This document shows, in pieces, positions 1 through 64,000 of a stretch of 64,000 nucleotides of DNA (the first letter of the stretch is position 1; the number at the start of each line of letters is the position of its first letter). The stretch is from positions 62,001 to 126,000 of the forward strand of contig NZ_JAUYSS010000047.1 in the NCBI RefSeq assembly GCF_030695525.1, in the 5' to 3' direction. A program made the position numbers and the translations under genes. The DNA comes from Daejeonella sp. (GTDB lineage Bacteria > Bacteroidota > Bacteroidia > Sphingobacteriales > Sphingobacteriaceae). The notes beneath the pieces are model-generated. The model was not told the DNA's origin. It did not search any database and saw only the letters and a list, made by a program, of their open reading frames with translations.

Positions 1-557
1 GTTTGACGAAAAAAGTCGTGTATGAAAATGAGGAATTTAATCTGCTCCAGCATGCACTGAACATTGAAGACGGATTGGATAATCTTCGATATAATAACAT
101 TGTATTTGCAACAGATGCAGATGTTGATGGAATGCATATTCGTTTATTACTGATGACATTTTTCCTTCAATTCTTCCCGGATCTGGTCAAGGCTGGACAT
201 GTATCCATTCTTCAGACCCCACTGTTCAGGGTTAGGAATAAGAAAGAAACGATCTATTGCTATAGCGATGAAGAACGGCAGCGAGCCATCCATAAGCTCG
301 GGAATAAGCCCGAAATAACCAGATTCAAGGGCTTGGGTGAAATATCTCCGGAAGAATTTGGATTGTTCATTGGTACAGATATAAGGCTTGATCCTGTAAT
401 TTTATCAAAAGAACAGGGGATTAAGAGCCTTTTGGAATATTATATGGGTAAAAATACTCCCGACAGACAGCAACACATTATTCAGAATCTTCGGGTGGAG
501 GTTGATTTTATTGCAGAGGAGCAGGAAGCAGCAGCATTGTTAGCCGAAGTATCATGA
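1..557 (+). CDS. parE: DNA topoisomerase IV subunit B, C-terminal part (cut by window start)
   Basis: This is the 3' end of a type IIA topoisomerase B subunit. The first complete codon is at 3 and the frame is open to the window edge, so the TTG there is not a real start. The TOPRIM metal-binding motif DADVDG is at about residues 38-43 of the visible part. It is followed by the conserved ITRFKGLGE segment (KGLGE), which ends the TOPRIM/B-subunit core. The stop overlaps the start of cdd in an ATGA, so the two are translationally coupled. Subunit identity (ParE rather than GyrB) is inferred from the Bacteroidetes-type sequence and from the parC-like gene at 4902. That partner is normally adjacent in this phylum but is separated here by four genes on both strands. 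Confidence 0.9.
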
Positions 558-1045
558 TACAGAAAAAAAACCTTTCCATATCTTTCGAGGAATATTCTTC
601 AGTAGATGAATTAAGTAATTCCGATAGAAATCTCTGTCTGGAATCTGTGAAAGCCATGGCAAGTTCGCATTCCCCTTATTCCGGATTCAGGGTAGGGGTG
701 GCTGTACATCTAGAAAGCGGAAAGATAGTTTATGGAAGTAATCAGGAAAATGTAGCCTATCCATCCGGATTATGTGCCGAGCGGGTTGCCCTATTTACTA
801 TCGGCTCTACTTATCCTGAAGATAGGATTATCAGCATGGCTATAACTGCCCAAACTGATCATTTTGAAATAAAAGAGCCGGTGACTTCATGTGGAGCCTG
901 CCTTCAGGTTATGGCAGAATACGAAAAGAAGCAATCTCAACCAATCATTGTTCTGTTTTATTGCCGTAATGGTTCAATTATCCGAACAGAAGGAATAAAA
1001 AGTTTACTCCCTTTTGCTTTTGCAGAAACAAGACTTCAAAAATAA
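554..1045 (+). CDS. cdd: Cytidine deaminase
   Basis: A homotetrameric-type cytidine deaminase, which hydrolyses (deoxy)cytidine to (deoxy)uridine in pyrimidine salvage in the cytoplasm. The zinc site is visible: CAE at residues 74-76 gives the first Cys ligand and the catalytic Glu, and CGAC at 113-116 gives the other two Cys ligands. The substrate-loop residues NVAYPSG precede the CAE. At 163 residues it is slightly longer than the usual 130-140, mainly from about 30 extra N-terminal residues. It starts inside the parE stop codon (ATGA), so it is probably cotranscribed with parE. Confidence 0.93.
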
Positions 1046-1151
1046 TCGTAAATTGTATATCAGTACAGGTGTTCAGTTTAACATCTGCTAATAAAAAAGG
1101 GTTTTCCGTATATAAATTATCGATAATTCCTTTTAAACCTAATATCGATTA

Positions 1152-2714
1152 ATGATGAAGAAATATATATATCTGCTTTTTGCAGTGTTATTATCAGCCG
1201 GGAACAGTTTCTCCCAGATCAGATTATCGTCTATTAAGGTGGATGAATGGGTGAAAAAGAATTTTAGCGGACAAGGGGTTATAATCGGAAATGTGAAATT
1301 TAAAGGTTATCCATTATCTACTTTATCCTATACAAGTACTGGTAATATTTTGCAGTTACAGAAGGGATTAATTCTTTCGACAGGTAACTCCTACAATGTT
1401 GCGGGATATAATAATTCACATAATCAAAGCTCCACTTTCGGAGATATTTTATCACCCCAAACTGATCCTGATCTATCGGCAATTGTCAGTGGTAAGTTAT
1501 TTGACATCTGCAGTATTGAATTTGATTTTGTACCCATGGATAACAGTATACAGTTTAATTATCAGTTTGGTTCTGACGAATATCCTGAATATGTAGATTC
1601 ACCCTATAATGATGTTTTTGCCTTTATTGTTTCTGATGGAAACAGCTCTAAGAATATCGCTTTGATACCCGGAACCGGAGTGCCTGTGAGTATAAATACA
1701 GTAAATTTTAAATCAAATCAGGAGCATTATATTGATAATAACCTGTATAAACAAATTGTAATTAAAAGGCAGGAACCATTAAAATCAACATACAGAGGAA
1801 CATTGCCCGGTAGGGTTTTAAGAGGTATAGGTTCAATATTTACCATGAGCGGACCCGTTCCAGGAGATCAGACTGTAATTCAGGCAGATCCTGAACTTTT
1901 GAAGACTCTTGACCCTAATCTTTATCGTAATCTGCGTTACGATGGGATCACCAAAAAGCTTGTTGCGCAAACCTATGTTACCCCTTACAAGAAGTATCAT
2001 CTTAAAATTGTAATCGCTGATGTTGCTGACAATATCTATGATTCGGGAGTATTCATTGAAGACCGCAGTCTTACTTCGAAAAAGGATTTTCAGCAGCCAG
2101 GATTTGTTGATTACCCGGATCTGAGTAAAGTGATTGACCCCAATCTGATTTTACAGGGTAAAACGCTTGAAGAGATCCTTCCCGATGAATACAAAAAGGA
2201 TATTTCTAAACCGGCGGAGCAGCTTGTTTCCACTGTACAATCAGCACCCGCTCCTGCTTCACAACCCACTCCTGCAGCTCAGCCTAAGCAGGGGCAATTA
2301 CCAGCTCCCAAACCTGTAGATGTTCCATCTCCTGCTCAGAGGAAGGTGGTCCTAACAGAGCCTGAATTTGAAATGCCTAATGTTGTAATTCTTTTTGATT
2401 TTGATAAATCAGACATAACAGCGGAAGAAATGAGCAAGCTTCGGACTGCCATCAACCGATATAAACAAGTGCGAAATCAGTATTCGATTAATATTTCAGG
2501 TCACACAGATAATTATGGAAGTCTGGAGTATAACTATGCACTATCTGATCGCAGGAATGGGGCAATTATTAAGGCAGTTAGTGAAATGCTTGGTGAGAAA
2601 ATCAGCATACCCTCTCTCAGCAAGTCATATACTGTGCCGGTTGCTGATAACAGTACTGATAGCGGCCGACAGCTTAATCGTCGTGTAGAACTGGTTTTTA
2701 TAAAGAAGAAATGA
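1152..2714 (+). CDS. Choice-of-anchor L / OmpA-like outer membrane protein
   Basis: An exported 520-residue surface protein. Residues 1-21 form a signal peptide (MMKKYIYLL start, hydrophobic core, SFSQ cut site). Residues about 22-310 match the choice-of-anchor L fold, with the typical GLILSTG, FDFVPMD and FGSDEYPEY segments and an FIED stretch. A Pro/Ala/Gln-rich linker follows at about 365-395. A C-terminal OmpA peptidoglycan-binding domain (about 405-520) begins with the VVILFDFDKSDIT motif, and GHTDNYGS and the LSDRR segment are clear. The family knowledge is that OmpA domains tether the outer membrane to peptidoglycan; the role of the anchor-L part is not established. It is convergent with the next gene, and the stops abut (2714/2715). 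Confidence 0.8.
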   Translation: MMKKYIYLLFAVLLSAGNSFSQIRLSSIKVDEWVKKNFSGQGVIIGNVKFKGYPLSTLSYTSTGNILQLQKGLILSTGNSYNVAGYNNSHNQSSTFGDILSPQTDPDLSAIVSGKLFDICSIEFDFVPMDNSIQFNYQFGSDEYPEYVDSPYNDVFAFIVSDGNSSKNIALIPGTGVPVSINTVNFKSNQEHYIDNNLYKQIVIKRQEPLKSTYRGTLPGRVLRGIGSIFTMSGPVPGDQTVIQADPELLKTLDPNLYRNLRYDGITKKLVAQTYVTPYKKYHLKIVIADVADNIYDSGVFIEDRSLTSKKDFQQPGFVDYPDLSKVIDPNLILQGKTLEEILPDEYKKDISKPAEQLVSTVQSAPAPASQPTPAAQPKQGQLPAPKPVDVPSPAQRKVVLTEPEFEMPNVVILFDFDKSDITAEEMSKLRTAINRYKQVRNQYSINISGHTDNYGSLEYNYALSDRRNGAIIKAVSEMLGEKISIPSLSKSYTVPVADNSTDSGRQLNRRVELVFIKKK

Positions 2715-3974
2715 TCAATCCGATTGCCTGTTGAAGAATTTGTTCTTGTTTTTTATCGAATAATTCAACTGGAATCCAATTCCGAAAGATTTCAATTCTG
2801 TTGCACCCTGTCCGATTCCGGATAAGGGTAATTTAGCATATGGCTGGATCACGATGCTGCTCTGATTGCCAATAGGCTTTTCAACTCCAACAGATAAATT
2901 GACAATACTCAAAATGTGTTGGTTTGCATTTTTGATTGTGTATTCCCTTCCTGCAGAAGGGTAAGTTGGGGTGGAATTGTAGATGAAGTTATATTTCTCA
3001 GACAGCATAATGTAAGATGATAGCCCTGCAGATGCTACAATTCCTGTCTTTTTAGTTCTGCTGAGTAAAACATTCATGTTAATTGGAATATCAATTACTT
3101 GACAATCTGCATCGATCTGTCTCGAATAACTTGCCCAGGTTGCGAATGGCTTTTCTGTCGTGTAGTATGAATCCCTGCCGGCAGTGTATTTCTTTTGTGA
3201 ATAGTAGATACCGGTAGTGGCGGATAGACCTTTCGAAATTTTATAGCTTATTCCAAAGCCCCCGCTAAGTCCGGCTTTGCTGTTTCCAATCCCGTTTACA
3301 GAATTCATATCAGTGCTAAAAGCCATGCTTAAAGCGAGTCTGCCACCTGGTTTTTCAGTACTGCTTTCCATTTTCCTGAAACTGCTGTCTTTAGCAGTAT
3401 TATGTTTGGATTTTAACGAGATAGTATTGATTGCGGTAAATTTGCCAGAAGGTATAGGATTGCTGGTTCGTAGTTCCTGAAAAAGGGCCATGTTTAAAGG
3501 TAAGTATTGGTTTCTACCTTCTGGATTAGTATTTGTAAGCAGGGCAGATTCTATTAAATTCTCTACTGCTTTTCTGCTTTCCTTTTTGTCAAATGCATTG
3601 TTCATGCCGGAAGTCTTAGTTTGACCAGTTTTAAGTTGATCAGGCGATGAAGCCAAAGGAATAGCAGCTTCTTGTTCAGAATTTAGAATTTGTTTTTTAT
3701 TAATCAGGTTTTCAACCTTGCTGATTTCATTCTTCCCATCCTCAGTCAATCTGATTTCAGAGTCGTTTGAAAGCCATACTGATAATATAATAAGTAAACC
3801 CGCAGCGATTCCAGCCGGCCAGTAAAACCAGCCAAAGACAGGCCGCTTATTGGGCTTGCCTTTCAGAAGATGCTCCATTTCATTCCAGTCTTTCTCTTCA
3901 GGAGAAAGCTCCGGAGCTGTTTTAAGCGCCTGCCTGAAAAATTTGTCTGTCTTGTTTTGGCTCAAATTGCTCAT
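2715..3974 (-). CDS. Anti-sigma-like membrane protein with C-terminal beta-barrel-like domain
   Basis: A 419-residue protein directly downstream of, and overlapping by 53 nt, an ECF sigma factor gene. The N-terminal 45 residues are polar and helical (SPEEKDWNEMEHLL), like the cytoplasmic zinc-less anti-sigma segments of Bacteroidetes. A single membrane segment lies at about 48-66 (FYWPAGIAAGLLIILSVWL). A long periplasmic stretch follows, and the last 200 residues look like an outer-membrane-type beta-sheet domain (GGFGISYKISKG, TGIYYSQKKY, repeated aromatic/Gly strands). The arrangement suggests that it controls the neighbouring sigma factor, with the C-terminal part facing the periplasm. The sensory signal is unknown. 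Confidence 0.6.
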   Translation of the reverse strand: MSNLSQNKTDKFFRQALKTAPELSPEEKDWNEMEHLLKGKPNKRPVFGWFYWPAGIAAGLLIILSVWLSNDSEIRLTEDGKNEISKVENLINKKQILNSEQEAAIPLASSPDQLKTGQTKTSGMNNAFDKKESRKAVENLIESALLTNTNPEGRNQYLPLNMALFQELRTSNPIPSGKFTAINTISLKSKHNTAKDSSFRKMESSTEKPGGRLALSMAFSTDMNSVNGIGNSKAGLSGGFGISYKISKGLSATTGIYYSQKKYTAGRDSYYTTEKPFATWASYSRQIDADCQVIDIPINMNVLLSRTKKTGIVASAGLSSYIMLSEKYNFIYNSTPTYPSAGREYTIKNANQHILSIVNLSVGVEKPIGNQSSIVIQPYAKLPLSGIGQGATELKSFGIGFQLNYSIKNKNKFFNRQSD

Positions 3975-4575
3975 TGATAATTAGTGCTGTATTCTGTCCT
4001 GTGTTTGGTGCTTGTGTATTTATTTCTGTTAATTGGTCATTTGCATCAAGCATTGCTCTGAGTTTTTGCCTTGCTTTAAATAAATTTGATTTGGAAGTCC
4101 CAACTGAAATACCCAGCTGTTCAGCTATTTCCTCATGTGTATATCCGTCAATTGCGAATAAGTTAAATACTGTTCGGTAACCCGGAGGTAAGGTTTGAAT
4201 GATTTTGATCAGATCATCATAATTAAGTTTGCTTTGGATGTCGGTTTCCTTTCCTTGAATTTCCAGTTCAGCAAGGTCACTGCTAATAGGATGCTTCAAC
4301 TCAGCACGGTAATGGTCGATCGCCGTATTTGTCATAATACGCGAAAGCCAGGGTAAAAATGGCTTCGAAGGATCATACCGTTCCAGCCGTGTTAAAACTT
4401 TATAAAAACCATCATTCAATATCTGTACAGCTTCATCCCTGTCGCTGGCATATCTTAAACAAATCCCCATAGCAAAGCCATAAAAATTGTAATACAATTT
4501 TTTCTGGCTACCTGCTATTCCGCGAATGCAATCTTCGCGAAGTTGATGAGGTAATTGTTCAATCGAATTACTCAA
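3922..4575 (-). CDS. ECF-type RNA polymerase sigma factor
   Basis: A 217-residue sigma-70 family factor with only regions 2 and 4. Region 2 spans about 20-90 (LCLRYASDRDEAVQILNDGF, then PFLPWLSRIMTNTAIDHYR). Region 4 spans about 130-180, with the helix-turn-helix YTHEEIAEQLGISVGTSK. These factors direct RNA polymerase to a small regulon and are usually held by a membrane anti-sigma factor, for which the overlapping downstream gene is the candidate. A second pair of the same type occurs at 40156-41524 in this window. The C-terminal 35 residues overlap the next gene in another frame and are poorly conserved-looking. Confidence 0.88.
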   Translation of the reverse strand: MSNSIEQLPHQLREDCIRGIAGSQKKLYYNFYGFAMGICLRYASDRDEAVQILNDGFYKVLTRLERYDPSKPFLPWLSRIMTNTAIDHYRAELKHPISSDLAELEIQGKETDIQSKLNYDDLIKIIQTLPPGYRTVFNLFAIDGYTHEEIAEQLGISVGTSKSNLFKARQKLRAMLDANDQLTEINTQAPNTGQNTALIINEQFEPKQDRQIFQAGA

Positions 4576-4901
4576 TTTAATAGCTATTTGAGATATACAC
4601 GATGAAAGGGTTCAAATGGTTGCTTCAAGTATTAATTTAGCTGTAAATTATTGAATATCAATAAAATAAATCTATTTAATTGTTGGTTTGCTTTGAGAGC
4701 GATTTCCAGAAGCGGTAATTTTAGTATTCCTCAAACGCTAGTGTCCGGCCGACGGTTCAAATCAGGAAATAAAGAGTTTAATCCAATCCAGACTTAGTGA
4801 TTCCTGAAATAATTAATTTTAATTAAGAGCTGTTTAAAACTTCGCGCTTACATTTTCATCTGATAACTTATATTTACCACAATAGAATTTCATAAATAAG
4901 G
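4576..4901. other. Divergent intergenic region between sigma factor and parC
   Basis: An AT-rich 326-bp region with no recognisable gene. A sequence close to the Bacteroidetes -7 box (TATATTTA, 4869-4876) lies 26 bp before the parC start; no convincing -33 box was seen. A short GC-richer patch at 4740-4764 is unexplained. Confidence 0.4.
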
Positions 4902-7796
4902 ATGAGTGAAGAATTAGAAAACACAGACAGCGAAAACAACAATACGGCAGGCGAAGAAACAGCTTTACATAATGTAACATCGCTTTCCGGTTTATATGAA
5001 AATTGGTTTTTAGATTATGCATCCTATGTTATTCTGGATCGAGCCGTCCCTCATATCCACGATGGATTAAAACCGGTTCAGCGTCGTATTTTACATTCCC
5101 TTAAGGAGATGGACGACGGGCGTTTTAATAAGGCTGCCAACGTAATAGGCAATACGATGAAGTACCATCCGCATGGAGACGCTTCAATCGGTGATGCCAT
5201 GGTTCAGATTGGCCAGAAGAATTTACTTATCGATACACAGGGTAACTGGGGCGATCCTATAACAGGCGACTCTGCAGCTGCACCACGATATATCGAAGCC
5301 CGGCTATCTAAATTTGCAAATGAGGTAGTATTTAATCCCGATACCACCGAATGGCAGAGCAGTTATGATGGCCGTAACAGGGAACCTGTTACGCTTCCTG
5401 TAAAATTTCCATTATTGCTTGCCCAGGGTGCAGATGGTATTGCAGTTGGGCTCGCGACTAAAATCATGCCCCATAATTTCGTCGAACTGATCGACGCTTC
5501 TATTGAAGTTCTTAAAGGGAATCGTCCCGATCTTCTTCCTGATTTTCAGATGGGGGGAATGGCCGATTTCAGTAATTATAACGAGGGGATGCGGGGCGGC
5601 AGGATCAGGGTTAGGGCAAAAATTATTGAAAGGGATAAAAAAACTCTGGCTATAACAGAAATACCCTATACTACGACTACCGGCGGACTGATCGACAGTG
5701 TGATCTCAGCCAATGATAAGGGCAAAATCAAGATCAAGAAGATCGAGGATAATACAGCCAAAGATGTAGAGATCATTATTCATCTCGCTCCGGGTATTTC
5801 ACCTGATGTCACGATTGATGCACTCTACGCATTTACAGATTGTGAGGTTTCTATCTCTCCCAATACCTGTATAATTAAGGGTGATAAGCCATATTTCATG
5901 AGTGTGAATGATATTCTGGTTGAGAGTACCCAGCACACGAAAGGTCTTCTCAAACTGGAGCTGGAAATTAAACTTGCCGAGTTGAAGGAAAAAATATTTT
6001 TCAGCTCCTTGCTCAAAATATTCATTCAGGAAGGTATGTACAAGAATCCGGAATATGAAGGTTCCGGCAATTTTGAAGCTGTTGTTGAGGTTTTGAATAA
6101 ATTATTTAGTCCATTCTTCTCCCAATTATACCGGGAGATTCTTCCCGAAGATTATAAAAAGCTGATCGATAAACCGATGAGCAGTATTACCCGCTTTGAC
6201 CTTAAGAAATCTGATGAACAGTTATTGGCTTTGGAAAGTGATATTAAGGAAGTTAATAAGCATCTCAAACATCTTACAGATTATGCTATTGCCTGGTTTG
6301 AGAAATTAAAGAGTAAATATGGTTCTGGCAGAGAGCGTAAGACAGAGATCAGGGCTTTCGACCGGGTGGAGGCTTCAAAAGTGGCCTTAGCAAACGTTAA
6401 ATTATATATGAACCGGGCAGATGGTTTCATCGGAACCGGACTTCGAAAGGATGAATTTGTTTGTGATTGCTCTGACCTTGATGAGGTAATCGTTTTCAGA
6501 GAGGATGGTAAATTTAGTGTTTCGAAGGTCGCCGAAAAAACATTTGCGGGTAAGGGGATAGTCCACGCGCAGGTATTCAAGAAAAATGATGAACGTACCG
6601 TATATAACCTGATATACAGGGATGGGGAAAGTGGTACTGCATATATCAAACGATTCTCAGTACTTGGCGTTACCCGCGATAAGGAGTACGACCTGACCAA
6701 AGGTGGCAAGGGATCAAAAGTGTTGTATTTTACCGCAAATCCAAATGGGGAAGCTGAAATTATTAATGTACAGCTTAAGCCTCATTCCAAACTGAAGAAA
6801 CTTCAATTCGATATTGATTTTGCCGATCAGGTTATTAAAGGCAGGAGTTCTATGGGCAATATCGTAACAAAGTACCCCGTGAAGAAAGTCCTGCTTAAAA
6901 GCAAGGGTATATCCACTTTGTCAGGACGTAAGATATGGTATGATGAAATTCTGAAACGTTTGAATGTGGATGGACGTGGTAAATATTTGGGGGAATTTGA
7001 TGGAGATGACAGAATTCTTACATTGAATCCGCAGGGTGTATATGAACTGAGTAGTTTTGATTTGAGCAATCATTTTGACGATCGGCTCCTGCTGATTGAG
7101 AAGTTTAATACTGAAAAGGTATTTACCCTGATTTATCTGGAAGGTAAAACTGGGTTTCAATATCTCAAACGTTTTGTTTTTGAAAATACTTCAATAGGAA
7201 AGAAGACCAGTATAATCAGCGAAGAACCGGGTTCGAAAATGATTCTGATATCCGGTCATTTAAAACCGAAGATCAAACTTGAAGTTTTGAAGGGTAAAAC
7301 CAAAATAGCGGAAGAATCTGAGATTGATCTGAGTGAGGCCATCGAAGTGAAGGGAATGAAAGCCATGGGGAACAGGCTTAGCCCTCATGAAGTAAAAGAG
7401 ATTCAACTTATCCATTCAGAAATGGATGAAGAAGAGGAAGAGATTCTTGCCCCGGATCCTGAACCGGATGAAAATGAAAGCGAAGAGCCAGGAGTTCATA
7501 CCGCCACTCCTGTTTCTTCCCAGGCCCGGGATATAGATGAAAAAACTGAACAGGGGGAGGATACAGAAACATCTGTTGAAGAGCCTTTATCAGAAACTGA
7601 ATCTTTAAAGGAAGTAGAAAATAAGGAGGAGAATAAGGATGTTTTTGAGGATAATATTGCTGAGGATCAGGAGACTATAATAGTTCCTGAAGAACCTCTT
7701 AAAGAAGAAATAAAACCGGTAAAGAAAATTGATTTTGAAATCACTAATCCGGAAGATCTGGATATAGATGATAAAGGGCAGTTAGGTTTATTCTGA
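4902..7796 (+). CDS. parC: DNA topoisomerase IV subunit A (Bacteroidetes type)
   Basis: A type IIA topoisomerase A subunit of 964 residues, which cuts and religates DNA to decatenate chromosomes with ParE. The breakage-reunion domain starts near residue 30 (GLKPVQRRIL, then YHPHGDASIGDAM), and the catalytic tyrosine is Y130 in SAAAPRYIEARL. Toprim-partner and tower regions follow to about 480. The C-terminal DNA-wrapping beta-pinwheel covers about 500-840, with repeats such as GTAYIKRFSV and TGFQYLKRFVF. The last 120 residues are strongly acidic and low in complexity (EEEEEILAPDPEPDENE), a disordered tail often seen in this phylum. Its parE partner is 4.3 kb upstream rather than adjacent. Confidence 0.92.
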   Translation: MSEELENTDSENNNTAGEETALHNVTSLSGLYENWFLDYASYVILDRAVPHIHDGLKPVQRRILHSLKEMDDGRFNKAANVIGNTMKYHPHGDASIGDAMVQIGQKNLLIDTQGNWGDPITGDSAAAPRYIEARLSKFANEVVFNPDTTEWQSSYDGRNREPVTLPVKFPLLLAQGADGIAVGLATKIMPHNFVELIDASIEVLKGNRPDLLPDFQMGGMADFSNYNEGMRGGRIRVRAKIIERDKKTLAITEIPYTTTTGGLIDSVISANDKGKIKIKKIEDNTAKDVEIIIHLAPGISPDVTIDALYAFTDCEVSISPNTCIIKGDKPYFMSVNDILVESTQHTKGLLKLELEIKLAELKEKIFFSSLLKIFIQEGMYKNPEYEGSGNFEAVVEVLNKLFSPFFSQLYREILPEDYKKLIDKPMSSITRFDLKKSDEQLLALESDIKEVNKHLKHLTDYAIAWFEKLKSKYGSGRERKTEIRAFDRVEASKVALANVKLYMNRADGFIGTGLRKDEFVCDCSDLDEVIVFREDGKFSVSKVAEKTFAGKGIVHAQVFKKNDERTVYNLIYRDGESGTAYIKRFSVLGVTRDKEYDLTKGGKGSKVLYFTANPNGEAEIINVQLKPHSKLKKLQFDIDFADQVIKGRSSMGNIVTKYPVKKVLLKSKGISTLSGRKIWYDEILKRLNVDGRGKYLGEFDGDDRILTLNPQGVYELSSFDLSNHFDDRLLLIEKFNTEKVFTLIYLEGKTGFQYLKRFVFENTSIGKKTSIISEEPGSKMILISGHLKPKIKLEVLKGKTKIAEESEIDLSEAIEVKGMKAMGNRLSPHEVKEIQLIHSEMDEEEEEILAPDPEPDENESEEPGVHTATPVSSQARDIDEKTEQGEDTETSVEEPLSETESLKEVENKEENKDVFEDNIAEDQETIIVPEEPLKEEIKPVKKIDFEITNPEDLDIDDKGQLGLF

Positions 7797-7800
7797 TAAA

Positions 7801-7874
7801 GGCTGACAGGGTTCAAAACCCTGTCAGCCTTATCAAAACCCTGTCAGCCTTTATCAAAACCCTGTCAGCCTTTT
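7801..7874. terminator. Bidirectional terminator with one left arm and three tandem right arms
   Basis: GGCTGACAGGGTT at 7801-7813 pairs perfectly over 13 bp with AACCCTGTCAGCC at 7817-7829 (loop CAA). The right arm is then repeated twice more, at 7837-7849 and 7858-7870, with TATCA-type spacers, and the last copy ends in TTTT. It lies between convergent parC and msrA. Confidence 0.8.
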
Positions 7875-7876
7875 CT

Positions 7877-8404
7877 CTATTTCAGTTTATCCCTGAATTC
7901 CCTGATAAATTTATGCAGCTTCGGCTGAATTACATGGACACAATAAGCTTTATTCGCATTATTGTTATAATAGTCCTGATGATAATCCTCTGCTGAATAG
8001 AATATGGAAACTGGTGTCACTTCAGTAACGATTGGCCGTTCATAGACCATGTCTTTTTCCAATTGATCGATCATATTTTCTGCTGCAAGTTTTTGCTCCT
8101 GATTTTCGTAGAATACAACCGAGCGATATTGATTGCCAACATCATTCCCCTGCATATTCAAAGTAGTAGGGTCATGGGTTTTAAAAAATACGAGCAAAAG
8201 TTCCTCAAATGAGATCTCTTCCGGGTTATATTCAATGCGGATAATTTCAGCATGTCCCGTATCTCCAGTACAGATATCCTCATAGCTGGGATTAGGCTTA
8301 TGCCCTCCCATATAACCCGATACTACCTTAGTAACTCCTTTTAAATTCTGAAAGACGGCTTCTGTACACCAAAAGCATCCACCGCCAAAAATTGCCTGTT
8401 CCAT
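7877..8404 (-). CDS. msrA: Peptide-methionine (S)-S-oxide reductase MsrA
   Basis: Reduces methionine-S-sulfoxide in free or protein form and so repairs oxidised proteins in the cytoplasm. The catalytic motif GGCFWCTEA is at residues 8-16, with the sulfenic-acid-forming Cys at 10. The family signatures GYMGGH, YEDICTGDTGHAE and the DPTTLNMQGNDVGNQYRS block are all present. At 175 residues it is the normal length, with no fused MsrB domain. No signal peptide is seen. It is monocistronic, ending at the terminator shared with parC. Confidence 0.96.
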   Translation of the reverse strand: MEQAIFGGGCFWCTEAVFQNLKGVTKVVSGYMGGHKPNPSYEDICTGDTGHAEIIRIEYNPEEISFEELLLVFFKTHDPTTLNMQGNDVGNQYRSVVFYENQEQKLAAENMIDQLEKDMVYERPIVTEVTPVSIFYSAEDYHQDYYNNNANKAYCVHVIQPKLHKFIREFRDKLK

Positions 8405-8558
8405 ATTGATAAAATTGAGAATTTTTAATGAGAGAATTATAATTGCCTTGTAAAGAATAAAAGAAGGTTTTTACTATTTTTTTATAGGGACGGTTAACCC
8501 GGCCTTGCTGCTGAGCGTGTACAAGCGAAGTGACACAGACCATGCTTTCTAAAACAAG

Positions 8559-8599
8559 ATAAAATCTTCAGTTTAAACTGTACTTCGGTAAGATTTTAT
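8559..8599. repeat. Inverted repeat between lipoprotein and msrA genes
   Basis: ATAAAATCTT (8559-8568) and AAGATTTTAT (8590-8599) form 10-bp arms. The enclosed CAGTTTAAACTG (8569-8580) is itself a perfect palindrome. It sits just after the stop of the minus-strand lipoprotein gene and is probably a terminator or RNA-stabilising hairpin, although it lacks a strong T-run. Confidence 0.45.
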
Positions 8600-8629
8600 G
8601 TCGAACTCACATTATAAAAAGTTTAATCT

Positions 8630-9703
8630 TTACTGATACTGAATATAGCTTGGTTGTGGTCTCAGCTTCATCAGGTCTTCAGGGGTCATTAATCGATTCG
8701 GTGCTTTTTTCAGATCGTTTTTATAGAATATTTTAAATCCTGTAAACTGTACCGGTTCAGAATAAATAAAGTGACGGTGAGTGCCTCGTTTTAATTCAGG
8801 TTCACCCCATCCATCCATGTGCATAACAATCTGCGTTTCAGGCCTTAACTTGATATTCTGGTAATTGGTGACCATTTTTTGGGTGAAACGGTGTATGACA
8901 AAAATTTTGGGTGGCAGATTGTGAGTTCTAACCAATTTGGCCAGATATTCTGATACATAATTGATTTCTGAAGCATCATAGGTGCCAATCTTTTTTCCTG
9001 GCAGAATCCCACCTTTCATAGAGAATTCCGGATCAATTCCTAGATGTACATTTGGCATTTTCAGGTATTTTTCGAGTCTGGGAAGTTCTTCCCTGATGGT
9101 ACTTAATGCAACCTGTATGTCGAGGAATACAATCATGTCTTTTTTCATTCTGGAAATGGTCAGTACGGAATCAATTTGCTTATCAGGCATACGGTTTCTG
9201 TATTTACCATCCTTTCCGGGATCACCTGCGGCCACTACCGCAATATAATGCAGGGCAGGTTGCACAGGGGTTTTTGGATCAATTTTTTCCCATTTTGCAA
9301 CCTCGGAATACAGCATTCTCAGCATTTCTTTTGGGGCGTATTCACCTAATGCTCCCATCTTTTTAGAATAGAGGTTACCATAATAGGTTACTACCCTTTT
9401 ATAAGGCAGTATAGCGCCAGGGAGGGGATAGGGCTGCTTTTTAACCGGCCACTTACCTGTAGTATCCCCATTGGCCAATTCCTTAATTTTTTTATTATAA
9501 AGCGCAGTATCTACAGGCTCATATTCAATATTCTCCCGTGATGATTCTTCTTCAGCTAACTCTTCAGCTTCAGGCTTGGCGATCGAATCAGTTTTTAGTG
9601 CTGTGCTGGTATCTGTCTTGCTGTTGGATTCACTGCAGTTGGTGAAAAAAATAAACAGAAATAAAATTGAGAGAATGCTTATGCTTGATTTTACGGTTTT
9701 CAT
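8630..9703 (-). CDS. Conserved lipoprotein of unknown function
   Basis: A 357-residue exported lipoprotein. The signal peptide ends in a lipobox (FFTNC, lipidated Cys 23), followed by an acidic Ser/Thr/Glu linker to about 60. The remainder is one globular alpha/beta domain with segments resembling a TIM-barrel-like enzyme: LPGAILPYKRVVTYYGN, IAVVAAGDPGKDGKYRNRMPD split by short loops, MIVFLDIQ, VHLGIDPEFSM and PKIFVIHRF. A conserved-looking Asp/Glu pair in LGIDPEF could be catalytic, but no characterised family was recognised. No operon partner is evident, since there are gaps of more than 120 bp on each side. Confidence 0.7.
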   Translation of the reverse strand: MKTVKSSISILSILFLFIFFTNCSESNSKTDTSTALKTDSIAKPEAEELAEEESSRENIEYEPVDTALYNKKIKELANGDTTGKWPVKKQPYPLPGAILPYKRVVTYYGNLYSKKMGALGEYAPKEMLRMLYSEVAKWEKIDPKTPVQPALHYIAVVAAGDPGKDGKYRNRMPDKQIDSVLTISRMKKDMIVFLDIQVALSTIREELPRLEKYLKMPNVHLGIDPEFSMKGGILPGKKIGTYDASEINYVSEYLAKLVRTHNLPPKIFVIHRFTQKMVTNYQNIKLRPETQIVMHMDGWGEPELKRGTHRHFIYSEPVQFTGFKIFYKNDLKKAPNRLMTPEDLMKLRPQPSYIQYQ

Positions 9704-9839
9704 AGATTGTGCGTAAGTGCTGTTTTTAAGATTTTATGTATCGATGCTATTATACTGTTCTTTATTGAAATTATTATTATGATTTACTCCATTTAATTCA
9801 AATTAGGGTATGTCTGGATGAAATACAGCGGATATTCAT

Positions 9840-10721
9840 CTAAAATTTACAAAATTTTCCAAATACTCCCAGAGGTAGTTTATAACCAGAACTCGCCTGA
9901 AGGTATAGCTCACCCGTTTCCAGATTTTGAACTTCCGGGAAAGATGACAGGATAAGATTTTCGACAATCACAGATGAAAAACCAAGGGAGTAGGTGTTCA
10001 GTATAAGAAAATGTTCATCATCATCCAATAATTTCACCACATCATCCATCATTTCCCTGATATTATCTTCCAGTTTCCATTTTTCTCCATTTGGCCCATG
10101 TCCGTAAGCAGGGGGATCCAGAATAATTCCGTTATACTTACGGCCTCTCTTTACTTCACGTTTTACAAATTTTAAGGCATCTTCAACTGTCCAGCGGATA
10201 TTTTCCAGTCCGGATAGAGTTTGATTTTCATTCGCCCAGCTTACTACCTGCTTGATTGAGTCGACATGTGTTGTTTCTGCTCCAGCAGCTCTTGCAGCGA
10301 GGGAAGCCCCGCCGGTATAAGCAAATAGATTTAATACTTTCGGCTGTGGAGTTTTGAAGTTTTTAACGTTTTTGATGATGTAATCCCAGTTAACGGCTTG
10401 TTCCGGGAATATCCCTAAATGCTTAAAAGAGGTGAGCGCCAATCTGAACTGGAGCTTAATATCCTCCGTCTTATAACTTATATGCCATCGGTCAGGTGTT
10501 TTCTGATCCTTTTTGATCCACTCTCCTGAAGTTGCTGAACGGCCTTTAAAACGAATGTGATGTTGTTTGGTCCATTCACTTTCCGGATACCTTTTCGCCC
10601 ATACTGCCTGAGGTTCGGGTCGTATCAGAATCACATTCCCAAAACGCTCCAGCTTTTCAAAATTGCCGCAATCAATTAGTTCGTAATCTTTCCAGTTTTG
10701 CGGACTTAAGAGTTGAATCAT
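9840..10721 (-). CDS. Class I SAM-dependent methyltransferase (RlmI/RlmK-like)
   Basis: A 293-residue methyltransferase. SAM motif I is VLNLFAYTGGAS (129-140), the acidic loop VDS follows at about 153-155, and motif IV is LDPPAYGHGP (201-210). The DPPAYG form is typical of the Methyltrans_SAM family that includes 23S rRNA cytosine-5 methyltransferases such as RlmI and RlmK. The N-terminal 100 residues are a short beta-rich substrate region rather than a full PUA domain. RNA modification is therefore likely, but the target base is not known. It lies 45 bp downstream of mlaF on the same strand and may be cotranscribed. Confidence 0.8.
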   Translation of the reverse strand: MIQLLSPQNWKDYELIDCGNFEKLERFGNVILIRPEPQAVWAKRYPESEWTKQHHIRFKGRSATSGEWIKKDQKTPDRWHISYKTEDIKLQFRLALTSFKHLGIFPEQAVNWDYIIKNVKNFKTPQPKVLNLFAYTGGASLAARAAGAETTHVDSIKQVVSWANENQTLSGLENIRWTVEDALKFVKREVKRGRKYNGIILDPPAYGHGPNGEKWKLEDNIREMMDDVVKLLDDDEHFLILNTYSLGFSSVIVENLILSSFPEVQNLETGELYLQASSGYKLPLGVFGKFCKF

Positions 10722-10766
10722 TCGTATGTTATTTTACCCATCCAATTTGTACGGGTAAGGTGTTGA

Positions 10767-11516
10767 TTATTTTTTCTTTAATGCCTGCATAAATTTGCTG
10801 GCAAAAACAAATTCGTTCAATTCTTTATTATCAGTTGATGAAATTTCCTTATTTGTTCCTTCCCACCATTTTTTCCCTTCATGAAGGAACAGGATATTCT
10901 CACCGATACCCATCACTGAATTCATATCATGAGTTACAACTACAGTTGTAGAGTTATATTCTGTTGTAAGTTCCTGGATCAGCTCGTCAATCACAATAGC
11001 AGTTTTAGGATCAAGTCCGGAGTTGGGTTCATCCACAAACAAATATTTGGGATTCATTGCGATGGCTCTTGCGATACCTACCCTCTTTTTCATCCCGCCT
11101 GAGAGTTCGGCAGGGAATAATTTATTTGTTCCGGCTAGATTCACTCTTTCCAGACAGAAATTAGCACGATCAAGTTTTTCCTTATGACTTTGCTGAGTGA
11201 ACATGTTGATTGGAAAAATGATGTTATCTTCTACATTCATGGAATCGAACAAAGCCGATCCCTGAAACAACATTCCGATTTCGGTACGTATTTCAATTCT
11301 TGACGCAAAGGTCATTCGGGTAAAATCACGACCATCGTAATTTACTGATCCTTCTTCGGGTTCATGAAGTCCCACCATGCATTTCAGTAAAGTTGTTTTA
11401 CCTGAGCCGGACCCTCCAATGATCAAATTACATTTTCCTTCTGCGAACTCTGCAGAAATACCCTTTAGGACGTAGTTTTCACCAAATGATTTATGTATGT
11501 TTTTGATCTCTATCAT
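10767..11516 (-). CDS. mlaF: ABC transporter ATP-binding protein, MlaF-like
   Basis: The cytoplasmic ATPase of an Mla-type phospholipid transporter that maintains outer-membrane lipid asymmetry. The 249-residue protein has Walker A GGSGSGKTT, the signature LSGGMKKRVGIARA (the GGMKKR form is characteristic of Mla/Ttg2A ATPases), Walker B YLFVDEPNSGLD and the switch His in VVTHD. The start at 11516 (MIEIKNIHKSFG) was chosen over an upstream in-frame ATG because it overlaps the mlaE stop in an ATGA and begins exactly where the family begins. No MlaD-type substrate-binding gene is next to it. Confidence 0.88.
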   Translation of the reverse strand: MIEIKNIHKSFGENYVLKGISAEFAEGKCNLIIGGSGSGKTTLLKCMVGLHEPEEGSVNYDGRDFTRMTFASRIEIRTEIGMLFQGSALFDSMNVEDNIIFPINMFTQQSHKEKLDRANFCLERVNLAGTNKLFPAELSGGMKKRVGIARAIAMNPKYLFVDEPNSGLDPKTAIVIDELIQELTTEYNSTTVVVTHDMNSVMGIGENILFLHEGKKWWEGTNKEISSTDNKELNEFVFASKFMQALKKK

Positions 11517-12247
11517 AGCAATAACTGGGCGATAACATAATCGGAAAATAGAATGGCAATACAACTGATTACTACCGCTTTGGTACTGGATTGACCTACT
11601 TCAAGTGCCCCTCCATTAGTATAAAATCCCTGATAAGCTGATACTGATGTGATTATAAATGCAAAAATTACTGCCTTAACCATGCACACAACAAGTGTAA
11701 ACGAGTTAAAATCTGTAGTAAGTCCGGTGATAAAATCCTGTTGGGTAACAGCTCCTGATGCAGTGCCGGCAAAGAATCCTCCCGTGATACTTAGTCCGAT
11801 GGAGATGATTACCAGTAGCGGAATTGTGGTCACAGCGGCAATGATTTTAGGTAAAATCAGGTAACCGGGAGAATTTATTCCCATTATTTCTAGGGCATCA
11901 ATCTGCTCAGTAACGCGCATAGTGCCAATTTGTGAGGCCACGCTCGATCCAACTTTTCCGGCAAGGACTACGGCAGAAATAGTCGGACTTAATTCCAAAA
12001 TAGAAGAATCCCTAAGGATCATACCAATTACTGATTTTGGAATGAAATCACTTACAAGCTGGAATGCAGTCTGTACGGTAGTTACAGCGCCCAAAAACAC
12101 AGAAATGATTGCGATGATTCCCAAAGAGCCAACGCCTATTGATACCATTTCGCGAAAAATTTCATTTCGGTATATGTTCCATTTTTCCGGTCGGCGGAAA
12201 ACTGCTTTTAACAATAAAATATATCTACCTAATGGGTGAAATACCAT
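11513..12247 (-). CDS. mlaE: MlaE-type ABC transporter permease
   Basis: An integral inner-membrane permease (244 residues, about five to six membrane segments) of the MlaE/YrbE family, partner of the overlapping ATPase gene. Family landmarks are visible: GAVTTVQTAFQL, SPTISAVVLAGKVGSSVASQIG divided by loops, and the MRVTEQIDALEIMGI coupling-helix region, where EQIDAL is diagnostic. It probably moves phospholipids between membranes with MlaF; an MlaD-like protein must be encoded elsewhere. It is divergent from the SDR gene at 12395, with a 147-bp shared upstream region. Confidence 0.9.
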   Translation of the reverse strand: MVFHPLGRYILLLKAVFRRPEKWNIYRNEIFREMVSIGVGSLGIIAIISVFLGAVTTVQTAFQLVSDFIPKSVIGMILRDSSILELSPTISAVVLAGKVGSSVASQIGTMRVTEQIDALEIMGINSPGYLILPKIIAAVTTIPLLVIISIGLSITGGFFAGTASGAVTQQDFITGLTTDFNSFTLVVCMVKAVIFAFIITSVSAYQGFYTNGGALEVGQSSTKAVVISCIAILFSDYVIAQLLL

Positions 12248-12323
12248 TTGAAAATTGTTTGGTTTACTTATTATACAATATTAATATAAAATTATCACAG
12301 CCGGAGACAGAAGTATAATTAAT

Positions 12324-12331
12324 CAAAGGTA
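12324..12331 (-). promoter_or_regulatory. Candidate -7 box for mlaE-mlaF
   Basis: TACCTTTG on the minus strand matches the Bacteroidetes -7 consensus TAnnTTTG, 77 bp before the mlaE start. No good -33 box was seen. Confidence 0.35.
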
Positions 12332-12394
12332 AACAAATGAGTTTATGCCTTAAATTAAATACTCTTCCATCATTGATTTTGTTAATTTTAATCC

Positions 12395-13096
12395 ATGAAT
12401 GCAATTGTAACCGGTGCAACAAAGGGAATGGGCAGAGCCATTGTTATGGAACTCGCGGCAAATAATTATAATATCATATTTTGTGCCAGAGATGAAAATG
12501 AGGTTCAAGCCCTTCAGGATGAACTCAGAAAGAGCTATCATTCTCTTCAGTTTTTTGGGATGCGGGCAGATATGGAAGATAGCACAGGTCTGAGAAAATT
12601 TGCTGAATTTGCTGAAAGCAGCTTAGGTCATGTGGATGTATTGATTAATAATGCGGGCTTATATATCCCATCAGGAATTATGGAGGAAGATGAGAGATGT
12701 CTGGAGCGACAAATGCAGGTCAACTTTTTTGCCCCGCATTTTTTAAGTAAGTTTTTTGCAGCTAAAATGATCGGGAAAGGTAAGGGGCATATCATTAATA
12801 TTTGTTCAACCGCAAGTTTGGAGCCCGTTAGCAGGGCCGGTTCATATAGTATCAGTAAAATGGCACTATTTGGGCTTACTAAGGCCCTGAGGGAAGAACT
12901 GAGACCTGCAGGAGTAAAAGTAACTGCGGTTTTGCCGGGATCTACACTGACAGATTCATGGACCGGGACAAGCCTCCCATCAGATTGGTTTATTTTATCT
13001 GAGGATATTGCTAAAACAATAATGAATTGCCTTCAAATGAGCTCAGGTGCGAATATTGACGAGATTATTATCCGGCCACTGTATGGAAAGACCTGA
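12395..13096 (+). CDS. Short-chain dehydrogenase/reductase
   Basis: A 233-residue classical SDR oxidoreductase with a Rossmann fold. The cofactor motif TGATKGMG is at residues 7-14, NNAG is at about 86-89, the catalytic Ser is in CSTAS and the catalytic YxxxK is YSISK. ARD after the second beta strand suggests NADP(H). The substrate cannot be told from the sequence; the family includes sepiapterin-reductase-like and 3-oxoacyl-ACP-reductase-like enzymes. It stands alone, followed by its own terminator. Confidence 0.85.
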   Translation: MNAIVTGATKGMGRAIVMELAANNYNIIFCARDENEVQALQDELRKSYHSLQFFGMRADMEDSTGLRKFAEFAESSLGHVDVLINNAGLYIPSGIMEEDERCLERQMQVNFFAPHFLSKFFAAKMIGKGKGHIINICSTASLEPVSRAGSYSISKMALFGLTKALREELRPAGVKVTAVLPGSTLTDSWTGTSLPSDWFILSEDIAKTIMNCLQMSSGANIDEIIIRPLYGKT

Positions 13097-13121
13097 TGTT
13101 TTTATTTATGGGTCTTTTTTT
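13087..13121 (+). terminator. Rho-independent terminator of the SDR gene
   Basis: AAAGACC (13087-13093) pairs with GGTCTTT (13111-13117) and runs into a T-tract. The left arm overlaps the last codons of the SDR gene. Confidence 0.65.
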
Positions 13122-13198
13122 ACCGATAATTTAATGCGCTTTACCGAGAACTTAGGATAACCTACCTATTTGGTATTTAGAACCCGGGAATCAAGGCT

Positions 13199-13206
13199 TA
13201 GTTTTG
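13199..13206 (+). promoter_or_regulatory. Candidate -7 box upstream of the pspC-like gene
   Basis: TAGTTTTG fits TAnnTTTG. A TTTG at 13169-13172 could be the -33 element, but the spacing is longer than usual. Confidence 0.3.
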
Positions 13207-13277
13207 ATCTATCAATTAAGGAAAAAGAATAATTGATCATTTGATATTAAACTAGCTGAACTATTTAAACTTAAGAA

Positions 13278-13850
13278 ATGGAAAAGAAACTTCAACGCAT
13301 CGAGCAGGAAAAAATGATTGCAGGTGTATGTACCGGTCTCGCAGAATACTTCGATGTTGACGTAACCTGGATCAGGATCGCTTTTGTAGTAGCCGTAATG
13401 GCAGGAGCTTCAGGTATTCTGGCCTATATTGTGCTTTGGATTGCCGTTCCCAAAAGACCTTACCTGCCTGATTACAGTCAGTTTAATGTTGACTATAAAG
13501 TGTCTGAGCCGCTGAATCTTTCAAATCCTGCTTTCCCTCAAAAGAAAAAAGGAAGCGGTAATGGACGCCTGATCGCAGGTTCTATCTTTATATTTTTCGG
13601 GTCATTTTTCCTCCTGAATGAGTTTGACCTCATCCCTCACTGGGTGGAGTTTCATAACCTTTGGCCTCTGATACTAATTGCCATGGGCTTATATACCCTG
13701 GCAAGTGCGAAGAAAAAGGAGCCCTGGAAAGAAGACTGGACTCAAACTGAGGGCTTTACTCAAACTACCCCCGCTAGTACAGAGCAGGCATTAAGCACTA
13801 CAGAACCTGTGGAAGACCCGGATACAAATACTGACCAAAAGCAAAACTAA
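13278..13850 (+). CDS. PspC domain-containing membrane protein
   Basis: A 190-residue inner-membrane protein. Residues 1-60 are a PspC domain: a short basic start, MIAGVCTGLAEYFDVDVTWIR and one membrane helix ending in VLWIAVPKR. A second hydrophobic part at about 95-145 resembles the LiaI/LiaF-TM fold (RLIAGSIFIFFGSFFLLNEF and WPLILIAMGLYTL). The C-terminal tail is polar and acidic. PspC proteins are linked to envelope-stress sensing. The gene is 6 bp upstream of a LiaF-like gene, which supports a cell-envelope stress module. Confidence 0.85.
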   Translation: MEKKLQRIEQEKMIAGVCTGLAEYFDVDVTWIRIAFVVAVMAGASGILAYIVLWIAVPKRPYLPDYSQFNVDYKVSEPLNLSNPAFPQKKKGSGNGRLIAGSIFIFFGSFFLLNEFDLIPHWVEFHNLWPLILIAMGLYTLASAKKKEPWKEDWTQTEGFTQTTPASTEQALSTTEPVEDPDTNTDQKQN

Positions 13851-13856
13851 GCTAAC

Positions 13857-14789
13857 ATGAAAACCGAAAAAATAGTATGGGGTCTGATCCTCATCTTTAC
13901 AGGAAGTATTTTCCTTCTGGAAAACTTTGATCTGATTGAGTTTTACTGGAGTTCAGTATGGCGGTTCTGGCCGGTAATATTTATCCTGATCGGTGCGAAT
14001 ATGCTCCTTAGCAGGTTTGGTAATAAAGCTGCAGTCCCGTATATGATTGGTGCAATTACTATTCTTACTCTTGGACTGATAGCCTATCAGGGGACCCGGC
14101 CTGATAGAGGAAGAGGTTGGTTGAATTTTAAACATGATAATGACAAGGAGCAGAATGCCTGGGGTGCCAGCACTACCTTTACTGAAACGTATGACGGATC
14201 TAAAAATGCCCGTCTGAACATTCAGGGTGGGGCCACCAGTTTCAGGCTTACTGATACTACATCTAATTTATTTGAAGCAAGTTTAAAGCGACAGTTTGGA
14301 AGATTTACCCTGAATAAGACTGTGATTGATTCTACTGAAGTACTGAATTTCAGGATGCGCAACGGAAAGCAAAGCTGGAACCTGGATAAAATGGAGAACA
14401 ACAGGACTCTTATTCAAATGAACAATACGCCTGTATGGGATATTAAAATTGAGATGGGAGCGGGTGAGGCAATTTTTGATCTTAGTGACTATAAAGTTAA
14501 AAAGCTGGTATTTGAAGGAGGGGCAGCTTCCTTTGAGGCAAAGCTTGGTTCGGGATTACCATTGACTGAAGTTGCAGTTGAAACCGGAGTTGCGAATGTT
14601 GAGATAGAAGTCCCGGATAGTTCAGGCTGCAGGATAGTTGTGGATAGTGGGCTATCATCCAAGGATTTTATAGGTTTTATCAAACAATCAGATGGAACCT
14701 ATGAAACCAGCAATTATGGAACAGCAGCTAATAAAATTAATATCAGTTTGAAAGGCGGCCTTTCTTCATTTGAAGTTAAAAAGTATTAA
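13857..14789 (+). CDS. LiaF/DUF5668-like membrane protein
   Basis: A 310-residue protein with paired N-terminal membrane hairpins (IVWGLILIFTGSIFLLENFD and the following FWPVIFILIGANML) that match the LiaF transmembrane module. After about residue 95 it has an exposed beta-rich domain with repeated NIQGGATSF, EMGAGEAIFDLS and FEGGAASFEAKL motifs, a toastrack-like beta-helical repeat. In Gram-positive bacteria LiaF inhibits an envelope-stress histidine kinase, but no kinase is adjacent here. It is cotranscribed with the PspC gene and followed by a strong terminator. Confidence 0.75.
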   Translation: MKTEKIVWGLILIFTGSIFLLENFDLIEFYWSSVWRFWPVIFILIGANMLLSRFGNKAAVPYMIGAITILTLGLIAYQGTRPDRGRGWLNFKHDNDKEQNAWGASTTFTETYDGSKNARLNIQGGATSFRLTDTTSNLFEASLKRQFGRFTLNKTVIDSTEVLNFRMRNGKQSWNLDKMENNRTLIQMNNTPVWDIKIEMGAGEAIFDLSDYKVKKLVFEGGAASFEAKLGSGLPLTEVAVETGVANVEIEVPDSSGCRIVVDSGLSSKDFIGFIKQSDGTYETSNYGTAANKINISLKGGLSSFEVKKY

Positions 14790-14810
14790 ATATATTTGAT
14801 GGAACATAGA

Positions 14811-14847
14811 CTGTCATCCTGAAATTTATTCAGGATGACAGTTTTTT
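14811..14847 (+). terminator. Rho-independent terminator after the PspC/LiaF operon
   Basis: CTGTCATCCTGAA (14811-14823) and TTCAGGATGACAG (14829-14841) form a perfect 13-bp stem with loop ATTTA and six Ts. The stem sequence resembles the widespread GTCATCC-type intergenic palindrome. Confidence 0.88.
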
Positions 14848-14857
14848 CCATATAAGA

Positions 14858-15463
14858 ATGAAGGATTATATTGTAGTTGTTAACGGGAAACCAACCGGGC
14901 CTCATTCAGCTGAGCAGTTAAAAGGAATGAAGATTAAACCCGGAACCTTTGTGAAAACAGAGGATATGGACGACTATAAAGAGGCCCATGATGTTCCTGA
15001 ATTATGTGAATTTCTGGGTATCAAAACTCATGTTCGTGAACCCCAATACTTCGCTTCTCTGGATGTACGCCTTCTCGCGGTAATCATTGACTACTTTATT
15101 ATTTTTGCCATTTATTGCTTTATTGCTACAATCGTAGTGCTTTTTATTGATGAGAAGCAATTGCGTATCATCGTTTCTCTTTCCGGTCTCGCAATCATCC
15201 CGGTTTCAAAGATTATTTATAGTACCATTATGGAATCCTCAGCAAGACAGGGGACCTGGGGTAAAATTTTAATGGGACTTAAAGTATCTGATGAAAAGGG
15301 GGCCCCCATTGCCTTCGGTCGCTCGCTGATCAGAAATTTATCCAAAATCATCAGTACTGCTACCGTCGGATTGGGTTACATGATGGGTTTTTTTGACAGG
15401 AAGCAACAATGCCTGCATGATAAGATTGCAGGGACGCTGGTGATAAAGGATAGGTTGATTTAA
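14858..15463 (+). CDS. RDD family membrane protein with N-terminal GYF_2-like domain
   Basis: A 201-residue protein. Residues 1-52 resemble a GYF_2 domain (YIVVVNGKPTGPHSAEQLKG, then KPGTFVKTEDM), a peptide-binding module often fused to RDD proteins. From residue 66 an RDD domain follows: RLLAVIIDYFII with the Arg and Asp of the first helix, two membrane segments, and GTWGKILMGLKVSDEKG. RDD proteins are integral membrane proteins whose role is mostly unknown; some act in ion homeostasis. The gene begins 10 bp after the upstream terminator. Confidence 0.82.
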   Translation: MKDYIVVVNGKPTGPHSAEQLKGMKIKPGTFVKTEDMDDYKEAHDVPELCEFLGIKTHVREPQYFASLDVRLLAVIIDYFIIFAIYCFIATIVVLFIDEKQLRIIVSLSGLAIIPVSKIIYSTIMESSARQGTWGKILMGLKVSDEKGAPIAFGRSLIRNLSKIISTATVGLGYMMGFFDRKQQCLHDKIAGTLVIKDRLI

Positions 15464-15467
15464 GTAT

Positions 15468-15509
15468 CAAGACACAAGAACCAAGACACAAGAATCAAGA
15501 CACAAGAAT
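15468..15509. repeat. Heptameric tandem array
   Basis: Three 14-bp units, each a pair of heptamers (CAAGACA plus CAAGAAC or CAAGAAT), start five bases after the stop of the RDD gene. See the finding on heptamer arrays. Confidence 0.8.
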
Positions 15510-15543
15510 TAACATTTTCAATTTTCTAATCCCTAATAAAAGC

Positions 15544-15585
15544 TATGAGTTGCATCATAGATTTCACTATAAGATGCAACTCATA
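15544..15585. terminator. Hairpin between convergent genes
   Basis: TATGAGTTGCATC (15544-15556) and GATGCAACTCATA (15573-15585) form perfect 13-bp arms around a 16-nt loop between the convergent RDD and M56 genes. There is no long T-run, so termination is likely but not certain. Confidence 0.55.
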
Positions 15586-15611
15586 ATTGATAAGTCTAGC
15601 CCCGTTGTCTA

Positions 15612-17330
15612 TTAATTGGTCTTTTCCTCAGGAGCTGCCGAGGGAAGTTGAAAAAATATTGGCATGGTATAGGCTACATTTACAGCTTCTCCATTTGACA
15701 TTCCTGGTTTCCATTTAGGACTTTCCTGGACTACCCTTATGGCTTCTTCATCTGCGCCGCCTCCGATACCCCTTAAAACTCTTATGTCTGTAATACTTCC
15801 GTTTTTTAGAACAACAAACTTTAATATTACTCTACCCATAATCTTGTTTTTTCTTGCTTGATCAGGATATTTAAGAGTTGACTGGAGGTATTCTCCCCAA
15901 CCTTTTATTCCACCTGGAAACTCTGGTAGAGCGTCCACTGAAGCGAAATCCTTAATTATGACCGGTGATAAAGCATAATCAGGTCCGGATGTTTCAACTT
16001 TTTCTGATGCTCCCATTGCCGAAACAGAAATAGAACCTATGAAATAGTTTTTACCAGTAGACGGTAATAACACAGGATTAGATTCAATGCCTGTTAAATG
16101 GAAAGCGATAGCCAATGCATAGTCATTGTCCTCTGCTTCAACAGTTTCCTTGAATAAATCGAAAGTTCGAAGCACTTCATTATTTATGTCATTCTGTAAG
16201 CCTTTGGCTATTTTTATATTAGAGATCTTCCCATTCTGAATTTTAAAATATACTACCTCATAGCCGGTAATCTTTTCCTGCCTGGCAGATGCAGGATATC
16301 GCATGTTTCGCATTAAATGCTTAAATAATTTGCTAAAATCTTCCTGGGTACTTTTTGTGGATGAATTGATTTGTTTCACTTTATTTTCCAGAGAGGATTT
16401 TTTATCTATGGTTTTATCCGCGGGTATAGTTACAGTAGGTAGATATTTACTAGCTATTGATGGGCTAAACAGTTTCTCAGCTCCTGCAATCAGGTCAGTG
16501 TTTTCATTAGCAACACTGGCTGCTGAGAAGATCAGCATTAAGGCAAAAAGAGGGGCAGAAAAACCATATTTCCAAAGTCCGGTTCTGCGTGATTTATTTT
16601 TATTCAGCATGATTATACGTTTTTTTAAAAGTGAATTATTAAAAAAATTATTACTTAACTGATCAGGCTGAATTCCAAGCGTGTTACTGAACAGCAATAA
16701 GGCATAATCTGATTTGCTGGGCATCCCTGAAGCAGCTTCCTCATCAGCAATGAATTCATGGATATGCCTGATCTCCTTTTTGTACAGATAAACCACCGGG
16801 TTGAACCAGTTGATGATCGAGGCAAGTTCAATGAACAGAACATCGGCTGAATGCCATTCCCTCATGTGAACTTTTTCATGATCGATGATGATTCCCGATT
16901 CAGGCAGTTCCCTGTCTACAACCATTGTGTTGAAGAATGAATAAGCAGCTCCCTTTTTGGGTTTGAGTTTGGAGTTCAACAGTACCATTCTGATTAAGAA
17001 ACGAAATAATAATATTGCCATCACACCAGAATAAACCCATAAAATTATATCTCCGATTGCCCAATTATTTGTTCCTTCATCTTCTCCTACCACGACAATT
17101 TCGTAGATCATCTGGGTTGGAACGATAGTTTCCCTGAGTTTTTGCGTAATAAATAAGCCCTGAAACCAGTTTGAATTGATGAATGGAATGATGAATGAAA
17201 GAAATGTACTCGTATTCAGGTAAATACGGTTCTGTCTGAAGAAAGTCTCGTTCTTCAGTACCAATGTATAGAATCCCATGAACAGGATCAGATACAGGTT
17301 TGTCTGTAAAAGATAATTCAGGATGTTCAT
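15612..17330 (-). CDS. BlaR1-like M56 metallopeptidase with TonB-like C-terminal domains
   Basis: A 572-residue membrane sensor. Membrane helices are at about 5-25, 38-55, 92-118 and 255-275. The M56 zinc site is HEKVH at 151-155, with HEFIADEEA downstream as the third ligand. Where BlaR1 carries a penicillin-binding sensor domain, this protein has two TonB-C-like domains: one near 330-410 (MRYPASARQEKITG) and a better one near 480-565 (YPDQARKNKIMGRVILKF). This is the usual Bacteroidetes version, whose signal is not known. It is 1 bp downstream of the BlaI-like repressor gene. By analogy with BlaR1/BlaI it would cleave that repressor when triggered. Confidence 0.83.
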   Translation of the reverse strand: MNILNYLLQTNLYLILFMGFYTLVLKNETFFRQNRIYLNTSTFLSFIIPFINSNWFQGLFITQKLRETIVPTQMIYEIVVVGEDEGTNNWAIGDIILWVYSGVMAILLFRFLIRMVLLNSKLKPKKGAAYSFFNTMVVDRELPESGIIIDHEKVHMREWHSADVLFIELASIINWFNPVVYLYKKEIRHIHEFIADEEAASGMPSKSDYALLLFSNTLGIQPDQLSNNFFNNSLLKKRIIMLNKNKSRRTGLWKYGFSAPLFALMLIFSAASVANENTDLIAGAEKLFSPSIASKYLPTVTIPADKTIDKKSSLENKVKQINSSTKSTQEDFSKLFKHLMRNMRYPASARQEKITGYEVVYFKIQNGKISNIKIAKGLQNDINNEVLRTFDLFKETVEAEDNDYALAIAFHLTGIESNPVLLPSTGKNYFIGSISVSAMGASEKVETSGPDYALSPVIIKDFASVDALPEFPGGIKGWGEYLQSTLKYPDQARKNKIMGRVILKFVVLKNGSITDIRVLRGIGGGADEEAIRVVQESPKWKPGMSNGEAVNVAYTMPIFFQLPSAAPEEKTN

Positions 17331-17331
17331 T

Positions 17332-17703
17332 TTACTTGTTTTTTAGTTTTTCAATCAGTTTTAATATCTCATCAGCTTCTTTCAGGTCGAGCTTCTTCTC
17401 TTTGACAAAGAAGGAAAACATATTCTCGACTGAATTGTCGAAATATCCGCTCAGTAGTTTTTCGGTCGCAAAGCTTTTATATTCTTCAATACTGATAATG
17501 GGGAAGTACCTGTGGCTTTTCCCGAAAGCTTCATGATCGATGAAACCCTTAGTTTCCAGAATTCGGATGATCGTTGAAACAGTATTATAGGCCGGCTTCG
17601 GTTCGGGAAGCTGGTCAACCACGTCTTTTACGAATCCTTTTTTCAGATCCCATAAAACCTGCATGATCTGCTCTTCTGCTTTTGTTAATTCCTTTATCTC
17701 CAT
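17332..17703 (-). CDS. BlaI/MecI-type transcriptional repressor
   Basis: A 123-residue winged-helix repressor. The N-terminal helices start LTKAEEQIMQVLWDL, the recognition region is PAYNTVSTIIRILETKGF (TVSTIIR helix), and the wing follows with HRYFPI. The C-terminal coiled dimerisation part includes the FVKEKKLD segment. BlaI proteins repress their own operon and are inactivated by proteolysis through the M56 partner encoded next. A tandem palindrome 60-100 bp upstream is the probable operator. No beta-lactamase gene is nearby. Confidence 0.9.
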   Translation of the reverse strand: MEIKELTKAEEQIMQVLWDLKKGFVKDVVDQLPEPKPAYNTVSTIIRILETKGFIDHEAFGKSHRYFPIISIEEYKSFATEKLLSGYFDNSVENMFSFFVKEKKLDLKEADEILKLIEKLKNK

Positions 17704-17763
17704 ATAATTTCATTTAATGTCTGATACAATTAATTATCCTGATTCGAATCGGTAACATAAAGC

Positions 17764-17802
17764 TATAACTAAATAATTAGTTATACAACTAATTTGTTAG
17801 TT
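17764..17802. promoter_or_regulatory. Tandem palindromic operator, probably for the BlaI-like repressor
   Basis: Two copies of AACTAA-N4-TTAGTT occur at 17767-17782 and 17787-17802, with centres 20 bp apart (about two helical turns). The first extends to 9-bp arms (TATAACTAA/TTAGTTATA, 17764-17785). They lie upstream of the repressor start in otherwise plain AT-rich sequence. Confidence 0.65.
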
Positions 17803-17963
17803 TTAATTTTATAATAAGTATAAGTCATTGTAAATCAATCTAATAAATACATCCAATGGCTTAATAAAGAAGATATTAAAGGCTTCTTTGATTGGTGTTT
17901 CCCGTTAATTTATCACTGGATTATTTTTGCTAGTAAGGAGATTCATTATTGAGATTGAATTTC

Positions 17964-17989
17964 CCTGTGGTTGGTGTTGTCACCAACCA
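17964..17989. repeat. GTGGTTGGTG palindrome family, copy A
   Basis: CCTGTGGTTGGTG-TTGT-CACCAACCA. It is the first of seven related palindromes between 17.9 and 23.3 kb, and a heptamer array follows directly. The rest of the 17704-18094 gap holds the operator above and no gene. Confidence 0.75.
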
Positions 17990-17996
17990 TTTTTTG

Positions 17997-18031
17997 GCTT
18001 TAAGCTTTCTGCTTTTACCTTTAAGCCTTCT
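17997..18031. repeat. Heptameric array upstream of the SelA-like gene
   Basis: Five successive 7-mers of the form GCTTTNN (for example GCTTTAA, GCTTTCT) start eight bases after palindrome copy A. Confidence 0.7.
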
Positions 18032-18094
18032 CTTGTTATTCTCTGAAAATTACATGAAATTGCTTTCAGGGAAACCTGCATAAATCTATCATCT

Positions 18095-19726
18095 ATGAAA
18101 AGAAGGGAATTAATCAAAGGTCTTACTTTTTTGCCGCTGGCTGGAGCCATAGCCGGATCAACTGAATCAGCAATGGGAGCCGTCAATGAGTTCATTGCAC
18201 CTGTGCTTCCTGATGGTCCGCTAACGCCCGGACCACAAATATTCCAGTCGATTGGGGTTGAGCCGGTAATTAACTGCCGCGGGACTTTTACTATTATCGG
18301 TGGCTCGATTGAACTGCCTGAAGTCAGAGCGGCGATGGATTCAGCTTCAAGACATTTTGTGCAGATGGATGAACTGGCTGATGCAGTAGGTAAGAGGCTT
18401 TCTGAGTTAACAGGTGCTCAGTGGGGAATGGTGACTTCAGGTTGTGCTGCAGCACTTAAGATGGCCACTGCAGCCTGTGTAGCAGGTGGTAACCCTGAGA
18501 AACTGCATCTTATTCCAGATTTGAGCGGATTAGATAAAACAGAAGTGATCATACCTGCCGGCTCATTCAGTGCCTATGATTTTGCTATACAGAATATCGG
18601 GGTAAAGATCATCCGTGTTGAAACTATTGAAGAACTAAAAGATGCCCTGGGACCTAAGACTGCAATGATCAAACTTAGTGGGGGCAATTTGGTTCCGGGA
18701 CCAATGAGCCTGGAAGTTATTGCCGCTTTGGCCAAACCAATGAATATTCCAATTCTTGCAGATGCAGCAGCCGAAATTCTGACTATTCCGAATGTTCATC
18801 TAAAGAATGGGGCAACAATGGTTGCCTATAGTGGTGGTAAAGCAATTTGCGGTCCGCAATGTGCCGGACTCCTCCTTGGCCCTAAAAATATTCTGATGTC
18901 GGCCTGGCAGGCCAGCTCACCACATCATGGTGCGGGACGCGATAATAAAGTTGGTCGTGAGGAGACATTGGGCATGCTGGCAGCAGTAGAAACCTGGGTG
19001 AAAATGGATCATGCAGCACGTGAGAAGAACTGGATGAATTGGGTGAATGCTATTGCCAAAAGAGTTTCCGGAATAGAGTCCGTAAAAACCACTATCCGGG
19101 AGCCTGAAGGAATTAATAACCGCAGTGCTTCTTTAAGCATTTCATGGGATCCTGGGAAGCTTCATTTGAGCAGTGCAGAACTGATTCAGGAGCTGATCAG
19201 TTCTAAGCCCAGAATTACCGTTGGGGGAGGAAGAAGTACAGATCCCGGAATGGCCTCTATCTCGATTACTGCCTCACAAATGCAGCCGGGTCAGGATAAA
19301 ATTGTTGGGGATAAAATCTTTGAATTGCTTTCTAAGAAGAGAAATCCGAAGGCTGAAACAGCGATGAAGGCACCGGGTTCAAAGATAAACGGCCAATGGG
19401 ATTTGGAAATTGATTATTTCAGCAGTAAAAGCGATCATATACTTTATCTTGAGCAGGATGGAAACTGGCTCAAAGGAATCCATAAAACCGATTTCTCTGT
19501 ACGTGAAGTTTCCGGAAGTATTGAAGGGAATGAAGTGAAATTCCTGAGTCCGGGGCGAAGGCCTGCAGTTAGCTATACCTTTGCAGGTACGATTACTGGG
19601 GATACTATTTCCGGTAAGATTGATATGGGAGAATACCTGACTGCAAATTTTACCGGTAAGAAAAACACGAAAGATCCGGATAGAATACCAATTGTATTTC
19701 CTGAAGGAAGGCCGATGGGGAATTGA
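18095..19726 (+). CDS. Exported SelA-like PLP-dependent protein with C-terminal beta domain
   Basis: A 543-residue protein related to the SelA/DgaE aminotransferase-fold family. The N-terminus has twin arginines and a hydrophobic core (MKRRELIKGLTFLPLAGAIA), suggesting Tat export with folded cofactor. The PLP fold covers about 45-430, with NCRGTFTIIGG, TSGCAAAL, ILADAAAE and the probable Schiff-base lysine K249 in YSGGKAICGPQ. Residues about 435-530 form a separate beta-rich domain (NGQWDLEIDYFSS, HILYLEQDGNWLKG), lipocalin-like in look. It is not a tRNA selenium transferase, because no selenocysteine genes are nearby. An ammonia-lyase or racemase-type reaction on an amino sugar or amino acid is possible, but the substrate is unknown. 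Confidence 0.75.
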   Translation: MKRRELIKGLTFLPLAGAIAGSTESAMGAVNEFIAPVLPDGPLTPGPQIFQSIGVEPVINCRGTFTIIGGSIELPEVRAAMDSASRHFVQMDELADAVGKRLSELTGAQWGMVTSGCAAALKMATAACVAGGNPEKLHLIPDLSGLDKTEVIIPAGSFSAYDFAIQNIGVKIIRVETIEELKDALGPKTAMIKLSGGNLVPGPMSLEVIAALAKPMNIPILADAAAEILTIPNVHLKNGATMVAYSGGKAICGPQCAGLLLGPKNILMSAWQASSPHHGAGRDNKVGREETLGMLAAVETWVKMDHAAREKNWMNWVNAIAKRVSGIESVKTTIREPEGINNRSASLSISWDPGKLHLSSAELIQELISSKPRITVGGGRSTDPGMASISITASQMQPGQDKIVGDKIFELLSKKRNPKAETAMKAPGSKINGQWDLEIDYFSSKSDHILYLEQDGNWLKGIHKTDFSVREVSGSIEGNEVKFLSPGRRPAVSYTFAGTITGDTISGKIDMGEYLTANFTGKKNTKDPDRIPIVFPEGRPMGN

Positions 19727-19733
19727 AGAATTG

Positions 19734-19768
19734 GTTGCCTGTTATCAGTTACCTGTTAACTGTAACTA
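19734..19768. repeat. Heptameric array after the SelA-like gene
   Basis: Five 7-mers of GTTANCT type (GTTGCCT, GTTATCA and variants) start eight bases after the stop codon. The motif is the same class as the array inside ispG. Confidence 0.7.
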
Positions 19769-19798
19769 ACAGTACAGAGATTAATTATTAAAATTGAA

Positions 19799-19833
19799 TT
19801 TGCTTTTGGCTTTATGCTTTTGTCTTTGTGCTT
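19799..19833. repeat. Heptameric array, NNTGCTT type
   Basis: Five 7-mers (TTTGCTT, TTGGCTT, TATGCTT, TTGTCTT and TGTGCTT) lie between convergent genes. Confidence 0.7.
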
Positions 19834-19862
19834 TATAAGGCCCCAGGTTCAAACTTATTTAA

Positions 19863-20723
19863 TCATTTGAAGCTTCCCCTTTTAGGGTTTTCTAAAAGAT
19901 ACCATTTTTGCAATATGCTACTCAGTGTCTTATCAAGTTTTGCAGGATCATTCATGTATTTTGCGAGATTGTATAGCTTCACGTTTCTGAATTCAACCGG
20001 GTGACTTTCACTTTGAAGGGAGATGTATCCTTCTTTCAAAGCTTTACCATCGATCTTTAAAGCAGGGTCGAAATTGGAAACACTTCCACCCCCGATTTCT
20101 GGTTTGGTATATTTAAAGACCTCCTTACCTTCCAGGCGATGACTAACTAATGAGTCGCCCAAAACTACAATCTCTGCCCTTACCCATTGGTCGCCATGAT
20201 AGGTTTTTGAGCTTGAACTGACACAATGTGTAGTGAACAGCTTCCCGTCAAGGATTACGTTAGTCCCCGGGGTACATAAATTAAGTGTGCTTCTTTCATC
20301 TTTACCGTTCCCGCCTAAAAACTGGGTTTCGAGTGAGATCGGAAAATCCTGATTCAGACCCATACTTTCTGGCGATTGCCCGTGCAGCATTACTCCACTA
20401 TTGCGGATCGCCCATCCTGGTCCGCCGGGAATCTGATCGCCAGTGAAACGGTATTCCACCACCAAAACGTAAGCTGAATATGGTTTTTTATAAAATATAT
20501 GCCCGTAACGGTCTTTCCATTCAGAATAGCCATCGTATGAAACTTTCATTACTCCGTTTTCCACCCGAAAGGTATTGGCATAATTATCATTCAGCGGGTG
20601 CCCATTGATCTTCACTTTCCAGTCTTTCAGGTCTTTGCCATTGAAGAGGCTGGTCCAGCCTTTTTGAGCAAATCCTGAATTAGTGATAATTGCGAGGAAG
20701 AGGATTAGAAATATTTTTTTCAT
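19863..20723 (-). CDS. DUF1080 / 3-keto-disaccharide hydrolase-type exported protein
   Basis: A 286-residue secreted protein. The start at 20723 (MKKIFLILFLAII) was chosen because it begins a signal peptide cut after GFAQ; an upstream in-frame start would add 33 residues encoded by a palindromic repeat. The mature protein begins with the family's WTSLFNGKDLKDWKV motif. It continues with a concanavalin-like jelly roll (FRVENGVMKV, SYVLVVEYRF-like strand, NSGVMLHG, SLETQFLGG) and ends GYISLQSESHPVEFRNVKL. The Pfam family DUF1080 includes 3-keto-glycoside hydrolases from Bacteroidota and Planctomycetes. The substrate here is unknown, but a carbohydrate role in the periplasm is likely. Confidence 0.85.
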   Translation of the reverse strand: MKKIFLILFLAIITNSGFAQKGWTSLFNGKDLKDWKVKINGHPLNDNYANTFRVENGVMKVSYDGYSEWKDRYGHIFYKKPYSAYVLVVEYRFTGDQIPGGPGWAIRNSGVMLHGQSPESMGLNQDFPISLETQFLGGNGKDERSTLNLCTPGTNVILDGKLFTTHCVSSSSKTYHGDQWVRAEIVVLGDSLVSHRLEGKEVFKYTKPEIGGGSVSNFDPALKIDGKALKEGYISLQSESHPVEFRNVKLYNLAKYMNDPAKLDKTLSSILQKWYLLENPKRGSFK

Positions 20724-20768
20724 AAAAATTGTTTTATATGTGGTACACCTGTGTCTTGTGTTTACCCT

Positions 20769-20792
20769 GTGGTTGGTGTTATCACCAACCAC
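20769..20792. repeat. GTGGTTGGTG palindrome family, copy B
   Basis: A perfect 10-bp inverted repeat, GTGGTTGGTG-TTAT-CACCAACCAC, just upstream of the DUF1080 gene. Confidence 0.8.
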
Positions 20793-20862
20793 TCTCTTAC
20801 CAATCACTCCCTCACCCGGCACTTAGGCTAAGATAATAAAATTAAGGTATTGGTGGCCTTGG

Positions 20863-20898
20863 TTGTATGTGGTCGGTGATAACACCGACCACATACAA
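20863..20898. repeat. GTGGTTGGTG palindrome family, copy C
   Basis: The longest copy: 16-bp perfect arms with the GGTCGGTG variant and loop ATAA. The arms carry compensatory changes relative to copy B (GGTCGG with CCGACC), so pairing is conserved although the sequence differs. Confidence 0.85.
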
Positions 20899-20922
20899 TA
20901 GTATAGGTGGCCAAGGATTTAA

Positions 20923-20946
20923 GTGGTTGGTGATAACACCAACCAC
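20923..20946. repeat. GTGGTTGGTG palindrome family, copy D
   Basis: GTGGTTGGTG-ATAA-CACCAACCAC, with perfect 10-bp arms, followed by AGGAAAAT as in other copies. Confidence 0.8.
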
Positions 20947-20964
20947 AGGAAAATCCAATAATAA

Positions 20965-20992
20965 AGCCGGTAAAATCTTACGATTGCCGGCT
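20965..20992. terminator. Hairpin between palindrome copies D and E
   Basis: AGCCGG (20965-20970) pairs with CCGGCT (20987-20992) and is followed by CTTTC. It is a possible weak terminator in the gap between the Rid-like and DUF1080 genes. Confidence 0.4.
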
Positions 20993-21028
20993 CTTTCACT
21001 TGACTTATGTATTTTTGGGGTTATAGGC

Positions 21029-21048
21029 GGTCGGTGAGAACACCGACC
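21029..21048. repeat. GTGGTTGGTG palindrome family, copy E
   Basis: GGTCGGTG-AGAA-CACCGACC, with perfect 8-bp arms, 16 bases from the stop of the Rid-like gene. Confidence 0.75.
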
Positions 21049-21063
21049 ACAGGGAAAATTGGA

Positions 21064-21825
21064 CTACCTTGTATCTATAACGATTTCAGCATAAACTCCG
21101 CGACAGTCCATTTCAAACTCTAAATCCTGGACTGGAGGCCTATTGTAATGCCAGTCAATGCCACTTAATGCTGCGCCACGCTTTACAATTTCGTTGACCA
21201 TTATGTGGTGAATGTTATGGATAGTATACAACTGGGTTGCCGTAGAATCTGCCCAACTAAAGCCAAGACCAGCCATCCGGCGTTCCATCTCATTAAGCAC
21301 CCAGCGTCCCTTTTTCATTAAGCCCTCCTGGGATATGTCACCAAGACTAATACTGTGAGTACGATAATCACTCATGCCCTCTGGAGCTTCAGCACTACCA
21401 GCGATTACAAAAGATGGTTTTGCCTTAGCATCAGGCATTGTGTAAGTAAAAGCATGAATACTCGGACTCAATGGTTTATTCAACTCTGGAATGACATTTG
21501 AGCGAGCTACGGGATTGTCACCTCCCTCTTCGTAAATACCCCACTCTTTTAAAGTACCTATATAAAGGTTATTAAAGTCAACAAAGCCTTGTTCGGTAAA
21601 TGGCTCGGGTGAACGTAATTCGCAGGCTCCAAATGCAGCGAGCGGACGACTTAAAGTGTCGAGATGTTGTTGGATGCGTAAGAAGCCCTCTATTAGTGGC
21701 AGCGGCCGACTGAATCGTACACGTTCTAATCTATAACCATCCAGTGCCGTTATACCCGCAGAATACTGCCTTACACCCCGAAGATAACGATATGATCCAG
21801 GTGCAAAATTTTTTGTATCAGACAT
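21064..21825 (-). CDS. Rid (YjgF/YER057c)-superfamily-like protein
   Basis: A 253-residue cytoplasmic protein with no signal peptide. It looks like two tandem Rid-type alpha/beta halves. The C-terminal half ends in NRPPVQDLEFEMDCRGVYAEIVID, comparable with the RPA...VEV...LP.GALVEIEAIA end of RidA. The N-terminal half ends near ASAEAPEG-like FVIAGSAEAPEG. Rid proteins deaminate reactive enamines released by PLP enzymes, and a PLP enzyme gene lies 1.3 kb away, but that one is predicted to be exported. The family assignment rests on my reading of motifs and is tentative. The function is unknown. Confidence 0.45.
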   Translation of the reverse strand: MSDTKNFAPGSYRYLRGVRQYSAGITALDGYRLERVRFSRPLPLIEGFLRIQQHLDTLSRPLAAFGACELRSPEPFTEQGFVDFNNLYIGTLKEWGIYEEGGDNPVARSNVIPELNKPLSPSIHAFTYTMPDAKAKPSFVIAGSAEAPEGMSDYRTHSISLGDISQEGLMKKGRWVLNEMERRMAGLGFSWADSTATQLYTIHNIHHIMVNEIVKRGAALSGIDWHYNRPPVQDLEFEMDCRGVYAEIVIDTR

Positions 21826-21902
21826 ATTTATTTACTTATTTTTTACTACAATACTGCAAAAATAGTTCGACATTCAATGTGGGAAAATGCTGATTATCCT
21901 GG

Positions 21903-21922
21903 GGTTGGTATTATCACCGACC
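21903..21922. repeat. GTGGTTGGTG palindrome family, copy F, overlapping a stop codon
   Basis: An imperfect copy whose right arm (CACCGACC) contains the TGA and last codons of the adjacent alpha/beta hydrolase gene. Confidence 0.6.
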
Positions 21923-23182
21923 ACTTAGAAGATGCTTTTCCAGCCAGGCAAATGCTTTTTCCTGAATATCCCGATTATAATTATGTGTGGTTTTAGGAGA
22001 ATAAAATGAAGTGTTATCGCCTTTGCCTGCCCAGTCAAAAGCGGACTGGATTTCTGCTTTGGCCTTCATTTTTCCTTCTTCAGGGAAAAGGATATCTTCT
22101 TCGCCTACTACAATCATACAGGAATTCGGGGCACTCATGGCTGCAAGATCCGGTATGTCCATCCTGTTCAATACCCCTGGCAATAAGCAAAAGGATCCAA
22201 CAGCACCACTCAGATTATAATGTTGCTGCGTGTCACCGGTTGTCATCCATCCAACACTTACAGAAGCTTTTATCCGCGTATCCAGTGCCGCAAGTATATT
22301 GGTTCTCCATCCGCCGCCGGATAAGCCGGTTACTCCGATTCTTTTCATATCCACTTCAGGGCGGGTAGCTAAATAATCAATACATCTTGAATCGTCATAG
22401 TAGTTAACTCCAGCCCAGGTAGTCCCCGCCCAATTTAACTGCCTGACACCATAATATAAAAGATCACGGAACTTATTATCAAACTGATTGTATTCTTCAG
22501 CTGATAGTGAAAAAGGATCAAAATTATCTGGTATTCCATTGATGCCTTTAGGAACACGGGCACCGAAATGATGTGCATCTATTACGATAACCGCATAACC
22601 TCTTTTAACCAGTTCTTCTGTTAAATAGGCACCCTCGTAGTATTCTTTACGATGTTTCACCAATAGTTCATGATCCTTACCGCCATTGGCAATCCGGTCT
22701 TTGCCAAATCCCATTGGGCCACCCCATTCATGCAGTGCAACGATACCCGGAACCGGTTGTTTAATTCCTTTTGGCAATAAAAGGTAGGCCTCCAGCCGAT
22801 GCCAGGGCGTAGTATTAAAAAGTATTTTTTCGAAAGTGTGTGTACCCCTGTCTTCTCTGTGAATCACCTGGGGTGCCAGGTTTAAAGGACCGGGATTATA
22901 GTTCAATCCATCCAGCAAGCATTTCCGGGCAGCAGCTTGCCACCGTTTATAACTGCCACGTGGATTCTTTTTTCTCCAGTTTGCAACCGTCAGATCCATA
23001 GGGTTGTTTGCCCGGATACCTTCAAGAACCGGTTCTAAGGACCCATAAAGGTTTAATGGATTCTTGATAGAAGGAATGGTGGGTGTATTAGCGGCCGCAC
23101 CCGACTGAAAGGAAAATAATCCCGAAGAAGCTAAAACGGCAGAGCCGATTGCAGATGTTTTTAAAAAATTTCTTCTTTCCAA
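21914..23182 (-). CDS. Exported alpha/beta hydrolase (acetyl xylan esterase / dienelactone hydrolase-like)
   Basis: A 422-residue hydrolase with a Tat-like leader (MERRNFLKTSAIGSAVLAS). The alpha/beta-hydrolase core covers about 110-420: oxyanion region VALHEWGGP, IDAHHFGAR, nucleophile elbow GVTGLSGGGWR with the catalytic Ser, an Asp in VGEEDILFPEEGK and a His in KTTHNYN. It is close to the large exported esterases found in polysaccharide-use and planctomycete-like loci. The neighbouring DUF1080 and SelA-like genes are also exported, suggesting a periplasmic catabolic set. The final residues SGR and the stop are encoded by palindrome copy F. Confidence 0.8.
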   Translation of the reverse strand: MERRNFLKTSAIGSAVLASSGLFSFQSGAAANTPTIPSIKNPLNLYGSLEPVLEGIRANNPMDLTVANWRKKNPRGSYKRWQAAARKCLLDGLNYNPGPLNLAPQVIHREDRGTHTFEKILFNTTPWHRLEAYLLLPKGIKQPVPGIVALHEWGGPMGFGKDRIANGGKDHELLVKHRKEYYEGAYLTEELVKRGYAVIVIDAHHFGARVPKGINGIPDNFDPFSLSAEEYNQFDNKFRDLLYYGVRQLNWAGTTWAGVNYYDDSRCIDYLATRPEVDMKRIGVTGLSGGGWRTNILAALDTRIKASVSVGWMTTGDTQQHYNLSGAVGSFCLLPGVLNRMDIPDLAAMSAPNSCMIVVGEEDILFPEEGKMKAKAEIQSAFDWAGKGDNTSFYSPKTTHNYNRDIQEKAFAWLEKHLLSGR

Positions 23183-23247
23183 TTTTAATATGTTTTAAAT
23201 TGAATATATTATTTTTTTTGCAGATTTATACATAGTAATTTGATTTA

Positions 23248-23293
23248 CCTGTGGTTGTTGTTTTCACCAGGCTCTTGCAGCGCCAACTACAGG
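23248..23293. repeat. GTGGTTGGTG palindrome family, copy G (degenerate)
   Basis: CCTGTGGTTGTTG...CACC, then CGCCAACTACAGG. The ends match the family, but about 18 bases are inserted in the middle. It lies between the hydrolase and ispG. Confidence 0.5.
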
Positions 23294-23353
23294 AAAATTT
23301 AATTTTCGAATCCCTTCTCGATTTTCCATTTCGAGGATTCCCCTGATAATATG

Positions 23354-23361
23354 TATTTTTG
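23354..23361 (+). promoter_or_regulatory. Candidate -7 box of ispG
   Basis: TATTTTTG matches TAnnTTTG, 20 bp before the ispG ATG. No clear -33 box was seen. Confidence 0.35.
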
Positions 23362-23381
23362 TAAAATTTTGATTTCGCTGG

Positions 23382-25442
23382 ATGACTAAAAACACTTTTC
23401 CTGCCCTTGATGGCAAGTATTGTAATTCAATAAATACCTATTCCAGATTTTTAACCCGTGAGGTAACGATCGGCCATATCCCAATGGGTGCCCTTAATCC
23501 GATCAGGATCCAGAGTATGACCACCACAGATACCATGGATACCATTGGTACGGTTGAGCAATCTATTCGTATGGTTGATGCAGGCTGCGAATATGTTAGA
23601 ATTACTGCTCCAAGTGTTAAGGAAGCAAAAAACCTGGCGAACATTAAGAAGGAATTAAAGTACAGGGGTTATGATGTGCCACTGATTGCCGATATACATT
23701 TTACGCCCAATGCTGCCGAAGAAGCTGCCAGGATTGTTGAAAAGGTGCGAATTAATCCTGGGAATTATGCAGATAAGAAGCGTTTTGAAAATTTTGAATA
23801 CACTGGTGCTGAATATCAGGCAGAACTGGAAAGGATATACAAGAAATTTGCCCCTCTGGTAAAGGTCTGCAAAGAATACGGGACAGCCATGAGGATAGGG
23901 ACCAATCATGGTTCACTTTCAGACCGGATCATGAGCCATTATGGGGACACTCCCCGTGGTATGGTCGAATCCGCGATGGAATTCATGCGCATGTGTGAGG
24001 ATTTGAACTATTATAACCTCGTTATTTCGATGAAATCGAGTAATCCGCAGGTCATGGTTCAGGCTTACCGCCTTCTTGTGGAAACCATGGTGAATGAGGG
24101 AATGAATTATCCATTGCATCTTGGAGTTACCGAAGCGGGTGATGGTGAGGACGGCCGGATTAAATCTGCCCTAGGAATTGGAGCATTGCTTGAAGACGGC
24201 CTTGGGGATACTATCCGTGTTTCCCTAACCGAAGATCCTGAATTTGAAGCACCGGTTGCTATTGCCTTAGCTGATAGATATAAGTGGAGAGAGAGTAACC
24301 AGTTATCAGTTGCCAGTTACCAGTTATCAGAGGAATCCAGCCAGTCAACAGATAACAGACAACAGGTAACAGAAAATGGGCAACAGGCAACTCATAATCC
24401 TTACGAATACCAAAAGCGCCATACCACAGAACTAAACACCTTTATTGGCGGGCATCAGGTGCCCCGCGTGGTTATCGATATTTCAAACAAGAATCTTAAA
24501 GATCCGGCAATTTTGTCGGAAGTGGGATACCTTTATTCTGTTCTGCTTGATAAGTACAATATGGCTGAGCAATCTACTGATTTTGTATATCTGGCGGATG
24601 AACTTCCCTCGTTTAATTTTCCGGGAAACCTGAAACAGCTTTACAATTATTCAACCTGGAAGGGACTTGAAAATAAGAGCAATTGTCATCCTTATTATTC
24701 ACTTAAGGAATATGTTGCAGCAGAGGTACGGGATTCTTCACTCAATCTGGTTGCTATTTCAGGTTCGGATATCGATACAGAAATTTTCAATGAAATTCTA
24801 CTGGATAATACCCTTGTTTTTGTTCTTGAAACTCAGTCAATCTGTGGATTACAGGATCAGCGACAGGCATTTTTCAAACTGGTGGAACTGGGGCTTGAAA
24901 TGCCCGTGATTATCAAACGGACTTACCATTTGAAGTCCTCAGTTCAAGCGCCTGAAAATGCTGAAGTTTTACCAGAAGTGACTGATTTTCAATTATATTC
25001 TGCAGCCGACCTCGGAGGATTGATGTTGGATGGTTTTGGTGATGGAATTTGGGCAGATGCACCTGATATTTCGGCTAAAACTATACTTTCAACTTCATTC
25101 GGAATCTTGCAGGCTACCCGTTCAAGGATTTCGAAGACCGAATATATTTCCTGTCCGAGTTGCGGCAGAACCTTGTTTGATCTTCAGATCACTACCCAAA
25201 TGATACGAAGTCGTACAGATCATCTCAAGGGTCTCAAGATCGGGATCATGGGTTGTATTGTAAATGGTCCGGGTGAGATGGCCGATGCCGACTATGGATA
25301 TGTGGGTACCGGCCCGGGTAAAATTACTCTTTACCGAGGCAAAGAAGTAGTCAAAAAGAATGTGAATACTGAAAATGCACTGGATGAATTGATTGGTATC
25401 ATTCGGGAAGATGGTAATTGGCTGGAGCCTGAGCATGAGTAG
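23382..25442 (+). CDS. ispG: 4-hydroxy-3-methylbut-2-en-1-yl diphosphate synthase IspG (large form)
   Basis: Catalyses the reductive ring opening of MEcPP to HMBPP in the MEP isoprenoid pathway, using a [4Fe-4S] cluster. At 686 residues this is the long form found in Bacteroidota, Chlamydia and plants, with a TIM-barrel-like insert between the two catalytic domains. The N-terminal barrel has IRIQSMTTTDTMDT, RINPGNYADKKRF and GTNHGSLSDRI. The C-terminal cluster domain has CPSCGRTLFDLQ and GCIVNGPGEMADADYGYVG with the three Cys ligands and the Glu. A heptameric repeat array (24300-24397) is translated in frame at about residues 305-340. lspA overlaps the 3' end by 8 nt. Confidence 0.95.
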   Translation: MTKNTFPALDGKYCNSINTYSRFLTREVTIGHIPMGALNPIRIQSMTTTDTMDTIGTVEQSIRMVDAGCEYVRITAPSVKEAKNLANIKKELKYRGYDVPLIADIHFTPNAAEEAARIVEKVRINPGNYADKKRFENFEYTGAEYQAELERIYKKFAPLVKVCKEYGTAMRIGTNHGSLSDRIMSHYGDTPRGMVESAMEFMRMCEDLNYYNLVISMKSSNPQVMVQAYRLLVETMVNEGMNYPLHLGVTEAGDGEDGRIKSALGIGALLEDGLGDTIRVSLTEDPEFEAPVAIALADRYKWRESNQLSVASYQLSEESSQSTDNRQQVTENGQQATHNPYEYQKRHTTELNTFIGGHQVPRVVIDISNKNLKDPAILSEVGYLYSVLLDKYNMAEQSTDFVYLADELPSFNFPGNLKQLYNYSTWKGLENKSNCHPYYSLKEYVAAEVRDSSLNLVAISGSDIDTEIFNEILLDNTLVFVLETQSICGLQDQRQAFFKLVELGLEMPVIIKRTYHLKSSVQAPENAEVLPEVTDFQLYSAADLGGLMLDGFGDGIWADAPDISAKTILSTSFGILQATRSRISKTEYISCPSCGRTLFDLQITTQMIRSRTDHLKGLKIGIMGCIVNGPGEMADADYGYVGTGPGKITLYRGKEVVKKNVNTENALDELIGIIREDGNWLEPEHE
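24300..24397 (+). repeat. Heptameric array translated within ispG
   Basis: Fourteen consecutive 7-mers, ten of which begin CAG (CAGTTAT, CAGTTGC, CAGATAA and so on), encode a 7-residue-periodic peptide (QLSVASY, QLSEESS, QSTDNRQ). It sits between the first catalytic domain and the large-form insert, where a surface loop is expected. Confidence 0.85.
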
Positions 25443-25932
25443 AATTAGTTATGTCATGATCGCTTTGATCATCCTGTTGAACCTTGGCTTTGATCAGATC
25501 TCAAAAACTATTATCAGGAATGAAGTCAACTATTATGAGATCATTAGCCTGATCGGTAATTGGTTCACGATTACTAAAGTCGAAAATACAGGTGCATTTT
25601 TAAGTGCAGGGAGTGCTCTGCCGTACTTCATTCGCCTGATTCTGCTATCGGTAATCCCTCTTGTTTTCCTTTCTTATGGTTTATATATGGTTCTGGTCAA
25701 AAAAGATATGCCAAACATGCAGATAGTTGGATGGTGTTTCATAATTGGAGGTGGGGCAGGAAATCTTTACGACCGGATTGTGCATGGTTCAGTGACTGAT
25801 TTTTTACACCTGGATCTGGTTTTGTTTCAGACTGGAATCTTCAACCTTGCCGATGTTTCAATAATGACCGGAATGCTTTTAGTTTTAAGCAGACAGTTCA
25901 TATACAAAAAGGAGGAATCCCTGACATTCTAA
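25435..25932 (+). CDS. lspA: Lipoprotein signal peptidase (signal peptidase II)
   Basis: An inner-membrane aspartyl protease that removes signal peptides from prolipoproteins. The 165-residue protein has four membrane helices. The catalytic Asps are in GGAGNLYDRIVHGSVTDFL and FNLADVSIMTG, and VENTGAFLS is the conserved first-loop motif. The start at 25435 (MSRISYVMIALI) was chosen over one 14 codons upstream because it begins just before the first helix and overlaps the ispG stop by only 8 nt. Several lipoproteins encoded in this window would be substrates. Confidence 0.93.
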   Translation: MSRISYVMIALIILLNLGFDQISKTIIRNEVNYYEIISLIGNWFTITKVENTGAFLSAGSALPYFIRLILLSVIPLVFLSYGLYMVLVKKDMPNMQIVGWCFIIGGGAGNLYDRIVHGSVTDFLHLDLVLFQTGIFNLADVSIMTGMLLVLSRQFIYKKEESLTF

Positions 25933-26052
25933 ACCAATTGAATGTGTAGTTTTATTCATTGCTATCCCATTTTTTAGCAGCAGTGTTTATTTATAATCTT
26001 TCTAAACGTATGTGTTTACAAAGGTGTGACATAATGAAAATCGCTTATATGT

Positions 26053-26060
26053 TACATTTG
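26053..26060 (+). promoter_or_regulatory. Candidate -7 box of hemA
   Basis: TACATTTG matches TAnnTTTG, 25 bp before the hemA start codon. The -33 region is not convincing. Confidence 0.4.
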
Positions 26061-26085
26061 TATTGGTTTATATAGGAATAGCAAC

Positions 26086-27312
26086 TTGAAGTATTTAAAA
26101 ATTATTGCCTTTACTCATAAGTACGTCGACCTTAAAGATTTAGGTAAGTTTGTTATCTGTAATGAGTATTTGGGAAGTTGTATTGAAAGTGTTAAAACGA
26201 AGTTTGATATACCTGAGATCTTTTACCTGGGTACGTGTAATCGCGTAGAATTTGTATTTACTGCAGAACAAAACCTGGATGATCAATTTGTCAAGGATTT
26301 TATTCAAGCGCTTAATCTACCTGTCTCAGAGGATCAGCTTGATACATTTGTGAAACAAGCTGCGATTTATGAGGATGTAGAAGCTCTTAATCATTTACTT
26401 CGGATTTCATGTTCACTCGAGAGTCTGGTTGTCGGCGAGAAAGAAATTCTTGCTCAGTTGCGTAAGGCTTATGAAACCTGTCGTGTATCCGGATTCACAG
26501 GTGATTATTTACGACTGATTATGAGCCGGGTTGTGAAAACTGCTAAGGAAGTGTATACCCATACCGGGATTGCAAGAAAGCCTATTTCAGTCGTTTCATT
26601 AGCCTATCGTAAACTCCGCGAGTTGAAAATGTGTACCAATGCAAAGATATTGATTGTTGGGGCAGGAGAAACAAACCGTAACATTGCCAAATACCTTAAA
26701 AAACATAAGTATTCAAATTTTGTGGTGTTTAACCGAAGTCTTGAGAATGCTAAAACACTTTCATCAGAATTGGGTGGAAACGCTTTCAGCCTCGAAGAAC
26801 TGAAAATCTACAAAGAAGGATTCGACGTCATTATTACCTGTACCAGTGCAACTGAGCCAATTATTAGCAATGAGATTTACCAGTCGCTATTGAACGGAGA
26901 TACTTCCGGTAAAGTAATTGTAGATCTTGCTGTTCCTAATGATACCAGTCCCGAAGTGCTGGAGAAAAATCCGGTTACATTTATCGAGGTACACAGTCTG
27001 CAGGAAATAGCAAACAGTAATTTAAAAGACAGGTATGATGAGCTTGTTCATGCAGAGCGTATTATTGATCGGAACATTGAAGAGTTCAAGCCTGTTTTAA
27101 AGCAGCGTCGGGTAGAGATCGCTATGCGCGAAGTACCTCAGAGGATTAAAGAGATTAAAGAAAATGCGTTGACCAAGATTTTTGTCAATGAGATTGAAGA
27201 GATGGATGATAATTCCCGCGAAGTATTAGGCCGAATAATAAATTATATGGAGAAAAAGTACATCAGTGTCCCGATGGTTATGGCCAAGGATATACTGATA
27301 AAAAATAGCTGA
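26086..27312 (+). CDS. hemA: Glutamyl-tRNA reductase
   Basis: The first committed enzyme of C5 haem synthesis, which reduces glutamyl-tRNA(Glu) to glutamate-1-semialdehyde with NADPH. The 408-residue protein has the catalytic Cys in LGTCNRVEF, the SLVVGEKEILAQLR block, the NADPH-binding IVGAGETNRNIAKYL, and a C-terminal dimerisation helix region. The start is TTG. An in-frame stop lies at 26035, no ATG or GTG lies between, and AGGA at 26074-26077 is correctly spaced. It heads a co-directional haem gene series. Confidence 0.94.
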   Translation: MKYLKIIAFTHKYVDLKDLGKFVICNEYLGSCIESVKTKFDIPEIFYLGTCNRVEFVFTAEQNLDDQFVKDFIQALNLPVSEDQLDTFVKQAAIYEDVEALNHLLRISCSLESLVVGEKEILAQLRKAYETCRVSGFTGDYLRLIMSRVVKTAKEVYTHTGIARKPISVVSLAYRKLRELKMCTNAKILIVGAGETNRNIAKYLKKHKYSNFVVFNRSLENAKTLSSELGGNAFSLEELKIYKEGFDVIITCTSATEPIISNEIYQSLLNGDTSGKVIVDLAVPNDTSPEVLEKNPVTFIEVHSLQEIANSNLKDRYDELVHAERIIDRNIEEFKPVLKQRRVEIAMREVPQRIKEIKENALTKIFVNEIEEMDDNSREVLGRIINYMEKKYISVPMVMAKDILIKNS

Positions 27313-27383
27313 TTATCAGTTGATCCCAATCATTTTGGCTATTTTTGGCATTCAAAATAATAATCCGGAATAATTTTATAAAC

Positions 27384-29000
27384 ATGTCTGATCAATTGCC
27401 TGAGGATAATAAAAAATCAAAAATTCTTATTGGAACGCGAGGTAGTGAGCTTGCATTATGGCAAGCTAATTTTATTAAGGATCGTCTGGCAGAAATTGGG
27501 CATGACTCAGAGCTTAAAATTATTAAGACTCAGGGTGATAAAATATTGAATCTCAGTTTCGATAAGCTCGAAGGAAAGGGTTTTTTTACCAAGGAACTTG
27601 AAGAAGAATTACTGAACGGAACCATTGATCTTGCCGTTCATTCGCATAAAGATCTTCCAACTACAAATCCGGAAGGCCTGATCATAGCAGCCGTATCCGA
27701 GCGTGAAGATCCCGCAGAGTTATTAGTGATTTTAAAGGATTGCGTAGATATTCAGCAAAAACTGTCAGTTAAGTTTGGGGGTATGGTTGGAACCTCCTCA
27801 AACCGTCGTAAATCTCAGTTACTGGCTGTACGGCCTGATTTTGAGATCGAGGATTTGCGAGGCAATGTTCAAACCCGCCTTCAAAAATTACGTGATGAGA
27901 ATTATGATGCGATCATGCTTGCCAAAGCCGGCGTAGTCAGGCTGGGTTACGATCTGAGTGAGGAATTCCATGTTGAAGAACTGGAACCAACTGAATTGAT
28001 CCCGGCACCTGCACAGGGGGTTTTAGCTGTACAAATCCGTGAAAGTGATACTTCCCTTTTTGATTTGTTGCAGCCCCTCAATGATGAGATTGTTGCCGAA
28101 CAGATTGCTGTAGAACGCAAGGTTCTGAATATGTTTGAAGGGGGATGTCAATTGCCTCTGGGATGTTATTGCCGCAAAGATGGTTCATTGTTTCAGGTAT
28201 GGACAGCCAAGGCATCAGACGGAACAGATTTCCCTGACCGACTTTTCATGCAATCTAAAACGACCAAAGGGCTTGCAGAAAAAATTGTAGCCAAATTTGC
28301 TCCCGACCGCAAATTTCCGGCTAATGTATTTATCAGCCGCGAACTTTCGGAAAGCAGCTACCTGAGAAATGCACTTGAGAAGCATCAAATAGAAATCGAA
28401 GACAGGTCTCTCATCAGAACTTTTCCATCAATTAATAATCTCGATCCCTTTATTCTGAGAAATATTGACTGGGTGTTCTTCAGTAGTAAGAATGCCATTG
28501 AATATTTCTTAAAACTGGATCCACAGCTACCCAAAAAAGTCAAATTCGGGGTATTGGGCAGAGGATCTGAAGATGCACTCAGACTGCATGGCAAGGTTGC
28601 TGACTTTAATGGTGAGGAAGAAGGAATTGATACCAAAGATATTGCCTTAGAATTTGCAAAACTGGCAAACGGAAGCAATGTGCTGTTCCCGAGTGCTAAA
28701 GGCTCATTGAAGACTATACAAAAGGCATTGTCTGACGACACTAAAATAGTTGAACTGACTGTATATGAAACAGTTAGTGAAGATAATGTAGCCCAATCCT
28801 TTGCCGAAGTGCTGATTTTTACAAGCCCCTCGAATGTGGATTCTTATTTTGCAGAGAATTTACTGGAGCCGGATCAGCAGGTTATCTGTATTGGAAAAAC
28901 AACCGGCCAGAAATTTGATGAAATGGGTGTGAAATACACATTGCCTTTTTCGCCGGATGAAATGGGCTTAGCTGAAGCTGTATTTGCACTGGATTATTAA
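27384..29000 (+). CDS. hemC: Hydroxymethylbilane synthase / uroporphyrinogen-III synthase fusion
   Basis: A bifunctional enzyme that joins four porphobilinogens to hydroxymethylbilane and then closes the ring with D-ring inversion. Residues about 15-305 are HemC: GTRGSELALWQA, KTQGDKIL, HSHKDLPT, LRGNVQTRL and the dipyrromethane-cofactor Cys in GGCQLPLGC. Residues about 310-538 are HemD: FISRELS, WVFFSSKNAIEYF, LFPSAKGS and FTSPSNVDSYF. Fused HemCD is common in Bacteroidota. The start at 27384 (MSDQLPED) is preferred over an upstream TTG that would add 13 poorly conserved residues. No separate hemD is seen. Confidence 0.92.
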   Translation: MSDQLPEDNKKSKILIGTRGSELALWQANFIKDRLAEIGHDSELKIIKTQGDKILNLSFDKLEGKGFFTKELEEELLNGTIDLAVHSHKDLPTTNPEGLIIAAVSEREDPAELLVILKDCVDIQQKLSVKFGGMVGTSSNRRKSQLLAVRPDFEIEDLRGNVQTRLQKLRDENYDAIMLAKAGVVRLGYDLSEEFHVEELEPTELIPAPAQGVLAVQIRESDTSLFDLLQPLNDEIVAEQIAVERKVLNMFEGGCQLPLGCYCRKDGSLFQVWTAKASDGTDFPDRLFMQSKTTKGLAEKIVAKFAPDRKFPANVFISRELSESSYLRNALEKHQIEIEDRSLIRTFPSINNLDPFILRNIDWVFFSSKNAIEYFLKLDPQLPKKVKFGVLGRGSEDALRLHGKVADFNGEEEGIDTKDIALEFAKLANGSNVLFPSAKGSLKTIQKALSDDTKIVELTVYETVSEDNVAQSFAEVLIFTSPSNVDSYFAENLLEPDQQVICIGKTTGQKFDEMGVKYTLPFSPDEMGLAEAVFALDY

Positions 29001-29036
29001 GTCCGGTTGAACAAATTTTATAAATCAAAGGATCAT

Positions 29037-30005
29037 ATGTTAATCCGTCCAAGAAGATTAAGGAAATCACCCATTTTGCGCGAAATGGTTTCAGAAACCA
29101 GGCTGTCGAAGGATATGTTTATCTATCCGTATTTTGTGGTGCCTGGAAAAAATGTGGCGCAAGGTATTGACTCGATGCCCGGAGTGAGTCATTTTTCTGT
29201 TGATACGCTGATAAAAGACGTTGAAAAATCACTTTCGCTGGGCATTAATAAAGTTTTACTTTTTGGAGTAGGGGAAGAAAAAACAGAAGATGCCAGTTCA
29301 TCTTATGATAAACATTCAGTTGTTGCAAATGCAGTCCGGGAATTAAAAAAAGAGTTTGCTGATGACCTTTATGTGATCACAGATGTTTGTACCTGTGCTT
29401 ATACTACTCACGGGCATTGCGGTATTCTGCAGCAGGATTATGTTCAGAATGATAAAACGGTTGAAATTTTAGCTAGAATGGCCCTGAGCCATGCACAGGC
29501 CGGTGCTGATATGGTTGCGCCTAGTGATATGATGGATGGCCGGATTCTTGGCATACGTGAAATGCTGGATCAAAATAATCTGGAAAATATTGCAATAATG
29601 AGTTATAGCATAAAATTTGCTTCAGCTTATTACGGTCCATTCAGAGAGGCTGCTGATTCGGCGCCTGGCAAAGGCGACAGAAAGGCATATCAGATGGATT
29701 TTCGCAATCCCCGCGAAACGATGCGGGAATCTGCTCTGGATGAGCAGGAAGGTGCGGATATTCTGATGGTTAAGCCTGCATTGGCCTACCTCGATGTAAT
29801 TAAGAGCCTGAGAGAGAGTACAGACCTGCCGGTGGCATGTTATAATGTTTCAGGAGAATACTCGATGGTAAAGGCCGCAGGTGCCAAAGGCTGGATCGAT
29901 GAGCAGAAGGTGATCATGGAAAATATGTATGCATTCAGCAGAGCCGGTGCGAATATTATTATTACGTATCATGCGAGGGAGATAATGGAGAAGAGCTGGA
30001 TTTGA
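29037..30005 (+). CDS. hemB: Delta-aminolevulinic acid dehydratase (porphobilinogen synthase)
   Basis: Condenses two 5-aminolevulinates to porphobilinogen. The 322-residue protein has the zinc-binding cysteine cluster in DVCTCAYTTHGHCGI, the first Schiff-base Lys in SIKFASAYYGPFR and the second in ILMVKPALAY, with RKAYQMDFRNPRE between. The ATG at 29037 is preferred: AAAGGA lies just upstream and MLIRPRRLRKS is the usual family start, while an upstream TTG would add ten unrelated residues. It is 36 bp after hemCD. A heptamer array begins three bases after its stop codon. Confidence 0.94.
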   Translation: MLIRPRRLRKSPILREMVSETRLSKDMFIYPYFVVPGKNVAQGIDSMPGVSHFSVDTLIKDVEKSLSLGINKVLLFGVGEEKTEDASSSYDKHSVVANAVRELKKEFADDLYVITDVCTCAYTTHGHCGILQQDYVQNDKTVEILARMALSHAQAGADMVAPSDMMDGRILGIREMLDQNNLENIAIMSYSIKFASAYYGPFREAADSAPGKGDRKAYQMDFRNPRETMRESALDEQEGADILMVKPALAYLDVIKSLRESTDLPVACYNVSGEYSMVKAAGAKGWIDEQKVIMENMYAFSRAGANIIITYHAREIMEKSWI

Positions 30006-30008
30006 ATT

Positions 30009-30186
30009 GAGAGTGGAGAGTGGAGAATGGAGAGTTAGTATTGAGTACATAGTATTGAGACAGATAAGTACTAAGTTTGACAATTAGTAATAAATCACAG
30101 ATAGCAGATAACAGAAAACAGAATTGATTAGTAGACATTTAGTACTAAGTACTAACATTCTCAACTCTCAATTCTCAACTCTCAAT
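30009..30186. repeat. Heptameric array with inverted partner, hemB-hemL gap
   Basis: Eight direct 7-mers (GAGAGTG, GAGAATG, then AGTATTG types) at 30009-30064 and four inverted 7-mers (TCTCAAC/TCTCAAT) at 30159-30186 could pair as a long imperfect hairpin. A third short array (GATAGCA, GATAACA, GAAAACA) lies at 30100-30127. Confidence 0.8.
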
Positions 30187-30195
30187 TAAAAAAGA

Positions 30196-31578
30196 ATGTT
30201 AGGATCACTAAAAAAGATGTTTTCAGGTTCGGATGAAGAGACTCCGGTAAATACAGTAGGAAAGCCTGATATTTCAAGGGAGAAGTCTGCCGAGTTGTAT
30301 GAAAAGTCAAAAACCTATTTTCCGGGAGGGGTAAACTCTCCGGTAAGGGCTTTTAAATCTGTTCATGGAACACCTTTGTTTATCCAAAAGGGTGATGGCT
30401 GCCATATCTGGGATGCTGACGGGAATCAGTTCATTGATTTTTGTGCTTCATGGGGACCGCTGATTCTCGGACATAATCATCCGGTGGTTCGTGAAAAAGT
30501 GATCGAGGCAATGCAGAACGGGATGAGCTTTGGCGCACCTACTGCGCTTGAAAATCAATTGGCCGAGCTCATTCTGAAGAATAATAAATATATCCGTAAA
30601 ATTCGCTTTACCAGTTCAGGAACAGAAGCCGTGATGTCGGCAATTCGTCTTGCACGTGGCTATACCAAGCGTGATAAGATCATTAAGTTTGAGGGATGCT
30701 ATCATGGTCATTCTGATTCATTGCTGGTTAAGGCAGGTTCCGGCCTCGTAACATTTGGGGAAACCTCATCCGCAGGTATCCCGAAATCTTTTGCTGATGA
30801 AACGATTGTTGTTCCATTGAATAATGAACAGGCCGTTAAGGAGGCATTTGAACAATTTGAAGGGGAGATCGCTGCGGTGATTATTGAACCTGTTCCTGCC
30901 AATAACGGACTGTTGCTTCAGACTAAAGAATTTTTAGAGTTTCTTCGATCGATATGTTCAAAGAATAAATCGCTCCTAATTTTCGATGAGGTCATTTCGG
31001 GATTTCGTATTGGTTTTGAAGGTGCTGCAGGTTTTTATGGCATCCAGCCGGATATCATCACTTATGGTAAAATAATAGGTGGTGGTTTGCCGGTAGGTAT
31101 GTACGGTTCATCAGTAGAAATAATGGAAATGATATCTCCGGATGGTCCTGTTTATCAGGCTGGTACGCTTTCCGGAAACCCTGTGGCCATGGCTGCAGGA
31201 ATTGCCCAGTTGACTGAACTCTCGAAATCTGGTTTTTATAAAGATTTGAACAATAAGACTCTGGATTTTACTGAATCAATTCAACGTTTTGCCACAGCAA
31301 GAAATTATAAGTTCAGGGTGTTTACAATTGGTTCGATTTTCTGGTTCGCATTTACGGATCAGGAAAAGATCAGTGCTGCAGAAGAGATCGATGCATCAAG
31401 TATGGAGAAATTTAAAATCATGCATCGTGAATTGCTAAACCGCGGTATTTATTTAGGTCCATCTGGATATGAAGTTGGATTTGTATCATCTATCCATTCT
31501 AAAGTAGATCTCGAAAAGGCAAAAAGGGCCATTTTTGAAAGCCTCGACGTCGTGTTCAGAGGAGGAAGAACAACGTAA
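30196..31578 (+). CDS. hemL: Glutamate-1-semialdehyde 2,1-aminomutase
   Basis: A PLP enzyme that converts glutamate-1-semialdehyde to 5-aminolevulinate. The 460-residue protein has FPGGVNSPVRAF, the SSGTEAVMSAIRLARG and YHGHSDSLLVKAG blocks, FDEVISGFR and the PLP lysine in ITYGKIIGGGLPVG. About 25 residues precede the usual start (LGSLKKMFSGSDEE), but AAAAAAGA precedes the ATG at 30196, and the heptamer array ends nine bases upstream. The stop overlaps the kinase start by one base (TAATG). Confidence 0.94.
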   Translation: MLGSLKKMFSGSDEETPVNTVGKPDISREKSAELYEKSKTYFPGGVNSPVRAFKSVHGTPLFIQKGDGCHIWDADGNQFIDFCASWGPLILGHNHPVVREKVIEAMQNGMSFGAPTALENQLAELILKNNKYIRKIRFTSSGTEAVMSAIRLARGYTKRDKIIKFEGCYHGHSDSLLVKAGSGLVTFGETSSAGIPKSFADETIVVPLNNEQAVKEAFEQFEGEIAAVIIEPVPANNGLLLQTKEFLEFLRSICSKNKSLLIFDEVISGFRIGFEGAAGFYGIQPDIITYGKIIGGGLPVGMYGSSVEIMEMISPDGPVYQAGTLSGNPVAMAAGIAQLTELSKSGFYKDLNNKTLDFTESIQRFATARNYKFRVFTIGSIFWFAFTDQEKISAAEEIDASSMEKFKIMHRELLNRGIYLGPSGYEVGFVSSIHSKVDLEKAKRAIFESLDVVFRGGRTT

Positions 31579-32453
31579 TGAGAAGACCATTGGTGATATT
31601 TTATTTTCTCATTATTTACGCCATATTTCAACTGATTTGGTGGGGCAGGTTATTGCTCATCGCCAATCCCAACAGTAAAGGTATGGTGCTTGGTGAAACC
31701 GCCGTATTCCTTTTAATTTTTTTTGTGGGTGCATATTATTTACAAAAAGCTTTATACCAGGAAAGAAAACTGCATCACCAGCAAAAGAACTTCCTTTTAT
31801 CGGTTACTCATGAACTGAAATCACCACTTGCATCTATAAAGTTATACCTGCAGACTATCCTGAAAAGGGAACTGGATGCGGCTCAGCAAAAGTCATTTAT
31901 TACCAATTCTTTAAAGGATATTGAGCGATTGGATGATCTTGTTGAAAATATGCTTTTGGCAACTAAGATTGAAAGTAACTCCTACACATTTCCCAAAGAG
32001 AGTTTTAATCTTTCTGAACTGGTCAATTCTGTAGCCGGGAGACTTCAGGTTCATACTTGCAGCTCACAGATCATTAAGCTTTCTGTACAGCAGGGAATTT
32101 CTTTGGTTGGCGATAAATTTGCCTTAACTTCAGTAGTTACAAATCTGATAGAGAATGCGGTCAAATATTCGCCCCCTTGTGCTGAAGTAAATGTTAGTCT
32201 GAAGCGCAACGCCGAGCAGATCCAGTTTATTGTGGCCGATTCTGGTATTGGTATCAATGATCAGGAAAAATCACGTATTTTTGAGAAGTTTTACAGGGTA
32301 GGAAGCGAAGATACTCGCAAAACAAAGGGTACCGGACTTGGATTATTCATTGTAAAACAGGTTCTTGATAAGCATCAGGCCTCGATAAAAGTAAAAAATA
32401 ACCAGCCTTCGGGAACAATTTTCGAAGTAACATTTAACGCAAATGCTAACTAA
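31578..32453 (+). CDS. Sensor histidine kinase in the haem operon
   Basis: A 291-residue inner-membrane histidine kinase. Two membrane helices are at about 5-24 and 37-57, with a very short outside loop and no PAS or HAMP domain, so it probably senses membrane or internal signals. The H box is LLSVTHELKSPL with H78. HATPase_c motifs are NLIENAVKYS (N box), VADSGIGI (G1) and TKGTGLGLFIV (G2). It overlaps hemL by 1 nt and the response-regulator gene by 11 nt, so the three are translationally coupled. Confidence 0.92.
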   Translation: MRRPLVIFYFLIIYAIFQLIWWGRLLLIANPNSKGMVLGETAVFLLIFFVGAYYLQKALYQERKLHHQQKNFLLSVTHELKSPLASIKLYLQTILKRELDAAQQKSFITNSLKDIERLDDLVENMLLATKIESNSYTFPKESFNLSELVNSVAGRLQVHTCSSQIIKLSVQQGISLVGDKFALTSVVTNLIENAVKYSPPCAEVNVSLKRNAEQIQFIVADSGIGINDQEKSRIFEKFYRVGSEDTRKTKGTGLGLFIVKQVLDKHQASIKVKNNQPSGTIFEVTFNANAN

Positions 32454-33147
32454 ACAAAGAATTCTACTCGTAGAAGACGAAGAGCATCTTCTGGAAGCCA
32501 TTAAACTAAATCTGGAGATGGAAGGGTACAAAGTATCCACTGCTACAGATGGTAAAAAGGCCCTCAAAATTTTCAAGGAAGAACGATTTAATCTGATCAT
32601 TCTTGATGTAATGATTCCGGAGATTGATGGATTTCAGGTAGCTGAGACTATCCGGCTAGAAAATACAGAGGTGCCAATTATGTTCCTGACTGCTAAGAAC
32701 ACCAGTGAGGATCGTGTTCTTGGATTGAAAAAGGGCGCAGATGACTATCTGACCAAACCATTTAATCTCGAAGAATTGATTCTAAGGGTAGGGATATTAG
32801 TAAAACGTAGTTTGAAAGGTGATGAGCTTAAGGAATTGAATTCCTATAAGATCGGTGATAAGACCATTTACTTTAACTCATTTGAATTAAAGACCGATGA
32901 TGGTACTATAACTCCGCTAACCAAGAAGGAAACCATGCTGTTAAAACTTTTGATTGAGCGCCGCAATGAGGCTGTATCAAGAGAGCAGATTCTGGAAACT
33001 GTTTGGAATTATGATGTATATCCTTCAACAAGGACGATCGACAATTTTATTCTGACATTCCGTAAATATTTTGAACCTGATCAGAAAAATCCGACCTATT
33101 TTCATTCTATCAGGGGAGTTGGATATAAATTTACTGATAAGCACTAA
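32443..33147 (+). CDS. OmpR-family response regulator
   Basis: A 234-residue two-domain regulator. The receiver domain (5-120) has the acidic pocket EDE near residue 11, the phospho-acceptor D55 in LIILDVMIPEIDG, the Thr in FLTAKN and the Lys in DDYLTKPF. The winged-helix DNA-binding domain (135-232) has LTKKETMLLKLLIERRN and the recognition helix STRTIDNFI. It is the partner of the overlapping kinase. Its place between hemL and hemE suggests, but does not prove, control by haem or iron or of haem genes. Confidence 0.93.
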   Translation: MLTKQRILLVEDEEHLLEAIKLNLEMEGYKVSTATDGKKALKIFKEERFNLIILDVMIPEIDGFQVAETIRLENTEVPIMFLTAKNTSEDRVLGLKKGADDYLTKPFNLEELILRVGILVKRSLKGDELKELNSYKIGDKTIYFNSFELKTDDGTITPLTKKETMLLKLLIERRNEAVSREQILETVWNYDVYPSTRTIDNFILTFRKYFEPDQKNPTYFHSIRGVGYKFTDKH

Positions 33148-33149
33148 AA

Positions 33150-33665
33150 ATGTTTACTAAGAAAGCCCGATTGTGGGTTATAGGGATTGCATTGATTTTG
33201 TTAGGCTGGACAATCAGCAAACAGGTTTACGAAATAGCCGCAGTTATTGGGATGGGAATTGGCCTCCTGATTTGGGGCTATTTTAAGGAAGGTACCGTCG
33301 TGATGGCAGCCCGTGAATTTCACGCAAAAAATTACGATGCTGCAGAAGAATTGCTCAAAGAAATCGAGGATCCTGATCGCCTGGGGAAACATCGCCGCGG
33401 CTTTTATGAATTCATTTATGGGAATATAGAGCTCCATCGTCATAATTATGACGAAGCTGAGAAACATTTTCAGATTGCCACCAGGTTTCCTTTGCGTAAT
33501 CAGAATGATAAGGCTATTGTGCTGGTTCATCTTGCCAATATCAATCTTCGCAAGAAAGATTATGAGCGCGCATCAGCATACGTAGAGAAGGCCCAAACGT
33601 TTAAAATCAGTTCGCGGGTAAAAAACATTATAGAAAAAATTGAAACAGAAATTAAAAAAGCATAG
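33150..33665 (+). CDS. Membrane-anchored TPR-like protein
   Basis: A 171-residue protein of unknown role. Two adjacent membrane helices are at about 6-45 (LWVIGIALILLGW and AAVIGMGIGLLIWGYF). Helical repeats of TPR style follow (FHAKNYDAAEELLKEI, NYDEAEKHFQIATRF and KDYERASAYVEKAQ). It is 2 bp after the response regulator, and its stop overlaps the hemE GTG start by 1 nt, so it is cotranscribed with the kinase/regulator pair and hemE. It may be a scaffold in the same pathway. Confidence 0.75.
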   Translation: MFTKKARLWVIGIALILLGWTISKQVYEIAAVIGMGIGLLIWGYFKEGTVVMAAREFHAKNYDAAEELLKEIEDPDRLGKHRRGFYEFIYGNIELHRHNYDEAEKHFQIATRFPLRNQNDKAIVLVHLANINLRKKDYERASAYVEKAQTFKISSRVKNIIEKIETEIKKA

Positions 33666-34711
33666 TGAGCGAGAAAATTATTCAAGATAGTCTGTTCCTA
33701 AGGGCAGCATTTTCAAAAAGTACAGAACGGCCTCCGGTATGGATGATGCGTCAGGCTGGTAGATTCATGCCCGAATACTGGGAAATAAAAAATAAATACT
33801 CCTTTCTGGAGATGTGCAAAACCCCTGAGATTGCTGCAGATGTTACCATGCTGCCTGTTGATCTTTTGGGTATTGACGCCGCAATCCTGTTCTCAGATAT
33901 TCTGGTAACAGGCGAGGCAATGGGTGGTGATCTTAGTTTTACCCAGGGTGTTGGCCCCAAATTCGCAAATCCGGTGCGTAGTCAGGCTGATGTAGACAAG
34001 CTTCTGACTGATGTTGATGATAAGCTGCAGTATGTTGCGGATGCGATTAAGGTCATTCAGCAAAGGCTGAACGGAAAGATCCCCCTGATTGGTTTTGCCG
34101 GTGCTCCATTCACGGTGATGAGCTATCTGGTAGAGGGTGGATCATCGAAGGATTTCAAGCTGACCAAGCTGATGCTGCACAATCATCCTGAGATGGCTCA
34201 TGCTTTGCTTGCTAAGATTGCCAAAGTGACTATTAACTATCTGAATCTTCAGATCGATGCCGGTGTAAATGCCGTGCAATTGTTTGACAGCTGGGCATTG
34301 GCATTATCTTGGGATGATTATCATGAATTTTCACACCGGTACAATAAGCAAATCATTGAAGGCCTGAACAGAAAAGATGTTCCGGTGATATCTTTCTGTA
34401 AGGGAAGTTCGGTTTTTGCACCAATCATGGCTGAGGCAAAACCGGATGTGGTTTCAATCGACTGGAATGCCGACCTGCTGGATATCAAGAAGAAACTTCC
34501 TGCCGGAATGGCTGTACAGGGGAATCTTGATCCGCATATTCTGTATGCCGAGAAGCACGTGATCAAAGACCGGATCCATCGTTTGTTCGAGCGAATGCGC
34601 GGCGAAGATGGCTTTATTTTCAACCTTGGTCATGGAATTATGCCGGATATTCCTTTTGATAATGTGAAGTATGCGGTGGAGTTGGTTAAGGAGTTTAGGT
34701 ACGAGGTCTGA
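33665..34711 (+). CDS. hemE: Uroporphyrinogen decarboxylase
   Basis: Removes the four acetate carboxyls of uroporphyrinogen III to give coproporphyrinogen III. The 348-residue TIM barrel has PPVWMMRQAGRFMPEY, the catalytic Asp region AAILFSDILV, GFAGAPFTVMSYL, FDSWAL and GHGIMPDIP. The start is GTG at 33665, overlapping the previous stop. The last codons and TGA (34709-34711) form part of the first heptamer of the following repeat array. Confidence 0.94.
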   Translation: MSEKIIQDSLFLRAAFSKSTERPPVWMMRQAGRFMPEYWEIKNKYSFLEMCKTPEIAADVTMLPVDLLGIDAAILFSDILVTGEAMGGDLSFTQGVGPKFANPVRSQADVDKLLTDVDDKLQYVADAIKVIQQRLNGKIPLIGFAGAPFTVMSYLVEGGSSKDFKLTKLMLHNHPEMAHALLAKIAKVTINYLNLQIDAGVNAVQLFDSWALALSWDDYHEFSHRYNKQIIEGLNRKDVPVISFCKGSSVFAPIMAEAKPDVVSIDWNADLLDIKKKLPAGMAVQGNLDPHILYAEKHVIKDRIHRLFERMRGEDGFIFNLGHGIMPDIPFDNVKYAVELVKEFRYEV

Positions 34712-34894
34712 TGTATGAAGTCTGAGGTCTGAAGTCTGAGGACTGATGTATGAAGTCTGAGGTCTGAAGGGCCGGTATTATAATACTACTATGGTTAATA
34801 AGGATTTTGGTTTTAAGTTTATGTATTATATAATTAATTTCTGTAGTTCGGCTCATATCTCAGACATCAGACTTCAGACCTCCAACCTCATACC
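34705..34894. repeat. Heptameric array with inverted partner, hemE-hemJ gap
   Basis: Nine direct 7-mers (GGTCTGA, AGTCTGA, TGTATGA) at 34705-34767 begin inside the hemE stop. Six inverted 7-mers (TCAGACA, TCAGACT, TCAGACC) at 34853-34894 end three bases before the hemJ ATG. The arms can form a long imperfect hairpin. Confidence 0.85.
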
Positions 34895-34897
34895 CCA

Positions 34898-35437
34898 ATG
34901 ACGTACCTCTACCTCAAGGCAATCCATATCATTTTTGTCGTCAGCTGGATGGCGGGGCTCTTTTACATTGTACGTCTGTTTATATACCATGTTGAGGCTA
35001 ATGAAAGGCCGGAGCAGGAACGCATCACACTTCAGAAGCAGTTTGAGATCATGCAGCATAAACTGTGGTACATTATTACTACCCCTGCAATGGTGCTTTC
35101 GGTTATTGCCGGGATAGGTATGATCTGGCTTAATCCGGCATTATTGAGCATGAACTGGATGCTGGTTAAACTAGCCTTCGTACTTGGTCTTCTGATCTAT
35201 CATTTTATCTGCCAGAATATAATAAACAAGCTAAAACAGGGTGTTTTCAGCTGGACTTCCACGCAGTTGAGATTCTGGAACGAACTCGCAACGATCTTTC
35301 TGGTTGCCATTGTCTTTACAGTGATTTTGAAAAGTGCTGTTGAATGGGTCTATGGCTTAAGCGGACTGATACTCTTCAGCGCGGTCATCATGGCTGCAGT
35401 TAAGATCTACAAGTATTATCGGTTGAAAGGTAAATAA
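34898..35437 (+). CDS. hemJ: Protoporphyrinogen IX oxidase HemJ
   Basis: A 179-residue inner-membrane protein with four to five helices. The N-terminal YLYLKAIHIIFVVSWMAGLFYIVRLF with its conserved His, and MQHKLWYIITTPAM with its conserved Lys, match the HemJ (UPF0093) family. HemJ oxidises protoporphyrinogen IX to protoporphyrin IX in many bacteria lacking HemG and HemY. Placement after hemE supports this. The coproporphyrinogen oxidase and ferrochelatase steps are not encoded in the window. Confidence 0.88.
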   Translation: MTYLYLKAIHIIFVVSWMAGLFYIVRLFIYHVEANERPEQERITLQKQFEIMQHKLWYIITTPAMVLSVIAGIGMIWLNPALLSMNWMLVKLAFVLGLLIYHFICQNIINKLKQGVFSWTSTQLRFWNELATIFLVAIVFTVILKSAVEWVYGLSGLILFSAVIMAAVKIYKYYRLKGK

Positions 35438-35565
35438 TCCTTTTCTGTCATCTTTTGATCCAATATATTTCTGAGCAATCAGAAAAACATTGTGTTGCAC
35501 ATTGTCTCTTCCTCTCGTCTTAGTTTAAATGAGTTCGATATAGAAATATTTAAAGATTAATCTTT

Positions 35566-35701
35566 AACCACATAGATTGAATTTATTATGCTTTAAAGGA
35601 CACACATAGATTGTAAATCACATAGATTGAAGCGAAGCTCAAGGCTATCTCTGTCTAAAATGAAGCTTGGTTACTATAAAATCCTATGTTCCTATGTGGT
35701 T
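35566..35701. repeat. CACATAG repeat with inverted partner
   Basis: AACCACATAG at 35566-35575 pairs with CTATGTGGTT at 35692-35701. The motif CACATAGATTG recurs at 35569, 35603 and 35619, and a second inverted piece is at 35683-35690. The rest of the 301-bp gap before the lipoprotein gene shows no gene. Confidence 0.65.
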
Positions 35702-35738
35702 TTTAAACATTATGTCGAGTTTACTTTAGTTTAAATAT

Positions 35739-36164
35739 ATGTTTATGAAACTCTCCCTGAAAGTTGCATTGATCATAATGGTAATCACATTTGTAAGCTG
35801 TGATAAAGAAGAAAGACTACAGTCAAAGTTGGAGGGTTCCTGGGAATTGAGGCATATTGAGGGTGGTTACAGACCAGCAAATTCCCCTTCTGATTATGAG
35901 CCTGGAAATGGCAATATCCTGAAATTTGATGGGAATAAATTTCAGCAAAAATACGGCACTAACCCCGCTATAAATGGCACTTACACCATTATTGAAGAAG
36001 AAACTAATGTAAACGGGGATAATCTGTCTTATAAGATAGATTTTCAAAGTGATCAAAATATAGGTGATCCTTTCTTTAAAATTTCCGGAGGTAAATTAAG
36101 GCTATATTATGGGCAGATTGCGGCGGATGGGTTTGTAAGTAGCTATGAGAAGCAAAAAGAATGA
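35739..36164 (+). CDS. Small lipoprotein, lipocalin-like
   Basis: A 141-residue exported protein with a lipobox TFVSC after the hydrophobic signal sequence, then an acidic KEER start. The mature part is short and beta-rich: EGSWELRHIEGG, ILKFDGNKFQQKYG, GTYTIIEEE, FFKISGGKLRLYY. This is the pattern of Bacteroidota lipocalin-like/META-like domain lipoproteins. Two starts six bases apart are possible (35739 or 35745). No partner gene is evident and the function is unknown. Confidence 0.7.
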   Translation: MFMKLSLKVALIIMVITFVSCDKEERLQSKLEGSWELRHIEGGYRPANSPSDYEPGNGNILKFDGNKFQQKYGTNPAINGTYTIIEEETNVNGDNLSYKIDFQSDQNIGDPFFKISGGKLRLYYGQIAADGFVSSYEKQKE

Positions 36165-36691
36165 AGGGTATCACCCGGGTTTAATGTGAGTCGGATATAA
36201 CGTTTTCCGCATTGCGAAGGCGGGGATTTTCAGCATAAATGTTGATGCGGATTGTCAGAAGTATGAATGTGAAGGTCTGTATATATTGGATTCATATTGT
36301 CTATCGTTGTTGTTTCGTTACACTTGCCACAAACTTATTTATGGAACCTATAAAATTCTCTCAATCTTCCCCAAAAGCCTGGTTTGTAGATTTTTATCAT
36401 ACTTTATTAAATATCCCCATTCTCAACCCAATTACCTAATCCAAATTGAAAATTATACAAGCAATTAATATCGATCGTTCAATTTTTATGGAAGCAGAAG
36501 AAATTGACAGGTAAGCCACCTTTATATAATTCTATCAAATTCAACTCCGGCAACTTAAAGCAAGGTTATTTTATCTGCTGTGAATAATCTCAGTTCATAT
36601 TCCAAAATGATTCTTAGGTATGGCCGGCCATTTATCCTAAATCTGTATTTTTATACTAATTTGCCCCCGCTAAATGCCCCGGATCTGTCCA
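36165..36691 (+). other. Intergenic region with a possible decayed frame
   Basis: This 527-bp gap holds no clear gene. A frame without a good start is open from 36190 to 36468 (GYNVFRIAKAGIFS at its head). The head region has a CCGC...GCGG stem and looks like a dispersed intergenic repeat rather than a conserved protein. The remainder is AT-rich. Confidence 0.35.
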
Positions 36692-37849
36692 ATGAAGAAA
36701 ATTCTATTCTTATTCATACTTTCTGTTTTATTTTATTCCTCAGAAGCTCAGATACTGAATGATAGTCTGGAGTACCGTATCCGCCCGGATAGTGTTCGGA
36801 CTGGTGAACTTTACCTGAGCGTTCATAATTTCAATTACATGCGTAATTATGAATATTTCAATAAAATTCAGGATGGGTATACCTTGTTTGGTGCACAGTT
36901 GGAGCCGCAACTCGTTTACTATGCCCATCCCAGATTAGCGGTAACGGCAGGGGTACATCTTCGTAAGGATTTTGGCGGACAAGGAATTTATAGAACTTGT
37001 CCTTTAATCAGTTTGAAATATCAGCATGGAAATACCACATTGGTGAATGGGGTCCTGGAAGGCAATATCCATCATCGCATGCTTGAGCCAATATTTGATT
37101 TTGAAAAAAAGATTACTGAACCTGTTGAATACGGAACCCAATTTATCATCAATGGCAGAAATTTATTTCTGGATGCCTTCATTAACTGGAAGAAAATGAT
37201 CTATAAACCAAGTCCGGTGCAGGAGCAAATTCTTGGCGGACTTTCAGCCGAACTTAACCTGATTAATAACACAAGTCTGAGCCTATCCATACCAGTTCAG
37301 TTAACTGTTTTCCATCAGGGGGGTCAGATTGATGTCATTGATGACCCTCTGCAAACTTTGGTTAATTCGGCTCTGGGTTTTAAATTAAAGCTTCCGTTTT
37401 CGGGTTGGATCAAAAATCTCAGGACAGAGAATTACCTGATTTCTTTTAATGATCTTTCATTTACTGATCTTCAGCCTTATTCCAGCGGATATGGCTGGTA
37501 CCTTAATGCAGGTTTTGATACCCATAAGTTCGGATCCTTGATGGGAACCCTATGGAAAGGGAATTCCTTTATCTCATCCAATGGAATGCCCTTGTATCAG
37601 AGTGTTTCCCAGCACATTGTTCACCCCGGATATACTGAGAAGAATAGAAAATTATTTATACTTCGTTACTCCTACCAGCAGAAGCTAATTCAAAATCTTT
37701 ACATGGACTTTCGATTCGAACCCATGATGGATTTGGGCAGGCCTGCAGGAACAAGAAAAATTGAGTTTTCTAACTCCTCCTTCCTGATGTATAAGCAGGA
37801 GCTTAGATTACGTAAAGCTAAAGGAAGAAAACTGCTGCCAGAGCAATGA
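36692..37849 (+). CDS. Outer-membrane beta-barrel-like protein, unknown
   Basis: A 385-residue exported protein. The start at 36692 (MKKILFLFILSVLF) is chosen because it begins the signal peptide, which is cut after SEAQ. The mature protein has alternating hydrophobic strands and many aromatic ends (LYLSVHNFNYMRNYEYF, FGAQLEPQLVYYAHP, FILRYSYQQKLI), as expected for a transmembrane barrel. No characterised family was recognised. The 3' end overlaps the convergent DUF1304 gene by 32 nt. Confidence 0.65.
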   Translation: MKKILFLFILSVLFYSSEAQILNDSLEYRIRPDSVRTGELYLSVHNFNYMRNYEYFNKIQDGYTLFGAQLEPQLVYYAHPRLAVTAGVHLRKDFGGQGIYRTCPLISLKYQHGNTTLVNGVLEGNIHHRMLEPIFDFEKKITEPVEYGTQFIINGRNLFLDAFINWKKMIYKPSPVQEQILGGLSAELNLINNTSLSLSIPVQLTVFHQGGQIDVIDDPLQTLVNSALGFKLKLPFSGWIKNLRTENYLISFNDLSFTDLQPYSSGYGWYLNAGFDTHKFGSLMGTLWKGNSFISSNGMPLYQSVSQHIVHPGYTEKNRKLFILRYSYQQKLIQNLYMDFRFEPMMDLGRPAGTRKIEFSNSSFLMYKQELRLRKAKGRKLLPEQ

Positions 37850-38180
37850 TTGCAGGAATGCCCTGAACGTAAAATATTGATTTCTGCACGCTGATTGCCC
37901 CATAAATCCCTGCAACCAAAACACAGCCAAGGAAAAACATAGCCACATTCTTCGACCAGGTTTCATCCTGTATAATGAGTGACCAGATCAGTCCCGCAGC
38001 AAGGAAACCATTATAAAGTCCCTGATTTGCGGCCATAGATTTTGTTTTCTCAAACATATCCGCCGACATCGATTTAAATGTTCTTCTCCCGGCAGTTGTC
38101 CAGGCAAACATTTCAAGCCATAGAATGTACAGGTGCTCCAGAGCAACAAAGGCGATTAGTAGTTTGGCGATTAATGTCAT
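37818..38180 (-). CDS. DUF1304 family membrane protein
   Basis: A 120-residue protein with four membrane helices that match the DUF1304 family: LIAFVALEHLYILWLEMFAW, NQGLYNGFLAAGLIW, FFLGCVLVAGIYGA and a final hydrophobic helix. The family is small and of unknown function. It is 16 bp downstream of cbpM on the same strand and may be cotranscribed with the chaperone pair. The gene end overlaps the convergent outer-membrane protein gene by 32 nt. Confidence 0.87.
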   Translation of the reverse strand: MTLIAKLLIAFVALEHLYILWLEMFAWTTAGRRTFKSMSADMFEKTKSMAANQGLYNGFLAAGLIWSLIIQDETWSKNVAMFFLGCVLVAGIYGAISVQKSIFYVQGIPAIIALAAVFFL

Positions 38181-38196
38181 AACTCAAATTTTATGA

Positions 38197-38505
38197 TTAA
38201 TCAATATACTCATTATCCTCATAAAGACGCAGCCGGTTCTTCAGCATGATCACTTCCTCCTGTAAACGCCTCATTCGCCCAAGCAGATGGTCAATGGTGT
38301 CAAGCCCTTCTGGATTGATCTCCAGTTCCCTATGAAGTCTGATCATTCGTTCCAGCTTTTCCAGCTGGTCTTCCGGAATATAATCGGTCTGCTGAACTTG
38401 TACAATTTCAACCAATCCAAATTCCTTCAGACTGCTGATGAATGTGTATTCAATGTTATGGTAAACACAGAATTCACTTGCCGAAATTAAGTTTGCCTTA
38501 GCCAT
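38197..38505 (-). CDS. cbpM: Chaperone modulator CbpM
   Basis: A 102-residue MerR-like helical protein that in E. coli binds the J domain of CbpA and inhibits it. It has a predicted N-terminal recognition helix region (ISASEFCVYHNIEYTFISSL) and a C-terminal coiled coil (MRRLQEEVIMLKNRL). Its start is 4 bp after the cbpA stop, the standard operon order. Confidence 0.85.
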   Translation of the reverse strand: MAKANLISASEFCVYHNIEYTFISSLKEFGLVEIVQVQQTDYIPEDQLEKLERMIRLHRELEINPEGLDTIDHLLGRMRRLQEEVIMLKNRLRLYEDNEYID

Positions 38506-38509
38506 GGCC

Positions 38510-39400
38510 TTATTTTCTAAGATTTGATAATTCCCTGAACAATTCCTTTTCCTTTTCGCTGAGGTTTGCAGGGATTTTTACTGTATAGGTGATATATAAG
38601 TCGCCAAACTGGTTTTCATTTTTATATACCGGAAAACCTTTTCCCTTGAGTTTTACTTTGGTTCCGTTTTGAGTTTCAGGTTTTACGGGTAACTTGACCT
38701 TTCCACTCATGGTCTCAATTGTGAGATCCGATCCTAGCACTGCGGTGTAAAGGTCTATCTCTACATTTTTATACAGGTCATTTCCCACACGTTTGAATTC
38801 CGGATCATTGGCTATGGAGAAGGTGATTAAAAGATCTCCATTTGGACCACCGTTGATACCTGGCCCACCATGCCCTTTTATTTTGATCGTCTGCCCGTTT
38901 TCAATTCCGGCCGGGATGGTTAGTCGGATATTTTTACCATTAACGGTAATGGTTTGTTTCTGAGTAGTGTAGACATCTCTTAAATTGAGACGAAGTTCAG
39001 CATTGAAATCCTGTCCCTTAAAATTTGCCTGCCTGCTTTGCCCTGATGATTTTCCGAACATAGAACTAAAGAAATCTGAGAAGTCCTGATCACTGAATGA
39101 TCCGGTATAGCCTGGCTCACCCGAACTTCTGCCACCGGAAGGTCTGCCTTGCCCTGATGCTTGAAACTGGTCGGCATGTTTCCAGTCTTTACCATACTGG
39201 TCATATTTTTTACGCTTTTCAGGATCGCTTAATACCTCATTTGCTTCATTAATCTCCTGAAATTTCTTTTGTGCATCCTTGTCATTTGGGTTTACATCAG
39301 GATGATATTTCCGGGCCATTTTTCGATACGCCGCTTTGATATCTTTATCTGTTGCAGATTTAGTTATTCCGAGTGCCTGATAATAGTCGATGAATGCCAT
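38510..39400 (-). CDS. cbpA: DnaJ-like co-chaperone CbpA
   Basis: A 296-residue class II J-domain protein. The J domain (3-70) has [20 protein letters not shown]-type helices and the HPD motif in KYHPDVNP. A Gly/Ser/Phe-rich linker (80-125) and two DnaJ C-terminal beta domains follow ([45 protein letters not shown]). There is no zinc-finger region, as expected for CbpA. It stimulates DnaK ATPase in protein folding and is encoded with its modulator cbpM. Confidence 0.9.
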
Positions 39401-39508
39401 GTATAATATTAATGAAAATTATAATATAAAAATACGGATAAGTTTGGAGTGTTGAGTGGTGGGATAATGATAGTTATCGGATGACAAATCAGGAGTAGGG
39501 GAAAGGGA

Positions 39509-39530
39509 GATTCCAGCCTTCGCTGGAATC
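39509..39530. repeat. Short hairpin after decayed GIY-YIG gene
   Basis: GATTCCAGC-CTTC-GCTGGAATC, with perfect 9-bp arms and a stable CUUC-type loop. Confidence 0.6.
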
Positions 39531-39538
39531 GGTTCAGA

Positions 39539-39815
39539 TCACTCCCTACTTTTAATGAACCAATCCGCGGCGAGATCATGCCAATCCGGGTTCAGTTTTT
39601 CAATTAGATTATTTTTTCAGGATCGTTGCCAGGTCTTTAGTTGTTTTTCTCTGGCGATAGCTAAGTTCATGTCACTAAACTTTTCATACCACACCAGTAA
39701 TGCTTGTCATCCCCACGAAAGTGGGAACCTCCGCCACTACATCCTGGAAAGTCAGATGAGCGCAGGCCGGAATCGTATTCATACCGCCAGAGGCATATAG
39801 GATGAGAAGAGAGTA
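39539..39815 (-). pseudogene. Decayed GIY-YIG nuclease remnant
   Basis: Between 39697 and 39539 the minus strand encodes LVWYEKFSDMNLAIAREKQL, then KTWQRS, a TGA stop at 39619-39617, then KNNLIEKLNPDWHDLAADW, ending at TGA 39541-39539. This is the C-terminal half of the small UPF0213/YhbQ-like GIY-YIG family (LVWYE, AI.REKQLK.W, IE..NP.W.DLA). Upstream to about 39815 the frame is broken and mixed with a GTCATCCCC-type repeat, so the N-terminal GIY-YIG half is not recognisable with confidence. The gene is therefore non-functional unless the TGA is read through. Confidence 0.72.
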
Positions 39816-40155
39816 TGGCTTTTCAACAACCATTAATAGCAGCATTATCTTACCCATCTAAACCGGATCGAAGCGACAGCTTTTTGCCAGTACTTGTGAG
39901 CATCTCTACAACAATTGTCATGGCAAAAACTAAAGCGGAGAGCCGGACTGTACAAAGCGATGGGCAGAGGCCTTGCTTTCCAAAAAATTATAGAAACACT
40001 TGTTGCCAACCTCTTTAATTGCGCAAATTTTATTGCTCAAGATCTAAAATTATTCTATCTCTAATTTTAACTTAATGCCCCAACAACTCTTCACCCATGG
40101 GCATTTTCCTTAAAAGTAAAATTTTTGCATTTTTTTTTCTTCCTGATGCAACTAA
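39816..40155. other. Intergenic region before sigma factor gene
   Basis: No gene was recognised. It has mixed composition to about 40010, then AT-rich sequence with a run of ten Ts near 40130, and probably carries the sigma gene promoter. Confidence 0.35.
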
Positions 40156-40758
40156 ATGGTACTTCCAATCATCTTACCTTTAAAGCGTATGAATTTGGAC
40201 CGGACATTTACTATAGATAGTTTGCTGGATGGGTGCAAAAAAGGTGATCGAAAAGCACAGGAGAGCCTTTACAAAGCACTTTCTTCTAAAATGATGGGGG
40301 TCTGTATGCGATATGCGAAAGATACTTTTGAGGCAGAGGATATTCTGCAAATGGGTTTTGTTAAGGTTTTTCAAAAGGTTTCGGAGTTTAGAAGTGATGG
40401 CTCTTTTGAGGGTTGGATCAGAAGAATTATGGTGAACACGGCTATCGAAACCTATCGTAAGAATCTGAGAAGTTTAAATGTGGTGGATATTGATGAGGTT
40501 TACGATCAGCCGCAATCAACATTTGATATGGGTAAACTGGAATTGAATGATTTGATGAAGCTGGTTCAGCAACTCTCAAATGGTTATCGGATTGTCTTTA
40601 ATATGTATGCAATTGAAGGCTATTCGCATAAGGAAATTGCAAAGGAATTAGGAATATCGGAAGGCGCTTCGAAATCACAATTGTCGAGGGCCAGAGCAAT
40701 ATTGAAAGATAAAATAATTAAAATGGAGGGCTTAAATTATGCATCCAATATCGGATAA
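40156..40758 (+). CDS. ECF-type RNA polymerase sigma factor (second copy type)
   Basis: A sigma-70 family factor of up to 200 residues. Region 2 is GVCMRYAKDTFEAEDILQMGF plus FEGWIRRIMVNTAIETYRK, and region 4 has YSHKEIAKELGISEGASKSQL. It resembles the factor at 3922-4575 in layout. An ATG at 40189 (MNLDRTFTIDSLL) is an equally good or better start, giving 189 residues, because the first 11 residues look non-conserved. The 3' end overlaps the next gene by 20 nt, implying translational coupling to its probable anti-sigma factor. Confidence 0.88.
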   Translation: MVLPIILPLKRMNLDRTFTIDSLLDGCKKGDRKAQESLYKALSSKMMGVCMRYAKDTFEAEDILQMGFVKVFQKVSEFRSDGSFEGWIRRIMVNTAIETYRKNLRSLNVVDIDEVYDQPQSTFDMGKLELNDLMKLVQQLSNGYRIVFNMYAIEGYSHKEIAKELGISEGASKSQLSRARAILKDKIIKMEGLNYASNIG

Positions 40759-41524
40759 AGAACTGGATAAATTATTCCAGCAGCGTTTTGGAGATCTCGA
40801 GATCGAGCCTTCGGCTGCTGTTTGGGAAAAAATTACCGGTACTATGGATCAGAAAAGGAGGAAATCAGCTTTTCCTTCATTCTGGATGGCTGCTGCCAGT
40901 ATTGTAGTATTGATCTCTGTCGGTTTTTGGTATTTCCGTCCACAGGAAGTGATCAAACTGCAAGGGCGTTCAGAAATAGCTCAGATTATGGAGGATTCCT
41001 CCCGCACTGAGTTGAAAGGGCCGGCGCTTTCAACCAAAGAGCCGCTAAGTAGCTCTCAAACAGTAAAAACGGTTCTTTCAGATTTTAGTCTGGCAAATGC
41101 CTCCGGAATAAATTCGAACGATTATTCCTTGATAGAGAAAACTCCCACTGCTGAGCCTGAAATTACATTCGCCGCATCGCCAGAGCCTGTTGTTATTGCC
41201 TCAGAACCTGTTAAAAAGGTCAGTCAGGTTCAGCCAAAGAAAGTAGTTAAGGTACCCACCAGATATTCAGGCGATCAGTCGGCGCTTGATGTAACCCAAG
41301 CGGATATGATGGCTATAACTGATTTCTCTGTGGATGAGATCAATCCGGATGAATCAGAGGTCAGAAGTCAGAGGAAGATCAGAAGCATAGGAAGCCTGGT
41401 CAACTTTGTAATCGCAAAGGTTGATAAGCGTGAAGATAAACTCATCGAGTTCAAGGATAGCGATGAAGGATCGGAGGTATCAGGTATCAATTTAGGTTTA
41501 GTAAAAATTAAAAGCAGAAAATAG
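40739..41524 (+). CDS. Membrane protein, probable anti-sigma factor
   Basis: A 261-residue protein. The N-terminal 40 residues are cytoplasmic (DKELDKLFQQRFGDLEIEPS, AVWEKITGTM). One membrane helix lies at about 46-64 (FWMAAASIVVLISVGFWYF), followed by a Ser/Thr/Pro-rich periplasmic part without a recognised fold. The order of sigma gene, overlapping membrane protein and outer-membrane barrel gene is typical of Bacteroidota sigma/anti-sigma loci. The assignment is from context. Confidence 0.65.
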   Translation: MHPISDKELDKLFQQRFGDLEIEPSAAVWEKITGTMDQKRRKSAFPSFWMAAASIVVLISVGFWYFRPQEVIKLQGRSEIAQIMEDSSRTELKGPALSTKEPLSSSQTVKTVLSDFSLANASGINSNDYSLIEKTPTAEPEITFAASPEPVVIASEPVKKVSQVQPKKVVKVPTRYSGDQSALDVTQADMMAITDFSVDEINPDESEVRSQRKIRSIGSLVNFVIAKVDKREDKLIEFKDSDEGSEVSGINLGLVKIKSRK

Positions 41525-41550
41525 ATTAACCCATATACATCATTAAAAAA

Positions 41551-42357
41551 ATGAAAAGATTATTAATTTGCTCCATCTTATCAATGTTTGCGGCAGGGGG
41601 ATTTGCACAGGATAAAAAGGATACAGTCCTGATTATTACACGTGATACGTTAAAAAATGACAAGAGAACAGTTACTATCAGGATGGGTGACAGCGATTCG
41701 AATGATAGTACAGCAAATGACTCAAAGCCAGCATCCAAAGTCACTTTTCAGTTCATTGCTGCCCGTTTTGATATTGGTTTGAGTACCTATACCGATAAGG
41801 GAAGTTATACCTTGTCGCCTGCAAATTCTTACCTGGAACGTGAGACCTGGAAAAGCAGCAATTTTGGTTTCGAATTTTTTCAGATGGGCTATCGTTTCAA
41901 CAGTCACTTTAAGATCTATGCCGGTGCTGGGCTCGACTGGAATCATATGCGTCTGAAGCAAAATATTACTTTCCAAAAGGATAAATCTACTCTGACTTAT
42001 GTGACAGATGCAGTGGATTATAAGAAGAACCGCTTCTCCAGTCAGTATTTGCGAATCCCGCTATCATTTCAATTCCGCACAAATGATGATAAGAAAGGGG
42101 ATAAGCTGAATTTCGTTATCGGTCCGGAAATTGGTTTCCTTCTGAATGGTAAGGTTAAACAGGTGAGCAGTGAAAACGGAAAGGATAAGTTTAAAGATGA
42201 TTATAACTTGAATCCATTCCGTTACGGAGCTTTTGCCCGGCTGGGATATGGCGGTATGGGAGTTTATGTAAAATATTATGGTAATGATGTTTTTGCTGAG
42301 GGACAGGGACCTGCAGATTTTAAAAACCTTTCTTTCGGACTGATGTTCGGATTCTGA
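41551..42357 (+). CDS. Outer-membrane beta-barrel protein (porin-like)
   Basis: A 268-residue exported protein. The signal peptide ends in GGFAQ. The mature N-terminal stretch is hydrophilic (DSDSNDSTANDS), and the rest forms eight or so beta strands with aromatic ends: FQFIAARFDIGLSTYT, FGFEFFQMGYRFN, KIYAGAGLDWNH, LRIPLSFQFRT, YGAFARLGYGGMGVYVKY and the C-terminal LSFGLMFGF, which ends in Phe as barrels do. It is probably cotranscribed with the sigma and anti-sigma genes and could be a regulated target or envelope sensor. Confidence 0.75.
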   Translation: MKRLLICSILSMFAAGGFAQDKKDTVLIITRDTLKNDKRTVTIRMGDSDSNDSTANDSKPASKVTFQFIAARFDIGLSTYTDKGSYTLSPANSYLERETWKSSNFGFEFFQMGYRFNSHFKIYAGAGLDWNHMRLKQNITFQKDKSTLTYVTDAVDYKKNRFSSQYLRIPLSFQFRTNDDKKGDKLNFVIGPEIGFLLNGKVKQVSSENGKDKFKDDYNLNPFRYGAFARLGYGGMGVYVKYYGNDVFAEGQGPADFKNLSFGLMFGF

Positions 42358-42373
42358 ACAACCTGAGGAATAG

Positions 42374-42415
42374 AAACCCCGCATCTGTTATTAGAACAAG
42401 AGGCGGGGTTTTTTT
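42374..42415 (+). terminator. Rho-independent terminator
   Basis: AAACCCCGC (42374-42382) pairs with GCGGGGTTT (42403-42411) and is followed by more Ts. It closes the sigma/anti-sigma/porin set. Confidence 0.88.
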
Positions 42416-42429
42416 ATATATTTGATTCC

Positions 42430-43425
42430 ATGTCAGATTCTCTTATTTGCCTTGAAAAAGTTAGCCTTCATTATGCCAATGATACCAAAGCAGGTGTTAG
42501 TGAAATTGATTTTTCCATCAATAAGGGCGATTTTGTTGCCATTGTTGGTGAAAGCGGAAGCGGGAAAAGCACTTTACTTAAATTAATCTTTGGCCTGCTT
42601 GCTCCAGATTCAGGAGAGGTATTTTTTAAGGGCCGCCATCTTGAGGGACCGCATGAAAAGTTAATTCCTGGCCATGATTCAATGAAAATGCTGAGTCAGG
42701 ATTTCAATCTGAATATTTATGCCAGGGTGTATGAAAATATTGAAAGCATGCTTTCTAATGAGGATCTGAAGGGAAAGAAGCAAAAAGCAGCCGATATGAT
42801 GAAGCTGCTTGGCATTGAACATCTTGCCAATAAGAAGATTGTAGAACTGAGCGGCGGAGAGCAGCAGCGTGTGGCTCTGGCCCGGGCAATTATTACCGAG
42901 CCCGAAGTGTTACTGCTGGATGAGCCTTTTAGTCAGCTGGATGCTTTGCTAAAAAATCAGTTTCGTAAAGATTTGAAGCATTTATGCGATCTCCTGGGCA
43001 TTACTATTATTATGGTTTCACACGATCCTGTGGATGGGCTTACTCTTTCCAATAAGATGATTATTCTGAAAGATGGTAAACTAATTGAATCGGGAAGGCC
43101 TGAGGATCTGTATGCTAATCCTTCACATACCTATACTGCAAAACTATTAGGAAATGCCTTTGTACTTCCAGCTGAAGAGGCGAGGACTCTGGGTATTCGG
43201 ACTAAAATGAACACGGTGATGATCTATCCGGAATGGGTTCAACTGAAAAGTGGGTGGAGTAGCAGAAGCTATGTGGTGAAGGAGGTATTTTTTAAAGGGT
43301 TCTATGAAGACCTTTTACTAGAGAGAAATGGGATTGAATTGATCACGATTAATCTGAAGCCGGGGAGTTATGAGAAGGGGGATGGGGTGCAAGTGATTAT
43401 AGGACGCTACCTTGAATTTGAATAG
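42430..43425 (+). CDS. Orphan ABC transporter ATP-binding protein with TOBE-like domain
   Basis: A 331-residue ABC ATPase. It has Walker A GESGSGKST, a Q-loop (LSQDFNLN), signature LSGGEQQRVALARA, Walker B VLLLDEPFSQLD and H-loop VSHDP. The C-terminal 80 residues form a beta-rich regulatory TOBE-like domain, as in PotA/FbpC importer ATPases. No permease or binding-protein gene is adjacent, so partners are elsewhere or its role is not transport. The TAG stop forms the start of a GGATTATA-type repeat array. Confidence 0.82.
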   Translation: MSDSLICLEKVSLHYANDTKAGVSEIDFSINKGDFVAIVGESGSGKSTLLKLIFGLLAPDSGEVFFKGRHLEGPHEKLIPGHDSMKMLSQDFNLNIYARVYENIESMLSNEDLKGKKQKAADMMKLLGIEHLANKKIVELSGGEQQRVALARAIITEPEVLLLDEPFSQLDALLKNQFRKDLKHLCDLLGITIIMVSHDPVDGLTLSNKMIILKDGKLIESGRPEDLYANPSHTYTAKLLGNAFVLPAEEARTLGIRTKMNTVMIYPEWVQLKSGWSSRSYVVKEVFFKGFYEDLLLERNGIELITINLKPGSYEKGDGVQVIIGRYLEFE

Positions 43426-43478
43426 GATTATAGAATTGAAGGATTATAGGGTTGAAGGATTAATAGGATTGAAGGATT
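43425..43478. repeat. GGATT repeat array, upstream flank of GxxExxY gene
   Basis: About six units of 8-9 bp alternate GGATTATA and GGATTGAA. The array begins within the stop codon of the ABC ATPase gene. Confidence 0.82.
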
Positions 43479-43540
43479 TTTTTGTTACTATAATTTTAGT
43501 GGAGTGGGATTATGTAGGTTTCTTTATTAAATCAATTTAG

Positions 43541-43939
43541 ATGAAATATGAAGAGCTTACTCATGAAATCATTGCCTGCTCGATGAAAGTCCACGGAGTT
43601 CTTGGGAATGGTTTTCAGGAGGTTATTTATCAGCGGGCATTAGCCATTGAATTAGAAAGATCAGGTCTGCGTTATAAACAAGAAATGGTCATGGACATCT
43701 ATTATGAAGGAATAAAGCTTGGGACAAGGAGAGTTGATTTTTTTGTAGAGGAGCTTATTATGCTGGAACTGAAAGCCCTGATTAGAATGGAAGATGTGCA
43801 CCTTGCGCAGGCGATGAATTATTGTCAGGCCTATAATTTGCCTATTGGATTATTGATAAATTTTGGCGCAAAAAGACTTGAATTTAAGCGGGTGTATAAT
43901 CTTAATCATGCGGATAATAAAAATTACCAGAAGAATTAG
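43541..43939 (+). CDS. GxxExxY family protein (PD-(D/E)XK-fold)
   Basis: A 132-residue protein of the GxxExxY family. The name motif is GFQEVIY at 24-30. The nuclease-fold signature is D66 in RRVDFFV followed by E76 and K78 in MLELKAL, matching PD-(D/E)XK enzymes. Family members are widespread in Bacteroidota; their biological role is not established as far as I know. The gene lies between two GGATT-type repeat arrays of the same orientation, and its TAG stop is part of the first unit of the downstream array. A nucleic-acid-processing function is possible. Confidence 0.88.
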   Translation: MKYEELTHEIIACSMKVHGVLGNGFQEVIYQRALAIELERSGLRYKQEMVMDIYYEGIKLGTRRVDFFVEELIMLELKALIRMEDVHLAQAMNYCQAYNLPIGLLINFGAKRLEFKRVYNLNHADNKNYQKN

Positions 43940-44182
43940 GATTATAGGATTGAAGGATTAAAAAGTGGGGTAGGATTAATAGGATTGGAGGATGATAGGA
44001 TTAAAAAAGTAGTAGGATTAATAGGATTAAAGGATGATAGGATTAATAAAGTGATGCGATTAATAAGATTATAGGATTAAAGAAAATGGTTCTTAATCTC
44101 CAATCCTATAATCCTTTACTCCTAATCCCCAATCCTTTAATCCTATCATCCTATTAATCCTAATTAATCTTAATTAATCCTA
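43936..44182. repeat. Large GGATT array with inverted partner, downstream flank of GxxExxY gene
   Basis: Direct units (AGGATTAA, AGGATGAT, AGGATTGA types) run 43936-44084. Their reverse complements (AATCCT types) run 44097-44182 and continue into the last codons and stop of leuB on the minus strand. Confidence 0.85.
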
Positions 44183-45231
44183 CTACTTAGATAGTCTCCA
44201 ACTTCAGAAGTCTTATACGCTTTATTTTTACCCGCAATATCCTCAGTTACTATTCCTTCTTCGAGTGATTTATTTACAACCGCCCTAATCAGTTCAGCCT
44301 CTTCCTTTAATCCGAATGCATCTTCGAACATCATTGCAGCAGAAAGAACAGTCGCCAAAGGATTGGCAATATCTTTTCCTGCAGCCTGTGGGTAGGAGCC
44401 ATGTATAGGCTCAAATAAGGAGGTGTGTAAGCCTATCGATGCGGATGGCATTAATCCCATAGATCCTGAAATAACTGATGCCTCATCCGTTAGAATGTCT
44501 CCGAAAAGATTTTCGGTAATCATCACATCATAGGAACTTGGCCATTGAACCAGGCGCATTGCTACAGCATCTACGAATTCATAACTTACAGTAACTTCAG
44601 GATAATCTTTTTCCATGTCCTGAACAGTCTCGCGCCATAGACGTGAACTTTCTAAAACGTTTGCTTTATCTACACAGCATAATTTCTTTGAGCGCTTCAT
44701 CGCCATTTCAAAGCCTAATTTCGCCAGACGGATGATCTCATCACGGGTATAGGTACAGGTATCAAACGCAGTGTTACCATTGTCTTTTCTGCCACGCTCG
44801 CCAAAATAAATTCCACCTGTTAACTCACGAAGAATGATCAGATCTGTACCTTCAATACGTTCTCTCTTTAGAGGTGAATTGTCAATTAATGAAGGAAAGG
44901 TAAATGTTGGTCGAACGTTTGCGAACAAACCCAGTTTTTTACGCATTTTCAATAAGCCCTGCTCCGGACGGACTGGGGCTTTCGGATCATTATCATATTT
45001 CGGATCACCAATTGCACCAAACAGAATCGCATCAGCAGCCATACATACCTCATGGGTTGAATCAGGGTAAGGTTCACCCACTGCATCAATAGCACATGCA
45101 CCTGTTAATGCAGATGTCCAGTTGATCTCATGATTGAATTTCTTTGCAATGGCATTACATACTTTTACAGCCTGATCAATTACTTCAGGTCCAATTCCAT
45201 CTCCGGCTAAAAGGGCGATATTTAATTTCAT
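44170..45231 (-). CDS. leuB: 3-isopropylmalate dehydrogenase
   Basis: Oxidatively decarboxylates 3-isopropylmalate to 2-oxoisocaproate in leucine synthesis; the same enzyme can act on 3-methylmalate in the citramalate route. The 353-residue protein has GDGIGPEV, the substrate Arg/Lys sites in LRELTGGIYFGERG and DKANVLESSRLW, the metal Asp cluster in ENLFGDILTDEASVI, and the NAD site LFEPIHGSYPQAAGKDIANP split by short loops. It is last in the ilv-leu operon. The final residues RIN and the stop are encoded by the inverted GGATT repeat array. Confidence 0.95.
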   Translation of the reverse strand: MKLNIALLAGDGIGPEVIDQAVKVCNAIAKKFNHEINWTSALTGACAIDAVGEPYPDSTHEVCMAADAILFGAIGDPKYDNDPKAPVRPEQGLLKMRKKLGLFANVRPTFTFPSLIDNSPLKRERIEGTDLIILRELTGGIYFGERGRKDNGNTAFDTCTYTRDEIIRLAKLGFEMAMKRSKKLCCVDKANVLESSRLWRETVQDMEKDYPEVTVSYEFVDAVAMRLVQWPSSYDVMITENLFGDILTDEASVISGSMGLMPSASIGLHTSLFEPIHGSYPQAAGKDIANPLATVLSAAMMFEDAFGLKEEAELIRAVVNKSLEEGIVTEDIAGKNKAYKTSEVGDYLSSRIN

Positions 45232-45240
45232 TTTTTTTGA

Positions 45241-45407
45241 GTTATATGTAGTAAGTTATACGTTATACGTTTTAAGTAGTAAGTTATAGGTTATAAGTAG
45301 TAGGTTCTAAGTATGGTAAAAACTTTAAATGATGATAATTATCCTTGTTAATATGAATTTACTAAGAACTAACCACCAACCAACTAACCAACTACATTAA
45401 CCAACTA
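45241..45407. repeat. Heptameric arrays, leuB-cimA gap
   Basis: Ten consecutive 7-mers (GTTATAC, GTAGTAA, GTTATAG types) occupy 45241-45310. Seven 7-mers of ACTAACC/AACTAAC type occupy 45361-45407 and include the TAG stop of the upstream synthase gene. Confidence 0.85.
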
Positions 45408-46922
45408 AATGATATTAAGCATTTTCTGAGTCGCCTTGATCGCACATACGGTCTGGTCTGAATCAAGGCCACGGGTAATGAATTTTTTAGTTGGTGTTTC
45501 CCAGGTAATAATCGTTTCGCACAAAGCATCTGAATTACTTCCCGGTGCAATTCTTACCGCATAATCGATTAATTTAGGAAGACATGCCTTCTTTTTCTCA
45601 TAGACCTTGCCCAATGCTTTCATAAAGGCATCAAATTGTCCATCGCCCTGAGCATTTTCTTCGAATAATTCTCCGTCAAAGCGCACAGAAATCGTCGCCG
45701 AAGGTCTTAATCCTTTGGAATGAGTCAAAACATAAGAATCAACAATCACCTTATCGGTAGTTGAGGGACTGTTCAGAACATCAGAAATGATATATGGAAG
45801 GTCTTCCTTTGTTACCGTTTCTTTCATGTCACCCAGTTCGATAACACGTTGTGTTACCTTTTTTAGATCCTGATCACTCAGTTTCAGACCAAGTTCCTGA
45901 AGATTCTTTTCAATATTTGCCTTGCCGGATGTTTTTCCTAAGGCATAGGTACGCTTTCTCCCAAAACGTTCGGGAAGGAGGTCATTAAAATACAGGTTGT
46001 TTTTACTATCTCCATCGGCATGGATACCGGCAGTTTGTGTGAACACATTATCACCTACGATCGGCTTGTTTGATGGGATTCTGATTCCTGAAAAAGTTTC
46101 TACCAGTTTACTGACAGTATAAATTGCCTCCTCATTGATATTGATCTCAATTTCAGGCATAAAATCATTGATAGCTGCAACCGCACTGGCCATTGAGGCA
46201 TTGCCTGCACGCTCACCCATGCCATTTACTGTAAAATGCAGGCCATCGGCTCCTGCTTTGATGCCCTCGAGAGTATTAGCATTGGCGAGGTCATAATCGT
46301 TATGCGCATGAAAGTCGAAATGAATTTTTGGATACCTGGCTTTGATTTGAGAAATATATTCAAAAGTTTCAGAGGGAGTCAGCACGCCAAGGGTATCAGG
46401 TAGCATAATCCTTTTTACAGGTTGGTCTGAAAGAAAATCAAGATACTGAAAAACATACTCCGGAGAATTGCGCATCCCATTGCTCCAGTCTTCAAGATAA
46501 ACATTACTTGAAATCCCATGTTGTGCAGCCAATTTAAAATTGTCGGCAATTTCCGCAAAGTGCTGTTCCGGAGTTTTTTTCAGCTGATGTTTCAGGTGGT
46601 TTAAAGATCCTTTGGTTAAAAGGTTTTGCACCTTAACACCAGCTTTAGCCATCCATTCAATTGATACTCCATGGTCTACGAATGAAAGCACCTCAATCTG
46701 GCCAGTATGGCCATGGGTGTTTGCCCAATCCATAATGGCCTTAACCGAAGCAAACTCACCTTCCGACACCCGTGCTGATGCCACCTCAACCCGGTCAACC
46801 CTGAGTTCTTCAAGGAGCAGTTGGGTGATGGTAAGTTTTTCCGAAATAGAAAACGACACCCCGGAGGTTTGTTCACCATCGCGGAGTGTTGTATCCATTA
46901 TTTCTATTTTCCTCTTTCCCAT
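45405..46922 (-). CDS. Alpha-isopropylmalate/citramalate synthase-family enzyme, probably citramalate synthase
   Basis: A 505-residue LeuA-superfamily enzyme distinct from the LeuA at 49068. The catalytic barrel (3-270) has [37 protein letters not shown] and the HAHNDYDLANAN metal site. The LeuA_dimer regulatory domain is at about 370-500. Two such enzymes in one operon with LeuC/D/B, and no ilvA in the operon, suggest that this one makes (R)-citramalate from pyruvate and acetyl-CoA for isoleucine synthesis. A second isopropylmalate synthase is the alternative. It ends in a heptamer array and is 15 bp after leuD. Confidence 0.72.
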   Translation of the reverse strand: MGKRKIEIMDTTLRDGEQTSGVSFSISEKLTITQLLLEELRVDRVEVASARVSEGEFASVKAIMDWANTHGHTGQIEVLSFVDHGVSIEWMAKAGVKVQNLLTKGSLNHLKHQLKKTPEQHFAEIADNFKLAAQHGISSNVYLEDWSNGMRNSPEYVFQYLDFLSDQPVKRIMLPDTLGVLTPSETFEYISQIKARYPKIHFDFHAHNDYDLANANTLEGIKAGADGLHFTVNGMGERAGNASMASAVAAINDFMPEIEININEEAIYTVSKLVETFSGIRIPSNKPIVGDNVFTQTAGIHADGDSKNNLYFNDLLPERFGRKRTYALGKTSGKANIEKNLQELGLKLSDQDLKKVTQRVIELGDMKETVTKEDLPYIISDVLNSPSTTDKVIVDSYVLTHSKGLRPSATISVRFDGELFEENAQGDGQFDAFMKALGKVYEKKKACLPKLIDYAVRIAPGSNSDALCETIITWETPTKKFITRGLDSDQTVCAIKATQKMLNII

Positions 46923-46937
46923 TTGTATGTTTTTGTA

Positions 46938-47534
46938 TTATATAGGCAGGTTAGATGCAAATTCTTGTATTTCCGGCTTCATATTTACCAGATAATCAAT
47001 GTCATCAAAGCCATTGAGCATATTGCTTTTTTTGTATGAGCTGATGTCAAAGGATTCCTTTTCTCCCGTAGACAGAATGCTGATCGTTTGCTCCGGCAAG
47101 TTCACTTCAAGTTCTGTTTTCGGATCTGCTTCAATTGCCTGGAATATCTTATCAGCAAACTCAGGGCTAACCTGTACCGGTAAAACCCCAATGTTAAGGC
47201 AGTTGCCTTTGAAAATATCCGCAAAGAAGCTGGATACAACACACCTGAAACCATAATCATAAATTGCCCAGGCAGCATGTTCCCTGGATGAACCGGAACC
47301 AAAGTTCTTTCCTCCAACCAGAATTTTACCACTGTAAAGTGGATTATTGAGTACGAATTCTGATTTCTGACTGTCGTCTGAATTATATCTCCAGTCGCGG
47401 AAAAGGTTATCCCCGAATCCTACGCGCTCTGTTGCTTTTAAAAAGCGGGCAGGGATGATCTGATCAGTATCCACGTTCTCAATTGACAATGGAACTGCAG
47501 AACTTCTTAATATGTTGAATTTATCGTAAGCCAT
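46938..47534 (-). CDS. leuD: 3-isopropylmalate dehydratase small subunit
   Basis: The small subunit of isopropylmalate isomerase, which completes the active site with LeuC. The 198-residue protein has NVDTDQIIPARFLK, the swivelling-domain motif GGKNFGSGSSREHAAWAI and FKGNCLNIGVLPV. The C-terminal helix NGFDDIDYLVNMKPEI resembles the tail of the odd LeuC-like protein at 50651. It is 29 bp downstream of leuC and 15 bp upstream of the citramalate-synthase-like gene. Confidence 0.95.
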   Translation of the reverse strand: MAYDKFNILRSSAVPLSIENVDTDQIIPARFLKATERVGFGDNLFRDWRYNSDDSQKSEFVLNNPLYSGKILVGGKNFGSGSSREHAAWAIYDYGFRCVVSSFFADIFKGNCLNIGVLPVQVSPEFADKIFQAIEADPKTELEVNLPEQTISILSTGEKESFDISSYKKSNMLNGFDDIDYLVNMKPEIQEFASNLPI

Positions 47535-47563
47535 CTTTATGTCTTTATGCGAAATATCGCCTG

Positions 47564-48961
47564 TTATTGAATTAATGTTCTCGGATCAGTTACCACTCCG
47601 GTTACTGCAGCTGCTGCTGCAACCAGCGGGCTTGCCAGCATGGTTCTGGAACCTGGTCCCTGACGTCCTTCAAAGTTCCTGTTCGAGGTACTTACAGCAT
47701 ATTTTCCTGCCGGGATTTTATCATCATTCATCGCCAGACATGCAGAACAACCTGGCTGACGCAGGGTAAATCCAGCTTCAGTGAAAATATCCAGCAATCC
47801 TTCATCCTGAATCTGCTTTTCAACAATATGTGATCCCGGAACTAACCATGCAGTAACATTATCAGCTTTTTTTCTTCCTTTTACAATGGAAGCAAAAGCC
47901 CGGAAATCTTCAATCCTACCGTTAGTACAGCTACCAATGAATACATAATCCACCTGTTTCCCCATCATTGGCTCGCCTTCATTGAAACCCATATAGTTGA
48001 GTGATTTGGCAAATGTAGCAGCTCCGCCTTCAACTTCCCCTGCTTTAGGAATTGAATTCGAAATGCCCATACCCATTCCCGGATTAGTTCCATAGGTGAT
48101 CATCGGTTCAATGGTAGAACCATCAAATGTATATTCCTTGTCAAAAACTGCATCCGCATCTGTTTTCAGGCTCTTGTAATAGGCCAGTGCTCTGTCCCAT
48201 GCTTCGCCTTTCGGACTGAATTCGCGGCCTTTCACGTAGTTAATGGTCGTTTCATCAGGTGCGATCATACCACCTCTGGCACCCATTTCAATGCTCAGAT
48301 TACAAACAGTCATACGGCCTTCCATACTCATATTTTCAAATACTTCACCTGCATATTCTACAAAGTATCCGGTAGCACCCGAGGTACTCAATTGTGATAT
48401 GATAAACAATGCGACGTCTTTTGGTGTTACTCCTTTACCCAGCTCACCATTGATGTTGATTCTCATCTTCATTGGCTTAGGCTGCATAATGCACTGAGTA
48501 GTTAGTACCATCTCTACTTCAGAGGTACCGATACCAAAAGCAATTGCGCCGAAGGCACCATGGGTTGAGGTATGTGAATCACCGCAAACAATAGTTGCTC
48601 CCGGTTGGGTGATCCCGTACTCAGGACCAACCACATGCACAATCCCGTTTTTCTGATGCCCTAAACCCCAGTAACTGATCCCATGTTCTTTTGAATTAGA
48701 TTCAAGTGCTTTCAACTGATTGGCCGAAAGAGGATCTGCAACCGGTAAATGCTGATTGATCGTTGGGGTATTATGATCCGCTGTAGCAAATGTGCGCTCA
48801 GGGTACAGTACTTTAAGCCCTCGGTTTTTGAGACCAAGAAAGGCCACCGGACTCGTAACTTCATGAACCATGTGACGGTCGATAAATAACACATCAGGCC
48901 CACCTTCAATCTTACGAACTACGTGAGAATCCCACACTTTGTCAAACAATGTATTGCTCAT
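47564..48961 (-). CDS. leuC: 3-isopropylmalate dehydratase large subunit
   Basis: An aconitase-family [4Fe-4S] enzyme that isomerises 2- to 3-isopropylmalate, and possibly citramalate. The 465-residue protein has [24 protein letters not shown] divided across the active site, and all three cluster cysteines: [11 protein letters not shown] and [30 protein letters not shown] is near the end. It is normal in length and intact, unlike the paralogue at 50651-51664. It lies in the operon between leuA and leuD. Confidence 0.96.
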
Positions 48962-48975
48962 ATTTTTTTTATTTA

Positions 48976-49070
48976 GTACTCAGTACTTAGTACCCAGTAT
49001 TTAGTATTTAGATATTAACCGATTTAAAACTTATCACTTACAACGTAAAACATACAACTCAAATCTCCTA
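48976..49070. repeat. Heptameric arrays, leuC-leuA gap
   Basis: Six 7-mers (GTACTCA, GTACTTA, GTATTTA types) occupy 48976-49017. Five inverted-type 7-mers (ACTTATC, ACTTACA, ACATACA) occupy 49029-49063 and lead into TCTCCTA, which contains the leuA stop on the minus strand. Confidence 0.82.
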
Positions 49071-50576
49071 AACAAACTTATTCAGTGCATCCAGATAAGC
49101 ATTCGCAGAAGCACGGACAATATCAGTGCTGAATCCGTAGCCTTTATAGGATTTGCCTTCATTTATAACAAGCATATCCACTTTGCTCACATCATCGCTT
49201 CCACTATGTATCGCATGTATATTAAACTCTTTGATGTTGAAGCTTCTTCCGATGATTTTTTCAATTGCTTTGATCGTCGCATCAACCGGTCCGTTTCCTG
49301 CCGCTGTTGCATCATGAACCATGCCTTTGTAAAACAATTTAATCATTGCCTCCGGACTTTCCTGATCGCCACATTTCACCTGCAAACTCTTGATTGAAAG
49401 GCCATCTTTGTAATTTGATTCAGCCCTGTCTCCCATTAGAAGGAGAATATCGTCATCCCTTATTTCTTTTTTGCCATCAGCCATGGTCAGGAATTTATTA
49501 TAAACCTGATCAAGGTCGATCCGGTCTATAGTATATCCCAGGCGCTCAAGATGATGGTTCAGGGCATGTCTTCCACTACGTGCAGTAAGGATGATTTCTG
49601 ACTGATCAATACCTACATCTTCCGGATTGATGATTTCATAAGTTTCACGATGTTTTAACACGCCGTCCTGATGAATACCCGAGCTATGTGCAAATGCATT
49701 CTTTCCAACAATAGCCTTATTAGGCTGAACTGGCATACGCATCATTCGGCTAACCATTCCGCTAAGCTCGTATAAGTGCCTGCTATTTACCTGATGAGTA
49801 AAATTGAGAGTTTTGTGAGTCTTTAGAATCATTACAATTTCTTCCAATGCCGTATTTCCTGCACGCTCTCCGATTCCATTGATTGTGCACTCTACCTGCC
49901 GCGCTCCATTTTGAATACCTGCAATACTGTTTGCAGTGGCCAATCCCAGATCATTGTGGCAATGGACTGAAATGATTGCCTGATCAATGTTTTTAACATT
50001 CTCTTTCAGGAAACGTATTTTTTCACCATACTGCTCAGGCAGGCAATATCCATTAGTATCGGGTATATTTACTACTGTAGCGCCAGCCGAAATAACAGCT
50101 TCGACCATTTGGGCCAGAAATACGTTATCAGCTCTACCAGCATCTTCTGCATAGAATTCAATATCTTCTACAAAGCTTTTGGCATACTTCACAGCATCAA
50201 TGGCACGTTCAAGAACTGCCTCCCTTGTACTGTTGAATTTATATTTAATATGGTTATCTGATGAACCAATTCCTGTATGAATCCTTGGGCGCTTAGCAAA
50301 TTTCAAAGCTTCAGCAGCAGAGTCTATATCCCCTTTATTTGCACGGGTCAGCGCGCAAATTACCGGCTCACGAACAGCCTTCGAGAGTTCGACTACACTT
50401 TGAAAATCACCAGGGCTTGAGATAGGGAAGCCGGCTTCTATGATATCTACCCCAAGTTTTTCGAGGGCCTTGCCTATTTCGATCTTTTCAACAGTAGATA
50501 ACTGACATCCGGGTACCTGTTCTCCATCCCTTAAGGTGGTGTCAAAAATATAGATGCGGTTTGGGTCGTGTAACAT
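49068..50576 (-). CDS. leuA: 2-isopropylmalate synthase
   Basis: The first leucine-specific step: condensation of 2-oxoisovalerate with acetyl-CoA. The 502-residue protein has [30 protein letters not shown], the metal site [26 protein letters not shown] and [12 protein letters not shown]. The C-terminal regulatory LeuA_dimer domain (about 380-500) mediates leucine feedback in this family. It is in the ilv-leu operon between the LeuC-like gene and leuC. Its TAG stop lies in the heptamer array. Confidence 0.95.
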
Positions 50577-50650
50577 ATTTTTTTTCTTTAACAGAGCAAT
50601 TTTGCTCCATTTTTGCCTGAATTCAGCGGCTCTGATCTTAAATATGGGGA

Positions 50651-51664
50651 TTATGCCCCATCGTAAACTTTATATATCGTTTTGCTTTCGAAATTTTCAA
50701 TACTATCCAGATGGTTTAACAGATAATCAGTATCGTTATAACCTGCAATTATTGCTGCACCATCGTGGGTGATCATTTCTGATCTTTGATTTGCCGGTTT
50801 AGACTGGATTAGTCTGGAAAGACCAATACCATAATTCCCCGGAACAATATCTTCGGCATCGAACTCAAGAACCTCGTCAAAAACACAAGCTTCATCAGAA
50901 TACAAACTTTGCCACAATGAAATGATCTCTTCTGCAGCTTCACCATCCGGCATCAATCCACGACTGCTCAGGTATTCAAAAGTAATTTTATCCGGAGCTA
51001 TAAGCCCGCCAATTGCACCAATTTCCCTGCTCATATTACAGATAGCCATCCGGCCTTCTATATCCAGATTAAGGATAGTGTCTCCTGAATATTCAATAAA
51101 ATACCCATTTGCCTCTGCTGCAGATATTTCTGATAACAGGAAATGATTTATATTCTTTGGTCCAAGTCCTTTAGCCAATTTTCCATTCACTTCTACCTTC
51201 ATCCGCTTTGGCTTGTTTATCAGCAAGCATTGTGTTGCTAATACTTGTTCTACCAATAATTCACTAATACTGATAGATAATACCCCAAAAGCACCCAAAT
51301 CACCTGTATGATTCTGATCAAACACCATGGTCTGTCCCGGAAATGCATACAAAGTGTTGGCCTGATCAACAAGATGTTGTTCAAAGTTTTCCAATCCGAA
51401 ATCGCCGCAATTCCTGTTGAAGAGGTCAAGCTGAAAACGCGACAGGTCTGAAGCGGGCAGATGCTGGCTATAAGCCGGATCTTTCTGAACCAGTGTTTGT
51501 GCGGGTCTCAAAACTGCGATATTGCGTCTTCGTAAACCTTCAAAAGCCCTGGCACTCGTCACCTTATTAATGAGATGAGCATCAATGTATAAGGTGTCCG
51601 GAAAGCCTGCATTTCTGCTGACAACATGTTTATTCCAGATCTTATCAAACAGGGTTTGTGCCAT
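50651..51664 (-). CDS. Degenerate LeuC-like protein with LeuD-like tail
   Basis: A 337-residue paralogue of LeuC. It starts like LeuC ([14 protein letters not shown] against [14 protein letters not shown]) and keeps [23 protein letters not shown]. The active-site [10 protein letters not shown] is changed to [10 protein letters not shown]. It stops matching near residue 300, before all three Fe-S cysteines, and then ends in [21 protein letters not shown], which resembles the LeuD C-terminal helix. It cannot be a normal isomerase. A structural or regulatory partner of LeuC/LeuD, or a repurposed fold, is possible. The frame is intact and the gene sits inside the operon, so it is probably expressed. 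Confidence 0.78.
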
Positions 51665-51667
51665 TTA

Positions 51668-51780
51668 GTTGTAGGTTATAAGTTGTAAGTTTTAAGTTTA
51701 TGCCCAACGGCTTTTAACCTAAAACTTACAACCTAGTACTTATAACTTATTACTTAATACTTATAACTTAATACTTATTA
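51668..51780. repeat. Heptameric array with inverted partner, gap between LeuC-like gene and ilvC
   Basis: Five direct 7-mers (GTTGTAG, GTTATAA, GTTTTAA types) occupy 51668-51702. Nine inverted 7-mers (AACCTAA, AACTTAC, TACTTAT types) occupy 51716-51778 and run into the ilvC stop. The direct part ends three bases before the next start codon. Confidence 0.87.
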
Positions 51781-52833
51781 TTTCTCAGGTTGATTCTCAG
51801 GGCGTAAACTTCTTACTGCCTGTCCTGCCTGCCAGATCTCACTGTCATGAAGTGTTTTAAGTTCTGCTTCAAGTTTTACACGGTAATCCGGTTGGCTGTT
51901 CAATTTAATTGTACGTTCAGCTTCTTTTCCCGATGCTACACTCTCATATAATTCATCAAATACAGGCTGGGTAGCATCACGGAAACGTCCTTTCCAGTCT
52001 AATGCACCGCGTTGTGCTGTGGTTGAGCAATTCGCATACATCCAGTCCATACCATTTTCTGCTACCAGTGGCATCAGACTTTGAGTAAGTTCTTCAACTG
52101 TTTCGTTGAATGCTTCAGAAGGAGAGTGTCCATTTCTGCGAAGGGTATTGTATTGTGCTTCGAAGATACCTGCGATTGCACCCATCAGTGTTCCACGCTC
52201 ACCAGTTAAGTCAGAGTAAACTTCTTTACGGAAATCAGTTTCGAACAAATATCCTGATCCAACACCAATTCCTAATGCAATTGCACGTGTTCTGCCTTTT
52301 CCTGTTGCATCCTGATGGATCGCGAAAGATGAATTCAAACCTTTTCCTGCTAAAAACATGCGGCGTAATGATGTACCTGATCCTTTTGGAGCAACCAGAA
52401 TCACATCTACATCAGCAGGAGGGATAATACCTGTTTGCTCTTTGTAAGTGATACCAAATCCATGAGAAAAATAAAGCGCTTTCCCGGGAGTAAGGTATTT
52501 TTTGATGGTTGGCCAAAGTGCGATTTGTCCGGCATCTGATAACAGATATTGAATAATTGTACCTTTTTCAGCAGCTTCTTCAATTTCAAACAGAGTTTCA
52601 CCCGGAACCCATCCGTCAGCAATAGCTTTATCCCAGGTTTTTGAATCTTTTCTCTGTCCGATAATCACTCTGATGCCATTGTCGCGCAGGTTTAATGCTT
52701 GTCCGGGACCCTGAACACCATAACCGATAATTGCTACAGTTTCATCCTTCAGAACTTCACGAGCTTTGTCTAGGGGGAATTCTTCGCGGGTTACTACCTC
52801 TTCTGTAACTCCACCGAAATTGATCTTTGCCAT
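51778..52833 (-). CDS. ilvC: Ketol-acid reductoisomerase
   Basis: Converts acetolactate/acetohydroxybutyrate to dihydroxy acids with NADPH and Mg. The 351-residue protein has the Rossmann motif AIIGYGVQGPGQA, the cofactor loop GQRKDSKTW, the FSHGFGI block and the metal-binding helices DLTGERGTLMGAIAG and FNETVEELTQSLMPL. It has the single-knotted (class I-like) C-terminal domain. It lies between ilvN and the LeuC-like gene in the operon. Confidence 0.95.
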   Translation of the reverse strand: MAKINFGGVTEEVVTREEFPLDKAREVLKDETVAIIGYGVQGPGQALNLRDNGIRVIIGQRKDSKTWDKAIADGWVPGETLFEIEEAAEKGTIIQYLLSDAGQIALWPTIKKYLTPGKALYFSHGFGITYKEQTGIIPPADVDVILVAPKGSGTSLRRMFLAGKGLNSSFAIHQDATGKGRTRAIALGIGVGSGYLFETDFRKEVYSDLTGERGTLMGAIAGIFEAQYNTLRRNGHSPSEAFNETVEELTQSLMPLVAENGMDWMYANCSTTAQRGALDWKGRFRDATQPVFDELYESVASGKEAERTIKLNSQPDYRVKLEAELKTLHDSEIWQAGQAVRSLRPENQPEK

Positions 52834-52900
52834 ATTGTTTTTGATTTTACTTTTTGTTTTTTATTTAATGATTTTGATTAATAATGGTCTCTTTATTGAC

Positions 52901-53551
52901 TTACATAGTGAATATCCGCTGCCCTTTATTCAGGTATTCATTTTCAACTACCTCCTCGCCAGGTTCTGCTTTTTCAAATTCGCGGAGCTTGCGGTTAAAG
53001 CCATCACTGTTTTTGATAATGGCTACGCGTGCACTTCGTACAAACTCAATGAGTCCGAATGGTTGCAGAATTTTGATCAAAGCATCAGTTTCTTCGCGGT
53101 GGCCTGTAGTTTCAAATACCGTATAATCCTTGCGTATCACAACTGCTCTGGCGCCATTTTCACGGAGTAAACGCTCCACACTTGCTTTTTCTGCAATAAT
53201 ATCTGTAGGTACCTTATATAGAGCCATTTCCTGCCAGATAATATCCTCGTTTGTATTGAAATACACTTTCAGAACCTCAACCTGCTTTTCAATTTGCCTT
53301 GAAAGTTTTCTAACGACATCCTCGGTTTCATGAACTACAATATTAAAGCGGTGAATACTCTCAATCTCAGATGGCGAGGTATTCAGGCTATGAATATTTA
53401 TTTTGCGACGTGTGAAGATAATCGCAATCCGGTTAAGGAGGCCAATCTGGTTCTCAGTATAAACAGTAATGGTGAATTCCTGTTTAGCCTCACCCCGGCC
53501 CTCTCCTGAGGAGAGGGAGGCTGGTGCGCTATTAATTTTATTTGAATCCAT
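52901..53551 (-). CDS. ilvN: Acetolactate synthase small (regulatory) subunit
   Basis: The regulatory subunit that gives valine feedback to IlvB. The 216-residue protein has an ACT domain (about 24-95) with FTITVYTENQIGLLNRIAII-type start and RKINIHSLNTSPSE, then the second ALS_ss domain. Residues 8-21 (SAPASLSSGEGRGE) are not part of the family and are encoded by a GC-rich palindromic repeat (53486-53526) inserted in frame near the start. It is 43 bp downstream of ilvB. Confidence 0.93.
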   Translation of the reverse strand: MDSNKINSAPASLSSGEGRGEAKQEFTITVYTENQIGLLNRIAIIFTRRKINIHSLNTSPSEIESIHRFNIVVHETEDVVRKLSRQIEKQVEVLKVYFNTNEDIIWQEMALYKVPTDIIAEKASVERLLRENGARAVVIRKDYTVFETTGHREETDALIKILQPFGLIEFVRSARVAIIKNSDGFNRKLREFEKAEPGEEVVENEYLNKGQRIFTM

Positions 53552-53592
53552 ATGATTTTCTTTAGCCTCCCCTTTGGGGAGGTTGTGGGGCT
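53486..53592. repeat. Pair of GC-rich palindromic repeats, one inside ilvN
   Basis: Copy 1 (53486-53526) has CCCTCTCCT/AGGAGAGGG arms and AGCCTC/GAGGCT flanks, and is translated in ilvN. Copy 2 (53564-53592) has CCTCCCC-TTT-GGGGAGG and lies in the ilvB-ilvN gap, next to the ilvB stop. Confidence 0.75.
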
Positions 53593-53594
53593 TA

Positions 53595-55331
53595 TTATTT
53601 CAATCTGATCTCACTCACACTGCATCCTTGCGGCACCATCGGGAATACATTATTCTCCTTGGTAACCATCACTTCAAGCAGGAAAGAACCTTTGTGTTCA
53701 AGCATTTCTTTTAATGAAGAGGAAATCTCCCCACGCTCTGAAATACTCTTTCCTTTAATTCTGTAGGCAGCAGCAAGTGCCACAAAATCAGGGCTTTCTA
53801 TGTCGACGAAGGAATAACGATGCTGATTAAAAAGTTCCTGCCATTGTCTTACCATTCCCAGGAATTTATTATTCAGAATCAGGATCTTCACATCGATATC
53901 ACTTTGCATAATGGTGCCTAATTCCTGAAGGGTCATCTGAAAGCCCCCATCACCGATTACAGCAACAACTGTTCGCTCCGGTGCACCAAATTTGGCACCA
54001 ATGGCAGCCGGTAAGGCAAATCCCATAGTTCCAAGTCCGCCGCTGGTTACATTACTTCTTGTTTTGTTCAGTTTGGCGTATCGGCAGGCTACCATCTGGT
54101 GTTGACCTACATCGGTAACGATGATCGCCTCGCCATGAGTTAATTCATTTAATTGACTGATCACTTCACCCATGGTCAGTTCACCTGAAGCCGGATGCAG
54201 TTCATCATTGATTACAGCTTCGATCTCTTTCTGCTCGAAATCCCTGAATTTCTGAAGCCATTCAGGATAGGTTTTCTGCTGAATTCGTTTGGTTAATGCA
54301 GGTAAGGTCTCTTTGCAATCGCCCCAAACAGGAACCGTAGTTTGAACGTTTTTGTCAATTTCTGAAGGGTCGATATCCAGATGGATGATTTTCGCCTGTT
54401 TAGCATACTTGTCGAGCCGGCCGGTTACACGGTCATCGAATCTCATTCCAATGGCGATCATTACATCGCATTCATTGGTAAGAACGTTAGGTCCGTAATT
54501 TCCATGCATCCCCAACATTCCCACATTCAGGGGATGATCTGTTGGGATAGCTCCGGCTCCCAGAATGGTCCATGCTGATGGAATTCCGCTCTTTTCAACG
54601 AAAGCTTTGAATTCCAATTCAGCCTCACCCAGAATTACTCCCTGCCCCCACAATACAAAAGGCTTTTTAGCCTGATTGATCAGGGCTGCGGCCTTATCTA
54701 TATATTCATTGCGGACAAGCGGCTTTGGACGGTAACTCCGGATATGATTGCAGGGGGTATAACCGCTGTAATCAAATTTCTGTATCTGGGCATTTTTTGT
54801 GATATCGATTAACACCGGACCGGGTCTTCCACTTCTCGCGATGTAGAAAGCCTTGCTGAGCACTTCCGGAATTTCTGTAGCATCAGTGATCTGATAATTC
54901 CATTTTGTGACAGGAGTTGTGATATTGATCACATCTGTCTCCTGAAATGCATCAGTGCCCAGAAGATGTGCGAACACCTGTCCGGTAATACAAACAAGAG
55001 GAGTGCTGTCGATCATCGCATCAGCTAATCCGGTGACCAGGTTGGTAGCACCGGGGCCGCTGGTTGCAAATACCACACCTACCTTACCCGAAGTTCTGGC
55101 AAAACCTTGTCCGGCGTGAATCCCGCCCTGCTCATGCCTTACCAGAATATGGTTTAATTTTTCCTTGTAGTCGTACAATGCATCATAGATCGGCATAATT
55201 GCCCCGCCAGGGTATCCGAAGATAACTTCGGTGCCTTCGGCGATCAATGCTTCGAGAAGGGCTACAGAACCCGAAATGTCAATCGTTTCAACTCCTGTAG
55301 GGTTACTCAATGCTTGCTGCTCAATTTCCAT
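53595..55331 (-). CDS. ilvB: Acetolactate synthase large (catalytic) subunit
   Basis: A ThDP enzyme that condenses pyruvate with pyruvate or 2-oxobutyrate. The 578-residue protein has GYPGGAIMPIYDAL, the catalytic Glu in LVRHEQGGIHAGQG, the GPGATNLVTGLADA block, and the ThDP-binding GDGGFQM with the matching NNKFLGMVRQW. It forms the holoenzyme with IlvN, encoded 43 bp downstream. Confidence 0.95.
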   Translation of the reverse strand: MEIEQQALSNPTGVETIDISGSVALLEALIAEGTEVIFGYPGGAIMPIYDALYDYKEKLNHILVRHEQGGIHAGQGFARTSGKVGVVFATSGPGATNLVTGLADAMIDSTPLVCITGQVFAHLLGTDAFQETDVINITTPVTKWNYQITDATEIPEVLSKAFYIARSGRPGPVLIDITKNAQIQKFDYSGYTPCNHIRSYRPKPLVRNEYIDKAAALINQAKKPFVLWGQGVILGEAELEFKAFVEKSGIPSAWTILGAGAIPTDHPLNVGMLGMHGNYGPNVLTNECDVMIAIGMRFDDRVTGRLDKYAKQAKIIHLDIDPSEIDKNVQTTVPVWGDCKETLPALTKRIQQKTYPEWLQKFRDFEQKEIEAVINDELHPASGELTMGEVISQLNELTHGEAIIVTDVGQHQMVACRYAKLNKTRSNVTSGGLGTMGFALPAAIGAKFGAPERTVVAVIGDGGFQMTLQELGTIMQSDIDVKILILNNKFLGMVRQWQELFNQHRYSFVDIESPDFVALAAAYRIKGKSISERGEISSSLKEMLEHKGSFLLEVMVTKENNVFPMVPQGCSVSEIRLK

Positions 55332-55356
55332 AATTATTTATTTATATGTTTGTATC

Positions 55357-55388
55357 ATTGATAAGATGAATTGATTCATCTTATCAAT
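55357..55388. repeat. Perfect 15-bp-arm palindrome between ilvD and ilvB
   Basis: The left arm ATTGATAAGATGAAT and its exact complement are separated by only TG, so in RNA they form a near-loopless long hairpin within the operon transcript. There is no T-run. It is probably an RNA-stability or processing element rather than a terminator. Confidence 0.7.
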
Positions 55389-55391
55389 TCA

Positions 55392-57071
55392 TTATTCTTC
55401 GTCAGTAACGCAGCCTTCGCTGGCGTTCTTTACCTGTTTAAAATATTTAAATAACACTCCATTCTTAACAGGAGGTGCCGGCTGCTGCCAGAGTTTTCTT
55501 CTGTGTTCCATTTCTTCGGCTGTGATCATCACATCGATGGAGTTTTTGTTTGCGTCGATCTGAATGATATCATCATCCTTCACCAGACCAATATTTCCGC
55601 CTTCAAAAGCTTCCGGGGTAATATGTCCAACCACAAAACCATGAGTTCCTCCTGAGAAACGGCCATCTGTGATAAGCGCAACTGAAGCACCCAGGCCGGC
55701 TCCAAAGATGGCTGATGTTGGCTTAAGCATTTCCGGCATGCCTGGGGCACCTTTAGGTCCGACATTCCTGATTACGACCACATCCCCTGCTTTTACTTTA
55801 CCGCTACTGATGCCATGGATCAATTCAAATTCTCCGTCAAATACACGCGCCGGACCAGTGAATGACTCGCCTTCTTTTCCGCTGATTTTTGCTACAGAGC
55901 CCTGAGGTGCAAGGTTGCCGTAAAGCATTTGTAAATGCCCTGTTTTCTTAATCGGATTTTCGTAAGGATAGATCACATCCTGATTTTCAAAATTAAGATC
56001 TGCGGCTTCGGCTACATTTTCTGCCAGAGTTTTTCCTGTAACAGTCATGCAATCACCATGGAGTAATCCTTTTTGTAACAGATATTTTAAAACTGATGGT
56101 AATCCGCCAATTGCATGAACGTCTTCCATCATGTATTTTCCGCTAGGTTTTAAATCGGCAATAACTGAAGTCTCATCACTAATCTTCTGGAAATATTCAA
56201 GATCAAGTTTGATTCCAACCGATTTAGCCATTGCAATCAAATGCAGAACTGCATTGGTTGAACCACCCAAAACCATTACCGTTACTATGGCATTATGAAA
56301 TGCCTTTTCTGTCATGATATCCCTTGGTTTGATATCTTTTTCCAGCAATATCCTGATGTATTTACCTGCATCAAGGCATTCCTGTTTCTTTTCTTCACTT
56401 AATGCAAGGTAGGTTGAGCTGTAAGGCAAACTCATTCCCATCGCCTCAATTGCAGAAGCCATCGTATTTGCAGTATACATACCTCCACAGGCACCTGCAC
56501 CCGGACATGCGTGTTCTATAACTCCCTGAAAATCCTCTTCTGCAAGGTTCCCTGCCATTTTCTGACCTAATGCCTCAAATGCAGAAACAATATTCAGCGA
56601 TTGTCCTTTATAATTTCCGGAATGGATACTTCCACCATAAACCATGATTGCCGGTCTGTTCAAGCGGCCCATCGCCATGATAGCTCCCGGCATATTCTTA
56701 TCACATCCCGGTAATGCAATAAGTCCGTCGTAATAATGTCCGCCGCAGACAGTTTCAATAGAGTCGGCGATCAAATCTCTCGAAACAAGAGAGTAGCGCA
56801 TTCCTTCTGTACCATTTGTTATACCATCACTGATACCAATGGTATGAAACATCAAACCCACAAGATTATTATTCCAGACACCTTTCTTGACTACTGCGGC
56901 AAGTTCGTTCAGGTGCATATTGCAGGTATTGCCATCATAGCCCATACTTACAATGCCTACCTGTGCCTTGGCCAGATCTTCTCTGGTCAATCCAATTCCG
57001 TACAACATGGCTTGGGAGGCTGGTTGTGTTGGATCCTGCGTGATTGTTTTGCTGTATTTATTAAGTTCCAT
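55392..57071 (-). CDS. ilvD: Dihydroxy-acid dehydratase
   Basis: An Fe-S dehydratase of valine/isoleucine synthesis. The 559-residue protein has [29 protein letters not shown] and [16 protein letters not shown] with the cluster cysteines, then [12 protein letters not shown] and the C-terminal [16 protein letters not shown]. It is the first structural gene of the operon. A leader peptide and terminator lie upstream (57183-57320 and 57123-57152). Confidence 0.96.
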
Positions 57072-57122
57072 TGTTCAGATTCTTGTATCTTAATTTTTAT
57101 TTTTTTTGACTATATTTTTTCT

Positions 57123-57152
57123 AAAAAAAAAGCCTTTCTGTTAAAGGAAGGC
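57123..57152 (-). terminator. Attenuator terminator of the ilv-leu operon
   Basis: On the minus strand GCCTT...AAGGC (or the alternative CCTTT...AAAGG) is followed by nine Ts, 30 nt after the leader peptide stop and 51 bp before ilvD. Two mutually exclusive pairings of the stem are possible. Confidence 0.72.
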
Positions 57153-57182
57153 GCTGGTCTTTTTATTTGATTTTAAAAGATT

Positions 57183-57320
57183 TTACACCTTAACAGCAGG
57201 GACGAGCAGAATATAATTCAGAATATAAATGAGGGAAAGGATACCCGGAATAGTCAGTTTATTAAAATTAAGATTCAAAGCACCATTCATTATACAAACG
57301 TTTATAATTTCCTGTTTCAT
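57183..57320 (-). CDS. Ile/Leu/Val-rich leader peptide of the ilv-leu operon
   Basis: A short 45-codon frame starting at ATG 57320 (or the internal ATG at 57290) and ending at TAA 57183-57185. Its second half is dense in the operon's end products: in the last 22 residues about 13 are Ile, Leu or Val, including LIYILNYILLV. It is followed at 30 nt by a terminator hairpin with a U-tract and then ilvD. This is the layout of transcription attenuation, in which ribosome stalling at branched-chain codons prevents termination. No homology claim is made; the reading is from composition and position. The rest of the 57072-57629 gap is AT-rich and probably holds the promoter. Confidence 0.75.
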   Translation of the reverse strand: MKQEIINVCIMNGALNLNFNKLTIPGILSLIYILNYILLVPAVKV

Positions 57321-57582
57321 TTAAATCTCAATTTAAGGTCTTAGGATTTAAGTATCAATAGACAATGCATTTTTTTTAAATTAGAATAAAATATTATTAT
57401 TGTTAATATATCAATATTAAATTCCGATTTATTTAAAAATAGCTTTAATAAATTTTGTGTAAATATACCAAAACGGTTTTGGGTTTTCGGTTCATGAAAA
57501 TTTTATTCAGATCAAACTGTCTGATTTCTGCCTGAAATCCGGCAAGAGCCGAAAAAAAATCAAAATTGTGTGTATAAAAAAA

Positions 57583-57609
57583 GCCCCTCGATCTGTTGAT
57601 CAGAGGGGC
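57583..57609. terminator. Terminator downstream of atpC
   Basis: GCCCCTC (57583-57589) pairs with GAGGGGC (57603-57609), with a nested GATC pairing. A-rich and T-rich tracts on either side make it usable on both strands, mainly for atpD-atpC. Confidence 0.85.
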
Positions 57610-57629
57610 CTTCTTTTTTAATTTGACGC

Positions 57630-57878
57630 TCAGGAATTCTGTGTTCCTTCGGCAAGTACCATGATATTATTATCCAGTACTTCAATGACACCGCCTTTGA
57701 TAAAAATAGTTTCTTCATCCTTATCAGTACGGATGATCACTTTGCCATCTTCCAGAGTTGAAATTACAGGTGCGTGATCTTTAAGTACTTCGAAAGAACC
57801 CATGGTACCTGGTACGGTCACAGACCTTACTTCGCCTTCAAAGACTTTTTTATCAGGGGTTAATATTTCTAATTTCAT
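57630..57878 (-). CDS. atpC: ATP synthase F1 subunit epsilon
   Basis: An 82-residue epsilon subunit consisting only of the N-terminal beta-sandwich: LEILTPDKKVFEGEVRSVTVPG, then GSFEVLKDHAPVISTLEDGKV and IFIKGGVIEVLDNNIMVLAE. It lacks the C-terminal helical hairpin of E. coli epsilon, as usual in Bacteroidota, so helix-based autoinhibition is not expected. It is downstream of atpD on the same strand, separated by a 65-bp gap filled with heptamer repeats. The other F1 and Fo genes are not in the window. Confidence 0.93.
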   Translation of the reverse strand: MKLEILTPDKKVFEGEVRSVTVPGTMGSFEVLKDHAPVISTLEDGKVIIRTDKDEETIFIKGGVIEVLDNNIMVLAEGTQNS

Positions 57879-57883
57879 AGGTT

Positions 57884-57941
57884 GAGTATTGAGTATTGAG
57901 TATTGAGTATTGAGTATCTCAATACTAATATCTCTGTACTA
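57884..57941. repeat. Heptameric array, atpC-atpD gap
   Basis: Five near-perfect 7-mers of GAGTATT occupy 57884-57918, followed by inverted types (TCAATAC, TAATATC) to 57941, two bases from the atpD stop. The array fills essentially the whole intergenic space. Confidence 0.88.
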
Positions 57942-57943
57942 AT

Positions 57944-59464
<1,521 letters not shown>

Positions 59465-59571
59465 TTATTAAATCAACAATTTTAGCCCGTTTAAGGGGCA
59501 TTTTTTGGTCTGCAAAAATACTCTTTATCCCCGTAAATCAAATACTTAATTGAAGTTTTTTTATTTTATTT

Positions 59572-59844
59572 AGTATTGAGTATTTAGTATGGAGTATTGA
59601 GAATCAAGAATCAAGAATCAAGAGCCAGGAACCAGGACAGGAACGAGGCTAAAGCTAACCGTCATCCCGATCCTGGAGGGATCTCAAACTTATTAAAACG
59701 AACCCTAAATTAATTATTATCTGTTTAGGACTTAAATTCAAAAGATCCCTTCTGCGTCGGGATGACATTCAAAATGGCGGAAATTCTCCACCCGATAGCA
59801 TTGTCAACTGTCAATTCTCCACTCTCAACTTTTAATTCTCCACT
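59572..59844. repeat. Heptameric arrays flanking a palindrome, upstream of the rmlD-like gene
   Basis: Direct 7-mers (AGTATTG, AGTATTT, AGAATCA and others; nine units) occupy 59572-59634. Six inverted-type 7-mers (GTCAACT, CTCCACT, CTCAACT) occupy 59803-59844. The separate palindrome at 59661-59766 lies between them, so the 444-bp gap is largely repeat. Confidence 0.82.
59661..59766. repeat. GTCATCCCGA palindromic element
   Basis: Outer arms GTCATCCCGA (59661-59670) and TCGGGATGAC (59757-59766) are perfect. After a 6-nt mismatch, inner arms AGGGATCT and AGATCCCT also pair. At 106 bp with nested arms it resembles a small miniature element or dispersed repeat. Confidence 0.7.
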
Positions 59845-59893
59845 GCTTTACATTTTATTCCTTTCTTAAAGAAAATACTGTTTTATTTGGACA

Positions 59894-60811
59894 ATGAAAA
59901 GAATTCTTGTAACAGGCAGTAATGGACTCTTGGGTCAGAAATTGACTGACCTTTGTGTTTCTGATCCTGAAGTTGAACTAATTGCAAGTTCAAAGGGTCC
60001 TAACCGGCATCCGGTTAAGAATGGATACATCTATGAGGATATGGATATACTGGATCCTAAACAAATTCAGAGGGTCGTAGAAAAATATCATCCTGATACC
60101 ATTATTAATACCGCAGCAATGACCAATGTGGATGCCTGTGAAAGTGATAAGGAAAATTGCTATGCTTTGAATGTGGAAACAGTAAAAAGTTTGATCGGAA
60201 TTTGTGAGCAACATAAGATTCAATTAATACATCTTTCTACCGATTTTATCTTCGATGGTGAAAACGGTCCGTATACTGAAGAAGATCATCCCAATCCACT
60301 GAGTTATTATGGGCAAACGAAACTCGAAGCAGAGCAGCTTTTGCAGAAATCAACCTGCAGATGGGTTATTTTGCGAACCATCATTGTTTATGGTATCGTA
60401 AATGACATGAGCCGGAGCAATATTATTCTTTGGGCAAAAGGAGCACTCGAAAAGGGCAGCCCTATAAATGTGGTAGATGATCAATGGCGAATGCCAACTC
60501 TCGCAGAGGATCTGGCAGAATGCTGCCTGCTTGCTGCTAAGAAAAATGCTGAGGGCATTTTTAATGCCTCAGGAAAGGACATGCTGAGTATATTGGAAAT
60601 GGTTAAAATGGTGGCAGACTACTGGAAGCTGGATCAATCCCTGATCAATCCAATTTCTGCCGACAGTTTAAATCAGACTGCCAATCGCCCTAAAAAAACG
60701 GGCTTTATTTTGGATAAGGCTAAAAGGGTGCTGGGCTACAATCCCCGATCTTTTGAAGAGGGAATTGCCTTCGTGGATACCCAGATAAAAGCGATTTCTA
60801 AGTCTAAATAG
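59894..60811 (+). CDS. RmlD-like NAD(P)-dependent epimerase/reductase
   Basis: A 305-residue extended SDR of the RmlD substrate-binding family. It has the GxxGxxG motif TGSNGLLGQ at 7-15, INTAAMTNVDACE (NTAAxTxVDxCE is an RmlD hallmark), LSTDFIFDG and the catalytic YYGQTKLEAE with YxxxK. dTDP-4-dehydrorhamnose reductase is the best-known member, but no other rhamnose genes (rmlA, B, C) are nearby, so the exact sugar-nucleotide substrate is uncertain. Confidence 0.82.
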   Translation: MKRILVTGSNGLLGQKLTDLCVSDPEVELIASSKGPNRHPVKNGYIYEDMDILDPKQIQRVVEKYHPDTIINTAAMTNVDACESDKENCYALNVETVKSLIGICEQHKIQLIHLSTDFIFDGENGPYTEEDHPNPLSYYGQTKLEAEQLLQKSTCRWVILRTIIVYGIVNDMSRSNIILWAKGALEKGSPINVVDDQWRMPTLAEDLAECCLLAAKKNAEGIFNASGKDMLSILEMVKMVADYWKLDQSLINPISADSLNQTANRPKKTGFILDKAKRVLGYNPRSFEEGIAFVDTQIKAISKSK

Positions 60812-60917
60812 AGAAGGGCGTATGCAGTATGTCCCGTAATTGTCATGAAATTTTACAGAATATCCTGATACTATATATAATATTATCTTTAAACAAAATT
60901 TAATTAAACCAAAAAAT

Positions 60918-61379
60918 ATGGCACTATCTATAGGTCAAGAAGCACCTGATTTCAAATTGTACAGTTCAGAACTTAAGGAAATTTCACTAAGTGATTTTAA
61001 AGGCAAAAAGGTTGTAATCCATTTCTTTCCAATGGCATTTACAGGGGTATGTACCACTCAACTATGTACGATGCGCGACACTTTCGGCTATTATGACGGA
61101 CTAGGGGCAGAGGTTTTGGCAATATCTGTTGATTCTCCCTTTACTCTGGCAAAATTTAAAGAATTAAATAATTATCAGTTTCCGCTATTGTCGGATTTTA
61201 ATAAAGAGGTTTCAAAAGCATATGGTGCCTACTATGATGAATTTGTATTCAATCTGAAGGGAGTGGCAAAAAGAGCTGCTTTTGTCCTGGATGAGGATCA
61301 TCAGATCGTTTTTGCACAGGTGCTCGAATCTGCAGGTGATCTGCCTGATTTTGATGCGATTCGTGCTGCATTGAGCTAA
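60918..61379 (+). CDS. Peroxiredoxin (AhpE/1-Cys-like redoxin)
   Basis: A 153-residue AhpC/TSA-family peroxiredoxin. The thioredoxin fold starts GQEAPDFKL, and the peroxidatic Cys is in MAFTGVCTTQLCTMRD, where the first Cys is peroxidatic and the second Cys five residues later may be resolving, as in atypical 2-Cys/PrxQ-like forms. VLAISVDSPFTLAKF and RAAFVLDEDHQI follow. It reduces peroxides using a thiol donor in the cytoplasm. It stands alone. Confidence 0.87.
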   Translation: MALSIGQEAPDFKLYSSELKEISLSDFKGKKVVIHFFPMAFTGVCTTQLCTMRDTFGYYDGLGAEVLAISVDSPFTLAKFKELNNYQFPLLSDFNKEVSKAYGAYYDEFVFNLKGVAKRAAFVLDEDHQIVFAQVLESAGDLPDFDAIRAALS

Positions 61380-61470
61380 ATAGCTTAAAGGTCCGGAATA
61401 AATTTCAGACCTGTTTTTTTAACTGATTGGCTTTTTTTCAAAAAAACTATGTTTGTTTGAAAAGAAAGCA

Positions 61471-61478
61471 TATTTTTG
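61471..61478 (+). promoter_or_regulatory. -7 box of tRNA-Arg
   Basis: TATTTTTG, an exact TAnnTTTG match, 17 bp before the tRNA. TTTG at 61452-61455 may serve as the -33 element with a short 15-bp spacer. Confidence 0.5.
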
Positions 61479-61494
61479 CAGTCCGTTAAAAAAG

Positions 61495-61568
61495 GCACCT
61501 GTAGCTTAATTGGATAGAGCACCTGACTACGGATCAGGAGGTTAGGGGTTCGACTCCCTTCAGGTGCA
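61495..61568 (+). tRNA. tRNA-Arg (anticodon ACG)
   Basis: A full cloverleaf: acceptor GCACCTG pairs with CAGGTGC, the D-arm is GCTT...AGAGC, the anticodon stem CCTGA/TCAGG holds loop CTACGGA (ACG, read as ICG for CGN codons), and the T-arm is AGGGG-TTCGACT-CCCTT. The discriminator is A. CCA is not encoded. Confidence 0.96.
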
Positions 61569-61583
61569 CAACGCACATCATTG

Positions 61584-61617
61584 AAAGCCTTTTCGACTTA
61601 TTTACGAAAAGGCTTTT
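61584..61617 (+). terminator. Terminator after tRNA-Arg
   Basis: AAAGCCTTTTCG (61584-61595) pairs perfectly over 12 bp with CGAAAAGGCTTT (61605-61616), followed by a T. Confidence 0.78.
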
Positions 61618-61685
61618 AAAATTTCATTAGGTATTTCTGTTTCAAATGAATTAATTTGGCTCACAGAAATTAATTTAACATTCAA

Positions 61686-62258
61686 ATGCTGAACTTAGTA
61701 TTGTTTGGCCCTCCGGGAGCTGGTAAAGGAACACAATCCGAAAAACTAATTGAAAAGTATCAATTAGTTCATTTGTCTACAGGTGACATTCTGAGATCCG
61801 AAATTTCCAATGGTACGGAATTAGGTCTGGAGGCTAAGAAGCTGATGGATCAGGGAGTTTTAGTTCCGGATGAAGTTGTTATCGGAATGATCAGCAATAA
61901 GCTGGACTCTAATAAAGATGCAGGAGGTTTTATTTTTGACGGATTTCCCCGTACTGTAGCACAAGCAGAAGCTCTTGACAAGTTATTATCGACAAAGTCA
62001 TCTGCAATTTCAGGAATGGTAGCACTTGTTGTCGAACCTGAAGAACTTGAAAAGCGTTTACTGCTAAGAGGAAAAGATTCAGGCCGCCCGGATGATGCAA
62101 ACCCGGAAGTTATCCGCAAGCGGATTGTAGAGTATAACTCCAAAACTGCACCTGTAGCAAATTACTATAAAGAACAGAATAAACTGACCAGTATTAACGG
62201 GGTTGGTACTATTGATCAGATCTTTGATTCGATTTGTTCGGTGGTTGATACTTATTAA
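61686..62258 (+). CDS. adk: Adenylate kinase
   Basis: Interconverts ATP and AMP with 2 ADP. The 190-residue protein is the short form without the LID zinc insert: P-loop LFGPPGAGKGTQ at 4-15, STGDILRSE, the AMP-binding FDGFPRTVAQAEAL and a short LID (LLLRGKDSGRPDDA) followed by RKRIVEYNSKT. It is co-directional with obgE 79 bp downstream. Confidence 0.95.
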   Translation: MLNLVLFGPPGAGKGTQSEKLIEKYQLVHLSTGDILRSEISNGTELGLEAKKLMDQGVLVPDEVVIGMISNKLDSNKDAGGFIFDGFPRTVAQAEALDKLLSTKSSAISGMVALVVEPEELEKRLLLRGKDSGRPDDANPEVIRKRIVEYNSKTAPVANYYKEQNKLTSINGVGTIDQIFDSICSVVDTY

Positions 62259-62337
62259 TCGCTGTTATTCCAGTTAATACATCTTTCTGAGATCAATAAA
62301 TTTTCTGCCCGGATTTTGTTCTCTGTAAATTAAAATT

Positions 62338-63339
62338 ATGTCTCAGAGCTCAAATTTTGTTGATTACGTAAAAATATGCTGTCGTTCAGGACATGGAGGA
62401 GCAGGTTCATCCCATTTACACCGTGATATCCTTACCTCTAAAGGAGGCCCTGATGGTGGAGACGGCGGGCGCGGCGGGCATATCATACTTAAAGGAAGCA
62501 GTCAGCTCTGGACATTACTGCACCTTAAATACAGAAAACATATTATCGCTGAAAATGGTTTCCCGGGTTCCAGCGGACAGAAATCAGGCCGTACAGGTAA
62601 GGATGAGATTCTGGAAGTTCCATTGGGAACAATTGCAAGGGATGCCGAAACGGGTGAAATTCTGTTTGAAATCACTAAAGATGGAGAAACAAAGATTTTA
62701 ACCCCAGGTGGCCGGGGCGGATTGGGAAACTGGCATTTTAAAACTTCCACGAAACAAACCCCACGTTTTTCTCAACCCGGTGAACCGGGCAAAGAAGAAT
62801 GGATGGTACTCGAGTTGAAAATCCTTGCTGATGTAGGTTTGGTAGGTTTTCCAAACGCCGGTAAATCAACCTTGCTTTCTGTTGTTTCTGCTGCAAAACC
62901 TGAAATTGCAGACTATGCTTTCACAACCCTTGTTCCAAATTTGGGTATCGTTTCTTACCGCGATAATCGCTCTTTTATCATGGCTGATATCCCTGGTATC
63001 ATTGAGGGTGCTTCTAAGGGAAAAGGACTTGGTATTCGTTTCCTCAGACATATTGAACGGAACTCTGTACTGTTATTTTTAGTCCCGGCAGATACCGCAA
63101 GAACCATAAAACAAGAATATGAAATCCTGCTCAATGAACTGGAAGATTATAATCCTGAACTGATGCATAAACCCCGTATCCTGGCCATAAGTAAATCGGA
63201 TCTACTTGATGAGGAACTCATGAACGAAATGAAAATGGATTTACCTGCTATTCCTTATGTTTTTATATCTTCAGTTGCTCAAAAAGGGCTGCTAGAGCTG
63301 AAAGATATGCTTTGGAAGGTGATCAATTCAGGAATATAA
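62338..63339 (+). CDS. obgE: GTPase Obg
   Basis: A ribosome-associated GTPase needed for 50S assembly and stress control. The glycine-rich OBG fold (1-158) has [25 protein letters not shown] and [13 protein letters not shown]. The G domain (about 160-330) has P-loop [11 protein letters not shown], switch [25 protein letters not shown] and the SKSD specificity motif. It is 333 residues, without the variable C-terminal domain of some Obg proteins. Confidence 0.96.
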
Positions 63340-63391
63340 TCAGGCTCTTTTTCATTCATTTGAATAACTTTGGACATTATCGTTTGTACAT

Positions 63392-64000
63392 ATGAATATT
63401 GCAATTAACGGATTTGGCCGAATCGGAAGGATTACCCTGAGAGCCCTGCTACAAAGGTCAGGACTCGAAATTATTGCGATTAATGACCTTTCTGATACAA
63501 AGACCCTTGCTCATCTGTTTAAATATGATTCTGTACACCGGGGGTTTGATGGGGAAGTATCTGCTGATATGGATCATTTGCTAATAAATGACCAAAAAAT
63601 TCAGGTTTTCGCTGAAAAAGACCCGTCGAAGCTTCCATGGAAGGATCTGGATATAGATCTTGTAATTGAATCTACCGGGAAATTTACAGATAGAGCAGGT
63701 GCAGGTTTGCATTTGCAGGCAGGAGCCAGGCAGGTTATTATTTCTGCTCCTTCGGCAGACAGGGAAATTGCTACGGTTGTATTGGGTGTGAACGATCATT
63801 TGGTTAATCTCCAGGCGTCAATTCTTTCCAATGCCTCTTGTACAACCAATAATGTTGCGCCTATGATTAAAGTTCTGGATGACCATTGGGGTATTGTGGA
63901 AGGTTATATTACCACCGTACATTCTATGACCGGAGACCAGAACCTCCATGATGCCCCTCATAAAGATCTGAGAAGGGCAAGGGCAGCTTCAGCATCCATT
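63392..64000 (+). CDS. gap: Glyceraldehyde-3-phosphate dehydrogenase, N-terminal part (cut by window end)
   Basis: 203 codons are visible and the frame is open to the window end. MNIAINGFGRIGRITLRAL is the NAD-binding start, Asp in INDLSD indicates NAD preference, and the catalytic Cys is in SNASCTTNNVAP. VHSMTGDQNLHDAPHKDLRRARA follows in the expected order. It converts glyceraldehyde-3-phosphate to 1,3-bisphosphoglycerate in glycolysis. AC in the HSMT region differs little from standard GapA. The start at 63392 is the only ATG fitting the family N-terminus. Confidence 0.93.
   Translation, partial: MNIAINGFGRIGRITLRALLQRSGLEIIAINDLSDTKTLAHLFKYDSVHRGFDGEVSADMDHLLINDQKIQVFAEKDPSKLPWKDLDIDLVIESTGKFTDRAGAGLHLQAGARQVIISAPSADREIATVVLGVNDHLVNLQASILSNASCTTNNVAPMIKVLDDHWGIVEGYITTVHSMTGDQNLHDAPHKDLRRARAASASI

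Follow-up and report, generated by a model that had tools for sequence, protein, structure and literature searches.

A gene joining LeuC- and LeuD-derived parts is kept under purifying selection in the leucine operon of one Daejeonella clade

The window, a 64,000-nucleotide stretch of a Daejeonella sp. contig (NZ_JAUYSS010000047.1, positions 62,001 to 126,000; assembly GCF_030695525.1), carries a branched-chain amino acid operon with the gene order ilvD-ilvB-ilvN-ilvC-X-leuA-leuC-leuD-cimA-leuB (Table 1). X is the gene studied here, and its version in the window is called X337. The X337 frame starts with ATG and has no internal stop. The ilv genes were named from sequence and context, and on the same grounds we take the upstream neighbour of X to be ilvC and the last gene of the operon to be leuB. 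leuA is the first gene of a complete set, termed A-type below. As the initial annotation had described, X337 is intact and lies in the leu operon with a normal leuC and leuD, both of which score above the cut-offs of their TIGR models. The spacer between ilvC and X337 (window 51670-51775) contains short A+T-rich repeats; an exact search found two copies each of ACTTATAACTTA and CTTAATACTTA in this spacer and none elsewhere in the window. No Rfam match to a structured RNA was found at gathering scores in window positions 43500-60000.

Table 1. Position of X337, its parts and the neighbouring genes in the window.
Feature	Position	Strand	Evidence and remarks
X337, whole fusion gene	50651..51664	(-)	337 aa, intact ORF
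LeuC-derived part, residues 1 to ~286	50807..51664	(-)	BLAST, PF00330, structure match, tree grouping with B-type LeuC
Degenerate form of the LeuC GDSHT-region motif in X337	51293..51322	(-)	Alignments with LeuC
Fusion junction, residues ~287-292	50789..50806	(-)	LeuC match end and LeuD match start; pLDDT <50 at 279-306
LeuD-derived tail, residues 293-329, includes GYNDTDYLL	50678..50788	(-)	LeuD profile; pLDDT blocks
ilvC, upstream neighbour, 113-bp gap to X337	51778..52833	(-)	
leuA, downstream neighbour, 74-bp gap	49068..50576	(-)	TIGR00973 669.6 bits, cut-off 598.7
leuC of the complete A-type set	47564..48961	(-)	TIGR00170 631 bits, cut-off 560.25
leuD of the complete A-type set	46938..47534	(-)	TIGR00171 181 bits, cut-off 116.25
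cimA-like synthase	45405..46922	(-)	Best model NF042433 CimA 682 bits, under its cut-off 950
leuB	44170..45231	(-)	By context

Most of X337 is related to LeuC. Residues 1-275 align with the LeuC of the same operon by BLAST (117/286 identities, 41%, E 1e-77), and the sole Pfam domain match of X337 is to the aconitase domain PF00330, of which it covers positions 1-289 of 463 whereas LeuC covers 1-463. We take this LeuC-derived part to be the first two domains of the aconitase fold. The leuC equivalog model TIGR00170 gives X337 228.8 bits over positions 1-287 of 466, against a cut-off of 560.25, and by this curated full-profile score X337 is not a member of LeuC. The likeness to LeuC had been annotated as extending for about 300 residues; the homology holds, but in the structure match it ends near residue 286. 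The missing part contains C345, C405 and C408 of the operon's LeuC, presumably the ligands of the 4Fe-4S cluster, so the annotated loss of the part with all three cluster cysteines is correct. None of the X337 cysteines (86, 146, 209 and 260) lies at the three LeuC cluster sites.

The ten X proteins were compared with 52 LeuC proteins over the 103 columns that are at least 95% conserved in LeuC, and 34 of these columns are unchanged in all ten. H63, N64, H109, G127, D128, S129, S132, T133 and H134, among others, are changed or deleted in every X protein, as is the GTNPGM stretch at residues 291-296 of LeuC; D62 and H130 are each retained in six of the ten. The residues of the DHN and GDSHT motifs are catalytic in the aconitase family. 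Judged from these alignments, both active-site motifs are degraded in X, and the alignment with LeuC also confirmed the degenerate motif that had been reported in place of a LeuC motif. In the LeuC part, ten positions are invariant across X and rare in LeuC, and eight invariant positions of the tail have no LeuC counterpart, several of them being inherited from LeuD. Because the cluster domain is missing and the DHN and GDSHT motifs are degraded, X337 should be unable to act as an isomerase.

The C-terminal tail comes from LeuD. Tails, defined as the residues after EVLEFDAED, were searched in a set with 1000 shuffled tails using profiles of 11 "B" LeuD proteins, 18 A-type LeuD proteins and LeuC sets of equal sizes. 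The B LeuD profile comprises eight proteins from the B-type operons described below and three from loci L077, L086 and L090, whose LeuC falls nearer the A-type. All ten X tails matched the C-terminus of this profile with E values of 2.7e-7 to 6.2e-5, together spanning positions 152-198, and the X337 tail matched positions 160-196 of 199 (E 2.6e-5). The best E value among the shuffled tails was 0.71, which rules out chance similarity. Every X tail scored higher with B LeuD (18.7-26.3 bits) than with A-type LeuD (9.3-15.8 bits), and hhalign gave 95.7% for B LeuD and 64.5% for A-type LeuD. An origin of the tail from LeuC was rejected, since LeuC profiles scored the tails no better than shuffles and reached at most 4.4% in hhalign. 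The pairwise BLAST match of the X337 tail to the operon's own LeuD is weak (E 0.002), and no match to PF00694, the aconitase C-terminal swivel domain, was found in X337 at E up to 1. The LeuD-like C-terminal helix of the initial annotation, for which a profile comparison had been set beforehand as the refuting test, was thereby recovered in ten of ten tails.

The junction was placed at residues ~287-292 because the LeuC match ends at about residue 286 and because of the position of the GYDDID motif in LeuD, which lies at residues 173-175 in eight B-type proteins. The stretch NYGIGLSR (277-284) was also considered as a piece of the LeuD GSSR loop and rejected: it gave a weak second hhalign match of 0.2-0.3% probability, and the LeuC reading PG-x-GIG-x-S fits better by eye.

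The structure of X337 predicted from the 62-row alignment had a pLDDT of 81.6 and a pTM of 0.82 and leans on the LeuC rows, the model from the ten X rows alone reaching a pLDDT of 29.6. Among the solved structures listed, the best match was the large subunit from M. jannaschii, 4kp2_A (Z 25.2, rmsd 3.1, 273 aligned, model residues 3-286), tied with 4kp1 of the same subunit (Z 24.6, rmsd 3.4, 268 aligned). In the model, X retains the N-terminal domain fold of LeuC. Residues 279-306 are of low confidence (pLDDT <50). In the tail, helices were assigned at 300-316 and 319-328, and the block means of pLDDT (49 for 301-310, 91 for 311-320 and 85 for 321-330) make the prediction confident at 311-330. 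In eight of 16 matches to the aconitase family, the aligned range ends near the C-terminus of the solved chain (for example, model residue 320 with residue 753 in 1b0j), which is suggestive, from the end points of the ranges, of a tail docked where the C-terminus of aconitase lies.

To which leuC-leuD pair X belongs can be read from its relatives. A search of 100 genomes for matches to X337 found in many relatives long-frame LeuC proteins with 47-54% identity to X, above the operon's own LeuC (42%). Two main gene orders and a third one were seen. The A-type order, ilvD-ilvB-ilvN-ilvC-leuA-leuC-leuD-cimA-leuB, is that of the clade loci and of 14 of 20 further loci, these 14 from other genera. 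The B-type order, ilvD-ilvB-ilvN-ilvC-leuC-leuD-leuB-leuA, is found at L068-L074 and L092, some of them with gaps or odd ilv genes (ilvC is cut by the contig end at L068, and a 493-aa protein (28%) takes its place at L072). At L077 and L086, the order is leuA-leuC-leuD-leuB with no ilv genes nearby. Of the 13 clade sequences with a visible ilvC (L055-L066 and the window, broken copies counted), 12 have X between ilvC and leuA, the exception being G001. X fills the site of a B-type leuC-leuD pair inside an A-type operon, and the clade operons showed neither leuB nor leuA of the B-type.

A tree built from the N-terminal parts of 10 X and 52 LeuC proteins (62 sequences; quick search with SH-aLRT, no bootstrap) agreed with the gene order. 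All ten X proteins formed one group (SH-aLRT 100), which joined 17 of the 19 B-type LeuC proteins with a support of 95, while the 19 A-type LeuC proteins grouped together apart from X with a support of 100. Ten of 62 distinct LeuC sequences, all A-type and mostly near copies of kept rows, had been left out of the alignment, and the broken copies of G010 and G011 were left out of both the tree and the omega model. X had initially been annotated as a LeuC paralogue; descent from the neighbouring leuC is ruled out by the tree and the LeuD tail, and tree, tail and gene order place its parents in the leuC-leuD pair of a different leu operon type.

The simplest origin of X is an in-frame deletion of about 1 kb in a B-type pair, which would have fused the 5' part of leuC to the 3' part of leuD; both the deletion and its size are deduced, the latter from gene lengths and the spacing of operon loci. 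Such a deletion would have taken out the 3' third of leuC, cluster domain included, together with the spacer and most of leuD, so that LeuC domains 1-2 run on into the final ~40 residues of LeuD. The fusion probably arose in the ancestor of one Daejeonella clade, with a complete leuA-leuC-leuD-cimA-leuB set directly downstream.

The distribution of X was followed in 20 genomes of the genus. The A-type set is present in 14 of them, the window counted, and X is intact in ten of these 14 (G000, G002, G003, G004, G007, G008, G009, G017, G018 and G019), X337 being 60-87% identical to the other nine. Named carriers of an orthologue are Daejeonella lutea DSM 22385 and metagenome-assembled genomes, two of which bear the title Daejeonella sp. 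In G016, the contig starts just before leuA and the X site is unreadable. X is lost or broken in three of the 13 readable clade members: the G010 copy has a frameshift near residue 174, the G011 copy (L065:8441-8758) has an internal deletion that leaves 105 aa with frame and tail kept, and in G001 X is absent, with no detectable relic in the 177-bp gap between ilvC and leuA. In a tree of ilvD and ilvC, which omitted G006 and G016, where these two genes are missing or truncated, G001, G010 and G011 are nested inside the X clade. Because of this nesting and because the lesions differ, three separate losses are the simplest reading, and X is dispensable in some lineages.

B-type operons were found in four genomes of the genus (G006, G012, G013 and G015). 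G012, G013 and G015, although labelled as the same genus, are placed with the outgroups and not within the X clade in the ilvD and ilvC tree; the label of the genus therefore covers more than the X clade. In the genus search, G005 and G014 (68% complete) gave no LeuC match beyond aconitase. G005 is 99% complete and has no CimA match either, and for these reasons it may be a leucine auxotroph. Another genome, G026 from a different genus, has two leu clusters; a frameshift divides its leuC at L089:9523-10928 into two ORFs, of 182 and 286 aa, whose ends share four bases, and its A-type leuC at L088 is intact.

Beyond the genus, 399 genomes of the family, drawn from a larger group, were searched, with matches listed down to E 1e-85. 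Ten matches at 593-665 bits were all in the genus; among the matches listed, the next one was at 375.9 bits, and the next-best matches were LeuC frames of at least 466 residues. The same fusion was not seen beyond the genus among the matches listed for these 399 genomes, a search that divergent or broken copies may escape. Relics of X in other genera were looked for in 45 frames of 15 ilvC-leuA gaps (14 A-type loci of other genera and G001), which gave no significant match (best E 0.053). Within the genomes searched, X thus appears in one clade only. At seven of the 14 loci of other genera, the upstream gene encodes a 493-aa protein with ~28% identity to IlvC. Such a protein, ~28% identical to the 351-aa IlvC of the window, stands at the ilvC place in L072, L076, L078, L079, L081, L082, L087 and L091 and is perhaps a long form of the IlvC enzyme.

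The intact copies of X are under purifying selection. For the ten intact genes, a one-ratio codon model fitted by maximum likelihood gave an omega of 0.110, and the log likelihood was -6856 versus -7400 when omega was set to 1 (the best value over four settings of kappa), a difference of 544 units that rejects neutrality. Omega was 0.018 for leuC, 0.028 for leuD, 0.017 for leuA and 0.012 for ilvC. The value for X is 4-9 times that of the neighbouring genes, so the constraint is moderate. Close sets matter here because synonymous sites are near saturation across the whole clade. In five close genomes, omega of X was 0.120, and five close pairs gave 0.065-0.234 at dS 0.21-0.61; in a sixth pair, G003-G018, dS was saturated and gave no value. 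Along the protein, omega was lowest at residues 136-200 (0.047) and 253-290 (0.043) and higher at 201-252 (0.153) and 291-337 (0.126). Inside the protein, the intact copies differ by short gaps of 1-2 residues, which are in frame by construction because they were taken from the protein alignment. The selection check proposed in the initial annotation came out as constraint, and neutral evolution was not borne out.

Over 104 codons, the internally deleted G011 copy and its intact sister G007 show 17 nonsynonymous and 5 synonymous differences (dN/dS 0.90), while leuC of the same pair gave 0.007. These counts differ from the whole-gene counts of the five intact pairs with uncorrected Fisher p values of 4e-6 to 0.028. 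Polarisation with G017 gave nonsynonymous to synonymous changes of 11:4 for the branch of G011 and 5:1 for that of G007, with one unassigned. On these small counts, the deleted copy looks near neutral, and the intact G007 copy may be relaxing too, because of the 5:1 on its own branch. The G011 copy serves as a natural control for the test of selection. In the frameshifted G010 copy, the two parts that can be read gave dN/dS of 0.12-0.27 against intact relatives, on small numbers, so the frameshift may have arisen recently or may reflect an assembly error.

Taken together, a leuC-leuD fusion origin and constraint on X are, in our judgement, quite probable. From its sequence, X would be a catalytically dead protein under moderate constraint, and the pseudoenzyme claim of the initial annotation stands as far as the intact frame, the missing cluster domain, the degraded DHN and GDSHT motifs and the purifying selection reach. 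Since intact copies are kept in ten relatives despite the lost catalytic parts, X probably has a new non-enzymatic job. The LeuD tail, which in the normal enzyme is part of the partner subunit, may dock in cis onto the LeuC half and stabilise the truncated half. X would then persist as a non-catalytic binding subunit of a branched-chain enzyme, either the isomerase LeuC/LeuD or the dehydrogenase LeuB, perhaps making contact through the slowly evolving stretches 136-200 and 253-290. Binding of a leu-pathway enzyme by X is plausible, but this role is the least certain step of the explanation and is offered tentatively. With similar reserve, one may picture a new protein family that began when one deletion fused two enzyme subunits, the dead subunit then being recruited in one genus to control or organise branched-chain amino acid synthesis.

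X might instead be a slowly decaying relic without function, translated by inertia in an active operon and looking constrained because the losses are recent. Decay of this kind would fit the separate loss or breakage of X in three of 13 readable genomes, the omega 4-9 times that of the neighbours, the near-neutral G011 copy and the possible relaxation of G007, and the lost or broken copies also argue against an essential role. A relic is nevertheless unlikely, as neutrality is rejected by 544 log-likelihood units, omega is low also in close pairs with unsaturated dS, ten frames are open across the clade, and some positions are invariant in X and not in LeuC. As for the partner, the retained LeuC-like fold and LeuD tail, and the presence of leuC and leuD downstream in all ten genomes with intact X, would suit a subunit with an accessory role, regulating or stabilising the A-type LeuC-LeuD isomerase; 14 loci of other genera manage with the same gene set and no X, and this role seems doubtful on the sequences compared, though worth entertaining. 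According to a 2022 review, the structure of the M. tuberculosis LeuCD complex was at that time still to be solved (PMC9780415), which limits mapping of the interface. Another source assigns substrate preference to a loop of the small subunit (PMC7308503), and that loop belongs to the part missing from X.

By analogy with plants, X could tether another enzyme of the pathway, with LeuB as first candidate, in place of an earlier LeuC contact. It keeps part of the LeuC body, and in Arabidopsis complexes of LeuC with isopropylmalate dehydrogenase (IPMDH) are reported from two-hybrid, co-immunoprecipitation and BiFC experiments (PMC7876033). The supporting data come from plants, however, and the leuB of this operon is part of the A-type set and not to the parental operon of X, which makes a LeuB tether rather improbable. 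A role in the citramalate branch, which the initial annotation had also suggested, would draw on the cimA-like gene in the same operon. It is disfavoured, and we give it very little credence, because the 14 cimA-bearing loci of other genera have no significant X match between ilvC and leuA (best E 0.053), and the four B-type members of the genus give only 28-29% matches to the CimA-like protein.

Among known systems, X shares with LeuC (TIGR00170; PF00330) the N-terminal fold and 34 of 103 near-invariant columns, but differs by its missing cluster domain and cysteines, its degraded DHN and GDSHT motifs and its score of less than the cut-off. With LeuD (TIGR00171; PF00694), it has in common the last ~40 residues with a GYDDID-type motif and the following helix, whereas the domain that precedes this tail is absent. 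Aconitases with a fused small domain (1b0j; IRP1, 2b3x) resemble X in the N-terminal fold and in an aligned range that reaches the C-terminal end of the chain, but they have 753-888 residues, and X, with 337, has no cluster domain and only a minor part of the small domain. Pseudoenzymes generally combine a recognisable enzyme fold, lost catalytic residues and purifying selection. X has these three features, but unlike pseudoenzymes in general it would have arisen by a deletion fusion across two subunit genes. No isopropylmalate isomerase pseudoenzyme, and nothing on X, was found in the literature searched (isomerase structures, leu pseudoenzymes, Daejeonella leucine genes and comparable fusions), in which subscription journals were thinly covered.

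X is a case of single origin that allows comparison of the full-length parents, the junction region and both intact and broken descendants. Should a function be shown, X would document the passage from an operon remnant to a new non-catalytic protein within one genus, and it would provide a dead relative of isopropylmalate isomerase to study.
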